Shown one piece after another: positions 1-49,361 of a stretch of DNA of 49,361 bases; position 1 is the stretch's first letter; every line of letters begins with the position of its first letter. The stretch is from contig JAJZPZ010000007.1 in the NCBI GenBank assembly GCA_021847795.1, positions 1 through 49,361 on the forward strand, in the 5' to 3' direction. The notes under the pieces were generated by a model, which saw only the letters and a program-made list of their open reading frames with translations, was not told the origin of the DNA and ran no database searches. Both the position numbers and the translations under genes were made by a program. The stretch comes from Nitrospirota bacterium. Lineage in GTDB: Bacteria > Nitrospirota > Thermodesulfovibrionia > Thermodesulfovibrionales > Dissulfurispiraceae.

Positions 1-388
<388 letters not shown>

Positions 389-512
389 CTAACTCCTTCT
401 TACTCCCTTCCTTCTTCTCTCCCTCTACACTACCCCCCTGCTCTGTCAATCTTTTTTTTGATTGAACGCTTTTTTCTCTTGCAATTTTAGATTACTTAAG
501 GTATTATAGAAA

Positions 513-628
<116 letters not shown>

Positions 629-633
629 CTTTG

Positions 634-666
634 AAGGGCTCGGTTAATAACCGGGCCCTTTTTTTA
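634..666 (+). terminator. rRNA operon intrinsic terminator
   Basis: A GC-rich hairpin (AAGGGCTCGGTT, loop, then CCGGGCCCTT) is followed by a run of T residues and sits just after the 5S gene. This is a classical Rho-independent terminator closing the rRNA operon. Confidence 0.9.
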
Positions 667-809
667 TTGTCCTTTCCGGAAACCCCGTTATTGCGAAGGG
701 TTGTTCCCTGAAGCCGATCACGCTTCTTTCCCCGGGAATTGCTGGTGTTATGCCTCCTGAATTGCCTTTATATACCGGGTATGCTATATTTCGCAGGAGA
801 GGGCATCTC

Positions 810-1232
810 ATGAACGAGCCTGAAAAATATTGTGTTCACCCGATCGGAATTGTGCGGTCTGCGCTTCGCTCCCGTGAGGAAGCCCCGAAACAAGGCTTTG
901 AAGGAGCGCCGGATGCCTGGTTGGAAATATATCCCGCTTTTATGGAGGCACTTGAGGGGATTGCGCTGCATTCCGAGATAGTGGTCCTGACATGGTTTCA
1001 CCAGGCCAGACGCGATGCGCTGAAGGTCCATCCGCGTGGCGATTCCACGAGGCCGCTCTCAGGGGTCTTTGCCACCCGCTCACCTGACCGCCCGAATCCC
1101 ATCGGCCTGCACAGGGTTACGGTGCTCGAAATCGATAAACTGCGCGGGGTCAGGGTGCATCCCCTTGAAGCCATCGATGGGACCCCCATAGTTGACATCA
1201 AGCCGGCTCCGGCTGCATCAAAAGCTGAATAA
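810..1232 (+). CDS. trmO: TrmO/TsaA family tRNA methyltransferase (SAM-dependent)
   Basis: 140-residue protein of the TsaA/YaeB (UPF0066) beta-barrel family. In E. coli the family member TrmO N6-methylates t6A37 in tRNA-Thr using SAM. Visible family signatures are IGIVRS near the N-terminus, the central segment RSPDRPNPIGLHRV and the closing DGTPIVDIKP. The ATG at 810 is chosen because AGGAGAGGG lies 7-15 nt upstream; an earlier in-frame ATG at 750 has no ribosome site and adds a sequence unlike the family. The protein lacks the longer C-terminal domain of E. coli TrmO, as do many short bacterial and archaeal homologues, so the exact tRNA substrate is inferred. A -10-like TATATT lies at about 784-789. 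Confidence 0.85.
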   Translation: MNEPEKYCVHPIGIVRSALRSREEAPKQGFEGAPDAWLEIYPAFMEALEGIALHSEIVVLTWFHQARRDALKVHPRGDSTRPLSGVFATRSPDRPNPIGLHRVTVLEIDKLRGVRVHPLEAIDGTPIVDIKPAPAASKAE

Positions 1233-1355
1233 CTACCGGAAGTTGTCCCTAATTCCCCTAATTTCCTGATTCCACATTACTTTTCACTCCCAAGGTTTTC
1301 ATGCGGGCAGCTTTTTGTCTTCAGCAAAATATTTGATATACTTTAAAAAACGCCA

Positions 1356-1607
1356 ATGAATATTCTCATCGTCGTCACAAATAGATACTCGAATCCTTTT
1401 CCCGTCAGGCCGCTTGGCGCCATCCGGAAAACACTTCCCGGAGATTTTATGAAAACTCACATGAATGTGATCGATTCAACATCGCTCGGCCTGCCTTTTC
1501 TGCCGGACATGCATAAACCTGCTCACAAAATCGGCATGAAGTCTCCTCTCGGGAGATATGCTCCGGAGATACGGAGAATGCTCAAATATACGGGTATACA
1601 TTCATGA
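1356..1607 (+). pseudogene. Short ORF, possible remnant of a B12-binding radical SAM protein
   Basis: An 83-codon frame whose first 22 residues (ILIVVTNRYSNPFPVRPLGA) look like the start of B12-binding radical-SAM proteins. A second stretch (HMNVIDSTSLGLP) resembles the later GH-V-VLD strand of that domain. The normal intervening helix and the rest of the protein are missing, so this is probably an internally deleted remnant. It ends in an ATGA overlap with the polyketide synthase gene, so translation of the two could still be coupled. A -10-like TATACT lies at 1337-1342. The identity is tentative; it could instead be a genuine small protein. Confidence 0.35.
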
Positions 1608-2677
1608 CACCGGTACAAGGGCACAGGGGAAAGGCTTATATAGCATCCCTGGGCACTTCAACTCCATCTCTCCGGATTGACCAGAAAAAAGGCGGGTTGA
1701 TCCTCACGGAGCATTATTCTGATACGCTGAAGCCCCGGAGCATTAACCTTTTACGCAAACTTTCCGCACACCCGTCAATCGCGCATCGCTACTTTGCCGT
1801 AGATAATCCCGAGACATTATTTACAGAAGACCCGGACAGCCGAATTGCCCGATTTACAGAATGGTCCGTACGACTATCCTCCGACGCTGTCATGCAAGCT
1901 ATAAAGGAGGTAAAAGTCGGCGTTGGCGATATCAGGGGGATCATTGTCAACACCTGCACGGGATATATTTGCCCCGGAATCTCAACCTATCTTATTGAGA
2001 ACCTCGGGTTGCGAAGAGATGTGCGGACCTATGATCTTGTGGGCAGCGGCTGCGCCGGAGCTGTCCCGAATCTCCAACTGGCCGAGGCCCTGGCACAGCA
2101 GACACCTGAAGGAGTGATTGTCAGCGTCTCATCTGAGATATGCAGCGCTACGTTCCAGATGTCCGATGACCTCAGTCTTCTTGTCTCCAACACCCTCTTT
2201 GGTGACGGCGCCGCGGCAGCCGTGATCAGCAAGAAACCCGGGGCCCTTGAAATAGTCGATACGCAAAATATCATTGTTCCCGAAGAACGGGAATATATCC
2301 GCTACATTCACAAAAATGGCGAACTGCACAACCAGCTCTCGATGGACCTTGACGCTCATGTAAAAAAGGCCGTTGCCCATGTGGTCGATACCCTGCTCTC
2401 GCGATGGTCTCTGCGGGGCGCAGATATTGCTCACTGGGCCCTGCATACAGGCGGAGAGAAGATCATCAACGGCATCAAGGAAGAGTTGGGGCTGGCTGAG
2501 GAACAGTTGATTGCAACGAGGAGCGTTCTCCGGGACTATGGCAACATGTCTTCGCCTACCGTACTATTCGTCTTAAAGAAGCTCTTTGATCGTGGGATAA
2601 AAGAAGGTGAGTGGTGCGTGATGGTTGCCTTTGGAGCCGGCCTTTCCGCGTACGCTTGTCTTCTGCGAAAGAGCTGA
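1604..2677 (+). CDS. Type III polyketide synthase (chalcone synthase-like)
   Basis: 357-residue condensing enzyme of the chalcone/stilbene synthase superfamily, which extends acyl-CoA starters with malonyl-CoA to give pyrones, resorcinols or related phenolic lipids. The catalytic triad is visible: Cys150 in the GSGCAGAVPNL motif, His281 in HTGGEKIING and Asn314 in YGNMSSPTVLF. NTCTGYICPG precedes the nucleophile, and GDGAAAAVIS follows at about 200-209. Length is normal for bacterial members (350-390). It starts in an ATGA overlap with the upstream fragment. The tailoring genes that often accompany such enzymes (methyltransferase, oxidase) are absent here; upstream and downstream neighbours look decayed. 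Product and starter unit cannot be read from sequence. Confidence 0.93.
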   Translation: MTPVQGHRGKAYIASLGTSTPSLRIDQKKGGLILTEHYSDTLKPRSINLLRKLSAHPSIAHRYFAVDNPETLFTEDPDSRIARFTEWSVRLSSDAVMQAIKEVKVGVGDIRGIIVNTCTGYICPGISTYLIENLGLRRDVRTYDLVGSGCAGAVPNLQLAEALAQQTPEGVIVSVSSEICSATFQMSDDLSLLVSNTLFGDGAAAAVISKKPGALEIVDTQNIIVPEEREYIRYIHKNGELHNQLSMDLDAHVKKAVAHVVDTLLSRWSLRGADIAHWALHTGGEKIINGIKEELGLAEEQLIATRSVLRDYGNMSSPTVLFVLKKLFDRGIKEGEWCVMVAFGAGLSAYACLLRKS

Positions 2678-2765
2678 TCACTATTCAGAGTGTATAACAA
2701 AATGAAAGGGCAGGCATCAGACAAGGCACAGCATGTTCGCTCATACCCCCCCGAGGAGTCTTTGA

Positions 2766-2937
2766 CTTCCCGGGCCCCCCGGAGATACATGGATATGGCT
2801 CTTTGTATGGCTTGCGATAGGCCTTGTCATCTACTTTCAGCTACGGCATTAAAAGAGCCGGGCAGTATGCGGTGAAATACGATGCGCCTGACTATTTTAA
2901 TGCACTGAGCAGGAAAAGCAGGGGTCATAAGCCCTGA
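2766..2937 (+). pseudogene. Decayed C-terminal tail of an APC-family amino acid permease
   Basis: In one frame from 2766 the translation reads LPGPPGDTWIWLFVWLAIG-LVIYF. After a one-base frameshift at about 2832 it continues FSYGIKRAGQYAVKYDAP and stops at 2935-2937. The sequence WLFVWLAIGLVIYF-YGIK is the hallmark last membrane helix of cationic amino acid transporters (APC superfamily, YfnA/CAT type). Nothing upstream encodes the other helices, so only a frameshifted relic remains. Its end overlaps the end of the convergent hydrogenase gene by about 41 nt. Confidence 0.6.
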
Positions 2938-4123
2938 CAAGCATTTCGCATTGAAGGACAAGTTCGTCCCGGGGAAGATCTAAATTCTCGCGTGCGAGTT
3001 TGTGCAATGCTTCTTCGAGGCTGAGGACATTGTGTGCGGTTGGTGTGACGATATCGGCCTTCTCCACCACGCCCTTGCGGTTCAGCTCGTAGTGGTGGTA
3101 GAGGAGCCCGCGCGGGGCTTCGGTGACTGCTGAGCCCGTGCCCTCCCTGAGCGCCGGCCTCACAAAATGCTCCTTACCGGTAAGGGCATCCAGGAGCGTG
3201 ATGCATTCCTCAATGCAGTGGATGATCTCGATTGCCTGGGCAGTATTGTTCATAAAGGGGTTTTTCACCGGCGGGGCGAATCCGTGTTCCCGGGCAGCCG
3301 CCCGTGCCGTTGGATGGAGCGTGTCCAAATTAAGATTGAGTCTTGAAAGGGCGCCGACCATGAGCGAGCCCCTGCCTTTTACCACTGTCCTCTTTGCATT
3401 GGAGTAGGATAATTCACTCTCTTCAAAGGCATTGCCGTAGGCATCCTCGTCCGTTCTGAGTCCGCAGTCGGAAATAATAACCCCGCTGCTTGCATCACCG
3501 CTGAGGGCAACATGCTCTGTTTCAGGCTCAAGCAGGGGGGTGTCAAAGCCTGCGATCATTTTCAGGGTGTCCTGTGCATCTCCCCGTATCCCTTCAAGTC
3601 CGCTGATGAGCTTGCCGACGGTGTCCCGTGCCGGCAGTTTCGTGAACCCGCCCACCACCATGGCAACGGGATGGAGCGCCCTACCTCCGAATGCAGCGGT
3701 TACGCCGTTCAACACCTCTTTCATCCTCAGGAGTCTCCTGATCTCTGCATCGAGGCCTGTGATCATGCCGAGCCTGTGATAGTCCGGAAGCGCAAGCACA
3801 TAGAGATGCACAACATGGCTCGCCATGATCTGGCTCAGCGACATGATTCTCCTGATCCTGACAATCTCATCTGAGGGAACAAAGCCGATTGCTTTTTCAA
3901 TAGCCCGTATGGAAGTGACCATGTGTGCAACCGGGCATATGCCGCATATCCTGGCAACGATATCCGGCGCCTCGTCGAATTTCCTGCCCGCCATGAAGCC
4001 TTCGAAAAAACGCGGGGGCTCCCAGATATTGAGTTTGAGACTTTTAAGCTTCCCCCCCGCTATCTCGAGCTTTACCGAGCCTTCGCCCTCTACCCTGGCA
4101 ATGTAATCGATATCAATCTTCAT
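2897..4123 (-). CDS. hydA: [NiFe] hydrogenase large (catalytic) subunit, group 3 HydA-like
   Basis: 408 residues. Carries the Ni-Fe(CN)2CO active site of a cytosolic bidirectional hydrogenase. The N-terminal ligand motif RICGICPVAH and the C-terminal motif DPCFSCSVH are both present. The four cluster ligands are Cys; none is selenocysteine. Start chosen at MKIDIDYIARVEGEGS, the conserved N-terminus; the open frame runs further upstream but only inside the small-subunit gene, which it overlaps by 11 nt. The protein ends exactly at the His of DPCFSCSVH, so there is no C-terminal peptide to be removed by a maturation protease, unlike most catalytic large subunits. It is the last gene of the HydBGDA-type operon. 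Group 3b assignment rests on partner genes and sequence style. Confidence 0.92.
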   Translation of the reverse strand: MKIDIDYIARVEGEGSVKLEIAGGKLKSLKLNIWEPPRFFEGFMAGRKFDEAPDIVARICGICPVAHMVTSIRAIEKAIGFVPSDEIVRIRRIMSLSQIMASHVVHLYVLALPDYHRLGMITGLDAEIRRLLRMKEVLNGVTAAFGGRALHPVAMVVGGFTKLPARDTVGKLISGLEGIRGDAQDTLKMIAGFDTPLLEPETEHVALSGDASSGVIISDCGLRTDEDAYGNAFEESELSYSNAKRTVVKGRGSLMVGALSRLNLNLDTLHPTARAAAREHGFAPPVKNPFMNNTAQAIEIIHCIEECITLLDALTGKEHFVRPALREGTGSAVTEAPRGLLYHHYELNRKGVVEKADIVTPTAHNVLSLEEALHKLARENLDLPRDELVLQCEMLVRAYDPCFSCSVH

Positions 4124-4883
4124 TGAGCTTATCCGCCTTGCTGAAGAGAGCTGCATCAGCATCGAACAGGGTGAACTTTCTCCTGATATCGCTCTCAGAC
4201 AGCCCGAGGCTTCTGAACTTCTTTGCGAGCGCCGGGGCATTGGCCTGTTTCATCAGGCCGAAGCAGGAATAGCAGGGCCTTTTGCAGGTGGGACAGAGCG
4301 CGTCGCAGCCGGCATTGGTGACCGGGCCCATGCAGGGCATGCCATATGCCGTCAGGATGCAGATATTGCCTTTCAATTTGCACTCCACACATACGGCGCA
4401 CCTGAGAAAGCCGGGTTTCTTTTGCGCGAGTACCGAGGTGAGGGCCTCATGCAGATCCCGTTCTCCCGGCGGACAGCCCCTGATGTATCCATCTACCTGG
4501 ATATACGCATCTACGGGATGGGGCCGTATGGAATGGATCGGAGAGAGGTTTTTGTAGACCTTTCCCTCAACTTCAAGCTCCGGGGCCAGCGCCTTTAGCG
4601 CAGGGATGCCGCCGTTTACCGCACAGGCGCCGATAGCAAAGAGCAGCGCGCTGCTCTTCCTGATCTTTTTGAGTTCATCGGCCTGCCACGCTTCCGTAAT
4701 CGTGCCCTCTACCAGGGCCAGGTCAAAGGGGCCTTCAGGGGCGCCGCCCCGCAAGACCATCTTTGCAAAGACGATCTCAAAGGCCGCAAGCGTTTCCGCC
4801 GGATGCTTCTGGAAGTAGAAGGTCTGGAACTCGCACCCGGCACAGCAGGAAAACTTGAAAAAGCCCAGACGAGGCCTGGTCAT
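4113..4883 (-). CDS. hydD: [NiFe] hydrogenase small subunit, HydD-like
   Basis: 256 residues. Electron-transfer small subunit of a group 3 hydrogenase, expected to hold three [4Fe-4S] clusters between the NiFe site and the diaphorase subunits. The N-terminal FKFSCCAGCEF is the proximal-cluster CxxC. Further ligands are IGACAVNGG, IRGCPPGE, and the Cys-rich C-terminal part with CVECKLKGNICI, PCMGPVTNAGC and CPTCKRPCYSC. There is no twin-arginine signal, so the enzyme is cytoplasmic. The ATG at 4883 follows AGGGAGTTTAT. The gene lies between the flavin subunit and the large subunit, the order seen in the Pyrococcus hydBGDA sulfhydrogenase operon. Confidence 0.92.
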   Translation of the reverse strand: MTRPRLGFFKFSCCAGCEFQTFYFQKHPAETLAAFEIVFAKMVLRGGAPEGPFDLALVEGTITEAWQADELKKIRKSSALLFAIGACAVNGGIPALKALAPELEVEGKVYKNLSPIHSIRPHPVDAYIQVDGYIRGCPPGERDLHEALTSVLAQKKPGFLRCAVCVECKLKGNICILTAYGMPCMGPVTNAGCDALCPTCKRPCYSCFGLMKQANAPALAKKFRSLGLSESDIRRKFTLFDADAALFSKADKLNED

Positions 4884-4937
4884 ATAAACTCCCTAAGAAG
4901 ATGAATTCGATCTATGAACCCGTCAATTAAGGAGTGG

Positions 4938-5010
4938 GTCATTGCGAGGAGCGAAGGGACGTGGCAATCTCAGCCTCAACGACGAGATTCCTCGCTTCAC
5001 TCGGAATGAC
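4938..5010. repeat. Dispersed CATTGCGAG/GGCAATCTC palindromic repeat
   Basis: A 70-bp imperfect palindrome between hydG and hydD. It begins GTCATTGCGAGGAGCGAAG, has GTGGCAATCTC in the middle, and ends TCGGAATGAC. Related units occur near 13096 and 21275. It interrupts the otherwise tightly packed hydrogenase operon and could form an RNA hairpin in the transcript. This is a common class of REP-like repeat in many genomes; its function is unknown. Confidence 0.75.
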
Positions 5011-5065
5011 AATAGCGAGTATGTAATTGCCGGGTTCATAGTGCTTCGGACGTAGCGTTTGCCTT

Positions 5066-5881
5066 TTACAGCATTCCGTCCATTAATCCTGTTACCTGTG
5101 CATAGGGAAAGACCGGGCCGTCCCTGCATACAAAAAACCCTGCGTGCTGGCAATGGCCGCACTGGGCAACCCCGCATTTCATCCGCCTTTCAAGAGATAC
5201 AAAGATATCTGCCGGCTGCATTCCCCTCAGCATGAGTCCCCTGCATACGAAACGCATCATTATTTCCGGCCCCACGACAAACGCGCAGGTCCCGGCGGTG
5301 TCCGGTTTCACTCTGTCCAGCAGCCCGGTGATCAGGCCCACGCTGTGCCCCCACGGTTCCCCGGTCACTGCTTCATCTACTGTGAGAAAGAGAGAAATCT
5401 TTTTTCTCCAGGCCTCATATTCATCGGTGAAAAGGAGATTCTTTTCATTCCTCGCTCCGCAGAGCAGGGAGACTGTGCCGAAGGAATCCCTGCTCTGCAA
5501 AACCTCCCTGATCACAGGCCGCAGGGGAGCAAGCCCCAATCCTCCGGCAACCAGAAGCAAATCCCTTCCCTTCGCTATGTCCATGGGCCAGCCCTTTCCG
5601 TACGGCCCCCTCAGCAGCAGCTCATCTCCCTCTGCCAGTTTATCTATGAAGGCAGTCACCGCGCCGACAGACCTTACCGTATGCCCGATGCAGCCGTCTT
5701 CCCATAGGGAGCTGAATGATATGGGGGCCTCCCCAACACCGGGATAGCCCACCATGTTGAATTGTCCGGGGCTCAGTTCCCTGGAGAACGCTCCATCCAC
5801 CTGCACGGTATAGGTCTTGACGTCGGCTGTTTCCTGTCGTATGTTTTTGAGGACCGCTTTTGCCGGTTTCAGGGGATGCAT
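5066..5881 (-). CDS. hydG: Hydrogenase FAD/NAD(P)-binding subunit, HydG-like
   Basis: 271 residues, ferredoxin-NADP reductase-like fold. Links the hydrogenase electron chain to NAD(P)H. A flavin-binding barrel occupies about residues 1-100 (with APISFSSL as the RxYS-type flavin motif variant). A nucleotide-binding domain follows, with LLLVAGGLGLAPLRPVIRE. A C-terminal [2Fe-2S] motif, MKCGVAQCGHCQHAG, is completed by a downstream Cys in FFVCRDG. This matches PyrK-like and sulfhydrogenase gamma subunits. The start lies 4 nt after the hydB stop, indicating translational coupling. Confidence 0.9.
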   Translation of the reverse strand: MHPLKPAKAVLKNIRQETADVKTYTVQVDGAFSRELSPGQFNMVGYPGVGEAPISFSSLWEDGCIGHTVRSVGAVTAFIDKLAEGDELLLRGPYGKGWPMDIAKGRDLLLVAGGLGLAPLRPVIREVLQSRDSFGTVSLLCGARNEKNLLFTDEYEAWRKKISLFLTVDEAVTGEPWGHSVGLITGLLDRVKPDTAGTCAFVVGPEIMMRFVCRGLMLRGMQPADIFVSLERRMKCGVAQCGHCQHAGFFVCRDGPVFPYAQVTGLMDGML

Positions 5882-5885
5882 TTTT

Positions 5886-6956
5886 TCACGCCTTCCGCGT
5901 CTGTATCGCTTTCGCCATCTCGGTGAGGTCTATGCCTGTGGGACACCAGGTGATGCAGCGCCCGCATCCCACGGTTCCGAAGACCCCATACTGATGTGTC
6001 TGGTCGAGCTTATGGGTTACGAACTGCCGCAATCGCGCAGTTCTCCTGGCCCTGAAATTTCCCCCATGCACTTCTGCAAACCGTGCGTCCTGGCATGCAT
6101 CCCATTCCCGGTATCTCCTCACGGTTTTCATGTCCATGGATAATTCATCAACCACATCGTGGCAGAAACAGGTGGGACAGACCATAACGCAATTGGCGCA
6201 GGAGAGGCAGCGTTCATCTGCGGTGCGCCCCCATACGGGATGCTCGGGATTTTCCCTCAGCGCCCTGTCAAGCCCGTCGGTATTTATGGTTTTTGTGAAT
6301 GTCCGGAGCGCTGAACGCTCCTTTTCCTCTTTGCGCCTGAAGACTTCGGCATCTGCGCTTTGCGTTGCATCAGCATTGAAAAGAACACGGCACCGCTCAG
6401 TCCTGATCTCAACCAGGTAGGCATCTTCCAGATCAGTGAGGAGCATGTCATAGCCCTTTTCAGCCTTGAGGAAAGGGCCGGCTCCCATTGATGAGCAGAA
6501 GCAATTGCGCGATGCTGCACTGCAGTTCAGGGCTATGAGCATGGTGTTGCTTCTCCTGTTCTCATAGAGCGGGTCCCTGAAAGCCCCGAGAAAGGTGCGG
6601 TCAAGGTAAAACACGGCATGCGTGTCGCAGGCGTGAATGCCGGCTATGATCCGCTGCACAGGGCTGCGGGGAGGTTCTTCGATTGTCAGGTCCTTCCCGA
6701 AGGAAATCCTGAAGAGGTCCTCCCTCGGGCTGTAGAGGTAGACCTTTCCCGGAGAGAGCATTGTGGATGCATACTCCATATGAAGCTCATCTGCAGATGC
6801 TATTTCCCTGAATACAGTCCGGTCCTCTTCAGCAACAGGGCCGACGACGGAAAAGCTCTCTCTCAGGGAGTCCAGCCATCTGAAGAAAGATGCCTTCGGC
6901 ACGAGGAAGTCAGATATTCGGGAAGCGGGAGCCCCAGTCATACCATTTCCATACAT
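5886..6956 (-). CDS. hydB: Hydrogenase 4Fe-4S ferredoxin-type beta subunit, HydB-like
   Basis: 356 residues. Iron-sulfur electron-transfer subunit of the sulfhydrogenase-type complex. Two [4Fe-4S] motifs are seen in the C-terminal third: CLSCANCVMVCPTCFC and CGRCITWCPTG. The preceding about 220 residues match the DUF-like N-terminal region of HydB and anaerobic sulfite reductase subunit A. The ATG at 6956 is preferred: GAGGAG lies 10 nt upstream; an alternative ATG is at 6941. Both overlap the end of the GAF gene (by 47 or 32 nt), consistent with one operon. Confidence 0.9.
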   Translation of the reverse strand: MYGNGMTGAPASRISDFLVPKASFFRWLDSLRESFSVVGPVAEEDRTVFREIASADELHMEYASTMLSPGKVYLYSPREDLFRISFGKDLTIEEPPRSPVQRIIAGIHACDTHAVFYLDRTFLGAFRDPLYENRRSNTMLIALNCSAASRNCFCSSMGAGPFLKAEKGYDMLLTDLEDAYLVEIRTERCRVLFNADATQSADAEVFRRKEEKERSALRTFTKTINTDGLDRALRENPEHPVWGRTADERCLSCANCVMVCPTCFCHDVVDELSMDMKTVRRYREWDACQDARFAEVHGGNFRARRTARLRQFVTHKLDQTHQYGVFGTVGCGRCITWCPTGIDLTEMAKAIQTRKA

Positions 6957-7965
6957 CTTGTGTCAGCTCCTCATATTCTTTTTTGACATGCTCATAAAGG
7001 CGGGCATTTTCAATCGCTATTGCTCCGTATGATGCGAGCGCAGTCAGGAACTCCATTTCAGGGGCGCTGAATTCATAGGGAAGGGCGGCATACACCCTCA
7101 GGACCCCTATTGCCCTGCCCTTTACCCTGAGCGGGGCAGCGAGCATGGCACTTATGCCTTCCTGTGCCATGGCCTCGCGGCGCCGGACCCTGGCATCCGT
7201 GCTCATGTCCCGGACTACCGGACACTTCCCTTCCATGCATTCCTTATCAAGAGGGTCCTTGTCGAGTTCTACAGGTCCATGGGCAAGATAGGCGGCACTG
7301 AGCCCGTAAGCGGCTTTTACCTCAAGGCGATGGCCCTCTCTGTCGAGCATCCTGAGGGAAGAAGCCTTCATCCTGAGCGCACGCACTGCGTTTTCAACAA
7401 TGGTCTGCAGGACTCCGTCAAGCGAAAGCGTAGAGCTTATGGACTGGGCTATGCATATAAGGGCGCGCATTTCATCCCATAGCTTTGCCCTGTCCACGAT
7501 GATCCCGCCGAATGAGGAGAGGGCACGGAGCCTTTCGATCTCCTCAGGCGTAAACTCATGCGGCTCAGAGGTGTATACCCGTATAATGCCGATTGCCCGG
7601 TCTCCGGCCATAAGCGGCATATTGAGAATTGATTTGATCCCTTCCCGTGCAGCCTCCTCGCGATAAAGGACATCGGGTTCCCGGGTAACATCTTTTGTGC
7701 TGACCACTTTGCCCCCGAGGATTTCCTTTTCCACGGAATTTTCGGTAAGCACCAGCGGTCCCTTTTCCGTATATGCTTTGCTCAGCCCGTATGCAGCGGC
7801 TATTCTCAGGGTCCGGTCCCTTTGATCCAGGAGCCTGACCGATGAGCCCTTCACCCCCATGATCCCGGTGATGCTCTTTACCAGGACATCCAGGGTTGTT
7901 TCAAGATCACGGGCCTTTGCAATCCCGTTGCACAGGTCATACATATCGCTGCTGTACTTCGTCAT
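6910..7965 (-). CDS. Tandem GAF-domain sensor protein heading the hydrogenase operon
   Basis: About 351 residues made of two GAF domains, roughly residues 20-165 and 185-330. They share internal repeats such as KGSSVRLLD/KASSLRMLD, AAYGLSKAY/AAYGLSAAY and AIGIIRVY/AIGVLRVY. No output domain (kinase, cyclase, HTH) is visible. A short charged tail ends in WKWYDWGSRFPNI. GAF pairs usually bind small ligands or sense redox or gas signals. Being first in the operon and overlapping hydB, this protein probably senses the state of, or docks on, the hydrogenase; that is inference. The ATG at 7965 is preferred over a TTG at 7971 because it coincides with the expected transcription start of the promoter upstream. 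Confidence 0.88.
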   Translation of the reverse strand: MTKYSSDMYDLCNGIAKARDLETTLDVLVKSITGIMGVKGSSVRLLDQRDRTLRIAAAYGLSKAYTEKGPLVLTENSVEKEILGGKVVSTKDVTREPDVLYREEAAREGIKSILNMPLMAGDRAIGIIRVYTSEPHEFTPEEIERLRALSSFGGIIVDRAKLWDEMRALICIAQSISSTLSLDGVLQTIVENAVRALRMKASSLRMLDREGHRLEVKAAYGLSAAYLAHGPVELDKDPLDKECMEGKCPVVRDMSTDARVRRREAMAQEGISAMLAAPLRVKGRAIGVLRVYAALPYEFSAPEMEFLTALASYGAIAIENARLYEHVKKEYEELTQDVWKWYDWGSRFPNI

Positions 7966-8000
7966 AGTCAAAGAGTAGCAACGCCTGCAGGAGCTGTCAA
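7965..8000 (-). promoter_or_regulatory. Promoter of the GAF-hydBGDA operon, probably leaderless
   Basis: Read on the minus strand, TTGACA (complement of 7995-8000) is followed by a 17-nt spacer and TACTCT (complement of 7972-7977) as a weak -10. Transcription would start about 7 nt later, at the A of the ATG at 7965. No Shine-Dalgarno sequence is visible. Confidence 0.5.
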
Positions 8001-8069
8001 GAAGTGGGGATTTCCGGCAAACTGCCCCACTACCGAATTTCTGGGGGCAGGAAAGGCACTTGAAAGGCA

Positions 8070-8166
8070 GTGATGGGTGATGCGTAATGGGTGATGAGTA
8101 TAAAGACAGTGAGGCGCAACGGGTCTTTATCCTTCAACTCATCACTGATCACTCATTACTCTTCAC
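8070..8166. repeat. Palindromic GTGATGGGTGATG / CATCACTGATCAC repeat
   Basis: Between the hydrogenase operon and the transporter gene. The left arm GTGATGGGTGATGCGTAATG starts at 8070. The right arm, rich in CTCATCACTGATCACTCATT, starts at 8138. An inner perfect stem ATAAAGAC/GTCTTTAT lies between them. The style (strings of GTGATGAG/CTCATCAC) matches the short insert inside mnmA at 39326-39385 and resembles the GTAACGAGT family in mnmA and leuS. Confidence 0.65.
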
Positions 8167-8175
8167 GGCCTCTTC

Positions 8176-8613
8176 CTACCTGCGGAATATAAGGAGCGCT
8201 CCGGCCAGGAGGAGCCCGGTCCCAATGATTCTCGGCGCATCGAGCGCGAATGTCCTTAGCCCGAAGATTCCGAGACGGTCGAGGACAAGGCCTGCTATCA
8301 GTTGAGAGCTGATGATAGCAGCCATCGTGGATGCGGTCCCTATCCTGGGCACAGCAACAATAGTCATCGAGACAAAGAATGCGCCGAGAAAGCCGCCCAT
8401 CAATTCCCACCACGCTGCCCCGGAAACCGCCTTCAGATTTCCGCGGCCCGTCATGAGCACAACAACCAGAAGAACAAGCGTGCCCACTGCGAAGGATATG
8501 AACGAACTTTCCAGTATCCCGACTCTCTGGGCAAGTCTTCCATTGATAGACGGTTGCGCTGCCACTGCTATCCCGGCAATGAACATGACGGCAAAGAGGA
8601 GGAGGTTATTCAT
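8176..8613 (-). CDS. DMT-family membrane transporter, YdcZ (DUF606) type
   Basis: 145-residue integral membrane protein with about five predicted helices and the N-terminal signature AAQPSINGRLAQRVG typical of YdcZ/DUF606 half-size members of the drug/metabolite transporter superfamily. Such proteins are thought to act as dimers; the substrate is unknown. The ATG at 8613 follows AAAGGAGCTTAC, a good ribosome site. Monocistronic, downstream of no obvious partner. Confidence 0.85.
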   Translation of the reverse strand: MNNLLLFAVMFIAGIAVAAQPSINGRLAQRVGILESSFISFAVGTLVLLVVVLMTGRGNLKAVSGAAWWELMGGFLGAFFVSMTIVAVPRIGTASTMAAIISSQLIAGLVLDRLGIFGLRTFALDAPRIIGTGLLLAGALLIFRR

Positions 8614-8693
8614 GTAAGCTCCTTTCAGGCTCCAGGGTCCTTACTTCAATTCTATCCTAAAAGGGCCCTGAATATCACCGGTATCGCCTTTTT

Positions 8694-8723
8694 TTGAAGT
8701 TTTTTGTCGATCGCTTATATAAT
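8694..8723 (+). promoter_or_regulatory. Promoter of the DUF3568 lipoprotein gene
   Basis: TTGAAG at 8694-8699 and a perfect TATAAT at 8718-8723, separated by 18 nt. The expected start at about 8730 leaves a leader of only about 5 nt before the ATG at 8735. Confidence 0.55.
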
Positions 8724-8734
8724 AGACGGCAACG

Positions 8735-9160
8735 ATGTCCGGAAAATATCTCATATGCGTTCTCTTTGCAGGCATGGTGCTTTTGCATTCAGGTTGTGCA
8801 GCTGTTCTGCTGACAGGAGCGAGCGGAGGGGTTGCCTATACACTCACCAACGTTGCCTATAAGACCGTAAGCTTTCCCTTCAACCGGGTAGATAATGCGG
8901 TGCATGGAGCGCTCAGGAAGATGGGAATACTACATATCGAAAAAAAGACCATTGACGGCGGAGTACAGATTGCAGCAGAAACTCCGGATTTGAAAATTTA
9001 TATAGATGTCGAGATGATTACCTCCAAATCCACCAGGCTATGCGTGGACGTAAGAAAGAACATCATACTGAAAGATAAAGCAACCGCAACAGAGATCATT
9101 GAGCAGACAATAAAAATACTCGAAGCAAAGGCCGCCACCCACTCCGTAATGCGGAAATAA
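8735..9160 (+). CDS. DUF3568-family lipoprotein
   Basis: 141 residues. The N-terminal signal peptide ends in the lipobox LHSGC (acylated Cys about 21), so it is an outer- or inner-membrane lipoprotein. After a Gly/Ala-rich segment, the mature part predicts a small alpha-beta domain with NAVHGALRKMGI and DLKIYIDVEMI, as in DUF3568 proteins. Those are often small lipoproteins in delta-type proteobacteria and Nitrospirota. Function unknown. It stands alone with its own near-leaderless promoter. Confidence 0.8.
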   Translation: MSGKYLICVLFAGMVLLHSGCAAVLLTGASGGVAYTLTNVAYKTVSFPFNRVDNAVHGALRKMGILHIEKKTIDGGVQIAAETPDLKIYIDVEMITSKSTRLCVDVRKNIILKDKATATEIIEQTIKILEAKAATHSVMRK

Positions 9161-9438
9161 CCGAAAAGCTCTGCGGCAACCCTATTTGCATCATATCTTC
9201 CCGGGAAATGTTTTCCTTACAGGGAAAAATTCTCCTGTCCTGCAATTCTCCTGTTTTTCAACCATATCCATCGTTATTGCCAGTTCGTTCTGTTGTCCTG
9301 GCCGGGCAGGAGAGAGGGGGGGTTTTTATAAGGGCAGCTATTTCAAAGGGTTTGCTGTCTGGTATGCAAAATGCTCTGTCCGTTGAATCAGGGCCAGGAT
9401 TGCCGGCAGCCTGACCGGAGGAAGGGCAGGAGTTGAAA
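9161..9438. other. 278-bp intergenic region, no gene seen
   Basis: Lies between the DUF3568 gene and the CX3C gene. A weak hairpin TCCTGGCCGGGCAGGA at about 9295-9310 is followed by a G-run and then five T residues, which may end the DUF3568 transcript. No coding frame has a convincing start. No riboswitch signature recognised. Confidence 0.5.
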
Positions 9439-9744
9439 ATGTTCGGAAGAAGGATTGTTTCGTATATGTTCGTCGTCTTTTGCATTGTCCTCTGCACCTG
9501 TATCTTGGATACCGACTCCCGCAGGGAGGGTGATTACGCCTATAGCCAGACAGCCCTTTCCGGAGCAGAGGGGTGGAGCAGGCAGTTGGTGGTCATAACA
9601 AAACAGACTCGTGAGCACTATACGGTGGAAAAAGCCCTTTCCCGCTGTGAAAGGGCGTGCAATGATAGGTTCGCTGTGTATGTTACCGATGATTTTTCCA
9701 TGGCATGCAGGAATACATGCTACGAAATGTGGGTAAAAAGATAA
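9439..9744 (+). CDS. Small secreted protein with twin CX3C motifs
   Basis: 101 residues. The ATG at 9439 is 6 nt after AGGAG (a TTG at 9433 is less likely). The N-terminus has a hydrophobic segment VSYMFVVFCIVLCTCIL that is probably a signal or anchor. The C-terminal half contains CERAC and CRNTC, two CX3C pairs about 20 residues apart, suggesting a disulfide-linked helical hairpin in the periplasm. I do not recognise the family. A second protein with the same pattern is at 49037. Confidence 0.65.
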   Translation: MFGRRIVSYMFVVFCIVLCTCILDTDSRREGDYAYSQTALSGAEGWSRQLVVITKQTREHYTVEKALSRCERACNDRFAVYVTDDFSMACRNTCYEMWVKR

Positions 9745-9858
9745 AAAAGCAAGGCCCTTTGAGGGCGCATGCTGATTGCCCCTGCTGCTGTTGAAATTCC
9801 TTTTCGTGCATTACGGTTTCTCGGTGGTAAGGGACGGCGGTACGGGGGTGTTTCCTGA

Positions 9859-10191
9859 CTAGTTCGTATGCAAATCCTCCAGGCACTTCTTATATTGCCA
9901 GGGCGGGTTTATAACCCTCATGCCCAATGTTAACTCCTTGTCATTCGGCACTTTCCGCACAAACCACTTCACTTCACAGTTCAGCTTCAGGGTTTCACCT
10001 GAAGGGGCTGTAAAATTCAAATCAAGCATTTTGGCAGGAGTAAAATCTTTTTCGTCCTGATCAAAAGAGGTTGTCAGGTACCCGACTCCGCATTCGGAAA
10101 TATCTTTTACATGTCCTTCATACGTCTTGTTCCCAAAGGTGATGCTGGCATTGAATCTCACGGGGATTCTCTTGGAAGTGCGTTTTTCCAT
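9859..10191 (-). CDS. PilZ-domain protein
   Basis: About 110 residues forming a single PilZ domain, a c-di-GMP binding module. The binding signature is KRTSKRIPVRF (RxxxR-type) followed by DISECGVGY ([D/N]xSxxG). No other domain. ATG at 10191 (MEKRTSKR) is the conserved beginning; an in-frame ATG at 10209 adds six residues, and neither has a strong ribosome site. A second single-domain PilZ protein lies at 47943, and a GGDEF protein at 11613 could supply the ligand. Confidence 0.85.
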   Translation of the reverse strand: MEKRTSKRIPVRFNASITFGNKTYEGHVKDISECGVGYLTTSFDQDEKDFTPAKMLDLNFTAPSGETLKLNCEVKWFVRKVPNDKELTLGMRVINPPWQYKKCLEDLHTN

Positions 10192-10256
10192 GACAGGTGA
10201 TTGTACCATATCCCCGATAAAACAATGGGTATTAATTTACCGCGGGAGTCAGCAGA

Positions 10257-10415
10257 CTACTTTTCGCAGCATAAACGTCTCATTTTTTTTCTTCCCATGG
10301 GGGAAACAGAGATAACAACATCGACCTTTTTCCCGCAAAAGCGGCAGTTCTGCCCCTTGCCCTTGTTTTCCGCCCTAGCCGCCACATCGGTTTTTGATTT
10401 TGCTTTTTCAGCCAT
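10257..10415 (-). CDS. Small zinc-ribbon-like protein (52 aa)
   Basis: 52 residues. The ATG at 10415 is preceded by AGGAGGACGTATC, a near-perfect ribosome site. A Lys/Ala-rich N-terminus (MAEKAKSKTDVAARAENKGK) is followed by NCRFCGKK and, about 20 residues later, RLCCEK. Together these give a CxxC plus CC pattern expected to bind one zinc or iron. Function unknown; it may be a nucleic-acid-binding or metal-storage peptide. Confidence 0.7.
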   Translation of the reverse strand: MAEKAKSKTDVAARAENKGKGQNCRFCGKKVDVVISVSPMGRKKMRRLCCEK

Positions 10416-10746
10416 GATACGTCCTCCTTATAAGCTTGTAAATTCCCCGTTCCCCTTTGGCGGGCACAAACACCTGCCATGTATTTCTTTCCCGGTTTTA
10501 AACCGGAGATACAGGATAAACGTGAGAAAACCTTATAATTTAAATGATTTTCAGCTAAATTGTCAATGAAAGGATCCGGCAGGATAGAAATGGCCTGCAA
10601 ACCGGCAAAAAATTCAGGAGGGTAGGCAGAATCCCGGGACCCAGGGAAGGCACCGGTCCTTGTTGAAAAAACCTTGTGATTTTTTGCGCATTGTTGAATA
10701 ATTACACTATGTGCCTGTATCAACTATCTAAATATAAGGAGACAAT
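10416..10746. other. 331-bp intergenic region
   Basis: Divergent promoters for the zinc-ribbon peptide (minus) and the FKBP gene (plus) must lie here. TACACTATG around 10700-10710 may include the -10 of the FKBP gene. No gene, repeat or strong hairpin is seen. Open frames across it lack ribosome sites and read across the complement of the Zn-ribbon gene. Confidence 0.4.
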
Positions 10747-11436
10747 ATGAAACCACTATTAGTTGCAGTTTTGAGTATCGGACTTCTGGCAAGCCAGGCA
10801 TGTGCTGACCAAAAGACGACATTGAAGACCCAAAAGGAGAAAGTGAGCTACAGCATCGGGATTGATATCGGGAATTCCATGAAAAAGCAATCCCTTGATA
10901 TCGACCCGAACACCCTTTCGCGCGGCATTAAGGACGCGCTTTCCGGAAACAAGCCGCTCCTTTCGGATAAGGAAATGCAGGAGACCATGACGCAGTTCCA
11001 GAAAGAGATGATCGCAAAGCGCGCCGAGAGCATGAAGCCCCAGGCAGAAAAAAACAAGAAGGAAGGGGAAGCGTTTCTTGAAGCAAACAAAAAGAAAGCG
11101 GGGGTAAAAACCCTTCCGGACGGCCTGCAGTACAAGGTCATCAAAGAGGGCACCGGGCCGACGCCCAAAGCCACCGATAAGGTCACGGTCAATTACAGGG
11201 GCACCTTGATCAACGGGACCGAATTCGACAGCTCCTACAAGCGGGGCGAGCCGGCAACGTTTCCGGTCAACGGGGTAATCCCAGGATGGACCGAGGCGCT
11301 CCAGCACATGAAGGTCGGCTCAAAATGGGAGTTGTTCATTCCGGCAAACCTCGCATACGGCGAGCACGGTGCAGGGCAGGTCATCGGCCCGAACGAGGTG
11401 CTGATCTTCGAAGTCGAGCTGCTGGGTATAAAATAA
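10747..11436 (+). CDS. FKBP-type peptidyl-prolyl cis-trans isomerase, periplasmic Mip/FkpA type
   Basis: 229 residues. Catalyses proline isomerisation and acts as a folding chaperone in the cell envelope. A signal peptide (LLVAVLSIGLLASQACA) is followed by the helical dimerisation domain FKBP_N, about residues 25-120, starting KVSYSIGIDIGNSMKKQ. The FKBP domain occupies about 125-229, with VNYRGTLINGTEFDSS, VIPGWTEALQHM, LAYGEHG and FEVELLGIK. Start supported by AAGGAGACAAT before the ATG. Monocistronic, with a strong terminator after it. Confidence 0.93.
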   Translation: MKPLLVAVLSIGLLASQACADQKTTLKTQKEKVSYSIGIDIGNSMKKQSLDIDPNTLSRGIKDALSGNKPLLSDKEMQETMTQFQKEMIAKRAESMKPQAEKNKKEGEAFLEANKKKAGVKTLPDGLQYKVIKEGTGPTPKATDKVTVNYRGTLINGTEFDSSYKRGEPATFPVNGVIPGWTEALQHMKVGSKWELFIPANLAYGEHGAGQVIGPNEVLIFEVELLGIK

Positions 11437-11463
11437 AAGGCAGGAACTAACAAGGGAATAGAC

Positions 11464-11498
11464 CGGACGGTTCTCATTGCGCAGAACCGTCTGTTTTT
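11464..11498 (+). terminator. Intrinsic terminator after the FKBP gene
   Basis: Stem GACGGTTCT (11466-11474) / AGAACCGTC (11483-11491) with an 8-nt loop, followed by TGTTTTT. Located 30 nt after the stop codon. Confidence 0.88.
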
Positions 11499-11612
11499 CC
11501 TAATTCCTCTTTCCGTAAACAGGGGACAAATCCCGATAAATAAACAGGGGAGTGTCCCGGCTCCCTCCGGGCAATTCACTGCAGTGAAAATTCTTGTTTT
11601 AGAACGGCATTA

Positions 11613-12497
11613 ATGGTATATTCACCTATGAAGCAAAGTCATCCTCTTCATAAAATTCTGGATCAGTTGAACCAGGACCTGCGGTCCTTTATAGAGCTTT
11701 CCCTTGCGGAACCCTCCGTCTCATGGAATGAATGGATTTCCTCAGTTGTAAAAGACAAACCGATTGAGACGAGATGCTGGGAAAGAAAGAACTGCGGGAA
11801 CAAGGTATGCCCGGCATATATGAACACCTGCGGCCGTTGCTGGCTGATTGCCGGCACCATGTGCTGCGGCGAGGTCCAGGGGAAATTCGCCCAGAAATAC
11901 AGAAGCTGCACCGAATGCGAAATATACCAGGATGCTGTTTTCGCGGACCCCGTCTCAGAAATATATGAGCACCTTATTACTCTTATTCATAGCCTGAGGA
12001 CAAAACAGGAAGAACTGAAGGCGTTGGCCATAACTGATCGCCTGACCGGCTTGTATAACAGAAACTATTTCGATATCATCATATCCCATAATATGGAGAA
12101 ACTTAAACGCTACGGCGGAAAGCTTGCGCTCGTTATGGTAGATGTCGATAAATTCAAGTATATAAACGACACATACGGCCATCTGCATGGAGATGGCATA
12201 CTCAAGGAATGCGCTATGATACTACGCAAGTCCGTCCGGACCTCGGATATCCTTGTCAGGTTTGGCGGCGATGAGTTCCTGATAATCATGCCCCAAGCCG
12301 ATTGCGAGGAGGGAGACAGCCTCGTCGCACGGGTCCGCAGGAACATAGAAGAGTGGAACGCCCAGTACTCGAGCGCAGACTATAAGCTGTCTTTCAGCAT
12401 CGGCTGCGCTACCGTAGGGAGAGACAGCGATCTTCGGGAAGCTATCAAGCAGGCGGACAGGGAGATGTACAGGGACAAGCAGAGATGGAGAATTTGA
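11613..12497 (+). CDS. Diguanylate cyclase with N-terminal two-CW Cys-rich domain
   Basis: 294 residues. Makes the second messenger c-di-GMP from two GTP. The GGDEF domain spans about 137-292: TDRLTGLYNRNYF, the metal-binding DVDKFKYINDTYGH and the active-site FGGDEF. The product-inhibition I-site RTSD stands five residues before GGDEF, so feedback control is expected. The N-terminal part has a Cys-rich region, CWERKNCGNKVCPAY, then CGRCWLIAGTMCCG and CTECEIY, of the two-CW type. This probably binds a metal or Fe-S cluster and senses redox state. No membrane helix. Start is 11613 or 11628; neither has a clear ribosome site. Confidence 0.9.
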   Translation: MVYSPMKQSHPLHKILDQLNQDLRSFIELSLAEPSVSWNEWISSVVKDKPIETRCWERKNCGNKVCPAYMNTCGRCWLIAGTMCCGEVQGKFAQKYRSCTECEIYQDAVFADPVSEIYEHLITLIHSLRTKQEELKALAITDRLTGLYNRNYFDIIISHNMEKLKRYGGKLALVMVDVDKFKYINDTYGHLHGDGILKECAMILRKSVRTSDILVRFGGDEFLIIMPQADCEEGDSLVARVRRNIEEWNAQYSSADYKLSFSIGCATVGRDSDLREAIKQADREMYRDKQRWRI

Positions 12498-12555
12498 ATA
12501 ACCGCTTTCTGCAGTGCTCCCCTGTAAATGAATGGACGCCCGGCGCCGTGTTTCT

Positions 12556-12954
12556 CTACTTTGCTGTTCGGGTAGTCGCTTTTTTCTTTGCCGCTGCCTT
12601 CGGTCTTGCCGCTGCCTTTCGTCCTGCAGCTTTTTTTCCCGGCGCAGTCGGGGTTTTGTCTTCAAGCTTTGCTATTTCGGCATTCGTCTTGTCAATAGAG
12701 GATAGGAGGGTCTTCAGTTCCCCATGCGCTATCTTCACTTTTTTCCCGGCAACCATCTTGTGCAGCTTCTCGCCGAGGTCCGAAAACTGTCCCTGCCGTT
12801 TGTGCTTGAGTTCATAGAGGCGGTATTGCTTCTTGCCTTCTTCCGTCAGTTCATCGGCCTTTTCCACAACAAGCGTTACCCTGGCCTTCACCGCGTTAAT
12901 GCTCTGTTTTACCCCATCCTCGATTTCCTTTATCAGCTTGTTGACTACATCCAT
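12556..12954 (-). CDS. Coiled-coil protein with Ala/Lys-rich histone H1-like tail
   Basis: 132 residues. The first 90 form an amphipathic, probably coiled-coil helix region (KLIKEIEDGVKQSINAVK, later LLSSIDKTNAEIAKLED). The last about 35 residues are Lys/Ala/Pro-rich with KKAAGRKAAARPKAAAKKK, like bacterial H1-type proteins or phasin-like proteins with DNA-binding tails. The ATG at 12954 is 8 nt from AGGAGG; the TTG at 12960 is too close to it. Likely associates with nucleoid or with polymer granules. No recognised family. Confidence 0.72.
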   Translation of the reverse strand: MDVVNKLIKEIEDGVKQSINAVKARVTLVVEKADELTEEGKKQYRLYELKHKRQGQFSDLGEKLHKMVAGKKVKIAHGELKTLLSSIDKTNAEIAKLEDKTPTAPGKKAAGRKAAARPKAAAKKKATTRTAK

Positions 12955-13095
12955 GGACAATTCCTCCTGAACGTATTTTGAAAAAACCGAACTACGGCCT
13001 CATTATATCATTTTCCGGGGAAAAGCAAGGAACAATAAATGGAACACAATACCATACCCCCTTGCAGTGACAGAGTTAGACAGAGCCGTTAGCCT

Positions 13096-13190
13096 GTCAT
13101 TGCGAGACCGGCTTTATCGGGCGCGGCAATATCGTCCTTTATTCCGGAATTGCCGCTTTGATGCGATTGGCCCTGGAATCGCTAAAGAAC
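13096..13190. repeat. Dispersed CATTGCGAG repeat, diverged copy
   Basis: Begins TGTCATTGCGAGACCGG and contains GCGCGGCAATATCG. An AATTGCCGC stretch follows in inverted sense. This is related to the copies at 4938 and 21275 but decayed. It abuts the transposon remnant at 13194. Confidence 0.5.
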
Positions 13191-13193
13191 ACT

Positions 13194-13468
13194 GGGGTCA
13201 GGTCTTGATATATCAGTTTTTATTAGGCAATCGTGCATATGGCTGGACCGTTGAGAATAGAATATCCGGGAGCAGTATATCATGTTACCGCGAGGGGGGA
13301 ATACCCGAAAAAGGATATATAAAGACGACGCTAACAGGAGACCTTCCTTTGTGAAGCACGATTATACCTGGAAAGAGATTGCCGAGTATCTGGGGATTCA
13401 TTATACTATCGTGAGCAACGTGAGAGCATGGTAGAAAAATGAGAACTGATATTTCAAGACCTGACCCC
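13194..13468 (+). mobile_element. Deleted REP-type (Y1 transposase) element with terminal inverted repeats
   Basis: Bounded by perfect 15-bp inverted repeats GGGGTCAGGTCTTGA (13194-13208) and TCAAGACCTGACCCC (13454-13468). Inside, from ATG 13239, is the typical start of REP-associated tyrosine transposases: MAGPLRIEYPGAVYHVTARG. After a frameshift near 13317 comes KDDANRR, and then directly the C-terminal helix-turn-helix HDYTWKEIAEYLGIHYTIVS. The catalytic middle is deleted, so it cannot move on its own. Confidence 0.8.
13239..13434 (+). pseudogene. REP-associated tyrosine transposase (IS200/Y1_Tnp-like) remnant
   Basis: Coding relic of the element above. Only the first about 30 residues and the last about 40 residues of the usual 200-300-residue protein remain, in two frames. 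The HUH and catalytic Tyr motifs are missing. Confidence 0.75.
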
Positions 13469-13581
13469 GCTGTCCAAATTCCTAATTCTCTTCTATTCTA
13501 ATTATCACCCAATTGGCTATTGAATTAATTTAATTTCTCTCTGCCACCTTTCACTCCCAGCAAATGATACAATAAGAAGTT

Positions 13582-16131
13582 ATGGTTAACCCTTCACCTT
13601 CTTATCCCATCGACGAAATACTCCCCGAACTGAAACAAGCGGTGCTTTGCAATTCGTCAGTCGTACTGCATGCGCCGCCGGGTGCAGGGAAGACAACGCG
13701 TGTTCCTCTTGCCTTGCTCGATGTGCTGCCGCCTGAAAAGGGGCGTATCATTATGCTTGAGCCGCGCAGGATAGCTGCGGTATCGGCAGCCCGCTGGATG
13801 GCGAAGACATTGGGCGAGCAGGCAGGAGAAACCATCGGCTACTCCATTCGCTTTGACAGCAAAGTCTCGCAAGCAACGCGCGTCGAGGTTGTTACCGAAG
13901 GCATTCTCACCCGGCGCATTCAGAACGATCCCGGGCTTGAAGGCGTGGCAATGGTTATCTTTGATGAATTCCACGAGCGGAGCCTTCATGCCGATCTGGC
14001 GCTTGCGCTTTGCCTCGATATCCGCCGGAGTCTGAGAGAGGACCTGAAGATTCTCGTTATGTCTGCAACACTGGATTACGGCCCGATCTCGTCCCTGCTG
14101 GACAATGCCCCGGTTGTTGCTTCCCATGGCAGGGGCTTTCCGGTAGAGGAGCGCTATCTCGGGGAAGCGCGTGACAAAGCCCTGTCAGGGCAGGTCATCA
14201 ATGCTGCCGGAACAGCGTTGAGCGAGACTTCCGGAGATGTCCTTGTCTTTCTGCCGGGCTCAGGCGAAATACATGCCTGCGCCGAGGCGCTGCGTTCAGT
14301 GGTTGAACACAGAAGCGATACCATCACGATACATCCGCTCTACGGCGATCTGCCCTTTGAGGAGCAGGAGCGTGCAATCCTGCCGGCCAAAAACCGGAAG
14401 ATAGTGCTCGCCACAAATATCGCGGAAACAAGTCTGACTATCGAAGGCGTGCATGTTGTGATTGACAGCGGCCTGACCCGCAGGCTCCGGTACGATCCTT
14501 CAACAGGGATGAACCGGCTGACCACGCTGTCTGTTTCAAAGGCCTCGGCAGAGCAACGCAAGGGCAGGGCCGGACGCCTCGGGCCCGGATACTGCTACCG
14601 CCTCTATAGCCCTCATGCGTTTCAGTCAATGGTTCCCTTTACCCCGCCGGAGATACTTACCTCCGATCTCTCGGCCCTTGCCCTTGAGCTTGCGGCATGG
14701 GGAGTAAAAGATCCGTCTTTGCTTTCGTGGCTCGAGGCGCCGCCTTCCGCTGCCTGGGCTTCAGCCCGCGCCTTGCTCACCGATTTAGGCGCACTTGATG
14801 CTTCAGGCTCGATCACCCGGGCAGGCAAGGACATGGCCCGCATGCCGCTCCATCCAAGGCTTGCCCGGCTGCTGGTTAGGGCAGGAGAGCTTGGCTGCAT
14901 CCGTCTCGGGGCTGATCTTGCTGCCCTTCTCTCGGAGCGTGATATTCTCCGAAGAGGCGGTTATGGCCGCATGGTCAGCACAGGTGAAGCGGATGTCGGA
15001 CAGAGGCTTGATATCCTGGAGATGTGGCGGAAGGGAAGGGGGACCGGCAGCGAGGCCGATCTCCGGGCGCTTCGCGTCGTAGACAGGACAGCAAAGCAGC
15101 TTGTCCGCCTGATGCCTGAAGCGCGGAAAGCACGGGCCGGAGAAAATGGTGATCCGGATGCCTTGGTTTCCCGGCTTCTTTTATGCGCCTTTCCTGAAAG
15201 AGTAGCCCGAAAACGTGAAGAGGGCGGTAATCGCTTCGTGCTTGCGCAGGGAAGAGGAGTGCGTCTTTCAGCCGTAGGGAGGCTGAGCACGAGCCTTTTC
15301 ATTATTGCCGTTCATGTGGATGCAGGAGAACGGGGGGAAGGCCTTGTACATCTCGCTGCACCGCTTACAGAGCAACTGGTCAGGGAGGAACTGGCCGGGC
15401 GCATCGAAAGGTTGAGGCGCATAGAGTGGGACAAAAGAGAGGGCAGGGTCATAACCACCCTCGAAGAACGGCTGGGCGCAGTGCTTCTTTCAGCAAAACC
15501 CTTCACCCCCTCTGATGAAGAGACAGCGCCCCTTATCTGCGAGGCCATCAGGTCAGCTCCCGGACTGCTCATCCTGAACAAAGAGGCCCGCCGGTTCCAG
15601 GGCAGGGTTGCCCTGATGCGCAGGGCCTTCCCTGAAGAGACCTGGCCCGACCTTTCGGACGAGCATCTGCTCTCTTCTCCTGAAGAATGGCTCCTGCCCT
15701 GGCTCGACGGCATACGCAGTGCGCAGGACCTTGCCGGCCTGGACGTTCTCCCTGCGCTGAAGGCACGGCTTTCATGGGAACAGGCGCGGCTGCTCGAAGA
15801 GCGTGCTCCTGCATCCCTCATTGTGCCGAGCGGCAGCCGCGTATCTCTTGATTACGCTGCAGGTGATGTCCCGGTGCTTGCCGTCAAACTGCAGGAGATG
15901 TTCGGCCTTGCCGACACCCCGGAGATAGCCGGCGGACGGGTGAAGGTTCTCCTCCATCTGTTGTCCCCGGCCCGCAGGCCGGTTCAGATCACGCAGGACC
16001 TGAAAGGGTTCTGGGACGGCAGCTACCAGCAGGTGAAAAAAGAACTGAAGGGGCGCTATCCCAAGCACCCCTGGCCCGATGATCCGTGGAATGCCGTGCC
16101 TACGCGCCGCACAAAGCCCCGCGGGCAGTGA
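13582..16131 (+). CDS. hrpB: ATP-dependent helicase HrpB
   Basis: 849-residue DEAH-type RNA helicase. Motif I is APPGAGKTTRVPLALL, motif II is DEFHER, motif III is SATLD and motif VI is QRKGRAGRLGPGYCYRLY. The HA2 winged helix and OB-like region follow. The C-terminal HrpB domain ends in the family signature PKHPWPDDPWNAVPTRR. Full length for HrpB (about 820-850). A -10-like TACAAT at 13566-13571 leaves a leader of only a few bases, and no ribosome site is evident. Cellular role is poorly defined; homologues are non-essential in E. coli. Confidence 0.95.
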   Translation: MVNPSPSYPIDEILPELKQAVLCNSSVVLHAPPGAGKTTRVPLALLDVLPPEKGRIIMLEPRRIAAVSAARWMAKTLGEQAGETIGYSIRFDSKVSQATRVEVVTEGILTRRIQNDPGLEGVAMVIFDEFHERSLHADLALALCLDIRRSLREDLKILVMSATLDYGPISSLLDNAPVVASHGRGFPVEERYLGEARDKALSGQVINAAGTALSETSGDVLVFLPGSGEIHACAEALRSVVEHRSDTITIHPLYGDLPFEEQERAILPAKNRKIVLATNIAETSLTIEGVHVVIDSGLTRRLRYDPSTGMNRLTTLSVSKASAEQRKGRAGRLGPGYCYRLYSPHAFQSMVPFTPPEILTSDLSALALELAAWGVKDPSLLSWLEAPPSAAWASARALLTDLGALDASGSITRAGKDMARMPLHPRLARLLVRAGELGCIRLGADLAALLSERDILRRGGYGRMVSTGEADVGQRLDILEMWRKGRGTGSEADLRALRVVDRTAKQLVRLMPEARKARAGENGDPDALVSRLLLCAFPERVARKREEGGNRFVLAQGRGVRLSAVGRLSTSLFIIAVHVDAGERGEGLVHLAAPLTEQLVREELAGRIERLRRIEWDKREGRVITTLEERLGAVLLSAKPFTPSDEETAPLICEAIRSAPGLLILNKEARRFQGRVALMRRAFPEETWPDLSDEHLLSSPEEWLLPWLDGIRSAQDLAGLDVLPALKARLSWEQARLLEERAPASLIVPSGSRVSLDYAAGDVPVLAVKLQEMFGLADTPEIAGGRVKVLLHLLSPARRPVQITQDLKGFWDGSYQQVKKELKGRYPKHPWPDDPWNAVPTRRTKPRGQ

Positions 16132-16155
16132 CACAGTGGAAGGGAGAGGACAAAA

Positions 16156-16192
16156 AAAAGGATAAGGTTTTTTTGCGTTCCTTATCCTTAAA
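16156..16192. terminator. Bidirectional terminator between hrpB and the small membrane protein gene
   Basis: Stem AAGGATAAGG (16158-16167) / CCTTATCCTT (16180-16189), with A-rich flank on the left and a T-rich loop. It can end both converging transcripts. Confidence 0.7.
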
Positions 16193-16214
16193 AGCAGCAA
16201 ATCATGTGCAACTC

Positions 16215-16448
16215 CTACTCTGCCGCTGTTCCTCTTGCAGCCTGGACCAGTAAGAACAGATTGATCGATATCACTACGAATATGGCTGTTACTATCGCAT
16301 ATCCGATAGCCATCCATCCGCTGCGGTTGAGGAACTCATTCATAATGGAAGAGACGGCTCCGATAGTTGACAATATGATATAAACCACGACGACGAGCGC
16401 AGACGTAAGGTTCATAGTGCTTCCTGCCGACACTTTTGCTTCTGACAT
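16215..16448 (-). CDS. Small two-helix membrane protein (77 aa)
   Basis: 77 residues with two predicted transmembrane segments: LTSALVVVVYIILSTIGAV and MAIGYAIVTAIFVVISINLF. A strong AGGAGGTGAAG lies before the ATG, implying good translation. No recognised family; the absence of charged loops argues against a transporter on its own. It may be an accessory subunit or membrane-stress peptide. Confidence 0.6.
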   Translation of the reverse strand: MSEAKVSAGSTMNLTSALVVVVYIILSTIGAVSSIMNEFLNRSGWMAIGYAIVTAIFVVISINLFLLVQAARGTAAE

Positions 16449-16788
16449 TTTTCTTCACCTCCTCTTCTTTTTTATCGTAAAGTCTTGTCCGGGTTTTCCG
16501 CTCAAATACTACGTTATCAGAAAATAAGGGTAAGTTCAATTTTATAATTAAGGCATCTAAAGTATCAAGGCCGGCTCATTTGTACTGCCGGAGACGCCTG
16601 TTATGATGCTTGATAATATTAACATTTTACAATAAGATGAGGCAGCAAGAGGGCCGGATGTTTACAGGACCGCGAAACAAGGCAGAATAGCGGGCGAAGG
16701 AGAAACCCGTTTTGGTGACGTGCATCACACAAAGGAAGCGCCTCCCCGGCGTATCATGAATCAGTTCGAAAGCAAAGAGGAGGTATCT
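16449..16788. other. 340-bp divergent intergenic region
   Basis: Holds the promoters of the 77-aa (minus) and 111-aa (plus) genes. On the minus strand TTGAAC then TAACGT with 17-nt spacing is a possible weak promoter near 16500-16540. A CRP/FNR-type palindrome lies at 16714-16729. No gene recognised. Confidence 0.4.
16714..16729. promoter_or_regulatory. CRP/FNR-like operator candidate
   Basis: GGTGA-N6-TCACA matches the CRP half-site pair TGTGA-N6-TCACA at nine of ten positions. It is centred about 68 bp before the 111-aa gene start at 16789. No matching regulator is in the window. Confidence 0.4.
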
Positions 16789-17124
16789 ATGAAAAACCTT
16801 TCCGGAAAAAAATGGGCAGCACCGGCAATAATATTTTTCAACCTGCTCCTTACCGTGCTCTTCTGCCTGATGCAGGTTGCCGGGGTTGATCCCCTGGAGG
16901 GAGCAGCATGGCACGGATATCCCCCAGGCCCGGGCATGCAGGTCGGTTTTGCGTGGGACGTGTTCCGGATTGCCCTGAGCAGGTTCGAGCCGGCTTCAGC
17001 GCTGCTTAAAGATGTCCAGCTCCGGGATTCTCCCTTGTGGACCCATCATTTCCTGAATCCGGAAGTCCCTTTCCCCGCAAACGCGGTGTATGATGCGCGG
17101 CTGCCCGGAGTTTGTAACGTATAG
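16789..17124 (+). CDS. Hypothetical secreted or membrane-anchored protein (111 aa)
   Basis: 111 residues. ATG at 16789 chosen because AGGAGGTATCT precedes it; earlier in-frame ATGs lack one. One hydrophobic N-terminal segment (WAAPAIIFFNLLLTVLFCLM) acts as anchor or signal. The rest is Pro/aromatic-rich with no known motif. Unknown function. Confidence 0.55.
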   Translation: MKNLSGKKWAAPAIIFFNLLLTVLFCLMQVAGVDPLEGAAWHGYPPGPGMQVGFAWDVFRIALSRFEPASALLKDVQLRDSPLWTHHFLNPEVPFPANAVYDARLPGVCNV

Positions 17125-17193
17125 CCCTGCAGTTTTCCGCAGGGAGGGGGGGGCAGTGCTTCTCCCTCCCTATGCCTGGCGGGGGCCGGCATC

Positions 17194-19236
<2,043 letters not shown>

Positions 19237-19443
19237 ATTATTACCTTATTATTACCTTCTTCCCAGCTCATCCCGGCGCATAATACCTGCGGTAAAATCG
19301 GTCTTCACCAGGGGATGTTTCGGACTAAACGGGGTTGATGCAACAGATGCTGATCAAAGCATGACATCGACCGGGGTATATAGTACCTTTTTGAAAAAGA
19401 TATGGGCAATGGGAAAGTGATATGCTGCTGAAGGGCAAGAGAA

Positions 19444-21162
19444 TTAATTCGCCCTGGGGTTCCGTTTCTCCGGGAAATAGAGGGTGAAGGCGGCGCCTTT
19501 GCCGACCGTGCTCTCAACGGTTATAAAGCCGCCGTGGTCTTCCATGATCTTCCTGCTGATCGACAGCCCGAGTCCAATCCCCTTTTTGGACACCTTTGTG
19601 GTGAAGAAAGGCTCAAAGATCTTTTGCAGCCTGTCCGGCGGGATGCCTTCACCGGTGTCACTGACTTTTACCGTGACAAAAGAGTCTCCATTGGATTGTT
19701 CCTGCGCGACGCCGACCGTCAGTGTTCCGCCGGCCGGCATGGCAGCGAGCGCATTCGACACAAGGTTCATGATGACTTCTCCTGCGCGGTTCTTGTCGAT
19801 CATAATCTCCGGGACATCCGCGTATGCCTTGCGAACGGTTATCGAACGCTCACGGCACAGGTCCTCATAAATATTCAGGATATTATCGACAATTTCGTGA
19901 ATACGGTGCGCTTTCAACTGCAGGGCCGTTGTCCCGGCATAGGTGAGGACATCCCTGAGGATCTCTTCCAGCCTGCCCACCTCTGAAACAATGAAATCAG
20001 CGTACTCCCGCTCTCTTGTTTCCGTTGCCGCCCCTTTCTGCAGCCTTCGCGCAAAGCCGCCCACCACGGTCAGCGGGTTCCTGATTTCGTGCGCAACATT
20101 TGCCGAGATCCTGCCGAGCGCCGCAAGCTTTTCGGATTGCCCGAGCTGCTCGAGGAGCTTCTGCCGTTCGGCTTCGGCCTGGTAACGCTTGATGATGATG
20201 GCCAGGGTATTGGCAACAGCACGGAAAAACACCTCTTCCTGGGGCCTTGAGCCCGGCCACTCCCTGGCAAATATACTGATCAGTCCAAGTATTTTATTGC
20301 CCTCATGTATGGGGACGCAGTAATGGATAAAGGAAGAGCTGTGCCGGTAGAGGATTTCGTATGGCGCATCTGCACACCCTGTGTGCGTGAACTCACAGGT
20401 CAATACAGCCTGTGCAGCCTGCTTCAGGTCTCCTATGGCGGGAGGCTCCTCCTCTGAATACGTAAGTTCCCTGGGCCCTGGAAAGCCGCGCTGGGCTTTA
20501 AGGACATACTCCCCGGAGGCCTCGTCAAAAAGGTAAATGAAGCCCTTGGCCTCGAGTGCAGGGTCGGGAATGGAGATGATCAGCTCCAGGGTGCGATCAA
20601 GCTGCTCATCAAGGGTTATCTGCTCCAAGGCGATCTTGAGGATAGTGCTTATTACCCTCTGGATATTGTAGTTGAACTCTGTCTGCTCCTCTGCGCGGAC
20701 CCGCCCGGTGATGTCCCTTATCGCCGCGGTAACAAGCATTTCTCCGCCGATATCCAGAGGACTCAGGCTGACATCGGCCCTGAACTCGGTCCCGTCCTTT
20801 TTCAGGCCGTAGATCTTGAGCCCTGACCCCATCGGCCGGGTCCTCGGATTTGCGAAAAACCGGGCAATGTTCTCTTTATGTCTTGCATGGAACCGCCCGG
20901 GAATGAGCATATGCAGGTCCCTGCCGATCAGCTCCTCCCGCGAGTATCCGAAAAGCCTTTCCGTCTGTACGTTGACCAGGGCAATCCTGCCGCTCTTTTC
21001 TACGAAAACCATGGCATCAGGCGCAGCGTCGAGGAGTTTTTGATAGAGTTGATCGAATTCCCGGCCCGCGGCCCTGCGCGCCTCAAGCAATGCCGTGGCG
21101 CGGTGTTTCTCTATAATGCCTCTTGCAGCCTGCTCTCCGGGTATTTTTATTCCGCCTTCCAT
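19444..21162 (-). CDS. PAS-GAF sensor histidine kinase (orphan)
   Basis: 572 residues, no transmembrane segment, so a cytoplasmic sensor. A PAS domain at about 38-155 (LLDAAPDAMVFVEKSGRI, GYSREELIGRD) is followed by a GAF-like domain at about 175-325. HisKA follows with the phospho-acceptor His358 in ANVAHEIRNPL. The HATPase domain has N-box MNLVSNALAAM, G1 VSDTGEGIPPD, F-box EPFFTTK and G2 GIGLGLSISRKI. The ATG at 21162 is 8 nt from GGAG. No response regulator is adjacent, so its partner lies elsewhere. NtrB-like architecture suggests control of transcription by a sigma-54-type regulator, but that is a guess. Confidence 0.92.
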   Translation of the reverse strand: MEGGIKIPGEQAARGIIEKHRATALLEARRAAGREFDQLYQKLLDAAPDAMVFVEKSGRIALVNVQTERLFGYSREELIGRDLHMLIPGRFHARHKENIARFFANPRTRPMGSGLKIYGLKKDGTEFRADVSLSPLDIGGEMLVTAAIRDITGRVRAEEQTEFNYNIQRVISTILKIALEQITLDEQLDRTLELIISIPDPALEAKGFIYLFDEASGEYVLKAQRGFPGPRELTYSEEEPPAIGDLKQAAQAVLTCEFTHTGCADAPYEILYRHSSSFIHYCVPIHEGNKILGLISIFAREWPGSRPQEEVFFRAVANTLAIIIKRYQAEAERQKLLEQLGQSEKLAALGRISANVAHEIRNPLTVVGGFARRLQKGAATETREREYADFIVSEVGRLEEILRDVLTYAGTTALQLKAHRIHEIVDNILNIYEDLCRERSITVRKAYADVPEIMIDKNRAGEVIMNLVSNALAAMPAGGTLTVGVAQEQSNGDSFVTVKVSDTGEGIPPDRLQKIFEPFFTTKVSKKGIGLGLSISRKIMEDHGGFITVESTVGKGAAFTLYFPEKRNPRAN

Positions 21163-21274
21163 GGTTTATACTCCACTATCTTTTATGGTATCACAGAAAC
21201 TTTGTACATTAAAGGCGGGTTTGGACCGGGCAACGGGCAACGGCATCAAAACAGCAATTCAATAAAAAACAACG

Positions 21275-21380
21275 AGATTGCTTCAGGATACGACCCTTCG
21301 CAATGACGGGGTGGAATGACAGTCATTGCGAGTCCCGGCACGCACCGGGATAAACTCCGCGCGGCAATCTCAAGGACTTA
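21275..21380. repeat. Dispersed CATTGCGAG repeat pair
   Basis: Two head-to-head units. GAGATTGCTTCAGG...TTCGCAATGAC reads in one orientation; GTCATTGCGAGTCCCGG...GCGCGGCAATCTC reads in the other, containing the small hairpin TCCCGG..CCGGGA. Same family as 4938 and 13096. This fills most of the 359-bp gap between the histidine kinase and the IF-2-like gene. Confidence 0.7.
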
Positions 21381-21521
21381 TAAGTTCACCCGACCTTATC
21401 ATGCAATTGCTGCATCTGTCCTCCCGTTGTGCTCCGGGCTGTTGCGTGATACTATAAAATTAAGGATTTCCTGAGGCAGTTCCCTATAAACGCTGGAACA
21501 GAGATCATCGGGAGCGCCTGC

Positions 21522-22235
21522 ATGGCGATAAAAACTCAAAAGCCCGAGAGGAAACCGGCAGGAATAAAACTACCTCCCCAAACGAAAAGGCCGAAGCTCG
21601 AAATCGTGCTCAAATGCGACTCCATGGGAAGCGCGGAGGCGGTTGCAGGCAGCCTCGATGCCATGGCCACGCCTGATGTCGATATACGTGTGATCCACAG
21701 CGGAGTCGGCGACATCAGCAAATCCGACGTGCTCTTTGCCGAAACAGCGGGCAGGCTCATTGTCGGGTTCCAGGTAGGCGTTATGCAGGGAATGGAGAAA
21801 GTGCTCAGGGAGCACAGGGTCGAGGTCCGCCTGTATGCCGTAATTTACAAGCTTATCGCTGATATCAAAGAGATTGCCGGGAACCTGGTCCCCCGCTCAC
21901 CGGAAGAGCGGATAATCGGCTCAGGCAAAGTAATAGCCCTTTTCAAAAGCAACCGGAAGGGGATCATTATCGGCTGCGAAGTTCAGGAAGGCGCTTTTAG
22001 TGTAGGCGAACGCTTCCGCATTATCTCTGCCGTCGGGCCGATCTATGCAGGCATTATTGAGTCGCTCCATATAGGTAACAGCGGGGTGAAAAAAGCGGTT
22101 CCGGGCCAGCAGGTCGGCATACGCATAAAGGATTTCAATAAGGCGAAGGTAGGGGATCTTGTAGAGAGTTTCCGGCCTCCTGCGCCGGGGAAAGTCCGCA
22201 CCTGGGAGCCTGCAGGACAGATTATCCGGATATAG
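21522..22235 (+). CDS. Stand-alone IF-2 C-terminal-like protein (domains III-IV, no GTPase)
   Basis: 237 residues. From about residue 25 the sequence follows the C-terminal half of bacterial translation initiation factor IF-2. Domain III has LEIVLKCDSMGSAEAVAGSL, VRVIHSGVGDISKSDVLFA-like and VRLYAVIYKLIADIK. A beta-barrel part has GSGKVIALFKSNRKGIIIGC, VGPIYAGIIESL and QVGIRIKDFNKAKVGDLVE. The GTP-binding domain and the long N-terminal region are absent. The first 25 residues are a basic, Pro-rich tail. In IF-2 these domains contact the ribosome and fMet-tRNA; this protein could be a ribosome-associated regulator or decoy. The ATG at 21522 follows GGGAGCGCCTGC. Confidence 0.8.
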   Translation: MAIKTQKPERKPAGIKLPPQTKRPKLEIVLKCDSMGSAEAVAGSLDAMATPDVDIRVIHSGVGDISKSDVLFAETAGRLIVGFQVGVMQGMEKVLREHRVEVRLYAVIYKLIADIKEIAGNLVPRSPEERIIGSGKVIALFKSNRKGIIIGCEVQEGAFSVGERFRIISAVGPIYAGIIESLHIGNSGVKKAVPGQQVGIRIKDFNKAKVGDLVESFRPPAPGKVRTWEPAGQIIRI

Positions 22236-22318
22236 CAAAGCCCTGCGCTGATGTTCGGCATACTTTTATTCTAGCATTGAGAGGGCCGGACTGCGTGATC
22301 ATCATGGATTCGGGGGGA

Positions 22319-22729
22319 TCAATCGCGCTTGTCGTCTTTTTCGCGATTTTGGGTCTTTCCTTCGCCGCTGTGTTTTTTTAGTTCTTTCCCGCAGTGAAAG
22401 CAGTGGCTTACCTGCAGTGTGGATACTTCTTTTCCTGTCCTCGTAAACACGAGCTTCTCAAAGTTCAGGGCCCTCATTACCCTGCAGCACCACTCTTCTT
22501 TTTTTATCTCTTGCCCGGCCTCTTCCTTTTCATACCCATCTTTTACGGGAGTGCCGCAGTGGCAGCAATAATTGACCCCGAATTTAATAGGCACGATATC
22601 GTCAAAGGCGAGCTTCAGATGCTCTTCAAGGGCGCCTTCCTTCAGGATATTACAGCACCATATGTCGGTTTTGCACTGCTTAAGCTCTTTCCACAACACT
22701 ACTGTTGACTTGTCCACTTTACGCCTCAT
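22319..22729 (-). CDS. Cys-rich putative zinc-binding protein
   Basis: About 136 residues from the Met at 22729, which follows AGGTAAATTATTT; an upstream in-frame ATG at 22780 lacks a ribosome site. Two similar halves each end in a zinc-knuckle-like CHCG: VNYCCHCGTPV and SHCFHCGKEL. They are preceded by paired Cys (WCCNILKEG and WCCRVM). This looks like an internal duplication of a metal-binding unit. The C-terminus is highly charged (KTQNREKDDKRD). Function unknown. Confidence 0.6.
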   Translation of the reverse strand: MRRKVDKSTVVLWKELKQCKTDIWCCNILKEGALEEHLKLAFDDIVPIKFGVNYCCHCGTPVKDGYEKEEAGQEIKKEEWCCRVMRALNFEKLVFTRTGKEVSTLQVSHCFHCGKELKKHSGEGKTQNREKDDKRD

Positions 22730-22838
22730 AAATAATTTACCTGCCCTGAAAAACCGGCCTTCCGGCCGGTCCGCACGCATTAGTATTCATACTATAACTC
22801 CGTACCCTTTATTCAACCGGAAATTGTGCAAAAAAAAA

Positions 22839-22874
22839 TGTGATCCAAATCACAGGATGAAACTAAGCTATAAT
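22839..22874 (+). promoter_or_regulatory. CRP/FNR-type operator and promoter of the methyltransferase gene
   Basis: TGTGATCCAAATCACA at 22839-22854 is a perfect 6-4-6 palindrome that fits CRP (TGTGA-N6-TCACA) and, in its inner part, the FNR TGAT-N4-ATCA arrangement. TATAAT at 22869-22874 is the -10. The expected start at about 22881 coincides with the ATG at 22880. The operator sits where the -35 box would be, so an activator may replace it or a repressor may block it. Confidence 0.6.
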
Positions 22875-22879
22875 AAATC

Positions 22880-23500
22880 ATGGACGAGCTTTCAAAAGAA
22901 TATGTGATCTCCTTTTTCGACAAGAACCTGCAGTTGCACGGGGACAGGCCCGAGGCTGTCAGGTGGTCATCAACCGGGCAGGCCCTGCATTACCGGGGCA
23001 TGCTCGATATCGGGAACATGGAAGGGAAAAAGGTCCTCGATTTCGGTTGCGGCAAGGGTGATTTCCATCAATTCCTGAAAGACGCGGGCATCAGGGCCGA
23101 GTATTCCGGTTTTGACATCAATGAAAAGCTTATATCCCTGGCCCGGAAAAAATTTCCCGGAGTGGATTTCAGGGTTTTTGACGCAGGAAAGGATGCCCTT
23201 AGGGAAGACTTCGACTACATTATCCTGTGCGGGGTGTTTAATCTCAATATCCAGGGGCTTGACGCGACCATCAGGGACACCCTGGTAAAACTCTTTCCTC
23301 ACTGCCGCATTGCCCTTGCCTTTAATGCCCTTTCAGCGCACAATCCGCAAAAGGATTTTGAACTTCATTACACCTCCCCGGAAGAGCTCTTTTCTTTTGC
23401 GGTACAGAACCTTTCCCGCTGGGTCTCGCTCAGGCATGACAGGATGGCCTATGACTTTACCCTGTTTGCGTACAGGGACAGGAACAGTTTTAAAGAATAA
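22880..23500 (+). CDS. Class I SAM-dependent methyltransferase
   Basis: 206 residues with the Rossmann methyltransferase fold. Motif I is VLDFGCGKGDF at about 52-62, motif II is YSGFDINEKLI, and motif IV region is FDYIILCGVFNL. Substrate unknown. No ribosome site and a -10 box directly before the ATG suggest a leaderless message under the CRP/FNR-like site. The upstream zinc-binding protein gene is divergent. Confidence 0.85.
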   Translation: MDELSKEYVISFFDKNLQLHGDRPEAVRWSSTGQALHYRGMLDIGNMEGKKVLDFGCGKGDFHQFLKDAGIRAEYSGFDINEKLISLARKKFPGVDFRVFDAGKDALREDFDYIILCGVFNLNIQGLDATIRDTLVKLFPHCRIALAFNALSAHNPQKDFELHYTSPEELFSFAVQNLSRWVSLRHDRMAYDFTLFAYRDRNSFKE

Positions 23501-23716
23501 TTCCCCTGCCCGATAGTGTCAAATTTTTCCCAGGCCATTCCACTCATAATGTATGATTTTCCCTGCAAACGAAAATGGAAGTGTTTGTTTTATTTGAAAT
23601 TAGCTTCTGGCATACCGCTTGCTTCCTTAAGTACGGGCTGCGGGTCCTGCTCCGGCACAACCAAAGACGACAGGAACCGCAACGCCGGTATTTTATCAGC
23701 AAAAGAGGTGAACCTA

Positions 23717-23935
23717 ATGGGATTAATCACGATGCAGGGGAGATTTCAGGAGGAGCAGGAAATTATAGACAGCGCCATGGCTGCAATGCATGAAACTCCG
23801 CGCCCGGTCAGGATATTCATCAGCCACTTCCTCAGAAACGATATGACTTCCCTTCAACGCCAATGCCTGCATTCACAGGAAGCGCTTGAGGTGATACAGC
23901 ATATGTCAAGGGTCCTTAAGATCATCGGCATGTAA
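23717..23935 (+). CDS. Hypothetical protein (72 aa)
   Basis: 72 residues from the ATG at 23717, which has AGGTGAACCTA upstream; the frame stays open to 23516 but the upstream part is low-complexity and without a ribosome site. Helical and mixed-charge, with MQGRFQEEQEIIDSAMAAM and ALEVIQHMSRVLKIIGM. No cysteines or known motif. It converges on pfkA. Confidence 0.5.
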   Translation: MGLITMQGRFQEEQEIIDSAMAAMHETPRPVRIFISHFLRNDMTSLQRQCLHSQEALEVIQHMSRVLKIIGM

Positions 23936-23951
23936 GATAAGCCGCTCCGTA

Positions 23952-25046
23952 TCAATCTCCGAAGGAGATCCCTATTTCCCGTGCTGTCTTTATCGTATCG
24001 CTTCCCGCAGGAACATTTTTTATGCTCCCGATTACCTGTTCAAGCGGAACCGCTTTTACATCAGGCGGTTCAAGGGCAACCATGGCGCCGAAATTCCTTT
24101 GCTCGACCATGCGGACTGCTGCTGCTCCGAAACGAAGGGCCAGGAGCCGGTCAAAGGTAGTCGGCGACCCTCCGCGCTGCAGATGCCCGAGGACCAGTGA
24201 GCGCGTATCCTTTCCTGTCTTCAGGGCGATCTCTTTGGCCACAAACTCCCCGACTCCTCCAAGGACAACGTCCTGCCGCCCGACTTCGCCTTTGCCCTTG
24301 TCCATGATCCGCCCCCCCTCAGGGACAGCTCCCTCGGCGACAACGACAATGGCGTAATGCTGGCCATGGATCTCCCGCTCCATAATATGATCACAGATCT
24401 TATCGATTGAAAAAGGGATCTCAGGGATAAGGACAACGTCTGCAGCGCCCGACACCCCGCTGTTCAATGCGATCCAGCCCGCATGTCTGCCCATGACCTC
24501 AACCACCATGACCCGCTCGTGTGATTTGGCTGTTGAATGGAGCCTGTCTATCGCATCAGTGGCAATGCTTACAGCGGTATCGAACCCAAAGGTGACTACG
24601 GTTGCCCCGAGATCGTTGTCAATTGTTTTGGGAACACAGACTACGGGCATGCCTTTTTTGTAGAAGTCATAGGCGATCTGGAGGCTTCCGTCCCCCCCTG
24701 TTGCTATCAGGCAGTCGAAGCGGAGGCGCCTGAAATTTTCGACGACCTTGTCCGACACATCCCGTATCTCGGTCTCTCCGGCCACATTGGTTATCGGCAT
24801 TTTAAAGGGGTTGCCTTTGTTGGTTGTGCCGAGGATGGTGCCCCCCATATTGCAGATATGCCGCACTGATTCAGGGTTCAGGCGGATGATCTCGTCAGTG
24901 TTCAGGAGCCCTGCGTAGCCGTTCTTGATCCCGTAAACTTCCCAGTTCCTGTTGGATGCCGAGAGGACGACTGCTTCGATTACGGCATTCAGTCCGGGTG
25001 CATCTCCACCCCCGGTATTTATCGCTATTCTCATTCCTTTTTCCAT
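23952..25046 (-). CDS. pfkA: 6-phosphofructokinase
   Basis: 364 residues. Phosphorylates fructose-6-phosphate in glycolysis. Family motifs seen: NTGGGDAPGLNA (phosphoryl donor loop), ATGGDGSLQIAY, VPKTIDNDL (catalytic TIDND), MGRHAGWIAL and LGHLQRGGSP. The donor-selecting sites read Gly in GGDGS (ATP-like, PPi enzymes have Asp) and Lys in PKTIDND (PPi-like, classical ATP enzymes have Gly). The donor is therefore uncertain; the mixed pattern resembles non-canonical ATP-dependent clades. ATG at 25046 follows GGGGG at 5 nt; a second ATG at 25034 is possible. Confidence 0.93.
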   Translation of the reverse strand: MEKGMRIAINTGGGDAPGLNAVIEAVVLSASNRNWEVYGIKNGYAGLLNTDEIIRLNPESVRHICNMGGTILGTTNKGNPFKMPITNVAGETEIRDVSDKVVENFRRLRFDCLIATGGDGSLQIAYDFYKKGMPVVCVPKTIDNDLGATVVTFGFDTAVSIATDAIDRLHSTAKSHERVMVVEVMGRHAGWIALNSGVSGAADVVLIPEIPFSIDKICDHIMEREIHGQHYAIVVVAEGAVPEGGRIMDKGKGEVGRQDVVLGGVGEFVAKEIALKTGKDTRSLVLGHLQRGGSPTTFDRLLALRFGAAAVRMVEQRNFGAMVALEPPDVKAVPLEQVIGSIKNVPAGSDTIKTAREIGISFGD

Positions 25047-25142
25047 AAAAACCCCCGTCGGATAGTTGCCGGATTATACCATAAGGGCGCATTCAATAAG
25101 GGCGGCGGCATCCGCACTCCCCAGCCGCGGCATTATGAACAG

Positions 25143-25307
25143 TGGATGGGAGGTGTGCCGAAAAGTCTTTCGGAAGCGATTCCTTGTGCCGGACCCTCCC
25201 GCCGTATAAAGGCGATCTCAGCACCACCTCTGCCATGAAACGGAAAAACAGGCACTCTAAATAAATTTATCGCATTCTGAAAGGCTTTGAGGCATGCCTC
25301 CCATCCA
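25143..25307. repeat. MITE-like element with about 38-bp terminal inverted repeats
   Basis: The left end TGGATGGGAGGTGTGCC... (25143-25180) pairs imperfectly with the right end ...GGCATGCCTCCCATCCA (25270-25307). About three quarters of 38 positions match and no open frame lies inside. The 165-bp size and hairpin form fit a non-autonomous element or a stable structured RNA. Just outside, ATGGATTATAATCCAT (about 25313-25328) is a perfect 16-bp palindrome. Together these fill the gap between pfkA and the Ste24-type gene. Confidence 0.55.
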
Positions 25308-25402
25308 TGACTATGGATTATAATCCATAATCTCTTCAGCACGAACATGCCGTTTGCGCTACAATAAGAGTACTATTTCATGAACGAAAAGGAGGGCGTG
25401 CC

Positions 25403-26677
25403 CTGAATACTTTTCTCATCCTCATTTTATGTCTTTATATCGTGAAAGAGGGCTTTGAATACCTGGCCCGGTATCTCAATCTCAGGCATATGCGGGCAGC
25501 CGGCTCAGCGGCGCCGCCGGAGTTTGAAGGGCGGGTTGATGCGGCCCTGCTCAAAAAAACCCGGGAATACGAGACTGAAAACACCCGTTTCAGTTTTGTT
25601 TCATCCCTTTTCGGCAACCTGCTCACCATCCTCTTTTTTTTCGGCGGGCTGCTGAACATCTTCAATTCATGGATTGCATCCCTCAATCTCTCCTTTGTCT
25701 TTTCCGGATGGCTTTTTTTCATGCTCCTCTTTTACGCTGATGATTTCCTTTCCATCCCCTTCGGCCTTTACCACACGTTTAAAATAGAGAATAAATACGG
25801 CTTCAACACCATGACGCCCGGGTTGTGGATCTCTGATTTTATAAAGTCCATACTGATATCAACAATACTCATGTCCCTGATGATCCTTGCAGGCCTCTGG
25901 CTTGTCCGATGGAGTCCGGAACACTGGTGGTTCTGGGTCTGGGCATTTCTTTTTGTCTTCAGTATTTTTATGATGTATCTCTCGCCCTATGTGATCGAGC
26001 CGCTCTTCAACAAGTTCACCCCTATTGAGGACGAGTCCCTCCGGGAAGGGATTACGGCCCTGGCGGAAAAGGCCGGAATCCATGTGAGCAGGGTGCTCAG
26101 GATAGACGCATCAAAGCGGAGTAAGCACAGCAATGCCTATTTCACCGGGATCGGCAGAACAAAGCGGATCGTGCTCTACGATACCCTGCTTGAGGGCATG
26201 GACCGGAATGAGATCATAGCTGTGCTGGCCCATGAGATCGGGCACTGGAAGAAGAAACATCTGCTGAAAATGCTTGCTGCCCTGGAGATATTTTCCCTGG
26301 CAACTCTTTACCTTGCATTCAGGCTTATCCGGAGTGATTTTCTCCTGGAGGTCTTTCATATCGGAGCAAGCACCCTCTTTGCAAAGGTTATCCTCCTTGC
26401 CTTCCTTGCCGGCATCGTATCACTGCCTTTGAAACCCGTCATGAATTTCTTCAGCAGGAGGCACGAAAGACAGGCGGACAGGGCCTCCTATGAGCTTACA
26501 CACGATCCGGAGAGCATGGTCCATGCGCTGGTAAAGCTCTCGAAGGAGAACCTCTCGAACCTGCATCCCCATCCCCTCTATGTTGCGATGTACTACTCCC
26601 ATCCCCCTGTGCTGGAGAGGATAGGGTTCCTCAGGGGCCTCGGGAAACAGCACCGCGGGGGCGCGGGAGAGGGTTGA
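25403..26677 (+). CDS. M48-family Ste24-type zinc endopeptidase, membrane-bound
   Basis: About 424 residues. An integral-membrane zinc protease related to the CAAX prenyl protease Ste24. The zinc motif HEIGHWKKKH (HExxH) is followed by ERQADRASYEL, with the third ligand, and by about seven hydrophobic helices. The family N-terminus includes a helix before KEGFEYLARYLNLRHM. That helix (NTFLILILCLYIV) is encoded upstream of the GTG at 25442, and the only start that captures it is CTG at 25403, with GGAGG about 8 nt before it. A tiny 8-codon frame, MNEKEGVP at 25380-25406, overlaps that CTG and may couple translation. Likely role: envelope protein quality control or peptide processing. Confidence 0.85.
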   Translation: MNTFLILILCLYIVKEGFEYLARYLNLRHMRAAGSAAPPEFEGRVDAALLKKTREYETENTRFSFVSSLFGNLLTILFFFGGLLNIFNSWIASLNLSFVFSGWLFFMLLFYADDFLSIPFGLYHTFKIENKYGFNTMTPGLWISDFIKSILISTILMSLMILAGLWLVRWSPEHWWFWVWAFLFVFSIFMMYLSPYVIEPLFNKFTPIEDESLREGITALAEKAGIHVSRVLRIDASKRSKHSNAYFTGIGRTKRIVLYDTLLEGMDRNEIIAVLAHEIGHWKKKHLLKMLAALEIFSLATLYLAFRLIRSDFLLEVFHIGASTLFAKVILLAFLAGIVSLPLKPVMNFFSRRHERQADRASYELTHDPESMVHALVKLSKENLSNLHPHPLYVAMYYSHPPVLERIGFLRGLGKQHRGGAGEG

Positions 26678-26731
26678 CTCCTGGAGGGGTGCAGGGAAGA
26701 GGTTGGGCGGTTATGCCTGCTTCTGCGCGCT

Positions 26732-27001
26732 TTATCCAAGTCTTTTTTTCAATTCATCCTGCACTTTCATCAGCAATATCCCGATAGCAGATGCCTTATC
26801 ATTGATACTGCCACGCCGGGCGAGCGCAGCATCCTTTTCCCCTCTCCTGTACGCTTCTATAATATTTTCCGCCGGGCTTTTCCTGCTCTTATGCCCGGAA
26901 TCGCCTGTGGCCGCTTCCTTGTTGTATGCCACAGCTTCCTTTTCCCGGTCAGCCATATGGATATCCGCAACTTCGCTTTTCACGGTTGTGACCGCTTCCA
27001 T
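26732..27001 (-). CDS. Hypothetical charged protein (89 aa)
   Basis: 89 residues, highly charged. A central KSRKSPAENIIEAYRRGEKD leads to the C-terminal helix ASAIGILLMKVQDELKKRLG. No signal peptide or known motif. The ribosome site is poor (AGGA directly before the ATG), so the start is uncertain. Convergent with the Ste24-type gene and divergent from the deacetylase gene. Confidence 0.45.
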   Translation of the reverse strand: MEAVTTVKSEVADIHMADREKEAVAYNKEAATGDSGHKSRKSPAENIIEAYRRGEKDAALARRGSINDKASAIGILLMKVQDELKKRLG

Positions 27002-27193
27002 TCCTGCTCACTATTTCCGGCTGATTGCCATATGCCGATACATATCCTCTCCTGAAATCCGCCTGAAATCCGGTTGTCTTGCGGGTTGTTGTGTAAAAAC
27101 CCCCCTCATTATAGCAAACAATGCTTTGTTTCGCTCAGGAGGCGGATGGGGGCCATCGCATCGACCCGTCCTCCCCTGCGAAGGCCCTCCCTG

Positions 27194-27223
27194 TTCGCAA
27201 AAAGGGCATGCTTTGGGTATAAT
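27194..27223 (+). promoter_or_regulatory. Promoter of the deacetylase gene, leaderless
   Basis: TTCGCA at 27194-27199 (four of six to TTGACA) and an extended -10 GGGTATAAT ending in TATAAT at 27218-27223, 18-nt spacing. The start expected 7 nt later is the A of ATG 27230. No ribosome site is present. Confidence 0.6.
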
Positions 27224-27229
27224 TTTTGT

Positions 27230-28156
27230 ATGGGGAATGTGGCTTTTATCTACGATGATATTTTCCTGCGCCATGCGCCTCCGCCCTGGCATCCTGAGCA
27301 GAAGGACCGGCTGATCCATATCGTGAACGCGTTGAAAGCCGCGGGATTATGGGACAGGCTAATCCATATAAAACCGCGCAGGGCACGCCTCGATGATATC
27401 GCCCTTGTACATACACCCGGATACATTGAGCGGATACTGGCCTGCGGAAAAGACGGCTGTCTCGATCCCGACACCTACACCTCCGAAGGCAGCCTGGAAG
27501 CAGCGCTGTATGCGGCGGGCTCTGTAATCGAAGCTGTGGAAAGATGCAAAAGCGGTGATGCGGCCAGGATATTCTGCGCGGTGCGGCCGCCCGGGCACCA
27601 TGCCGAGGCGGACTGCGCCATGGGGTTCTGCCTCTTCAACAACATTGCCGTCGGCGCTCAATACGCGAGGAATACCGGCTATGAACGGGTATTCATCATT
27701 GATTTCGACGCGCACCACGGAAACGGCACGCAGCATATTTTTGAGGAAGATGATACAGTCTTTTATTTCAGTACACATCAATATCCCTATTATCCGGAAA
27801 CGGGAAAAGACCTGGAACGGGGGAGGGGCAGGGGATTGGGTTACACCTACAATGTCCAGATACACACAGGCTCCGGGAACAAGGATTACCTGTACGTGTA
27901 CCAGGACATCCTCCCCGATCTTGTAAGGCGGTTTGATCCGGACATTATCCTTGTCTCAGCCGGGTATGACATCCACGCCCGGGACCCCCATGCCGATATC
28001 CGTGTGACCGGCGATGGGATACAGGGTATTGTGCACAGCATTCTCACCTGCTCGTCCAGCCCCGTCATATTCGCCCTCGAAGGCGGCTACGATCCCGATT
28101 CCCTTGCAGAATCGGTAAAGATCACCATCGAAGAAATGCTGAAAGGGCGGGAATAA
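27230..28156 (+). CDS. Histone deacetylase-superfamily (acetoin utilisation/APAH-like) deacetylase
   Basis: 308 residues. Zinc-dependent amidohydrolase that removes acetyl groups from lysines or polyamines. Active-site elements: VRPPGHHAEADCAMGFC (catalytic His pair), FIIDFDAHHGNGTQ (zinc-binding Asp and His), SAGYDIHARDPHADI (second zinc Asp) and ALEGGYD (transition-state Tyr). Length is typical for bacterial class II-like HDACs. Start at MGNVAFIYDD, which matches the family N-terminus and sits at the promoter's start point; the longer upstream frame is not conserved in style. Substrate unknown. Confidence 0.92.
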   Translation: MGNVAFIYDDIFLRHAPPPWHPEQKDRLIHIVNALKAAGLWDRLIHIKPRRARLDDIALVHTPGYIERILACGKDGCLDPDTYTSEGSLEAALYAAGSVIEAVERCKSGDAARIFCAVRPPGHHAEADCAMGFCLFNNIAVGAQYARNTGYERVFIIDFDAHHGNGTQHIFEEDDTVFYFSTHQYPYYPETGKDLERGRGRGLGYTYNVQIHTGSGNKDYLYVYQDILPDLVRRFDPDIILVSAGYDIHARDPHADIRVTGDGIQGIVHSILTCSSSPVIFALEGGYDPDSLAESVKITIEEMLKGRE

Positions 28157-28239
28157 AAGGCCAAACCTCAAAACCAAAAACTCAAAACTAAGAACTAAAG
28201 ACCCCAGTGCGTATCTTTATTGAACTCGCCAATGGTGGG

Positions 28240-28428
28240 GAGACCCAAAGGGGAAAACCTTCTCTCTCATTCTCGACGGACATCCAAGCCCGTCTCCTAG
28301 GCGCCGGCTCGCTCCCTGTCACCCCGGGAATTCTTCGAATTCCCGGGGACCCCCTGCTCCTCTACCATATGGGATGGGGCTCCGCTTGAGCTGCCAATAC
28401 CGTTCGAAGGCATTCCCCTCTGGGTCTC
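28240..28428 (-). ncRNA. Structured repeat element, copy 1 (minus orientation), RNA-like
   Basis: Read on the minus strand, the ends pair over 16 bp with one mismatch (28413-28428 with 28240-28255). Inside is a perfect 12-bp hairpin CCCCGGGAATTC/GAATTCCCGGGG at 28322-28348. A second, 7-bp hairpin GACGGGC-TTGGAT-GTCCGTC (complement of 28275-28294) carries GGA in its loop. It is followed by CGAGAATGAG. The same layout recurs at 28549 on the plus strand. No open frame of merit lies here. Whether it is transcribed is unknown. Confidence 0.5.
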
Positions 28429-28548
28429 TCTTCTTTTTACCGTTGCTTACTACAGAAAGGAAAAAGAAAGAAAAGGTAAAAAGGTAAAGAGGTCAACAGG
28501 TGAAAAGACCGTATCATCTGTTGTCTTTAGAGGTATATCGAAGGAGGT

Positions 28549-28676
28549 AAGGGGGACAGGGTAGGTGAGCGGCTTTTTTCGCTGTCCGCGAGGACCAGGG
28601 ATGTCCGAGCAAGCGAAAACCTCGGAGAAGGGCGTGGAGGCCCTTCGAGAATGAGCGAACCTATTCTGTCTCCCTT
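28549..28676 (+). ncRNA. Structured repeat element, copy 2 (plus orientation), RNA-like
   Basis: The ends AAGGGGGACAGGGTAGGT (28549-28566) and ACCTATTCTGTCTCCCTT (28659-28676) form an uninterrupted 18-bp helix if G-U pairs are allowed. One inner arm is TTTTCGCT/AGCGAAAA (28576-28583/28612-28619), topped by GGAC-CAGGGAT-GTCC. The other is CTC-[GGA bulge]-GAAGGGC-GTGGAG-GCCCTTC-GAG (28621-28649), again followed by GAATGAG. Homologous to copy 1 with paired changes in the stem. The loops and bulge carry GGA. It lies in the 653-bp gap before uvrC. Confidence 0.55.
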
Positions 28677-28809
28677 GCCGACGACGGACCACATACGGGA
28701 GCACCTACTTGCGCTTGCACGAAAGAGAACCCAGGTTTTTAGTCTCTGCCGTAAGTAAAATGCAGTGCCGGGATGTTCGAAGAGGGATTAAAAGGCGATA
28801 TGCTATATT

Positions 28810-30660
28810 ATGTTTATGACTTCAGAACAACCCGATCCCCCTGCCGGTTCCCCGGCGGACCTGCCTGACGGCAAGCCTGCTCAGGAGGACATCAGGGAGA
28901 AGGTCCGCAGGGCGCCCACAAAGCCGGGAGTCTACATCTTTAAAACACAAAAGGACAAAATCCTTTATGTGGGCAAGGCAAAGAACCTCAGGAACCGCCT
29001 GAGGAGTTATTTCCAGAAGTCCGCGAACCTCGAACCCCGCAAAGTCGCCATGGTCAGGATGATCAGGGACTTTGAATATATTGTCACGGACAACGAACTG
29101 GAAGCGCTGATCCTGGAAGCGAGCCTTATCAAGCAGCATAAGCCCAACTTCAACATCATCCTGAGGGATGACAAAAATTACCCCTATATAAAGCTGACCG
29201 TCACAGAAGAATGGCCGCGCATAGAGACAGTGCGGGGAATCAAAAGGGACGGCAACATATATTTCGGTCCTTACATCCCTGCCCAGGCCATGTGGGAGGC
29301 GATTGCCTTTATAAGGAAAAATTTTTCCATCAGGACCTGCGGATATCTGCTGGACAAACCGATGCGGCCCTGTATCCAGTACCAGATGAAGAAATGTCCC
29401 GCGCCCTGTGCAGGCCTTATCAGCAGAGAAGAGTACATGGACATTGTCGAGGACGTAAGGCTCTTTCTTGCGGGTGAGAAAAAAGAGCTGCTGGAGAACC
29501 TTGAAAAGAAAATGACGGAGCTTTCGGATGAGATGAAATTCGAAGGAGCTGCGAGGATACGGGACAGCATCTTCAATCTGCAGCGGGCGTTCGAGTCCCA
29601 GAAGATCATTGCCCCGGAACTTGGAGATATCGATATTATCGGGTATTACCGCGAAGACGGCATGGCTGCAATCAATGTCCTGTTCCTGCGGAAAGGCATG
29701 CTGATAGGGTCGCGGAGCTTTTTCCTCGACAAGGTCATAACATCCGATGAGCCGGAAATCATGCACAGTGTTGTCGAGCTTTTCTATGCAAAGGAGATCA
29801 TCCCCCCCGCCTGCATACTGGTAAACACGCCCCCCGACGATGCAAAGGCACTTATAACCTGGCTTCAGGACAAGAGGGGGGCAAAGGTCGAACTCAGGGC
29901 GCCCAGGAGCGGCAAAAGGCTCGATCTCCTGAAAATGGCGAATGAAAACGCGCGGCTCCACTTCATCTCAAGAAAGAAACCTTCGGGGGGCGAACTCCTG
30001 GAGGTATTGAAAGATAAATTACACCTTGCGCAGGCCCCCCTGACTATCGGCGCCTTTGACGTCTCTACCATCCAGGGCAGCGATTCCGTCGGCGCTTTTG
30101 TCTATTGGGAGAACGGCAGGTTTAAAAAAGAGCTGTACAGGCATCTGAAGATAAAAGAGGTGCAGGGAGTGGACGACTACTCCATGATGAGAGAGATTGT
30201 CCGCAGGATACTGGGGAAACTGGAAGACAAAATGCCGGACCTTGTTGTCATTGACGGCGGCAAGGGACAGCTTGAGGCCGCGCGGGGCGTTATGGCCGAG
30301 ATAGGCGTGAAAACCGAGGTCATAGGCATTGCGAAAAAGCCGGACAGGGCGGTCCTGCTGAGCAACGAGATCATTGACCTTGAGGACAAAGATAAGGCAT
30401 CATTACTCCTAAAACGCATAAGGGACGAGGTCCATAGGTTTGCCGTCGGCTTTCACAGGAAGCTGCGGGACAAGAAGATGGTGCAGTCCCCCCTTGGGAG
30501 GATACCCGGTGTAGGCAAAAAGCGCAGGCTTGAGCTTCTGAGGCACTTCGGCAGCCTTGAAAACATCAGGAAAGCCTCTGCTGACGAGATCGCGCAGATA
30601 AAAGGGCTTGATATTAAAACCGCCGAACGGATACTCAAGGGATTGAAGGCCCTTAAATAG
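28810..30660 (+). CDS. uvrC: UvrABC excinuclease subunit C
   Basis: 616 residues. Makes the 3' and 5' incisions in nucleotide excision repair. A GIY-YIG nuclease domain at about 35-115 (PTKPGVYIFK, LYVGKAKNLRNRLRSYF) is followed by a UVR motif at about 220-255. The RNase H-like second nuclease is at about 385-540, with IGAFDVSTIQGSDSVGA and VVIDGGKGQLEAA. C-terminal helix-hairpin-helix repeats include IPGVGKKRRLELLRHFG. Full length. A TATATT at 28804-28809 would start transcription at the second ATG, 28816, so that may be the true start (leaderless); 28810 is given as the longest option. Confidence 0.95.
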   Translation: MFMTSEQPDPPAGSPADLPDGKPAQEDIREKVRRAPTKPGVYIFKTQKDKILYVGKAKNLRNRLRSYFQKSANLEPRKVAMVRMIRDFEYIVTDNELEALILEASLIKQHKPNFNIILRDDKNYPYIKLTVTEEWPRIETVRGIKRDGNIYFGPYIPAQAMWEAIAFIRKNFSIRTCGYLLDKPMRPCIQYQMKKCPAPCAGLISREEYMDIVEDVRLFLAGEKKELLENLEKKMTELSDEMKFEGAARIRDSIFNLQRAFESQKIIAPELGDIDIIGYYREDGMAAINVLFLRKGMLIGSRSFFLDKVITSDEPEIMHSVVELFYAKEIIPPACILVNTPPDDAKALITWLQDKRGAKVELRAPRSGKRLDLLKMANENARLHFISRKKPSGGELLEVLKDKLHLAQAPLTIGAFDVSTIQGSDSVGAFVYWENGRFKKELYRHLKIKEVQGVDDYSMMREIVRRILGKLEDKMPDLVVIDGGKGQLEAARGVMAEIGVKTEVIGIAKKPDRAVLLSNEIIDLEDKDKASLLLKRIRDEVHRFAVGFHRKLRDKKMVQSPLGRIPGVGKKRRLELLRHFGSLENIRKASADEIAQIKGLDIKTAERILKGLKALK

Positions 30661-30697
30661 CAGCGCTGCAATTTACTATTTGAAAGAAGGAGAAATT

Positions 30698-31630
30698 ATG
30701 AATATTTACATCTCAGGCTCTCTGGCATATGACAGGATCATGGATTTCCCGGGGAAGTTTTCAGACCACATTCTTCCCGACAAGATCCATATCCTGAATG
30801 TATGCTTTACCGTGAACGGCATGGTTGAAAAGTTCGGCGGCACTGCAGGCAATATCGCCTATTCGCTGAGCCTCCTCAATGAACGGCCTGTCATCCTTGC
30901 GACAATAGGGAAAGACTACAGGAGTTATTTTGACTGGCTCAACAAGAATAATCTTTCCATAGAGGGAATAAAGGTAATTCATGAAGAATTCACTGCCGGG
31001 GCCTATATAACCACCGACAAATCGGACAACCAGATAACGGGCTTCAACCCGGGGGCAATGAAATATCCTTCGGATTACAGGTTCAAAAACGCTGATCCCG
31101 GGAATTCCCTGGCCCTTATCGGTCCGGGTAATCTTACGGACATGGTTGAATATGCCGGGGCGTATAGGAGCAAGGGCATCAGCTATATTTGCGACCCCGG
31201 CCAGTCTCTTACCGCATGGGACAAGGATGCGTTTATAGAATGGATTGACGGCTCTGCAATCCTGATCTCCAATGATTATGAGCTTGAGCTTATCATGAAG
31301 ATGACGGGAAAGAGCAAAAGAGAATTGCTGGGTTTGACAAAGACCATCATTACAACCCTGGGGGAAAAGGGCTCCCTTATCAGCACGGCTGATGCCGATG
31401 TAAACATTCCGGTGGCGAAAATCACCGGCATCGTGGACCCCACCGGTGCGGGAGATGCATACAGGGCAGGATTGATCATGGGTCTTGTTCGCGGCAAGGA
31501 TCTGGGCACCGCCGCAAAACTGGGAGCTGTTGCATCGGCCTATGCAGTTGAAAAGTACGGGACCCAGGAGCATGAGTATACCTATGATGAATTCCTTGCG
31601 CGGTACAAAACCAATTTCGGCGAATTATAG
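30698..31630 (+). CDS. PfkB-family sugar/nucleoside kinase (adenosine kinase-like)
   Basis: 310 residues of the ribokinase/PfkB family. Seen: FGGTAGNIAYSLSLL (first signature), DPTGAGDAYRAGLIMG (second signature with the catalytic Asp of GAGD), and TLGEKGSLI before it. The two-Gly GG and N-terminal IYISGSLAYDRIMDFPG are like the adenosine kinase subgroup. The substrate could be adenosine or another nucleoside or sugar. The ATG at 30698 is preferred: AAGGAGAAATT precedes it. It follows uvrC by 37 nt. Confidence 0.88.
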   Translation: MNIYISGSLAYDRIMDFPGKFSDHILPDKIHILNVCFTVNGMVEKFGGTAGNIAYSLSLLNERPVILATIGKDYRSYFDWLNKNNLSIEGIKVIHEEFTAGAYITTDKSDNQITGFNPGAMKYPSDYRFKNADPGNSLALIGPGNLTDMVEYAGAYRSKGISYICDPGQSLTAWDKDAFIEWIDGSAILISNDYELELIMKMTGKSKRELLGLTKTIITTLGEKGSLISTADADVNIPVAKITGIVDPTGAGDAYRAGLIMGLVRGKDLGTAAKLGAVASAYAVEKYGTQEHEYTYDEFLARYKTNFGEL

Positions 31631-31771
31631 GGTGACTTTTTCGTAACCTGTTCCCTTTCACGATAAAATGTGTATTACCCGCCCCTTGCACCCTTCCCTG
31701 CAGGGGTGGGTTCCTTTGGGCCGGACCTCGACAAAAATCGGCAAAATCGCACCTCTTTTGCGGCAGGGCGG

Positions 31772-31801
31772 TTGACTTTAACCATGATTTCAAATTATAA
31801 T
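31772..31801 (+). promoter_or_regulatory. Promoter of the rpmH-yidD-yidC cluster
   Basis: TTGACT at 31772-31777, 18-nt spacer and a perfect TATAAT at 31796-31801. Transcription would start at about 31808, giving a normal 25-nt leader with GGAGG before rpmH. Confidence 0.75.
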
Positions 31802-31833
31802 TTCATTTCAATACTTTTTCTGGAGGTTGCCGG

Positions 31834-31974
31834 ATGGGCACATATACAACATACAATCCACATAAAAGCAGAAGGAAGAAGACGCACGGGTTTCTTACCC
31901 GCATGAGCACCAGCGCGGGCAGAAGGATCATCAAGAGAAGAAGGGCAAAGGGAAGGAAACGTCTGGCAGGCTAG
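31834..31974 (+). CDS. rpmH: 50S ribosomal protein L34
   Basis: 46 residues, highly basic. [18 protein letters not shown] followed by [13 protein letters not shown] is the L34 signature. The N-terminus ([14 protein letters not shown]) is two or three residues longer than the usual MKRTYQPS form. TGGAGGTTGCCGG gives a good ribosome site. It is directly followed by yidD with only 21 nt between, where most bacteria carry rnpA. Confidence 0.95.
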
Positions 31975-31995
31975 GAGTTTCTCAGGGGTTTTTCT

Positions 31996-32208
31996 ATGTT
32001 GAAAACTCTCATACTTATTCTCATAAAAATTTACCGGTACCTGATCTCGCCTGTATTGCCTCCCAGTTGCAGGTTTGTACCGTCATGCTCGGAATATTCC
32101 CTTGAAGCTGTAAAAAAATACGGAGCTTTCAAAGGCGGTTACCTGTCTTGCAGGAGAATCTTGAAATGCCATCCGTTTCACCCGGGCGGACATGATCCGG
32201 TAAAATAG
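31996..32208 (+). CDS. yidD: Membrane protein insertion efficiency factor YidD
   Basis: 70 residues. Family motif [41 protein letters not shown] is seen in its conserved parts: [15 protein letters not shown] and GGHDPV. An N-terminal amphipathic helix ([15 protein letters not shown]) places it at the inner membrane, where it helps YidC insertion. AGGGG lies 7 nt before the ATG. Confidence 0.95.
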
Positions 32209-32239
32209 ACAACCCAACAGCACAATAAGGAAACTTTAC

Positions 32240-33802
32240 ATGGAAAACAGGACATTACTTGCGATAGCGCTTTCAGTTGCCATACTGATAGGGTATCAGT
32301 ACTTTTATATAAAAACTGTCCCTCATCCTGCGCCGGTGCAGGCCCCTGCTAAAGGGAAGGCACAGGAGGGAAGCAGCAAACCCGCGCCTGTTGCTCCGCC
32401 GCAGATCCTACCTCAAACCGGGATGTCGGGTGCGGAAAAAACCGTGACTATCGACAATGATCTCTATACCGCTGTTTTTACTTCCAGGGGCGCTACGTTG
32501 AAGAGCATCGCCCTGAAAAAGTTTAAGGACAAAAACGGCAGCCTGATCACGTTAAGGGGCGATGCAGCATTGCCTCCGCTCGCACTGGGAGTGGATGACG
32601 GGTTCCAGTTCTCGAACGTCAACTTTGCCGTCAGTGGCGGTGATATAAACCTGACCCCTTCTGCGAGCGCTGCCGCACTCACTTTCGAATATTCCTCGGA
32701 CGGGCACTCTATCCGCAGGACCTATACGTTTCATTATGACAACTATGCCATTGATTTGAAGGATGAAGTGAACGGGCTGGACTCCTACTGGATAACTCTC
32801 GGAAGGGATTTCGGGCCCTACGAGGGAGACACATCTGTCCATTACGGCCCTGTTATCCTGAGGGATTCCGACAGGATGGAGTTTGTTACAAAGAAACTGG
32901 CTGAGCCGAAGAGCTTCAGAGATGGAATAAAGTGGATCGCCCAGGAGGACAAATATTTCTTCTCATCCATCGTGCCGAAAGGGCAGGTTGAGGAAGCAAA
33001 GGTCTGGAGCAGCAATGCAAATGCGCTGGTTGCAATGAAGGTAAAGGGCGGCACGAACGATTACCTGCTGTATGCCGGTCCAAAGGAAAACGACAGGCTG
33101 AAAAAACTGAATTACGGGCTTGAGTATATCGTTGATTTCGGATTTTTCTCGATCATTGCGCGGCCGCTTTTCTGGGTACTGAAGCTGTTCTACTCCATAT
33201 TCCACAATTACGGGGTTGCGATCATCTTTCTCACCATAATGGTAAGGATTCCCTTTATCCCCCTGGTGAGCAAGGGCCAGAAGTCGATGAAGAAGCTCCA
33301 GGACATCCAGCCGAGGATGGCTGAGGTCAAAGCAAAATACAAGGATGACCCGCAGAGGATGCAGAAGGAACTTATGGAGCTGTATAAAAAACATAAGGTG
33401 AACCCCGTGGGCGGCTGCCTGCCCATGCTCCTCCAGATCCCGTTCTTCTTCGCGCTTTATAAAGTGCTCCTCATATCGATAGAGTTGAGGAGTGCGCCTT
33501 TCATGTTATGGATTCATGATCTGTCCGCCCCTGATAGGCTTTTCGGTCAACTGGGCGGCATAAATCTGGGAGGGCCGTTGCCGATTTTGATGGGAATCAC
33601 GATGGTGATACAGCAGAGGATGACCCCCTCCACCATGGACCCGTCACAGCAGAAGATCATGATGCTTATGCCTGTTGTGTTTACCTTTATGTTCCTGAGC
33701 TTCCCCTCAGGGCTTGTCCTGTACTGGCTGGTGAACAATCTCCTGAGCATCGGGCAGCAGATGTATACGAACAGGAAAATGGAAAAGCAGCCTGCTGCAT
33801 AA
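32240..33802 (+). CDS. yidC: Membrane protein insertase YidC
   Basis: 520 residues, Gram-negative type. N-terminal anchor (ALSVAILIGYQYFYI), large periplasmic beta-supersandwich domain at about 50-310, then the five-helix insertase core. The core includes the IMVRIPFIPLVSKGQKSMKK and FFALYKVLLISIELR segments. The conserved positively charged groove residue is the Arg in IMVR. AAGGAAACTTTAC serves as ribosome site. Third gene of the rpmH cluster; the usual downstream jag/khpB is missing. Confidence 0.95.
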   Translation: MENRTLLAIALSVAILIGYQYFYIKTVPHPAPVQAPAKGKAQEGSSKPAPVAPPQILPQTGMSGAEKTVTIDNDLYTAVFTSRGATLKSIALKKFKDKNGSLITLRGDAALPPLALGVDDGFQFSNVNFAVSGGDINLTPSASAAALTFEYSSDGHSIRRTYTFHYDNYAIDLKDEVNGLDSYWITLGRDFGPYEGDTSVHYGPVILRDSDRMEFVTKKLAEPKSFRDGIKWIAQEDKYFFSSIVPKGQVEEAKVWSSNANALVAMKVKGGTNDYLLYAGPKENDRLKKLNYGLEYIVDFGFFSIIARPLFWVLKLFYSIFHNYGVAIIFLTIMVRIPFIPLVSKGQKSMKKLQDIQPRMAEVKAKYKDDPQRMQKELMELYKKHKVNPVGGCLPMLLQIPFFFALYKVLLISIELRSAPFMLWIHDLSAPDRLFGQLGGINLGGPLPILMGITMVIQQRMTPSTMDPSQQKIMMLMPVVFTFMFLSFPSGLVLYWLVNNLLSIGQQMYTNRKMEKQPAA

Positions 33803-33912
33803 TAATTCCGGCTTAAGAGAGGCGATAGGGGGGCGAAACTTTTCAGTCCCCTGCGCAATGCTGCGGGTATATCTTTAAGATGCGGACTGTTCGTTACAGC
33901 CTATAAACATCT

Positions 33913-34122
33913 TTAATTGTCTTTTCTCTTCCTGTCTGCAAGGTATTCATCCAAATTGCGCGATGGCTCTTTGCGCCGCTGTTCAAGAATGACGGTATCA
34001 ATCAGGTCCTCCATAAACTCTTTGTCCCTCAGCATTCTTGCTACCACAGCCTCTCTCTGTTTTTTGGGCAATGCCCGGAAAGCTGTCCAAAATACCTCCG
34101 ATGTCGCTTCCGCCGTCGTCAT
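33913..34122 (-). CDS. Antitoxin-like small protein (orphan)
   Basis: 69 residues, with FWTAFRALPKKQREAVVARM and ILEQRRKEPSRNLDEYLADR. This pattern resembles chromosomal type II antitoxins, with a helical body and a basic C-terminal tail that neutralises a RelE/ParE-type toxin. No toxin gene follows in the 110 nt before yidC. A four-codon frame (ATGGGAACATGA) overlaps its start codon. It lies with the next short frame between yidC and mnmE, where jag is usually found. Confidence 0.55.
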   Translation of the reverse strand: MTTAEATSEVFWTAFRALPKKQREAVVARMLRDKEFMEDLIDTVILEQRRKEPSRNLDEYLADRKRKDN

Positions 34123-34150
34123 GTTCCCATCCCTACTTTCTCCTTAATTT

Positions 34151-34243
34151 TTAACCTATCCCGGCCCGTTTTGCGTCTTCTATCACGATGAGAGCAGCGA
34201 AGTTGGCTGTTTTGCCGCCTTTATAAGTCAAATGTGCTTTCAT
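34151..34243 (-). CDS. Possible short peptide or gene remnant (30 aa)
   Basis: A 30-codon frame (MKAHLTYKGGKTANFAALIV, then IEDAKRAGIG) just upstream of the antitoxin-like gene on the same strand. No good ribosome site. It may be the N-terminal remnant of a lost gene. Low certainty. Confidence 0.2.
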   Translation of the reverse strand: MKAHLTYKGGKTANFAALIVIEDAKRAGIG

Positions 34244-34442
34244 TTTTTACTACCCGTGAAAAAATTACCTCGCGGAAAGGCCTTTCTACCAGTTGCTGAA
34301 TAATAGGTCTTTGTAACTGGGATTTATTTTTGTTGTAAATATCGCTTTTGCCATTTCTCTGCCTTGCAGCTTATATCTGCTCAACGTCGCCGTGTTTTTG
34401 AATTAAGAGGGTGCAAGTTTGTTATAATTACCAGATAATACC
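34244..34442. other. mnmE upstream region
   Basis: Contains a possible promoter: TTGAAT at 34398-34403 and a perfect TATAAT at 34423-34428 (19-nt spacing). The leader before mnmE would be only about 8 nt. Nothing else recognised. Confidence 0.4.
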
Positions 34443-35822
34443 ATGAATTCTCCTGATGACACCATAGCAGCCATATCCACTCCCACAGGCGAAGGCGGCA
34501 TAGGCATCGTGCGCCTGAGCGGCAGGGATGCGGTCAGGATTGCTGATCGCATATTCTCTTCCCCCAAAAGCAGAAAGCTTGAAGGCTCCCGGTCCCATAC
34601 GGTCAACTACGGGTTCCTTGTCGATCCGGCAGGGGGCAGGAGGATCGATGAAGTGCTCGCCACTGTCATGCGCGCTCCAAAAACATACACCATGGAGGAT
34701 GTGGTCGAATTCAACTGCCACGGCGGCATGCTTCCCCTCAGGGAGGCGCTCCACCTGCTTTTAAGAGAGGGGGCACGGCTCGCCGAACCCGGGGAATTCA
34801 CTAAGAGGGCCTTTTTGAACGGCAGGATAGACCTCTCGCAGGCTGAGGCAGTCATCGATCTCATCAAGGCAAAGACCGACCGGGCTGAGAGGCTTGCCCT
34901 ACAGCAGCTTGAGGGGGGGCTCTCCAGGAGAATAACCGGACTGCGGGACAGGATCACCGATACCTGCGTGCATGTAGAGGCCTGTATCGATTTTCCCGAA
35001 GATGAGCCTGAGCTTACCATAAAAGATGAAATCATCGGCTCCATGCGTGCAATCGGCACAGAGCTTAAAGAACTCTCAAAGGGATATGATGAAGGACGGT
35101 TCTTCCGCGAAGGGGTTTCCGCTGCAATAATCGGGAAGCCCAATGTCGGGAAATCATCCCTCCTCAACGCCCTGCTCGAAAAAGACAGGGCCATAGTTAC
35201 CGACATGCCGGGCACCACAAGGGACGTTGTTGAAGACCTTCTGAACATCAACGGCCTGCCTTTGCGCATAATGGATACCGCAGGGATAAGGGATGCCTGC
35301 AACCTTGCGGAAATGGAAGGAGTAAAACGGAGCTTAAAGGCCCTCGAAGGTGCGGACATCGTCATTGCAGTTGTCGATGCCGGCAGTCCTCTCGATGAGG
35401 CTGACAGGGAACTGCTCGACAAGGTCAGGCACAAGAGGGCGGTCGTTCTGGCCAACAAATGCGATATCGAAGCAGCTGATTTCAGCCTGCCGGATATGGG
35501 GATCAATTGTATAAGGGCTTCGGCCCTGACAGGGGAGGGGCTCGATGCCCTGAAGAACAGGATATACTCGCTATGCATCTCATCCGGGGCATCTCAGGAC
35601 ACCGAGGACCTGATGATTACGAATGAGCGGCATAAGCAATCACTTGACCGGGCACTGGCCTCGCTGAGGGATGCAGGGGAGTCCCTGGAGAGAAGCGATC
35701 CCCTGGAGGTCACCGCAATTTCCCTGCGCGAGGCCCTTGATGCACTCGGCGCGATTGTCGGACTGATCACTACCGAAGACATTCTGAACAGGATATTCAG
35801 CGAATTCTGCATCGGCAAGTAG
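34443..35822 (+). CDS. mnmE: tRNA modification GTPase MnmE
   Basis: 459 residues. With MnmG it forms the (carboxymethyl)aminomethyl group at U34 of certain tRNAs. The N-terminal folate domain (TPTGEGGIGIVRLSG, EFTKRAFLNGRIDLSQAEA) and helical domain frame a G domain with GKPNVGKSSLLN, PGTTRD, DTAGIRDA and NKCD. The C-terminus is the conserved FCIGK with the catalytic Cys. Works on the same wobble uridine as MnmA, encoded 2.5 kb downstream. ATG at 34443 has no clear ribosome site. Confidence 0.95.
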   Translation: MNSPDDTIAAISTPTGEGGIGIVRLSGRDAVRIADRIFSSPKSRKLEGSRSHTVNYGFLVDPAGGRRIDEVLATVMRAPKTYTMEDVVEFNCHGGMLPLREALHLLLREGARLAEPGEFTKRAFLNGRIDLSQAEAVIDLIKAKTDRAERLALQQLEGGLSRRITGLRDRITDTCVHVEACIDFPEDEPELTIKDEIIGSMRAIGTELKELSKGYDEGRFFREGVSAAIIGKPNVGKSSLLNALLEKDRAIVTDMPGTTRDVVEDLLNINGLPLRIMDTAGIRDACNLAEMEGVKRSLKALEGADIVIAVVDAGSPLDEADRELLDKVRHKRAVVLANKCDIEAADFSLPDMGINCIRASALTGEGLDALKNRIYSLCISSGASQDTEDLMITNERHKQSLDRALASLRDAGESLERSDPLEVTAISLREALDALGAIVGLITTEDILNRIFSEFCIGK

Positions 35823-35888
35823 ACCGTAAGGAAATTACGCCTGCTGAGACAGGTGTCATTAAGAGGCGCTTATAAGTTATAGTAAGAG

Positions 35889-37232
35889 ATGATATTTGAC
35901 GATTTGAACATTCCGGAACCCGTTCTCAAAGGGATCAGGGCTGTCGGTTTCTCACAATGCACGCCGGTGCAGGCTGCCACACTGCCTGATGCGCTGAACG
36001 GCAAGGACATAGCTGCCCAGGCCCAGACAGGCACGGGAAAGACCGCTGCCTTCCTGATTGCCCTCTTTTCGCGCATGCTCGCGCAGGAGGCGCCGAAACC
36101 CGGGTCTTCACCGCGTGCCCTTGTCATTGCCCCGACGCGGGAGCTTGTGGCACAGATCCACGCTGAAGCCCTTATCATCGGCCAGTTCACCGGTTTTAAG
36201 ATCATCCCCATATTCGGGGGTATGGATTACAATAAGCAGCGTACCGCCCTTAAAAATGGGGCTGACATGATTATCGGCACCCCGGGCCGCCTTATCGATT
36301 ACCTGAAACAGGATGTCTACAGTCTCAAAAGGGCGGAATTCCTTGTGATTGACGAAGCGGACCGCCTGTTCGATATGGGGTTCATCAAGGACCTGCGCTT
36401 CCTGCTGCGGCGGATGTCTCCTTATACCAAACGTCAATCCATGCTCTTTTCCGCAACCCTGTCCTACCGTGTCATGGAGCTTTGCTACGAATATATGAAT
36501 CTTCCGGAAAAAGTCTCGATCACGCCGGAGCAGATCACGGTTAAGAAAATTGAACAGGAACTCTATCATGTAGGGATGTCGGAGAAGCAGGGTTTGCTGC
36601 TGGGTATTCTGCGGCGCGAGCATGATGGCCGCATCCTGATCTTTGTAAATATGAAAGTCACGGCGGAGCGCCTCGAAAGGCTGCTTAAGGCAAACGACAT
36701 AAATGCCGCAGCCATAACAGGCGATATCCCTCAAAAGAAACGCACCGATATCCTTTCCCGTTTCAAATCAGGCGACCTGCCGGTGCTGGTGGCCTCCGAT
36801 GTTGCCAGCCGCGGACTCCACATAGACGGGGTCACCCATGTAATCAACTATGACCTGCCGCAGGACAGCGAGGATTATGTCCACCGCATCGGCAGGACCG
36901 CCCGGGCAGGGGCAGAGGGGAAAGCCATAAGTTTTGCCTGCGAGGAATATGTTTATGCCCTTGAAGACATAGAAAAGTACATCAAAGAGAAGATACCCGT
37001 TGTCCCGGTGGAAGATTCCCTTGTCGTAACGGACTACAAGCGGCCTGCTGCGTCCACATCCGGAAAGAAACGTTTCCTGTCATCTTCAAAACATCCCCGG
37101 AAAAGGGGCGCAGGAGAGCATTCCCATGGAGACAAGAGGAAAGATCCAGGTAAGGGCAGGAGCCCCAAAAGATACGCCGACAGGGCGGCAAAGGGCAAGC
37201 GGCAGGAAGGGAACAGCGGGGGAAACTCCTGA
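35889..37232 (+). CDS. DEAD-box ATP-dependent RNA helicase (RhlE/RhlB-like)
   Basis: 447 residues. Motifs: Q-motif GFSQCTPVQ, I AQTGTGKTAA, Ia PTRELVAQI, GG, Ib TPGRL, II DEAD, III SAT, V ASDVASRGLHID and VI HRIGRTARAG. The C-terminal about 65 residues are a basic, Ser/Gly/Lys-rich tail (KHPRKRGAGEHSHGDKRK) for RNA binding. It remodels RNA or assists the degradosome and ribosome assembly. Subtype not certain. A strong terminator follows. Confidence 0.93.
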   Translation: MIFDDLNIPEPVLKGIRAVGFSQCTPVQAATLPDALNGKDIAAQAQTGTGKTAAFLIALFSRMLAQEAPKPGSSPRALVIAPTRELVAQIHAEALIIGQFTGFKIIPIFGGMDYNKQRTALKNGADMIIGTPGRLIDYLKQDVYSLKRAEFLVIDEADRLFDMGFIKDLRFLLRRMSPYTKRQSMLFSATLSYRVMELCYEYMNLPEKVSITPEQITVKKIEQELYHVGMSEKQGLLLGILRREHDGRILIFVNMKVTAERLERLLKANDINAAAITGDIPQKKRTDILSRFKSGDLPVLVASDVASRGLHIDGVTHVINYDLPQDSEDYVHRIGRTARAGAEGKAISFACEEYVYALEDIEKYIKEKIPVVPVEDSLVVTDYKRPAASTSGKKRFLSSSKHPRKRGAGEHSHGDKRKDPGKGRSPKRYADRAAKGKRQEGNSGGNS

Positions 37233-37273
37233 AATCAGACCGGCTGTAAGCTGGTGATCATTTACTGAAGAGA

Positions 37274-37320
37274 TAAAAAAACCCGGAAGAGCGGCTTCAT
37301 GCCGTCCTCCCGGGTTTTTA
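37274..37320. terminator. Bidirectional terminator between the DEAD-box helicase and the parvulin gene
   Basis: AAAAAACCCGGAAGAGCGGC, loop TTCAT, GCCGTCCTCCCGGGTTTTTA. The outer stem AAAACCCGG/CCGGGTTTT and inner GCGGC/GCCGT arms give A and T tails on both sides, which suits two converging genes. Confidence 0.88.
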
Positions 37321-37331
37321 TTTGTCCGGTA

Positions 37332-38228
37332 TTATTTTTTCACCGGCGCCGGCGCCTGCTGGGGCGCTGCTACCGGCGCTTGCGGCTGCGTTGCAGCCAG
37401 CTTTGAAACGGCATCCTTGTTTATATCGATCTTATAGCCCTTTTTCAGGGTATTGATGAATTTGTCGAAACTTTCCCTCTGCTTCTCTGCTGTCATCCGC
37501 TGGGCAATGAGCCCCTTTATTTTCTCAAAATCAACAACAGAGCCTTTTGCATCCGTTACCTTCAGGATGTGCATTCCGTCTTTTAATTTTATCGGCATGC
37601 TGACCTCACCCTTTTTGAGCCTGAAAACAGCTTCCTCAAGCTCAGGCGACAGATCGCCCTTCTTGAATGTGCCGAGGTTTCCGCCTGATTTTGCCGACAC
37701 CTTATCTATAGACATATCGGAAGCTACCTTCCCGAAGTCTTCGCCTGCCTTAAGCCTGTCATGGACCTTCTTCACTTCATCTTCCGTTTTTACGACTATC
37801 TGGCTGATCTTCACCTGCGTATTGATGGTGAAATCGTCTTTATGGCTGTCGTAGTAGTCTTTTATGTCCTTGTCGGTAACTTTTGATCCCGCCTCGATCT
37901 CCTTCTCAAGGAGTGTGTTGATCAGCGTGATCTTCTTGAATTCCTCAAGCTTTCTCTGATAGTCCTTGTTCTTGTCCAGGCCTCTCTTTTTTGCCTCGAG
38001 ATACAGCATTTCTTTTTTTACCAGTTCATCCACGAATTTTGAGGTCCCTTCCGGGCCCTGGAAGAACTGTTTTGCCATATCAGGGAGCGCACTCATTTCA
38101 GCCTGTGCCTCTTCCTGTGAAATGGTTGTTCCGTCTATTTTCGCTACATAGCTGCCCGTTGTCCCGCTCCCTTTTGCGCAGGAGGCTACAAAAGCAAGTG
38201 CAATGAATAATATAAGAAGTTTTTTCAT
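37332..38228 (-). CDS. Parvulin-type peptidyl-prolyl isomerase lipoprotein (PrsA/SurA-like)
   Basis: 298 residues. Lipoprotein signal with lipobox FVASC (Cys17). An N-terminal SurA-like helical chaperone region at about 28-130 is followed by the rotamase domain at about 138-232: VKISQIVVKTEDE, KSGGNLGTFKKGDLSPELEEA and MPIKLKDGMHILKV. The tail is Ala/Pro/Gln-rich with QPQAPVAAPQQAPAP. Assists folding of exported proteins. The ATG follows AAAGGAGAACAGGTA. Divergent from mnmA. Confidence 0.92.
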   Translation of the reverse strand: MKKLLILFIALAFVASCAKGSGTTGSYVAKIDGTTISQEEAQAEMSALPDMAKQFFQGPEGTSKFVDELVKKEMLYLEAKKRGLDKNKDYQRKLEEFKKITLINTLLEKEIEAGSKVTDKDIKDYYDSHKDDFTINTQVKISQIVVKTEDEVKKVHDRLKAGEDFGKVASDMSIDKVSAKSGGNLGTFKKGDLSPELEEAVFRLKKGEVSMPIKLKDGMHILKVTDAKGSVVDFEKIKGLIAQRMTAEKQRESFDKFINTLKKGYKIDINKDAVSKLAATQPQAPVAAPQQAPAPVKK

Positions 38229-38287
38229 TACCTGTTCTCCTTTAAATGTTAATCATAAAATGTAACATATTTGAAAAACAAAAGTAA

Positions 38288-39574
<1,287 letters not shown>

Positions 39575-39670
39575 AAAGCCTTAAATGTTAAGCTCATTTC
39601 CGGCCCAAAGGCTGACAGGCCCCTGGTAATTGTGTTATTTTAGATGATCACTGTTCCGGGGGAAAAACAA

Positions 39671-40159
39671 ATGACTGGAAGCGTTATCTCTATAAACATC
39701 AGCGAGAAAAAAAGTGAAAGGAAAAAACCTGTCAATGAGGCAGTGGTGAAGGAAAATCACGGGATTGAAGGGGATGCCCATGCATCGTCGGAGTGGCGCA
39801 GGCAGGTGAGCCTTCTTGCGCTTGAGAGCATAAAAAAGATGCAGGAAAAAGGCCTGGATGTAAACCCCGGAGATTTCGCTGAAAATATCACCACTGAAGG
39901 CCTTGACCTCCCGGCATTGCCCATAGGCACAAGGATATTGATCGGCAGCGGCGCCGGCGCCGTTATCGGAGAGGTGAGCCAGATAGGCAAGGAATGTCAC
40001 AACCGCTGCGCCATATATGAGCAGGCAGGAGATTGCGTAATGCCGAAGGAAGGTATTTTCCTCTGGATTCTCAAGGGCGGCAAAGTCAAAAAAGGAGATG
40101 CAATACAAGTCCGCCTCCGTGAAGAACTTCAGGAAATCAGCAAACTGATGGACGAATAG
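39671..40159 (+). CDS. MOSC-domain protein
   Basis: 162 residues, a compact MOSC domain (molybdenum cofactor sulfurase C-terminal type). Visible: SVISINISEKK, GIEGDAHASSEWRRQVSLL, PGDFAENITTEGLDL, IGEVSQIGKECHNRC (the conserved Cys proposed to handle sulfur) and GIFLWILKGGKVKKGD. Together with the MogA-like gene 3 nt downstream, it points to molybdenum or tungsten cofactor trafficking. ATG at 39671 chosen for the GGGGG 8-9 nt before it; an in-frame ATG at 39644 is possible. Confidence 0.88.
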   Translation: MTGSVISINISEKKSERKKPVNEAVVKENHGIEGDAHASSEWRRQVSLLALESIKKMQEKGLDVNPGDFAENITTEGLDLPALPIGTRILIGSGAGAVIGEVSQIGKECHNRCAIYEQAGDCVMPKEGIFLWILKGGKVKKGDAIQVRLREELQEISKLMDE

Positions 40160-40161
40160 CG

Positions 40162-40641
40162 ATGATTACCGTTGCAGTGCTCACGTTGAGCGATAAGGGC
40201 TCCAGAGGGGAAAGAGAAGACAAGAGCGGACCTGCCATTGCAGGGATCCTCCGGGGAGTTGCTGAAGTGAAACATTCCGATATATTGCCCGATGAGAGGG
40301 CCCTGATACGGGACCGGCTCCTTGAGTATGTCGGCAAAGTTGATCTCATTTTGACCACAGGTGGGACCGGGCTCTCGCCGCGTGATGTGACCCCTGAAGC
40401 TACACGGGATGTTATCGAGAGGGAGGTCCCGGGGATAGCCGAGGCGATGAGGCTGGAGGGTCTGAAAAAAACGAGCAGGTCCATGCTGTCGCGGGCAGTC
40501 GCCGGGGTGAGGGGGCAGACCCTCATTATAAACCTGCCGGGCAGTCCGAAGGCAGTAAAGGAGAACCTTGAAACAGTGCTCGGGGTGATCCCACACGCAA
40601 TAGAAAAAATCAAGGGAGGCGCAGGGGAATGCGCAAGATAA
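40162..40641 (+). CDS. MogA/MoaB-family molybdopterin adenylyltransferase
   Basis: 159 residues. Adenylates molybdopterin before metal insertion. Signatures: LTLSDKGSRGEREDKSGP, LILTTGGTGLSPRDVTPEAT (substrate loop with Asp) and INLPGSPKAVKENLE. Starts 3 nt after the MOSC gene, so co-transcribed and coupled. The pair implies molybdoenzymes (for example formate dehydrogenase or nitrate reductase) elsewhere in the genome. Confidence 0.92.
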   Translation: MITVAVLTLSDKGSRGEREDKSGPAIAGILRGVAEVKHSDILPDERALIRDRLLEYVGKVDLILTTGGTGLSPRDVTPEATRDVIEREVPGIAEAMRLEGLKKTSRSMLSRAVAGVRGQTLIINLPGSPKAVKENLETVLGVIPHAIEKIKGGAGECAR

Positions 40642-40696
40642 CCGGAAGTCCGTTACGCTTCACGCGCCGCGTGTTGCGGGCCGGGGAGAATGCCCG

Positions 40697-41407
40697 ATGA
40701 AAGATATATCCTTCCCCCTGGCATTCCTGGCAGGCGTGCTTTCATTCCTTTCACCCTGTGTGCTGCCCCTTGTTCCGGCATATGTCTCGTTCATAACCGG
40801 TCTGTCCCTCGATGAACTGAAGGCTGCACCCCGCCTGTCAAAGACCATGGGCAGCACGATCGCCTTTGTCCTGGGTTTTTCGACAATCTTTGTGTCCCTG
40901 GGCGCATCATCATCATTGATCGGCAGCTTTCTCATCAAATACCAGGACTACCTGAGAATCATCGGCGGAATCCTTACCATAATTTTCGGCCTCTTCATTG
41001 CGGGAATCGTCAAACTCGATTTCCTCATGCGGGAAAGGAGATTCCATATAGACAAGGGGCCTGCAGGCTATGTCGGCGCCTTCCTGATAGGCATGAGCTT
41101 TGCCGCCGGGTGGACACCCTGCATCGGCCCGATACTGGGGACCATACTGATTTATGCAAGCTCGCAGGCGTCTGCAACATATGGACTGAAGCTCCTGTCC
41201 GTGTATTCCCTCGGCCTTGCCGTTCCGTTTATCCTGGCAACCCTTGCCATCAATGTATTCCTGGGCTACACAAGGAAAATCCACCGCTTCATGAAGGGCA
41301 TCATGCTTGTGAGCGGACTGATCCTGATCATATTCGGCATAATGCTTCTGACAAATAGAATAGGGCAACTGTCAGGGCTGTTCCCTGACCTGGGAATTAA
41401 ATTCTGA
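40697..41407 (+). CDS. ccdA: Cytochrome c biogenesis / thiol transporter CcdA
   Basis: 236 residues, six helices. Carries reducing equivalents across the inner membrane to periplasmic thioredoxins for cytochrome c maturation. The two redox Cys are in AGVLSFLSPCVLPLVPAY (helix 1) and AAGWTPCIGPILG (helix 4), with the typical Pro neighbours. ATG at 40697 follows GGGGAGAATGCCCG. It ends 6 nt before leuS. No thioredoxin partner is adjacent. Confidence 0.92.
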   Translation: MKDISFPLAFLAGVLSFLSPCVLPLVPAYVSFITGLSLDELKAAPRLSKTMGSTIAFVLGFSTIFVSLGASSSLIGSFLIKYQDYLRIIGGILTIIFGLFIAGIVKLDFLMRERRFHIDKGPAGYVGAFLIGMSFAAGWTPCIGPILGTILIYASSQASATYGLKLLSVYSLGLAVPFILATLAINVFLGYTRKIHRFMKGIMLVSGLILIIFGIMLLTNRIGQLSGLFPDLGIKF

Positions 41408-41413
41408 GGACAT

Positions 41414-43999
41414 ATGAAAGAGAAATACGATTTTCATGAAATAGAGGCAAAGTGGCAGGAATACTGGTCCGGAAAGGGCCTGAACAAGACCGACACGGAT
41501 GCGTCCAGGGAGAAATTCTATTGCCTTGAGATGTTCCCCTACCCTTCGGGGAAGATCCATATGGGGCACGTCCGGAATTATGCTATCGGCGATGTTATTG
41601 CGCGGTACAAGAAAATGCGCGGCTTTAACGTCCTGCACCCCATGGGCTGGGATGCCTTCGGAATGCCTGCGGAAAACGCCGCCATAAAACACGGCCTGCA
41701 TCCTGCGAAATGGACCTATGAGAACATAGAATCCATGAAAAAGCAGCTGGACCGTATGGGGCTGAACTATGACTGGGACAGGGAGGTGACTACCTGCAGC
41801 CCTGAGTACTACAAATGGAACCAGTGGTTTTTCCTCAGGCTCCTCGAAAAGGGCCTGGCCTACAGGAAGAGTTCATTTGTAAACTGGTGCCCCTCGTGCG
41901 CCACTGTCCTTGCCAACGAGCAGGTCATTGATGGAAAGTGCTGGCGGTGCGATTCCCTTGTTATTCAGAAAGAGCTCGAGCAGTGGTTTTTCAGGATCAC
42001 CCGGTATGCAGAGGAATTGCTCCGGGATTGCGACAAACTCACGGGTTGGCCCGAGAGGGTCGTCCTCATGCAGAAGCACTGGATCGGAAAAAGCGAAGGC
42101 GCTGAAGTCGATTTCCCTGTTCAGGGGATGGATGAGAAGATAAAGATTTTTACAACCAGGCCTGATACCCTCTTCGGGGTGACCTTCATGTGCATTGCCC
42201 CGGGCCATCCTTTGGCCGAAAAGCTGGTCCGGGACAAGGACAAGCTCAACGCGATAAAAGAGAAGTACGGGAAGATCGAAGAGAAAGTGGGTTTTTTTAC
42301 CGGGCAGTATGCCGTTAATCCGCTGACAGACCGGAAAGTCCCCATCTATGTAGCAAACTTTGTTCTCATGGAATACGGCACGGGCGCCATCATGTCAGTG
42401 CCTGCCCATGACCAGAGGGACTTTGAATTTGCCGGGGAATACGATCTACCGGTTGTCCCGGTGATTGTTCCTGAAAAAAGCGCGGGGGGAAAGGACCTTC
42501 CGGCTTCCGAATTCAAGCAGGCCTATGAGGATGAGGGGATCCTGGTAAACTCGGGCAACTTCAGCGGCTTGAAGAGCAGCCAGGCAAAAACGGAGATCGG
42601 AAAGTATATCGAGGAAAAAGGCCTCGGCAAGAGGACCATTAACTACAAGCTCAGGGACTGGGGCATTTCGAGGCAGAGGTACTGGGGAACCCCGATCCCG
42701 GTAATCTATTGCGACAAGTGCGGCATTGTGCCTGTGCCGGAAAAGGACCTCCCGGTCATATTGCCTGAAGATGTCAAATTCACGGGGAAGGGCGGCTCCC
42801 CCCTTGCCGAGTCAGAGGAATTCCGGAAAGTAAAGTGCCCGAAATGCTCGGGGGAGGCGCGGAGGGAGACGGATACCATGGATACCTTTGTGGATTCCTC
42901 CTGGTATTTTGTCAGGTATTGCTCAAAAAGGGATGAGAATCCCCTGGATAAAAGGAACATATCCTACTGGATGCCGGTTGACCAGTATATCGGGGGGATC
43001 GAGCACGCAGTGCTGCACCTGCTCTATTCGAGGTTTTTCACAAAGGCGCTGAGGGACCTGGAGGTCCTTCCCTTTGATGAACCCTTCCTGAACCTGCTCA
43101 CCCAGGGCATGGTATGCAAGGAGACCCTGAGATGCCCGGAGCATGACTGGCTTTTCCCTGAAGAGGCGCAGGACGGCAAATGTGTTCTTTGCGGGCGGCC
43201 TGTGGACAGGGGCAGGGTGGAAAAAATGTCCAAATCCAGGAAAAATGTGATCGATCCCGATGCCCTTATCAGGAGATACGGCGCAGACACCATGCGGCTC
43301 TTTTCCCTCTTTGCAGCGCCTCCTGAAAGGGACCTCGAATGGTCCGACAAAGGAGTGGAAGGGGCACACCGGTTTCTCAACAGGGTATGGGGGATTGTGT
43401 ATAAGAACAGTGACTCTAAAAACAGTAACGAGTTACCAGTAACGAGTGACAAGTTAAAGACTAAAGAAAAACCCGGAGACTCGTCACTCGTTATTCGCCA
43501 CTCGTTACTGCTGGTGCGGAAGACCCACCAGACAATCAAGAAGGTCACCGGCGATATAGACAGGGAGTATCATTTCAACACAGCTATTGCCGCACTGATG
43601 GAGCTGATCAATGAAATCTCTTCGTTTACTCCTGAGGCGGACGAGGACCGCGCATCCCTCTTTTTTGCCCTGAAAAGCATTCTGCTTATGCTCGCCCCTT
43701 TTGCGCCGCACATCGGGGAGGAGTTGTGGGAAGCGATCGGAGAAAAGAGCAGTATTTTCGAATCCCCCTGGCCTGTATGGGACGAGGCCCTCGCAAAAGA
43801 GGAGGAAGTAGAGCTTGTTATCCAGGTCAATGGAAAGTTAAGGGCCAAGCTGCTCGTTCCTGCCGGCCTGTCCGACGAAGAGGCCCGTCAGAGGTCTCTT
43901 GAAGATGCAAAGGTAAAGGAAATAATAAGCGGCAAAGAGATAAATAAGGTCGTGGTAGTTAAAGGCAAGCTGGTAAATATCGTAACAAGTAACAAGTGA
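41414..43999 (+). CDS. leuS: Leucyl-tRNA synthetase, with in-frame repeat insert
   Basis: 861 residues. Class Ia synthetase charging tRNA-Leu. HIGH motif [15 protein letters not shown], zinc region [13 protein letters not shown], editing domain with [12 protein letters not shown] and [20 protein letters not shown] motif [10 protein letters not shown], and the anticodon-binding domain with [16 protein letters not shown]. Between GIVYKN and [11 protein letters not shown] about 30 residues ([14 protein letters not shown]...[12 protein letters not shown]) are encoded by a palindromic repeat. The last residues (NIVTSNK) and the stop codon lie in another copy. Start by GAGGACAT before the ATG. Follows ccdA closely. 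Confidence 0.95.
43409..43512. repeat. In-frame palindromic repeat insert in leuS
   Basis: Left half AACAGTAACGAGTTACCAGT and AACGAGTGACAAGTTAAAGA, right half GACTCGTCACTCGTTATTCG and CCACTCGTTACTG. The GTTAAAGACTAAAGA core is shared with the mnmA insert. It adds about 30 residues at the junction between the catalytic core and the anticodon domain. Confidence 0.85.
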
Positions 44000-44131
44000 T
44001 CAGTTGCGAGGAAAAGGCGATAAAAAGAATAAGGATAAAAAATGGCAAACAACGTTTTGAACTTAAACCGATGCAGGCGTTTTAGACAATCAGCATTGAC
44101 TTGTTGCTTGTTACTCGTTACTTGTTACCTG
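43982..44131. repeat. Palindromic repeat spanning the leuS stop and the lptE signal peptide
   Basis: Left arm CGTAACAAGTAACAAGTGATCAG at 43982-44004 holds the leuS stop TGA. The right arm TTGACTTGTTGCTTGTTACT ... CGTTACTTGTTACCTGG at about 44097-44133 encodes LTCCLLLVTCYLAGC, the hydrophobic core of the LptE signal peptide. The arms are inverted copies of the same units as in mnmA and leuS. Confidence 0.75.
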
Positions 44132-45358
44132 GCCGGTTGCGGTTACACCCTCCAGACAACTGCTGATCTTCCTTTTGATACGATCTCTATCGGCCGGATC
44201 GATAATAAAACACTCGAGCCGAAATTGCAGGACCGGTTTAACCGGTCGCTTGCAGAGTACCTTGCCCAATACGGTTACCAGGTCGGGCCGTCGAGGTACA
44301 TTCTTGAAGGGGAGATAACAGGTTTTACGTTAATGCCTACGACTGAACAGAACCTTGTTGCAACCCAGTACCAGATAGTTATCACTGCAAATTTCAAGCT
44401 TACGGACAAAACAAACGGAAGGTCGGTTCCCCTCATTGCGAGCACCCCGTTTATTACATATTTCGGCTCGTCAGGCAGCCTTGTGAATGTCCTGGCGCAA
44501 AAGGAATCCGCAACGGCCGGCGCATTGCAGAACCTGTCCCTTTCGGTGGTGACACAGATAACCTATAACATATCCCAGAACTTTGCGTATCTCTCCTTTA
44601 ATTCCAGTGACCTCAGAGATCCCCGGGACCTCCTGCTCAAGCTGCAGGAGCCGAAAGATCCTGTATCGCTCTATATCAGAAAACAGCTTTCCTATGATGC
44701 GCGGCGAATGGTGGATGAATATGATCCCTTTGAGCAGCCGTCGGATACGCTCAAAAATACCCTGGCAGGCGAATTGAACACTATCCTTCAGAAGCCCTCT
44801 TTTTATGATGAGGAGCGCTTTGCACAGGCGCCGCTGACCGGGGAGATCCGGAAGCTGATCAGCCGGAATCCAAAGGGCGCTGAACGCACGCGCCTCAACA
44901 GGCTTCTCCTGGAAGAGGCCTATCCGGACGTGTTTGTGCCCCTTGAGGCCGCAGCCTTTCTGTTCACCGATAAGGACCTTAAAGACCCGGGCCGCCTGGC
45001 CCTCAAGCTGCAGGATGCACAGGACCCCCTGTCCCGGTATCTCCGGGAGCAGTTTTCCCCGGCTGCGCGCCGCCTGGTTGATACCTACGGCAAATCTGAA
45101 AAACCCTCTGATCAACTCAGGAAGGCCCTTGTCAGTGAACTGAACGCACAGCTCCAGGGCCCTTCGCTTTTCGAGGAGCGGCGTTTTGCCCAGGTAAGAT
45201 TATCGGAGAAGACCCGTGAGCTGATAGGGAAAAACCCGAAGGGTTCGGAACGTATCCACCTGAACAGGCTCCTACTGGAAGACGCTTACCCCGGCGAGAT
45301 CGAAAGGCGCCAAATAAATCCTGAAGCAGTTCCCCCCAGCGAAAAGAGCGGCAGATGA
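44042..45358 (+). CDS. lptE: LptE-like LPS-assembly lipoprotein with C-terminal tandem repeat
   Basis: 438 residues against about 170-200 for normal LptE. A signal peptide with lipobox LAGC (Cys33) is followed by the LptE domain at about 33-185: GCGYTLQTTADLPFDTISIG, LEPKLQDRFNRSLAEYL and LEGEITGFTL. It forms the LptD plug for LPS delivery to the outer membrane. The rest is two tandem about 109-residue repeats (about 189-296 and 309-418). They share DPxxLxLKLQxxxDPxSxYxRxQ, RRxVDxY, PSDxLxxxLxxELNxxLQxPS and NPKGxERxxLNRLLLExAYP. Lies between leuS and holA, the usual position of lptE. Function of the repeats unknown. Overlaps holA by 4 nt (ATGA). Confidence 0.85.
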   Translation: MANNVLNLNRCRRFRQSALTCCLLLVTCYLAGCGYTLQTTADLPFDTISIGRIDNKTLEPKLQDRFNRSLAEYLAQYGYQVGPSRYILEGEITGFTLMPTTEQNLVATQYQIVITANFKLTDKTNGRSVPLIASTPFITYFGSSGSLVNVLAQKESATAGALQNLSLSVVTQITYNISQNFAYLSFNSSDLRDPRDLLLKLQEPKDPVSLYIRKQLSYDARRMVDEYDPFEQPSDTLKNTLAGELNTILQKPSFYDEERFAQAPLTGEIRKLISRNPKGAERTRLNRLLLEEAYPDVFVPLEAAAFLFTDKDLKDPGRLALKLQDAQDPLSRYLREQFSPAARRLVDTYGKSEKPSDQLRKALVSELNAQLQGPSLFEERRFAQVRLSEKTRELIGKNPKGSERIHLNRLLLEDAYPGEIERRQINPEAVPPSEKSGR

Positions 45359-46272
45359 GCATTAAACAATTCCAGCAGGAACTCTCGAAGGGGCTGCCGG
45401 CGCCTGTTTATCTTTTCCATTCTTCCGAAGATTTCCTGCTCTATGAGGCGCTGTCTGCTGTAAAGGAGCAGCGGAACACCGGAGATGTTTTCAATTTCGA
45501 TGTCTTTGATATCAAACCCCCGGACAATGATACCCCGGTTGAACAGATAGTGGATATTTTAAACACCCTGCCGCTTATGTCGGAAAGGCGGACCATCGTC
45601 ATCAAGAACATACAAAAACTGTCGAAATCCGACATAAAGAAAATGGAGAGCTATCTGGCGAATACGTCAGCTACCTCGCTCCTGATCATGCTCCATGAAG
45701 GGGCAGCTCCAAAACTGTTTGACCCCTCTGTTCTCAAAGGCGTCACGGTTATTGCCCTTACCATGCAGGAGAAGGAAATACCGTTGTGGATAAAAGTGAA
45801 CGCAAAGAAGAAGGGCATAAATCTTACCGACCGCGCAATAGAATACCTGATCAGCTTTATCGGGACGGACCTGGGCATGCTGTCTGCGGAAATAGAAAAG
45901 CTGGCATGCTGGAACACTGCGAAGGCGATTGATATTGCCGACATCCGGGGAACCGTCTATTCAGGCGCTGAGTATAATGCTTTTGACCTCGTCGATGCCC
46001 TGAAAAGAAAAGACGCCGAAAAAGTGTTCAGCATGCTCGAAAATGTACTCAGGAACCAGGACCCGCAGATGCTGCTCGGCGCAATAAACTACCAGTATTC
46101 CAGGCAGTATCCGCGATATGGAACTCCGCAGAGATCTTCAGAAAAGAGACCTGCGGAGGATTACGAGACCTTCCGGTTGTTGCACGAGGCAGATGTGGAC
46201 CTTAAAACATCCCATAAGTACGTGATAGAGGGATTGCTCTTCAGACTGCTCCGACAGAGCGCCGGGAAATAA
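45355..46272 (+). CDS. holA: DNA polymerase III subunit delta
   Basis: 305 residues, slightly short for HolA (about 340). Clamp-loader subunit that opens the beta ring. VYLFHSSEDFLLYEALSAVK matches the N-terminal AAA+-like domain, with TLPLMSERRTIVIKN and the delta-typical FIGTDLGMLSAEIEKLACW. The C-terminal collar domain appears shortened. Starts in the ATGA overlap with lptE. Convergent with rpsT. Confidence 0.9.
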   Translation: MSIKQFQQELSKGLPAPVYLFHSSEDFLLYEALSAVKEQRNTGDVFNFDVFDIKPPDNDTPVEQIVDILNTLPLMSERRTIVIKNIQKLSKSDIKKMESYLANTSATSLLIMLHEGAAPKLFDPSVLKGVTVIALTMQEKEIPLWIKVNAKKKGINLTDRAIEYLISFIGTDLGMLSAEIEKLACWNTAKAIDIADIRGTVYSGAEYNAFDLVDALKRKDAEKVFSMLENVLRNQDPQMLLGAINYQYSRQYPRYGTPQRSSEKRPAEDYETFRLLHEADVDLKTSHKYVIEGLLFRLLRQSAGK

Positions 46273-46278
46273 AACCGT

Positions 46279-46575
46279 CTAACTGTTTGTCCCGCCCAGA
46301 GCAGAACTCACCTTTTTGGTAATCCTGGATATTCTTCTCGATGCGGTGTTCTTGTGGATAATTCCCTTTGAAGCGGCCTTGTCGATCAGGCTGATTGTCT
46401 TTTTTACCATACCGTCGAGCTCTTCTTTGTTCTTTTCCGGCAATGCTGCTTCAATCTTCTTTGTCTGTGTCTTTATGCCGGTCTCCATAGACTGATTGCG
46501 CAATTTCCTCTTTTCAGCCTGCCTGACTTTTTTTATGGCTGAAAGATTTTTCTTCGGGGCTGCTTTAGCTGCCAA
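46279..46575 (-). CDS. rpsT: 30S ribosomal protein S20
   Basis: 98 residues. Basic helical protein binding the 5' domain of 16S rRNA. KSAIKKVRQAEKRKLRN-like start and the closing GIIHKNTASRRISRITKKV are S20 signatures. The start codon is TTG at 46575 with GAAGGAGG 7 nt before it; no in-frame ATG suits. A TTG start is also known for E. coli rpsT, where it matters for autoregulation. The stop is only 6 nt from the holA stop on the other strand. Confidence 0.95.
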   Translation of the reverse strand: MAAKAAPKKNLSAIKKVRQAEKRKLRNQSMETGIKTQTKKIEAALPEKNKEELDGMVKKTISLIDKAASKGIIHKNTASRRISRITKKVSSALGGTNS

Positions 46576-46731
46576 TTGTCATCCTCCTTCTGCTTCCGCA
46601 CAAAAGCCTCTTCAGGAAGTTTTTGTGCTGGAATATCATCATGTTGTTTTTTACTGCGTACTCACCGGTAAAGATACAAAATAGCATAAAACGTATCGGA
46701 AAATCAATTTTTTATGGTAAAATAAACCGTT

Positions 46732-47670
46732 ATGAAGTATAAACCCATAGATGCAAGCAAGCTGAAAACCTACTCCATACGAGTGAGAAACAGCAAGGTG
46801 TCGGTCGAAAAAGCGGCTGTGCTGCACAAAAAAGGAAATACCTTCAGCGACTTTATAACCGGGCTGCCTGATTTCCTTGGGGCCCATGACCTCAGGGCTG
46901 TCGTGCAGGCAATAGTGAAGGCACACCGGAACAAGAGGCCCGTAATCCTCGGCATGGGCGCCCATTCCATAAAAGTCGGGCTTTCCCCTCTTCTTATCGA
47001 TCTGATGCAAAAGGGCGTGATTACCGCTATAGCTGCCAACGGCGCATGTATCATCCACGATTTTGAGATAGCCTATATGGGCCAGACATCGGAGGATGTG
47101 GCGCGGGAACTGTGTACCGGCGCCTTCGGAATGGGAGAGGAAACGGGAAAGCTGATAAACCATGCCATTATCAACGGGGTCAGGGGCGGCCACGGGATAG
47201 GGAGGGCAATCGGTGAATTTATCGACTCTTCCGAATTCCCGTTTAAAGATAAAAGCCTGTTCAGGGAGGGGTATAGGCTTGATATACCGCTCTCCGTACA
47301 TGTGGGAATAGGTTCGGACATTATTCATATGCACCATGAGGCAGACGGCAGTTCGATAGGGGAGGGGAGCCTCAGGGATTTCAGGCTCTTTGCCTCTGTT
47401 GTTGCGGACCTTGAAGGGGGTGTTTACATAAACCTCGGGTCAGCTGTCGTCCTTCCCGAGGTTTTTCTAAAGGCGCTGACCATGGCAAGAAACCTCGGGC
47501 ATAAAGTGGAAGAGTTCACGACAGTGAACATGGACTTTATCCAGCACTACAGGCCGAAAGAAAATGTGCTGCGCAGGCCTACCATGGTAAAGGGGCAGTG
47601 CTTCGCGCTGACAGGCCACCATGAGATCATGGTTCCTTTACTGGCGGCAATGATAATCGAAGCGTTATGA
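46732..47670 (+). CDS. Conserved hypothetical protein, possible deoxyhypusine-synthase-like fold
   Basis: 312 residues. Gly-rich and His-rich segments suggest an enzyme: PVILGMGAHSIKVGLSP, IAANGACIIHDFEIA, NGVRGGHGIGRAIGEF, VHVGIGSDIIHMHHEADG and LTGHHEIMVPLLAAM. The pattern of alternating strands and GxG loops is like a Rossmann-type fold, and some related proteins carry a deoxyhypusine synthase-like label, which I cannot confirm. It overlaps the ferredoxin gene by 4 nt, so it may be a redox enzyme or depend on an Fe-S donor. A -10-like TAAAAT at 46718-46723 leaves a leader of about 2 nt. Confidence 0.6.
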   Translation: MKYKPIDASKLKTYSIRVRNSKVSVEKAAVLHKKGNTFSDFITGLPDFLGAHDLRAVVQAIVKAHRNKRPVILGMGAHSIKVGLSPLLIDLMQKGVITAIAANGACIIHDFEIAYMGQTSEDVARELCTGAFGMGEETGKLINHAIINGVRGGHGIGRAIGEFIDSSEFPFKDKSLFREGYRLDIPLSVHVGIGSDIIHMHHEADGSSIGEGSLRDFRLFASVVADLEGGVYINLGSAVVLPEVFLKALTMARNLGHKVEEFTTVNMDFIQHYRPKENVLRRPTMVKGQCFALTGHHEIMVPLLAAMIIEAL

Positions 47671-47858
47671 ATGTTATTGTTGATGAAGAAAAATGCATCG
47701 GCTGCGGCAGATGCGAGGAAATATGTCCTGCCGTGTTCCACGTGGATGAAGCAATCGGAAAATCCGAGGTCATAGATCCCGAAGCCTGCGAGTTCGTCGG
47801 CTGCTGCGATGCCGCTGAAGAGAACTGCCCTGTTGAAGCGATAACTTTGGAAGAATAA
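47667..47858 (+). CDS. Ferredoxin, single [4Fe-4S] type
   Basis: 63 residues. Cluster ligands CIGCGRCEEICP and the remote CP in ENCPVEAI; acidic (about 17 Asp/Glu), as usual for low-potential ferredoxins. The pattern VDEEKCIGCG...VFHVD matches Thermotoga/Desulfovibrio-type one-cluster ferredoxins. It starts in an ATGA overlap with the preceding gene, suggesting the two proteins work together. Confidence 0.92.
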   Translation: MNVIVDEEKCIGCGRCEEICPAVFHVDEAIGKSEVIDPEACEFVGCCDAAEENCPVEAITLEE

Positions 47859-47942
47859 ACCAGCCCGCCTCAATGAATTCTCTTGACCGCGCAATATTGT
47901 GCAGTGCTTGTCAGGAAAACAACAGGCGTGCGGTCCGGAAGG

Positions 47943-48209
47943 TCAGAACAAGAACAGCCCGGCCCTGTAGTTGACGCCTACAGGCGCGCTCCACTGGACA
48001 ACGGCGTTGAGGGTCGGGACATTATTTCCAGTGTCTTCAAACTCAATGAATTGCCCGAACTCAATAGGGTAGCTGCTGATAATGCCCAGGCCGCGGTTGC
48101 TTATGTCGATGGTGACGCAGTTGTATGTCTTTCCTGAAAGATCTCCATAAATGGAGTATTGCAAACATACATTATGGGGGATTCGTTCTTCTTTCCTCAA
48201 TTCTTTCAT
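47943..48209 (-). CDS. PilZ-domain protein
   Basis: 88 residues, one PilZ domain. KELRKEERIPHNVCLQY carries the RxxxR-type arm and DISNRGLGI the [D/N]xSxxG motif, so c-di-GMP binding is expected. It lacks any effector domain and ends soon after YRAGLFLF. Likely controls a partner protein by contact. No ribosome site seen; the start is uncertain by a few residues. Confidence 0.8.
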   Translation of the reverse strand: MKELRKEERIPHNVCLQYSIYGDLSGKTYNCVTIDISNRGLGIISSYPIEFGQFIEFEDTGNNVPTLNAVVQWSAPVGVNYRAGLFLF

Positions 48210-48718
48210 TCGTTACAAAATATCACAATAATTCAATATTGTCAATTGGTTTGTGCAGAAAAGCCCGGGAAAGGCAGTAAAAGGTGAATAATCCGCTGGC
48301 ATCGAATTCAATACCGGCCGAAACGTTGCCTTGCAAGGATTTGAGAGCGCCACCGCAAAACATTCAGCGCAAATCCTGCAAATTGGATATAACCTATTGA
48401 AATTTAATAATAACTAATATGCCTAAAAAATAGGCAGATTGGTGGAAAGTAAAGTCACAGTAAGGTTTTAGAGGTGGAGTGCATCCGTTCGTAACAGGTT
48501 ATTAACAAGTGTTGATAAGTTCTTTTTTTAAGTAAACCTCATATCATGCCACAAAGAGGAACAAAAAATAAAGCAAAATTTTACCCACAAAAAACAACAA
48601 TAAAAACAGGCCTGAGCGGGTCTATATCCAGAGTGGCCATGCCGGTAAAAGCAGATATGGTTTCAGCTCAGTTCCACTGTTGAAGTTTGTTGGTTAAAAC
48701 GACGGGGCTTGAAAAATT
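48210..48718. other. 509-bp gene-free region before the tRNA fragment
   Basis: AT-rich. A hairpin TTGCAAGGATTTG (48331-48343) / CAAATCCTGCAA (48370-48381) pairs over 12 bp with one bulge. No frame with a ribosome site. It may hold the 3' flank of the ancestral tRNA locus. Confidence 0.45.
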
Positions 48719-48774
48719 TGGTGCCGGTGGTGGGAGTTGAACCCACACGCCCTTGCGGACAACGGATTTTGAGT
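48719..48774 (-). tRNA. tRNA-Leu (CAA) 3' half only, probable attachment-site copy
   Basis: On the minus strand the sequence begins at the anticodon loop CTCAAAA. It continues through TCCGT, a long variable arm (TTGTCCGCAAGGGCGTG), the T-arm GTGGGTTCAACTCCCAC and the acceptor end ACCGGCACCA. The 5' half (acceptor, D-arm, 5' anticodon strand) is absent: the bases before the loop do not pair with TCCGT. This is the standard look of the duplicated tRNA 3' end left by integration of a phage or ICE. Confidence 0.8.
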
Positions 48775-48850
48775 ACGAAAACCGCGTTTTCGTAAGCACT
48801 CGATAAGCCCTTGATGTTGCGATATTTTATCTTAGCATCAAGGGCTTTCT
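48775..48850. repeat. Two strong hairpins next to the tRNA fragment
   Basis: TACGAAAAC-CGC-GTTTTCGTA (48774-48794) is a perfect 9-bp hairpin. AAGCCCTTGATG (48805-48816) with CATCAAGGGCTT (48836-48847) is a perfect 12-bp stem. They could be recombinase arm sites or a terminator at the element's edge. Confidence 0.6.
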
Positions 48851-49036
48851 GATTTCTTAGTATTGTTGCGTATGATTGCTCATGATTGCGGACTCTTGAG
48901 GGCCGGGGTTACAAAAATGGTTACAAGGATTCCCCTGTCCCGGCGATCCGAGGCGGGGGATTCTTTTATTGATTTTTGACGGGGTTTGTGGGTTAATAGA
49001 GATGCTGGAAATAGATCGAAGCACAAAGGGGGATTT

Positions 49037-49267
49037 ATGAAAAGTACCGTGCTTGTTGCTCTCATGGGAAGCCTTCTGTTTCTGCATTCTACATCTTTTG
49101 CCGCTACCGATTCTGCCTGTATGATTAGATGCACATCCCAAGGTTCAAACTATGGCTATTGCCAGCAGTTGTGTTCATATGGTAATAACAATGCCCCGGC
49201 AATCAATACGAATCCTATCGTGCCGCAGGTAAATATGCAGCCTTTGTGGAACGCAATAAATAACTAG
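49037..49267 (+). CDS. Small secreted protein with twin CX3C motifs
   Basis: 76 residues. Signal peptide STVLVALMGSLLFLHSTSFA is followed by the mature start ATDSACM. Two pairs CMIRC and CQQLC, 10-11 residues apart, should form a disulfide-stapled hairpin. The Asn/Pro-rich tail (NNNAPAINTNPIVPQVN) is probably disordered. ATG at 49037 has AAAGGGGGATTT before it. Lies on the presumed element side of the tRNA fragment. No known family. Confidence 0.6.
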   Translation: MKSTVLVALMGSLLFLHSTSFAATDSACMIRCTSQGSNYGYCQQLCSYGNNNAPAINTNPIVPQVNMQPLWNAINN

Positions 49268-49361
49268 TTTCTGTTGCGGAAAAGAAATTTGATAAAAGAG
49301 GAAGCCTGAACCTTTATAATTGATGAGGGGACAAATACGGAGGGGAAAGGAGCAGGCATTG

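Follow-up and report, generated by a model that had tools for sequence, protein, structure and literature searches.

A conserved GTPase-less paralogue of the IF2 C-terminal domains in Nitrospirota and Desulfobacterota

Introduction

The C-terminal domains C1 and C2 of bacterial initiation factor IF2 (infB, TIGR00487) accompany N, G2 and G3 domains in a single protein. All fMet-tRNA determinants of IF2 reside in C2, and C1 shifts its position with respect to the G domain in the course of initiation (PMC4611024). Surveys have reported no duplicated IF2 in bacteria (PMC1780047, PMC4342817). Two further systems invite comparison with the protein described here. Archaeal Pbp11/PF0907 (NF041207), which NCBIfam names a tRNA-binding protein, is a free-standing barrel of about 90 amino acids that resembles EF-Tu domain II and has no GTPase. 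The HPF/YfiA ribosome hibernation factors are defined by the S30AE domain (PF02482).

Here we describe a stand-alone C1-C2 protein of 237 amino acids, encoded on the forward strand at 21522..22235 of a 49,361-nucleotide stretch (the window) of a 3.5 Mb Nitrospirota genome. It is an ancient paralogue of IF2, devoid of a GTPase, which has kept C1 and C2, has lost the fMet-tRNA residues and has acquired a conserved basic surface of its own. It shares the C1-C2 fold and domain order with IF2, at around 30-39% identity and with 34 alignment columns conserved in both, but lacks the N, G2 and G3 domains, carries an additional C-terminal motif, is encoded by a separate gene beside a full infB, and forms its own deep clade. 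Like Pbp11 it is a GTPase-free protein with an EF-Tu-domain-II-like barrel; unlike Pbp11 it has a C1 domain, and the sequence similarity between the two is marginal. Its likeness to HPF is confined to the proposed type of action: a Pfam search found no S30AE domain in the protein, and HPF genes are present separately in the same genomes. Our literature search, chiefly of open-access work, found no published description of such a protein, and as far as that search reached the paralogue represents an undescribed lineage.

Results

The open reading frame begins with ATG and is supported by Pfam and NCBIfam matches and by approximately 32 orthologues. Pfam IF-2 (PF11987, domain C1, also called III) covers residues 22-116 with an E-value of 8.7e-28, scoring 97 bits against a cut-off of 27. 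Profile positions 385-578 of the 587 in TIGR00487 align to residues 25-218 at 148 bits, far below the curated IF2 threshold of 424. Among solved structures the closest matches are chains of E. coli IF2 (E 2.7e-30, 34% identity over C1-C2), and a family profile matches solved IF2 chains at E 2e-44. The C1-like domain spans approximately residues 24-119 (21591..21878, + strand) and the C2-like beta-barrel approximately residues 129-219 (21906..22178, +), the latter assigned from both sequence and predicted fold. The barrel is followed by a C-terminal extension (22179..22232, +) with a W-x-P-x-G motif, WEPAGQIIRI in the window, which is absent from sampled infB; the tryptophan is present in 83% and the proline in 80% of 30 members.

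Residues 1-23 (21522..21590, +) form an N-terminal tail that is predicted to be disordered and differs among orthologues. The initial annotation described it as basic and proline-rich. The first part holds, since the window tail, MAIKTQKPERKPAGIKLPPQTKRPK, contains eight K/R and a single E; proline-richness is not a family trait, as the tails ahead of C1, which range from 6 to about 45 amino acids, are mostly K/R-rich and in some cases H-rich. H/K-rich tails are found in one Nitrospirota subgroup and several Desulfobacterota. The His/Lys-rich N-termini at loci L131, L134, L140 and L105-L110 (e.g. MGHKSRHHHEKH and MSGKHRHGKRHRHGESHGH) could possibly bind metal or nucleic acid.

An AlphaFold2 model of the protein has a mean pLDDT of 84 and a pTM of 0.53, so that C1 and C2 appear well folded, with uncertain relative placement; residues 1-20 score only about 40-50. 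Compared with IF2, a check that the early annotation had suggested, the predicted fold agrees in both domains. Predicted C1 overlays the ribosome-bound E. coli IF2 structure 9h9h at an rmsd of 1.6 Å over 104 residues (Z 16.6). The predicted barrel resembles IF2 C2; it also resembles EF-Tu/eEF1A domain II (Z ~13) and, at Z 12.6-12.7, a small barrel from Pyrococcus, PF0907 (1xe1 and 4pgo). Sequence matches to Pbp11 are weak, at E 0.0018 for a profile against a solved chain and at 15.5 bits (E 0.012) for NF041207, whose cut-off is 100. The alignment places C1, C2 and their connector in IF2 order in every member, so that a full C1 precedes the barrel throughout, at odds with the single-barrel architecture of Pbp11. 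A candidate EF-Tu-like A76 pocket was dropped, as C2 cannot be aligned with EF-Tu domain II in a sufficiently certain register.

While the predicted fold of the IF-2 C-terminal core is indeed kept, its fMet-tRNA residues are exchanged in nearly all members. We aligned 30 members with 58 infB sequences and compared C2 residues in E. coli numbering. R847, F848, K849, E860 and C861, which we take to be the tRNA-contacting positions of IF2 C2, are invariant in all 58 infB. R847 is retained in one of the 30 members, E860 in two and C861 in none. The family mostly has I in place of R847, E, G or D in place of F848, variable residues at K849, Q or K for E860, and V or A for C861. Gly862 is retained, and the corresponding G199 of the window protein is invariant across members; its equivalent in bsIF2 is Gly715 (PMC4236685). 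Fixed within the family instead are IALFKSxRKGIIIGCEV in C2, a second segment, GPVYSGxIESxH, and the C-terminal W-x-P-x-G. A divergent Desulfobacterota member (L143:7842-8540) lacks IALFKSxRKG, a natural deletion of an otherwise fixed segment.

No G domain was found in the protein by Pfam or NCBIfam, nor in its flanks. When the genome's own infB was compared with the window by tblastn, only infB residues 622-815 matched, at 21594-22172; the same search in all frames of the window and of all orthologous loci recovered C1-C2 alone, which argues that no G domain is concealed near the gene, whether behind a frameshift or otherwise. The genome's full-length infB, encoding 824 amino acids, lies on another contig (G000:C99:11057-13531), and every reasonably complete carrier that we checked also has a full-length infB. 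The initial proposal of a protein without a GTPase, encoded beside a true infB, is thus borne out. With the G domain absent and the fMet-tRNA residues lost, the protein is, as the initial annotation had supposed, not an initiation factor, and the replaced residues mean that a role as an fMet-tRNA carrier is probably excluded.

The orthologues, all of the same architecture, occur in Nitrospirota and Desulfobacterota. The short protein is present in 13 of the 176 genomes of the window's order, and a phylum-wide sample of 396 genomes added six carriers, all from one other family of the class. A search with a profile built from 18 members found it in 14 of 395 Thermodesulfobacteriota/Desulfobacterota genomes. 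Named carriers include NSJL01000021.1, JADFXI010000053.1, QZKC01000019.1, CP070632.1 and a Desulfobia MAG, and a long open frame in genome G743 harbours an ordinary member of 240 amino acids. None of 297 Acidobacteriota genomes matched at a strict threshold that had no Acidobacteriota positive control. The distribution is patchy: the only further species sampled from the window's genus has no copy. Such patchiness shows the protein to be dispensable.

A phylogeny built from 30 members and the C1-C2 regions of 38 infB sequences separates the family from infB by a branch supported at 100/100. A phylogeny had been suggested at the outset to learn whether the family is widespread; the protein belongs to a conserved family and is no fragment. 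Clustering within Nitrospirota mostly follows taxonomic family, a pattern that points to largely vertical inheritance and frequent loss, and the Desulfobacterota sequences are placed around this group. Because the branch to infB is long, the tree places neither root nor donor. For pairs with unsaturated dS, dN is 0.11-0.25 and dS 0.7-1.9, giving a dN/dS of approximately 0.1-0.27 and thus clear purifying selection on the coding sequence. A viral or mobile origin was rejected: viral contigs hold no relative, and the phage and plasmid matches listed share 33-36% identity, the annotated ones being ordinary infB. Selenocysteine was likewise rejected, the TGA within two Desulfobacterota matches being a C-terminal stop.

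Within the window the gene stands alone between two oppositely oriented open reading frames, a divergent upstream PAS-GAF histidine kinase (19444-21162) and a 153-residue frame (22319-22780, − strand) with two zinc-ribbon-like C-x-x-C-G motifs and no Pfam match. Clustering of flanking genes across approximately 31 loci found no common neighbour beyond closely related genomes, and the flanking genes include no translation or stress gene as a conserved neighbour and no IF2 partner gene. An operon-based function was accordingly rejected. Recurrent DsrE (three loci), HSP20 (four) and AzlC (four) genes were also set aside as too few, mostly non-adjacent, or explained by synteny of relatives. In one locus an HSP20 gene (L139:5649-6077) immediately precedes the paralogue and shares its strand; three other loci have related HSP20 genes.

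A predicted extended -10 promoter, TTGTGC-N14-TGATACTAT, precedes the gene at 21427..21455 (+), and its sequence and spacing are conserved in other Nitrospirota. The pattern TTGNNN-N14-TGATANNAT is found with identical spacing ahead of the gene in 11 of 19 Nitrospirota loci. It has 15 matches in 292 kb of these loci, the 11 upstream of this gene and four elsewhere; no such element was seen upstream of Desulfobacterota members. TTG-N17-TGATANYAT is likewise found ahead of infB and of a DnaJ-like gene, of two small genes that are presumably DUF2934-like, and of others. A special regulon was therefore rejected in favour of an ordinary housekeeping-type extended -10 promoter, whose conservation supports a conserved, independently transcribed gene. 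The infB genes of two carriers have an identical TTGCATTAAAAAGTCTTTTATGATAACAT promoter-like element of the paralogue's type (G000:C99:13676-13704 and G007:C62:223035-223063), 128-144 bases ahead of the infB start. Separately, the window contains four copies of TCATTGCGAG (4939, 13097, 21323 and 44433, all +), where chance would give 0.15. It looks like a dispersed intergenic repeat, and one of the copies lies shortly ahead of the gene.

Discussion

The short protein is most likely a ribosome- or tRNA-directed regulator that uses part of the IF2 footprint. Selection has maintained C1 and C2 as a unit. We know of no setting besides that footprint on the ribosome in which the two are used together, and we place the protein there for this reason. 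It would bind the ribosomal cleft that accommodates IF2 C1-C2, or a tRNA acceptor end within it. Lacking both GTPase-driven release and the anchor on fMet-tRNA, it would be an occupant or competitor, not an initiation factor, and would restrain initiation or shield idle ribosomes. We put forward such an occupancy or competitor factor in translation control tentatively, as a possibility somewhat short of even. The consistent presence of C1, C2 and connector, a predicted fold matching ribosome-bound IF2, basic tails in most members, a single fully supported clade under purifying selection, and an infB alongside (with the same promoter type in two carriers) all argue for it; the missing anchor residues, the lack of a translation or stress neighbour and the patchy distribution argue against. 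With the grip on fMet-tRNA replaced, docking exactly like IF2 through the initiator tRNA is unlikely.

The same observations can be read in other ways. That the frame is simply a remnant of infB in decay, the product of an assembly break or part of an IF2 divided by a frameshift is hardly credible: its short length alone speaks for this, and the evidence contradicts it, with approximately 32 orthologues of identical boundaries, a dN/dS of around 0.2, a promoter of its own, no G domain nearby and an intact infB elsewhere. The resemblance of the barrel to EF-Tu/eEF1A domain II and PF0907, the weak Pbp11 matches and the invariant strand glycine would fit a protein whose C2 binds (aminoacyl-)tRNAs at their CCA ends, away from the ribosome, much as Pbp11 might. 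We consider this unlikely, however, as the residues that serve IF2 at the tRNA end have disappeared, C1 is missing in Pbp11 yet equally conserved here, the similarity to Pbp11 is marginal, and a common fold demonstrates no function.

Mimicry of IF2's own C-terminal half, together with the displacement of C1 against the G domain as initiation proceeds (PMC4611024), raises the prospect of a decoy that stays off the ribosome, engages IF2 or a C1-C2 partner and alters initiation in trans. No IF2-partner gene adjoins the locus. To our knowledge isolated C1-C2 has no stable partner besides tRNA and the ribosome, and we judge the decoy, too, to be an improbable account. More doubtful still is exaptation outside translation, for example as an RNA-binding regulator. 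The unlinked translation genes, the rewritten C2 surface and the long branch to infB are compatible with such a shift, but both domains remain recognisably IF2 and well packed, and no effector domain has been added.

One pointer to ribosome idling, a weak lead, comes from HPF. Possession of two or three HPF-domain genes is more frequent among carriers than among non-carriers. In an order-wide hand tally, a second PF02482 gene was commoner in carriers (approximately 10/13) than in non-carriers (34/162), with a Fisher p of 7e-5 that becomes 0.03 when stratified by taxonomic family and is confounded by phylogeny and genome size; the excess may simply reflect genome size. Nearly every genome of the order has HPF, so a hibernation role for the short protein would be additional at best.

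The most far-reaching form of our proposal, which we offer with more reserve than occupancy itself, is that the protein is dedicated to occupying the IF2 C1-C2 site without a GTPase, where it shuts initiation down or guards it. It would then constitute both the first bacterial lineage of IF2 paralogues and a new class of ribosome-associated protein, present in two phyla. Searches keyed to the G domain would have missed a conserved G-less paralogue of this kind. Should ribosome binding prove true, the family would provide a natural test of how IF2 C1-C2 acts without GTP and without fMet-tRNA.
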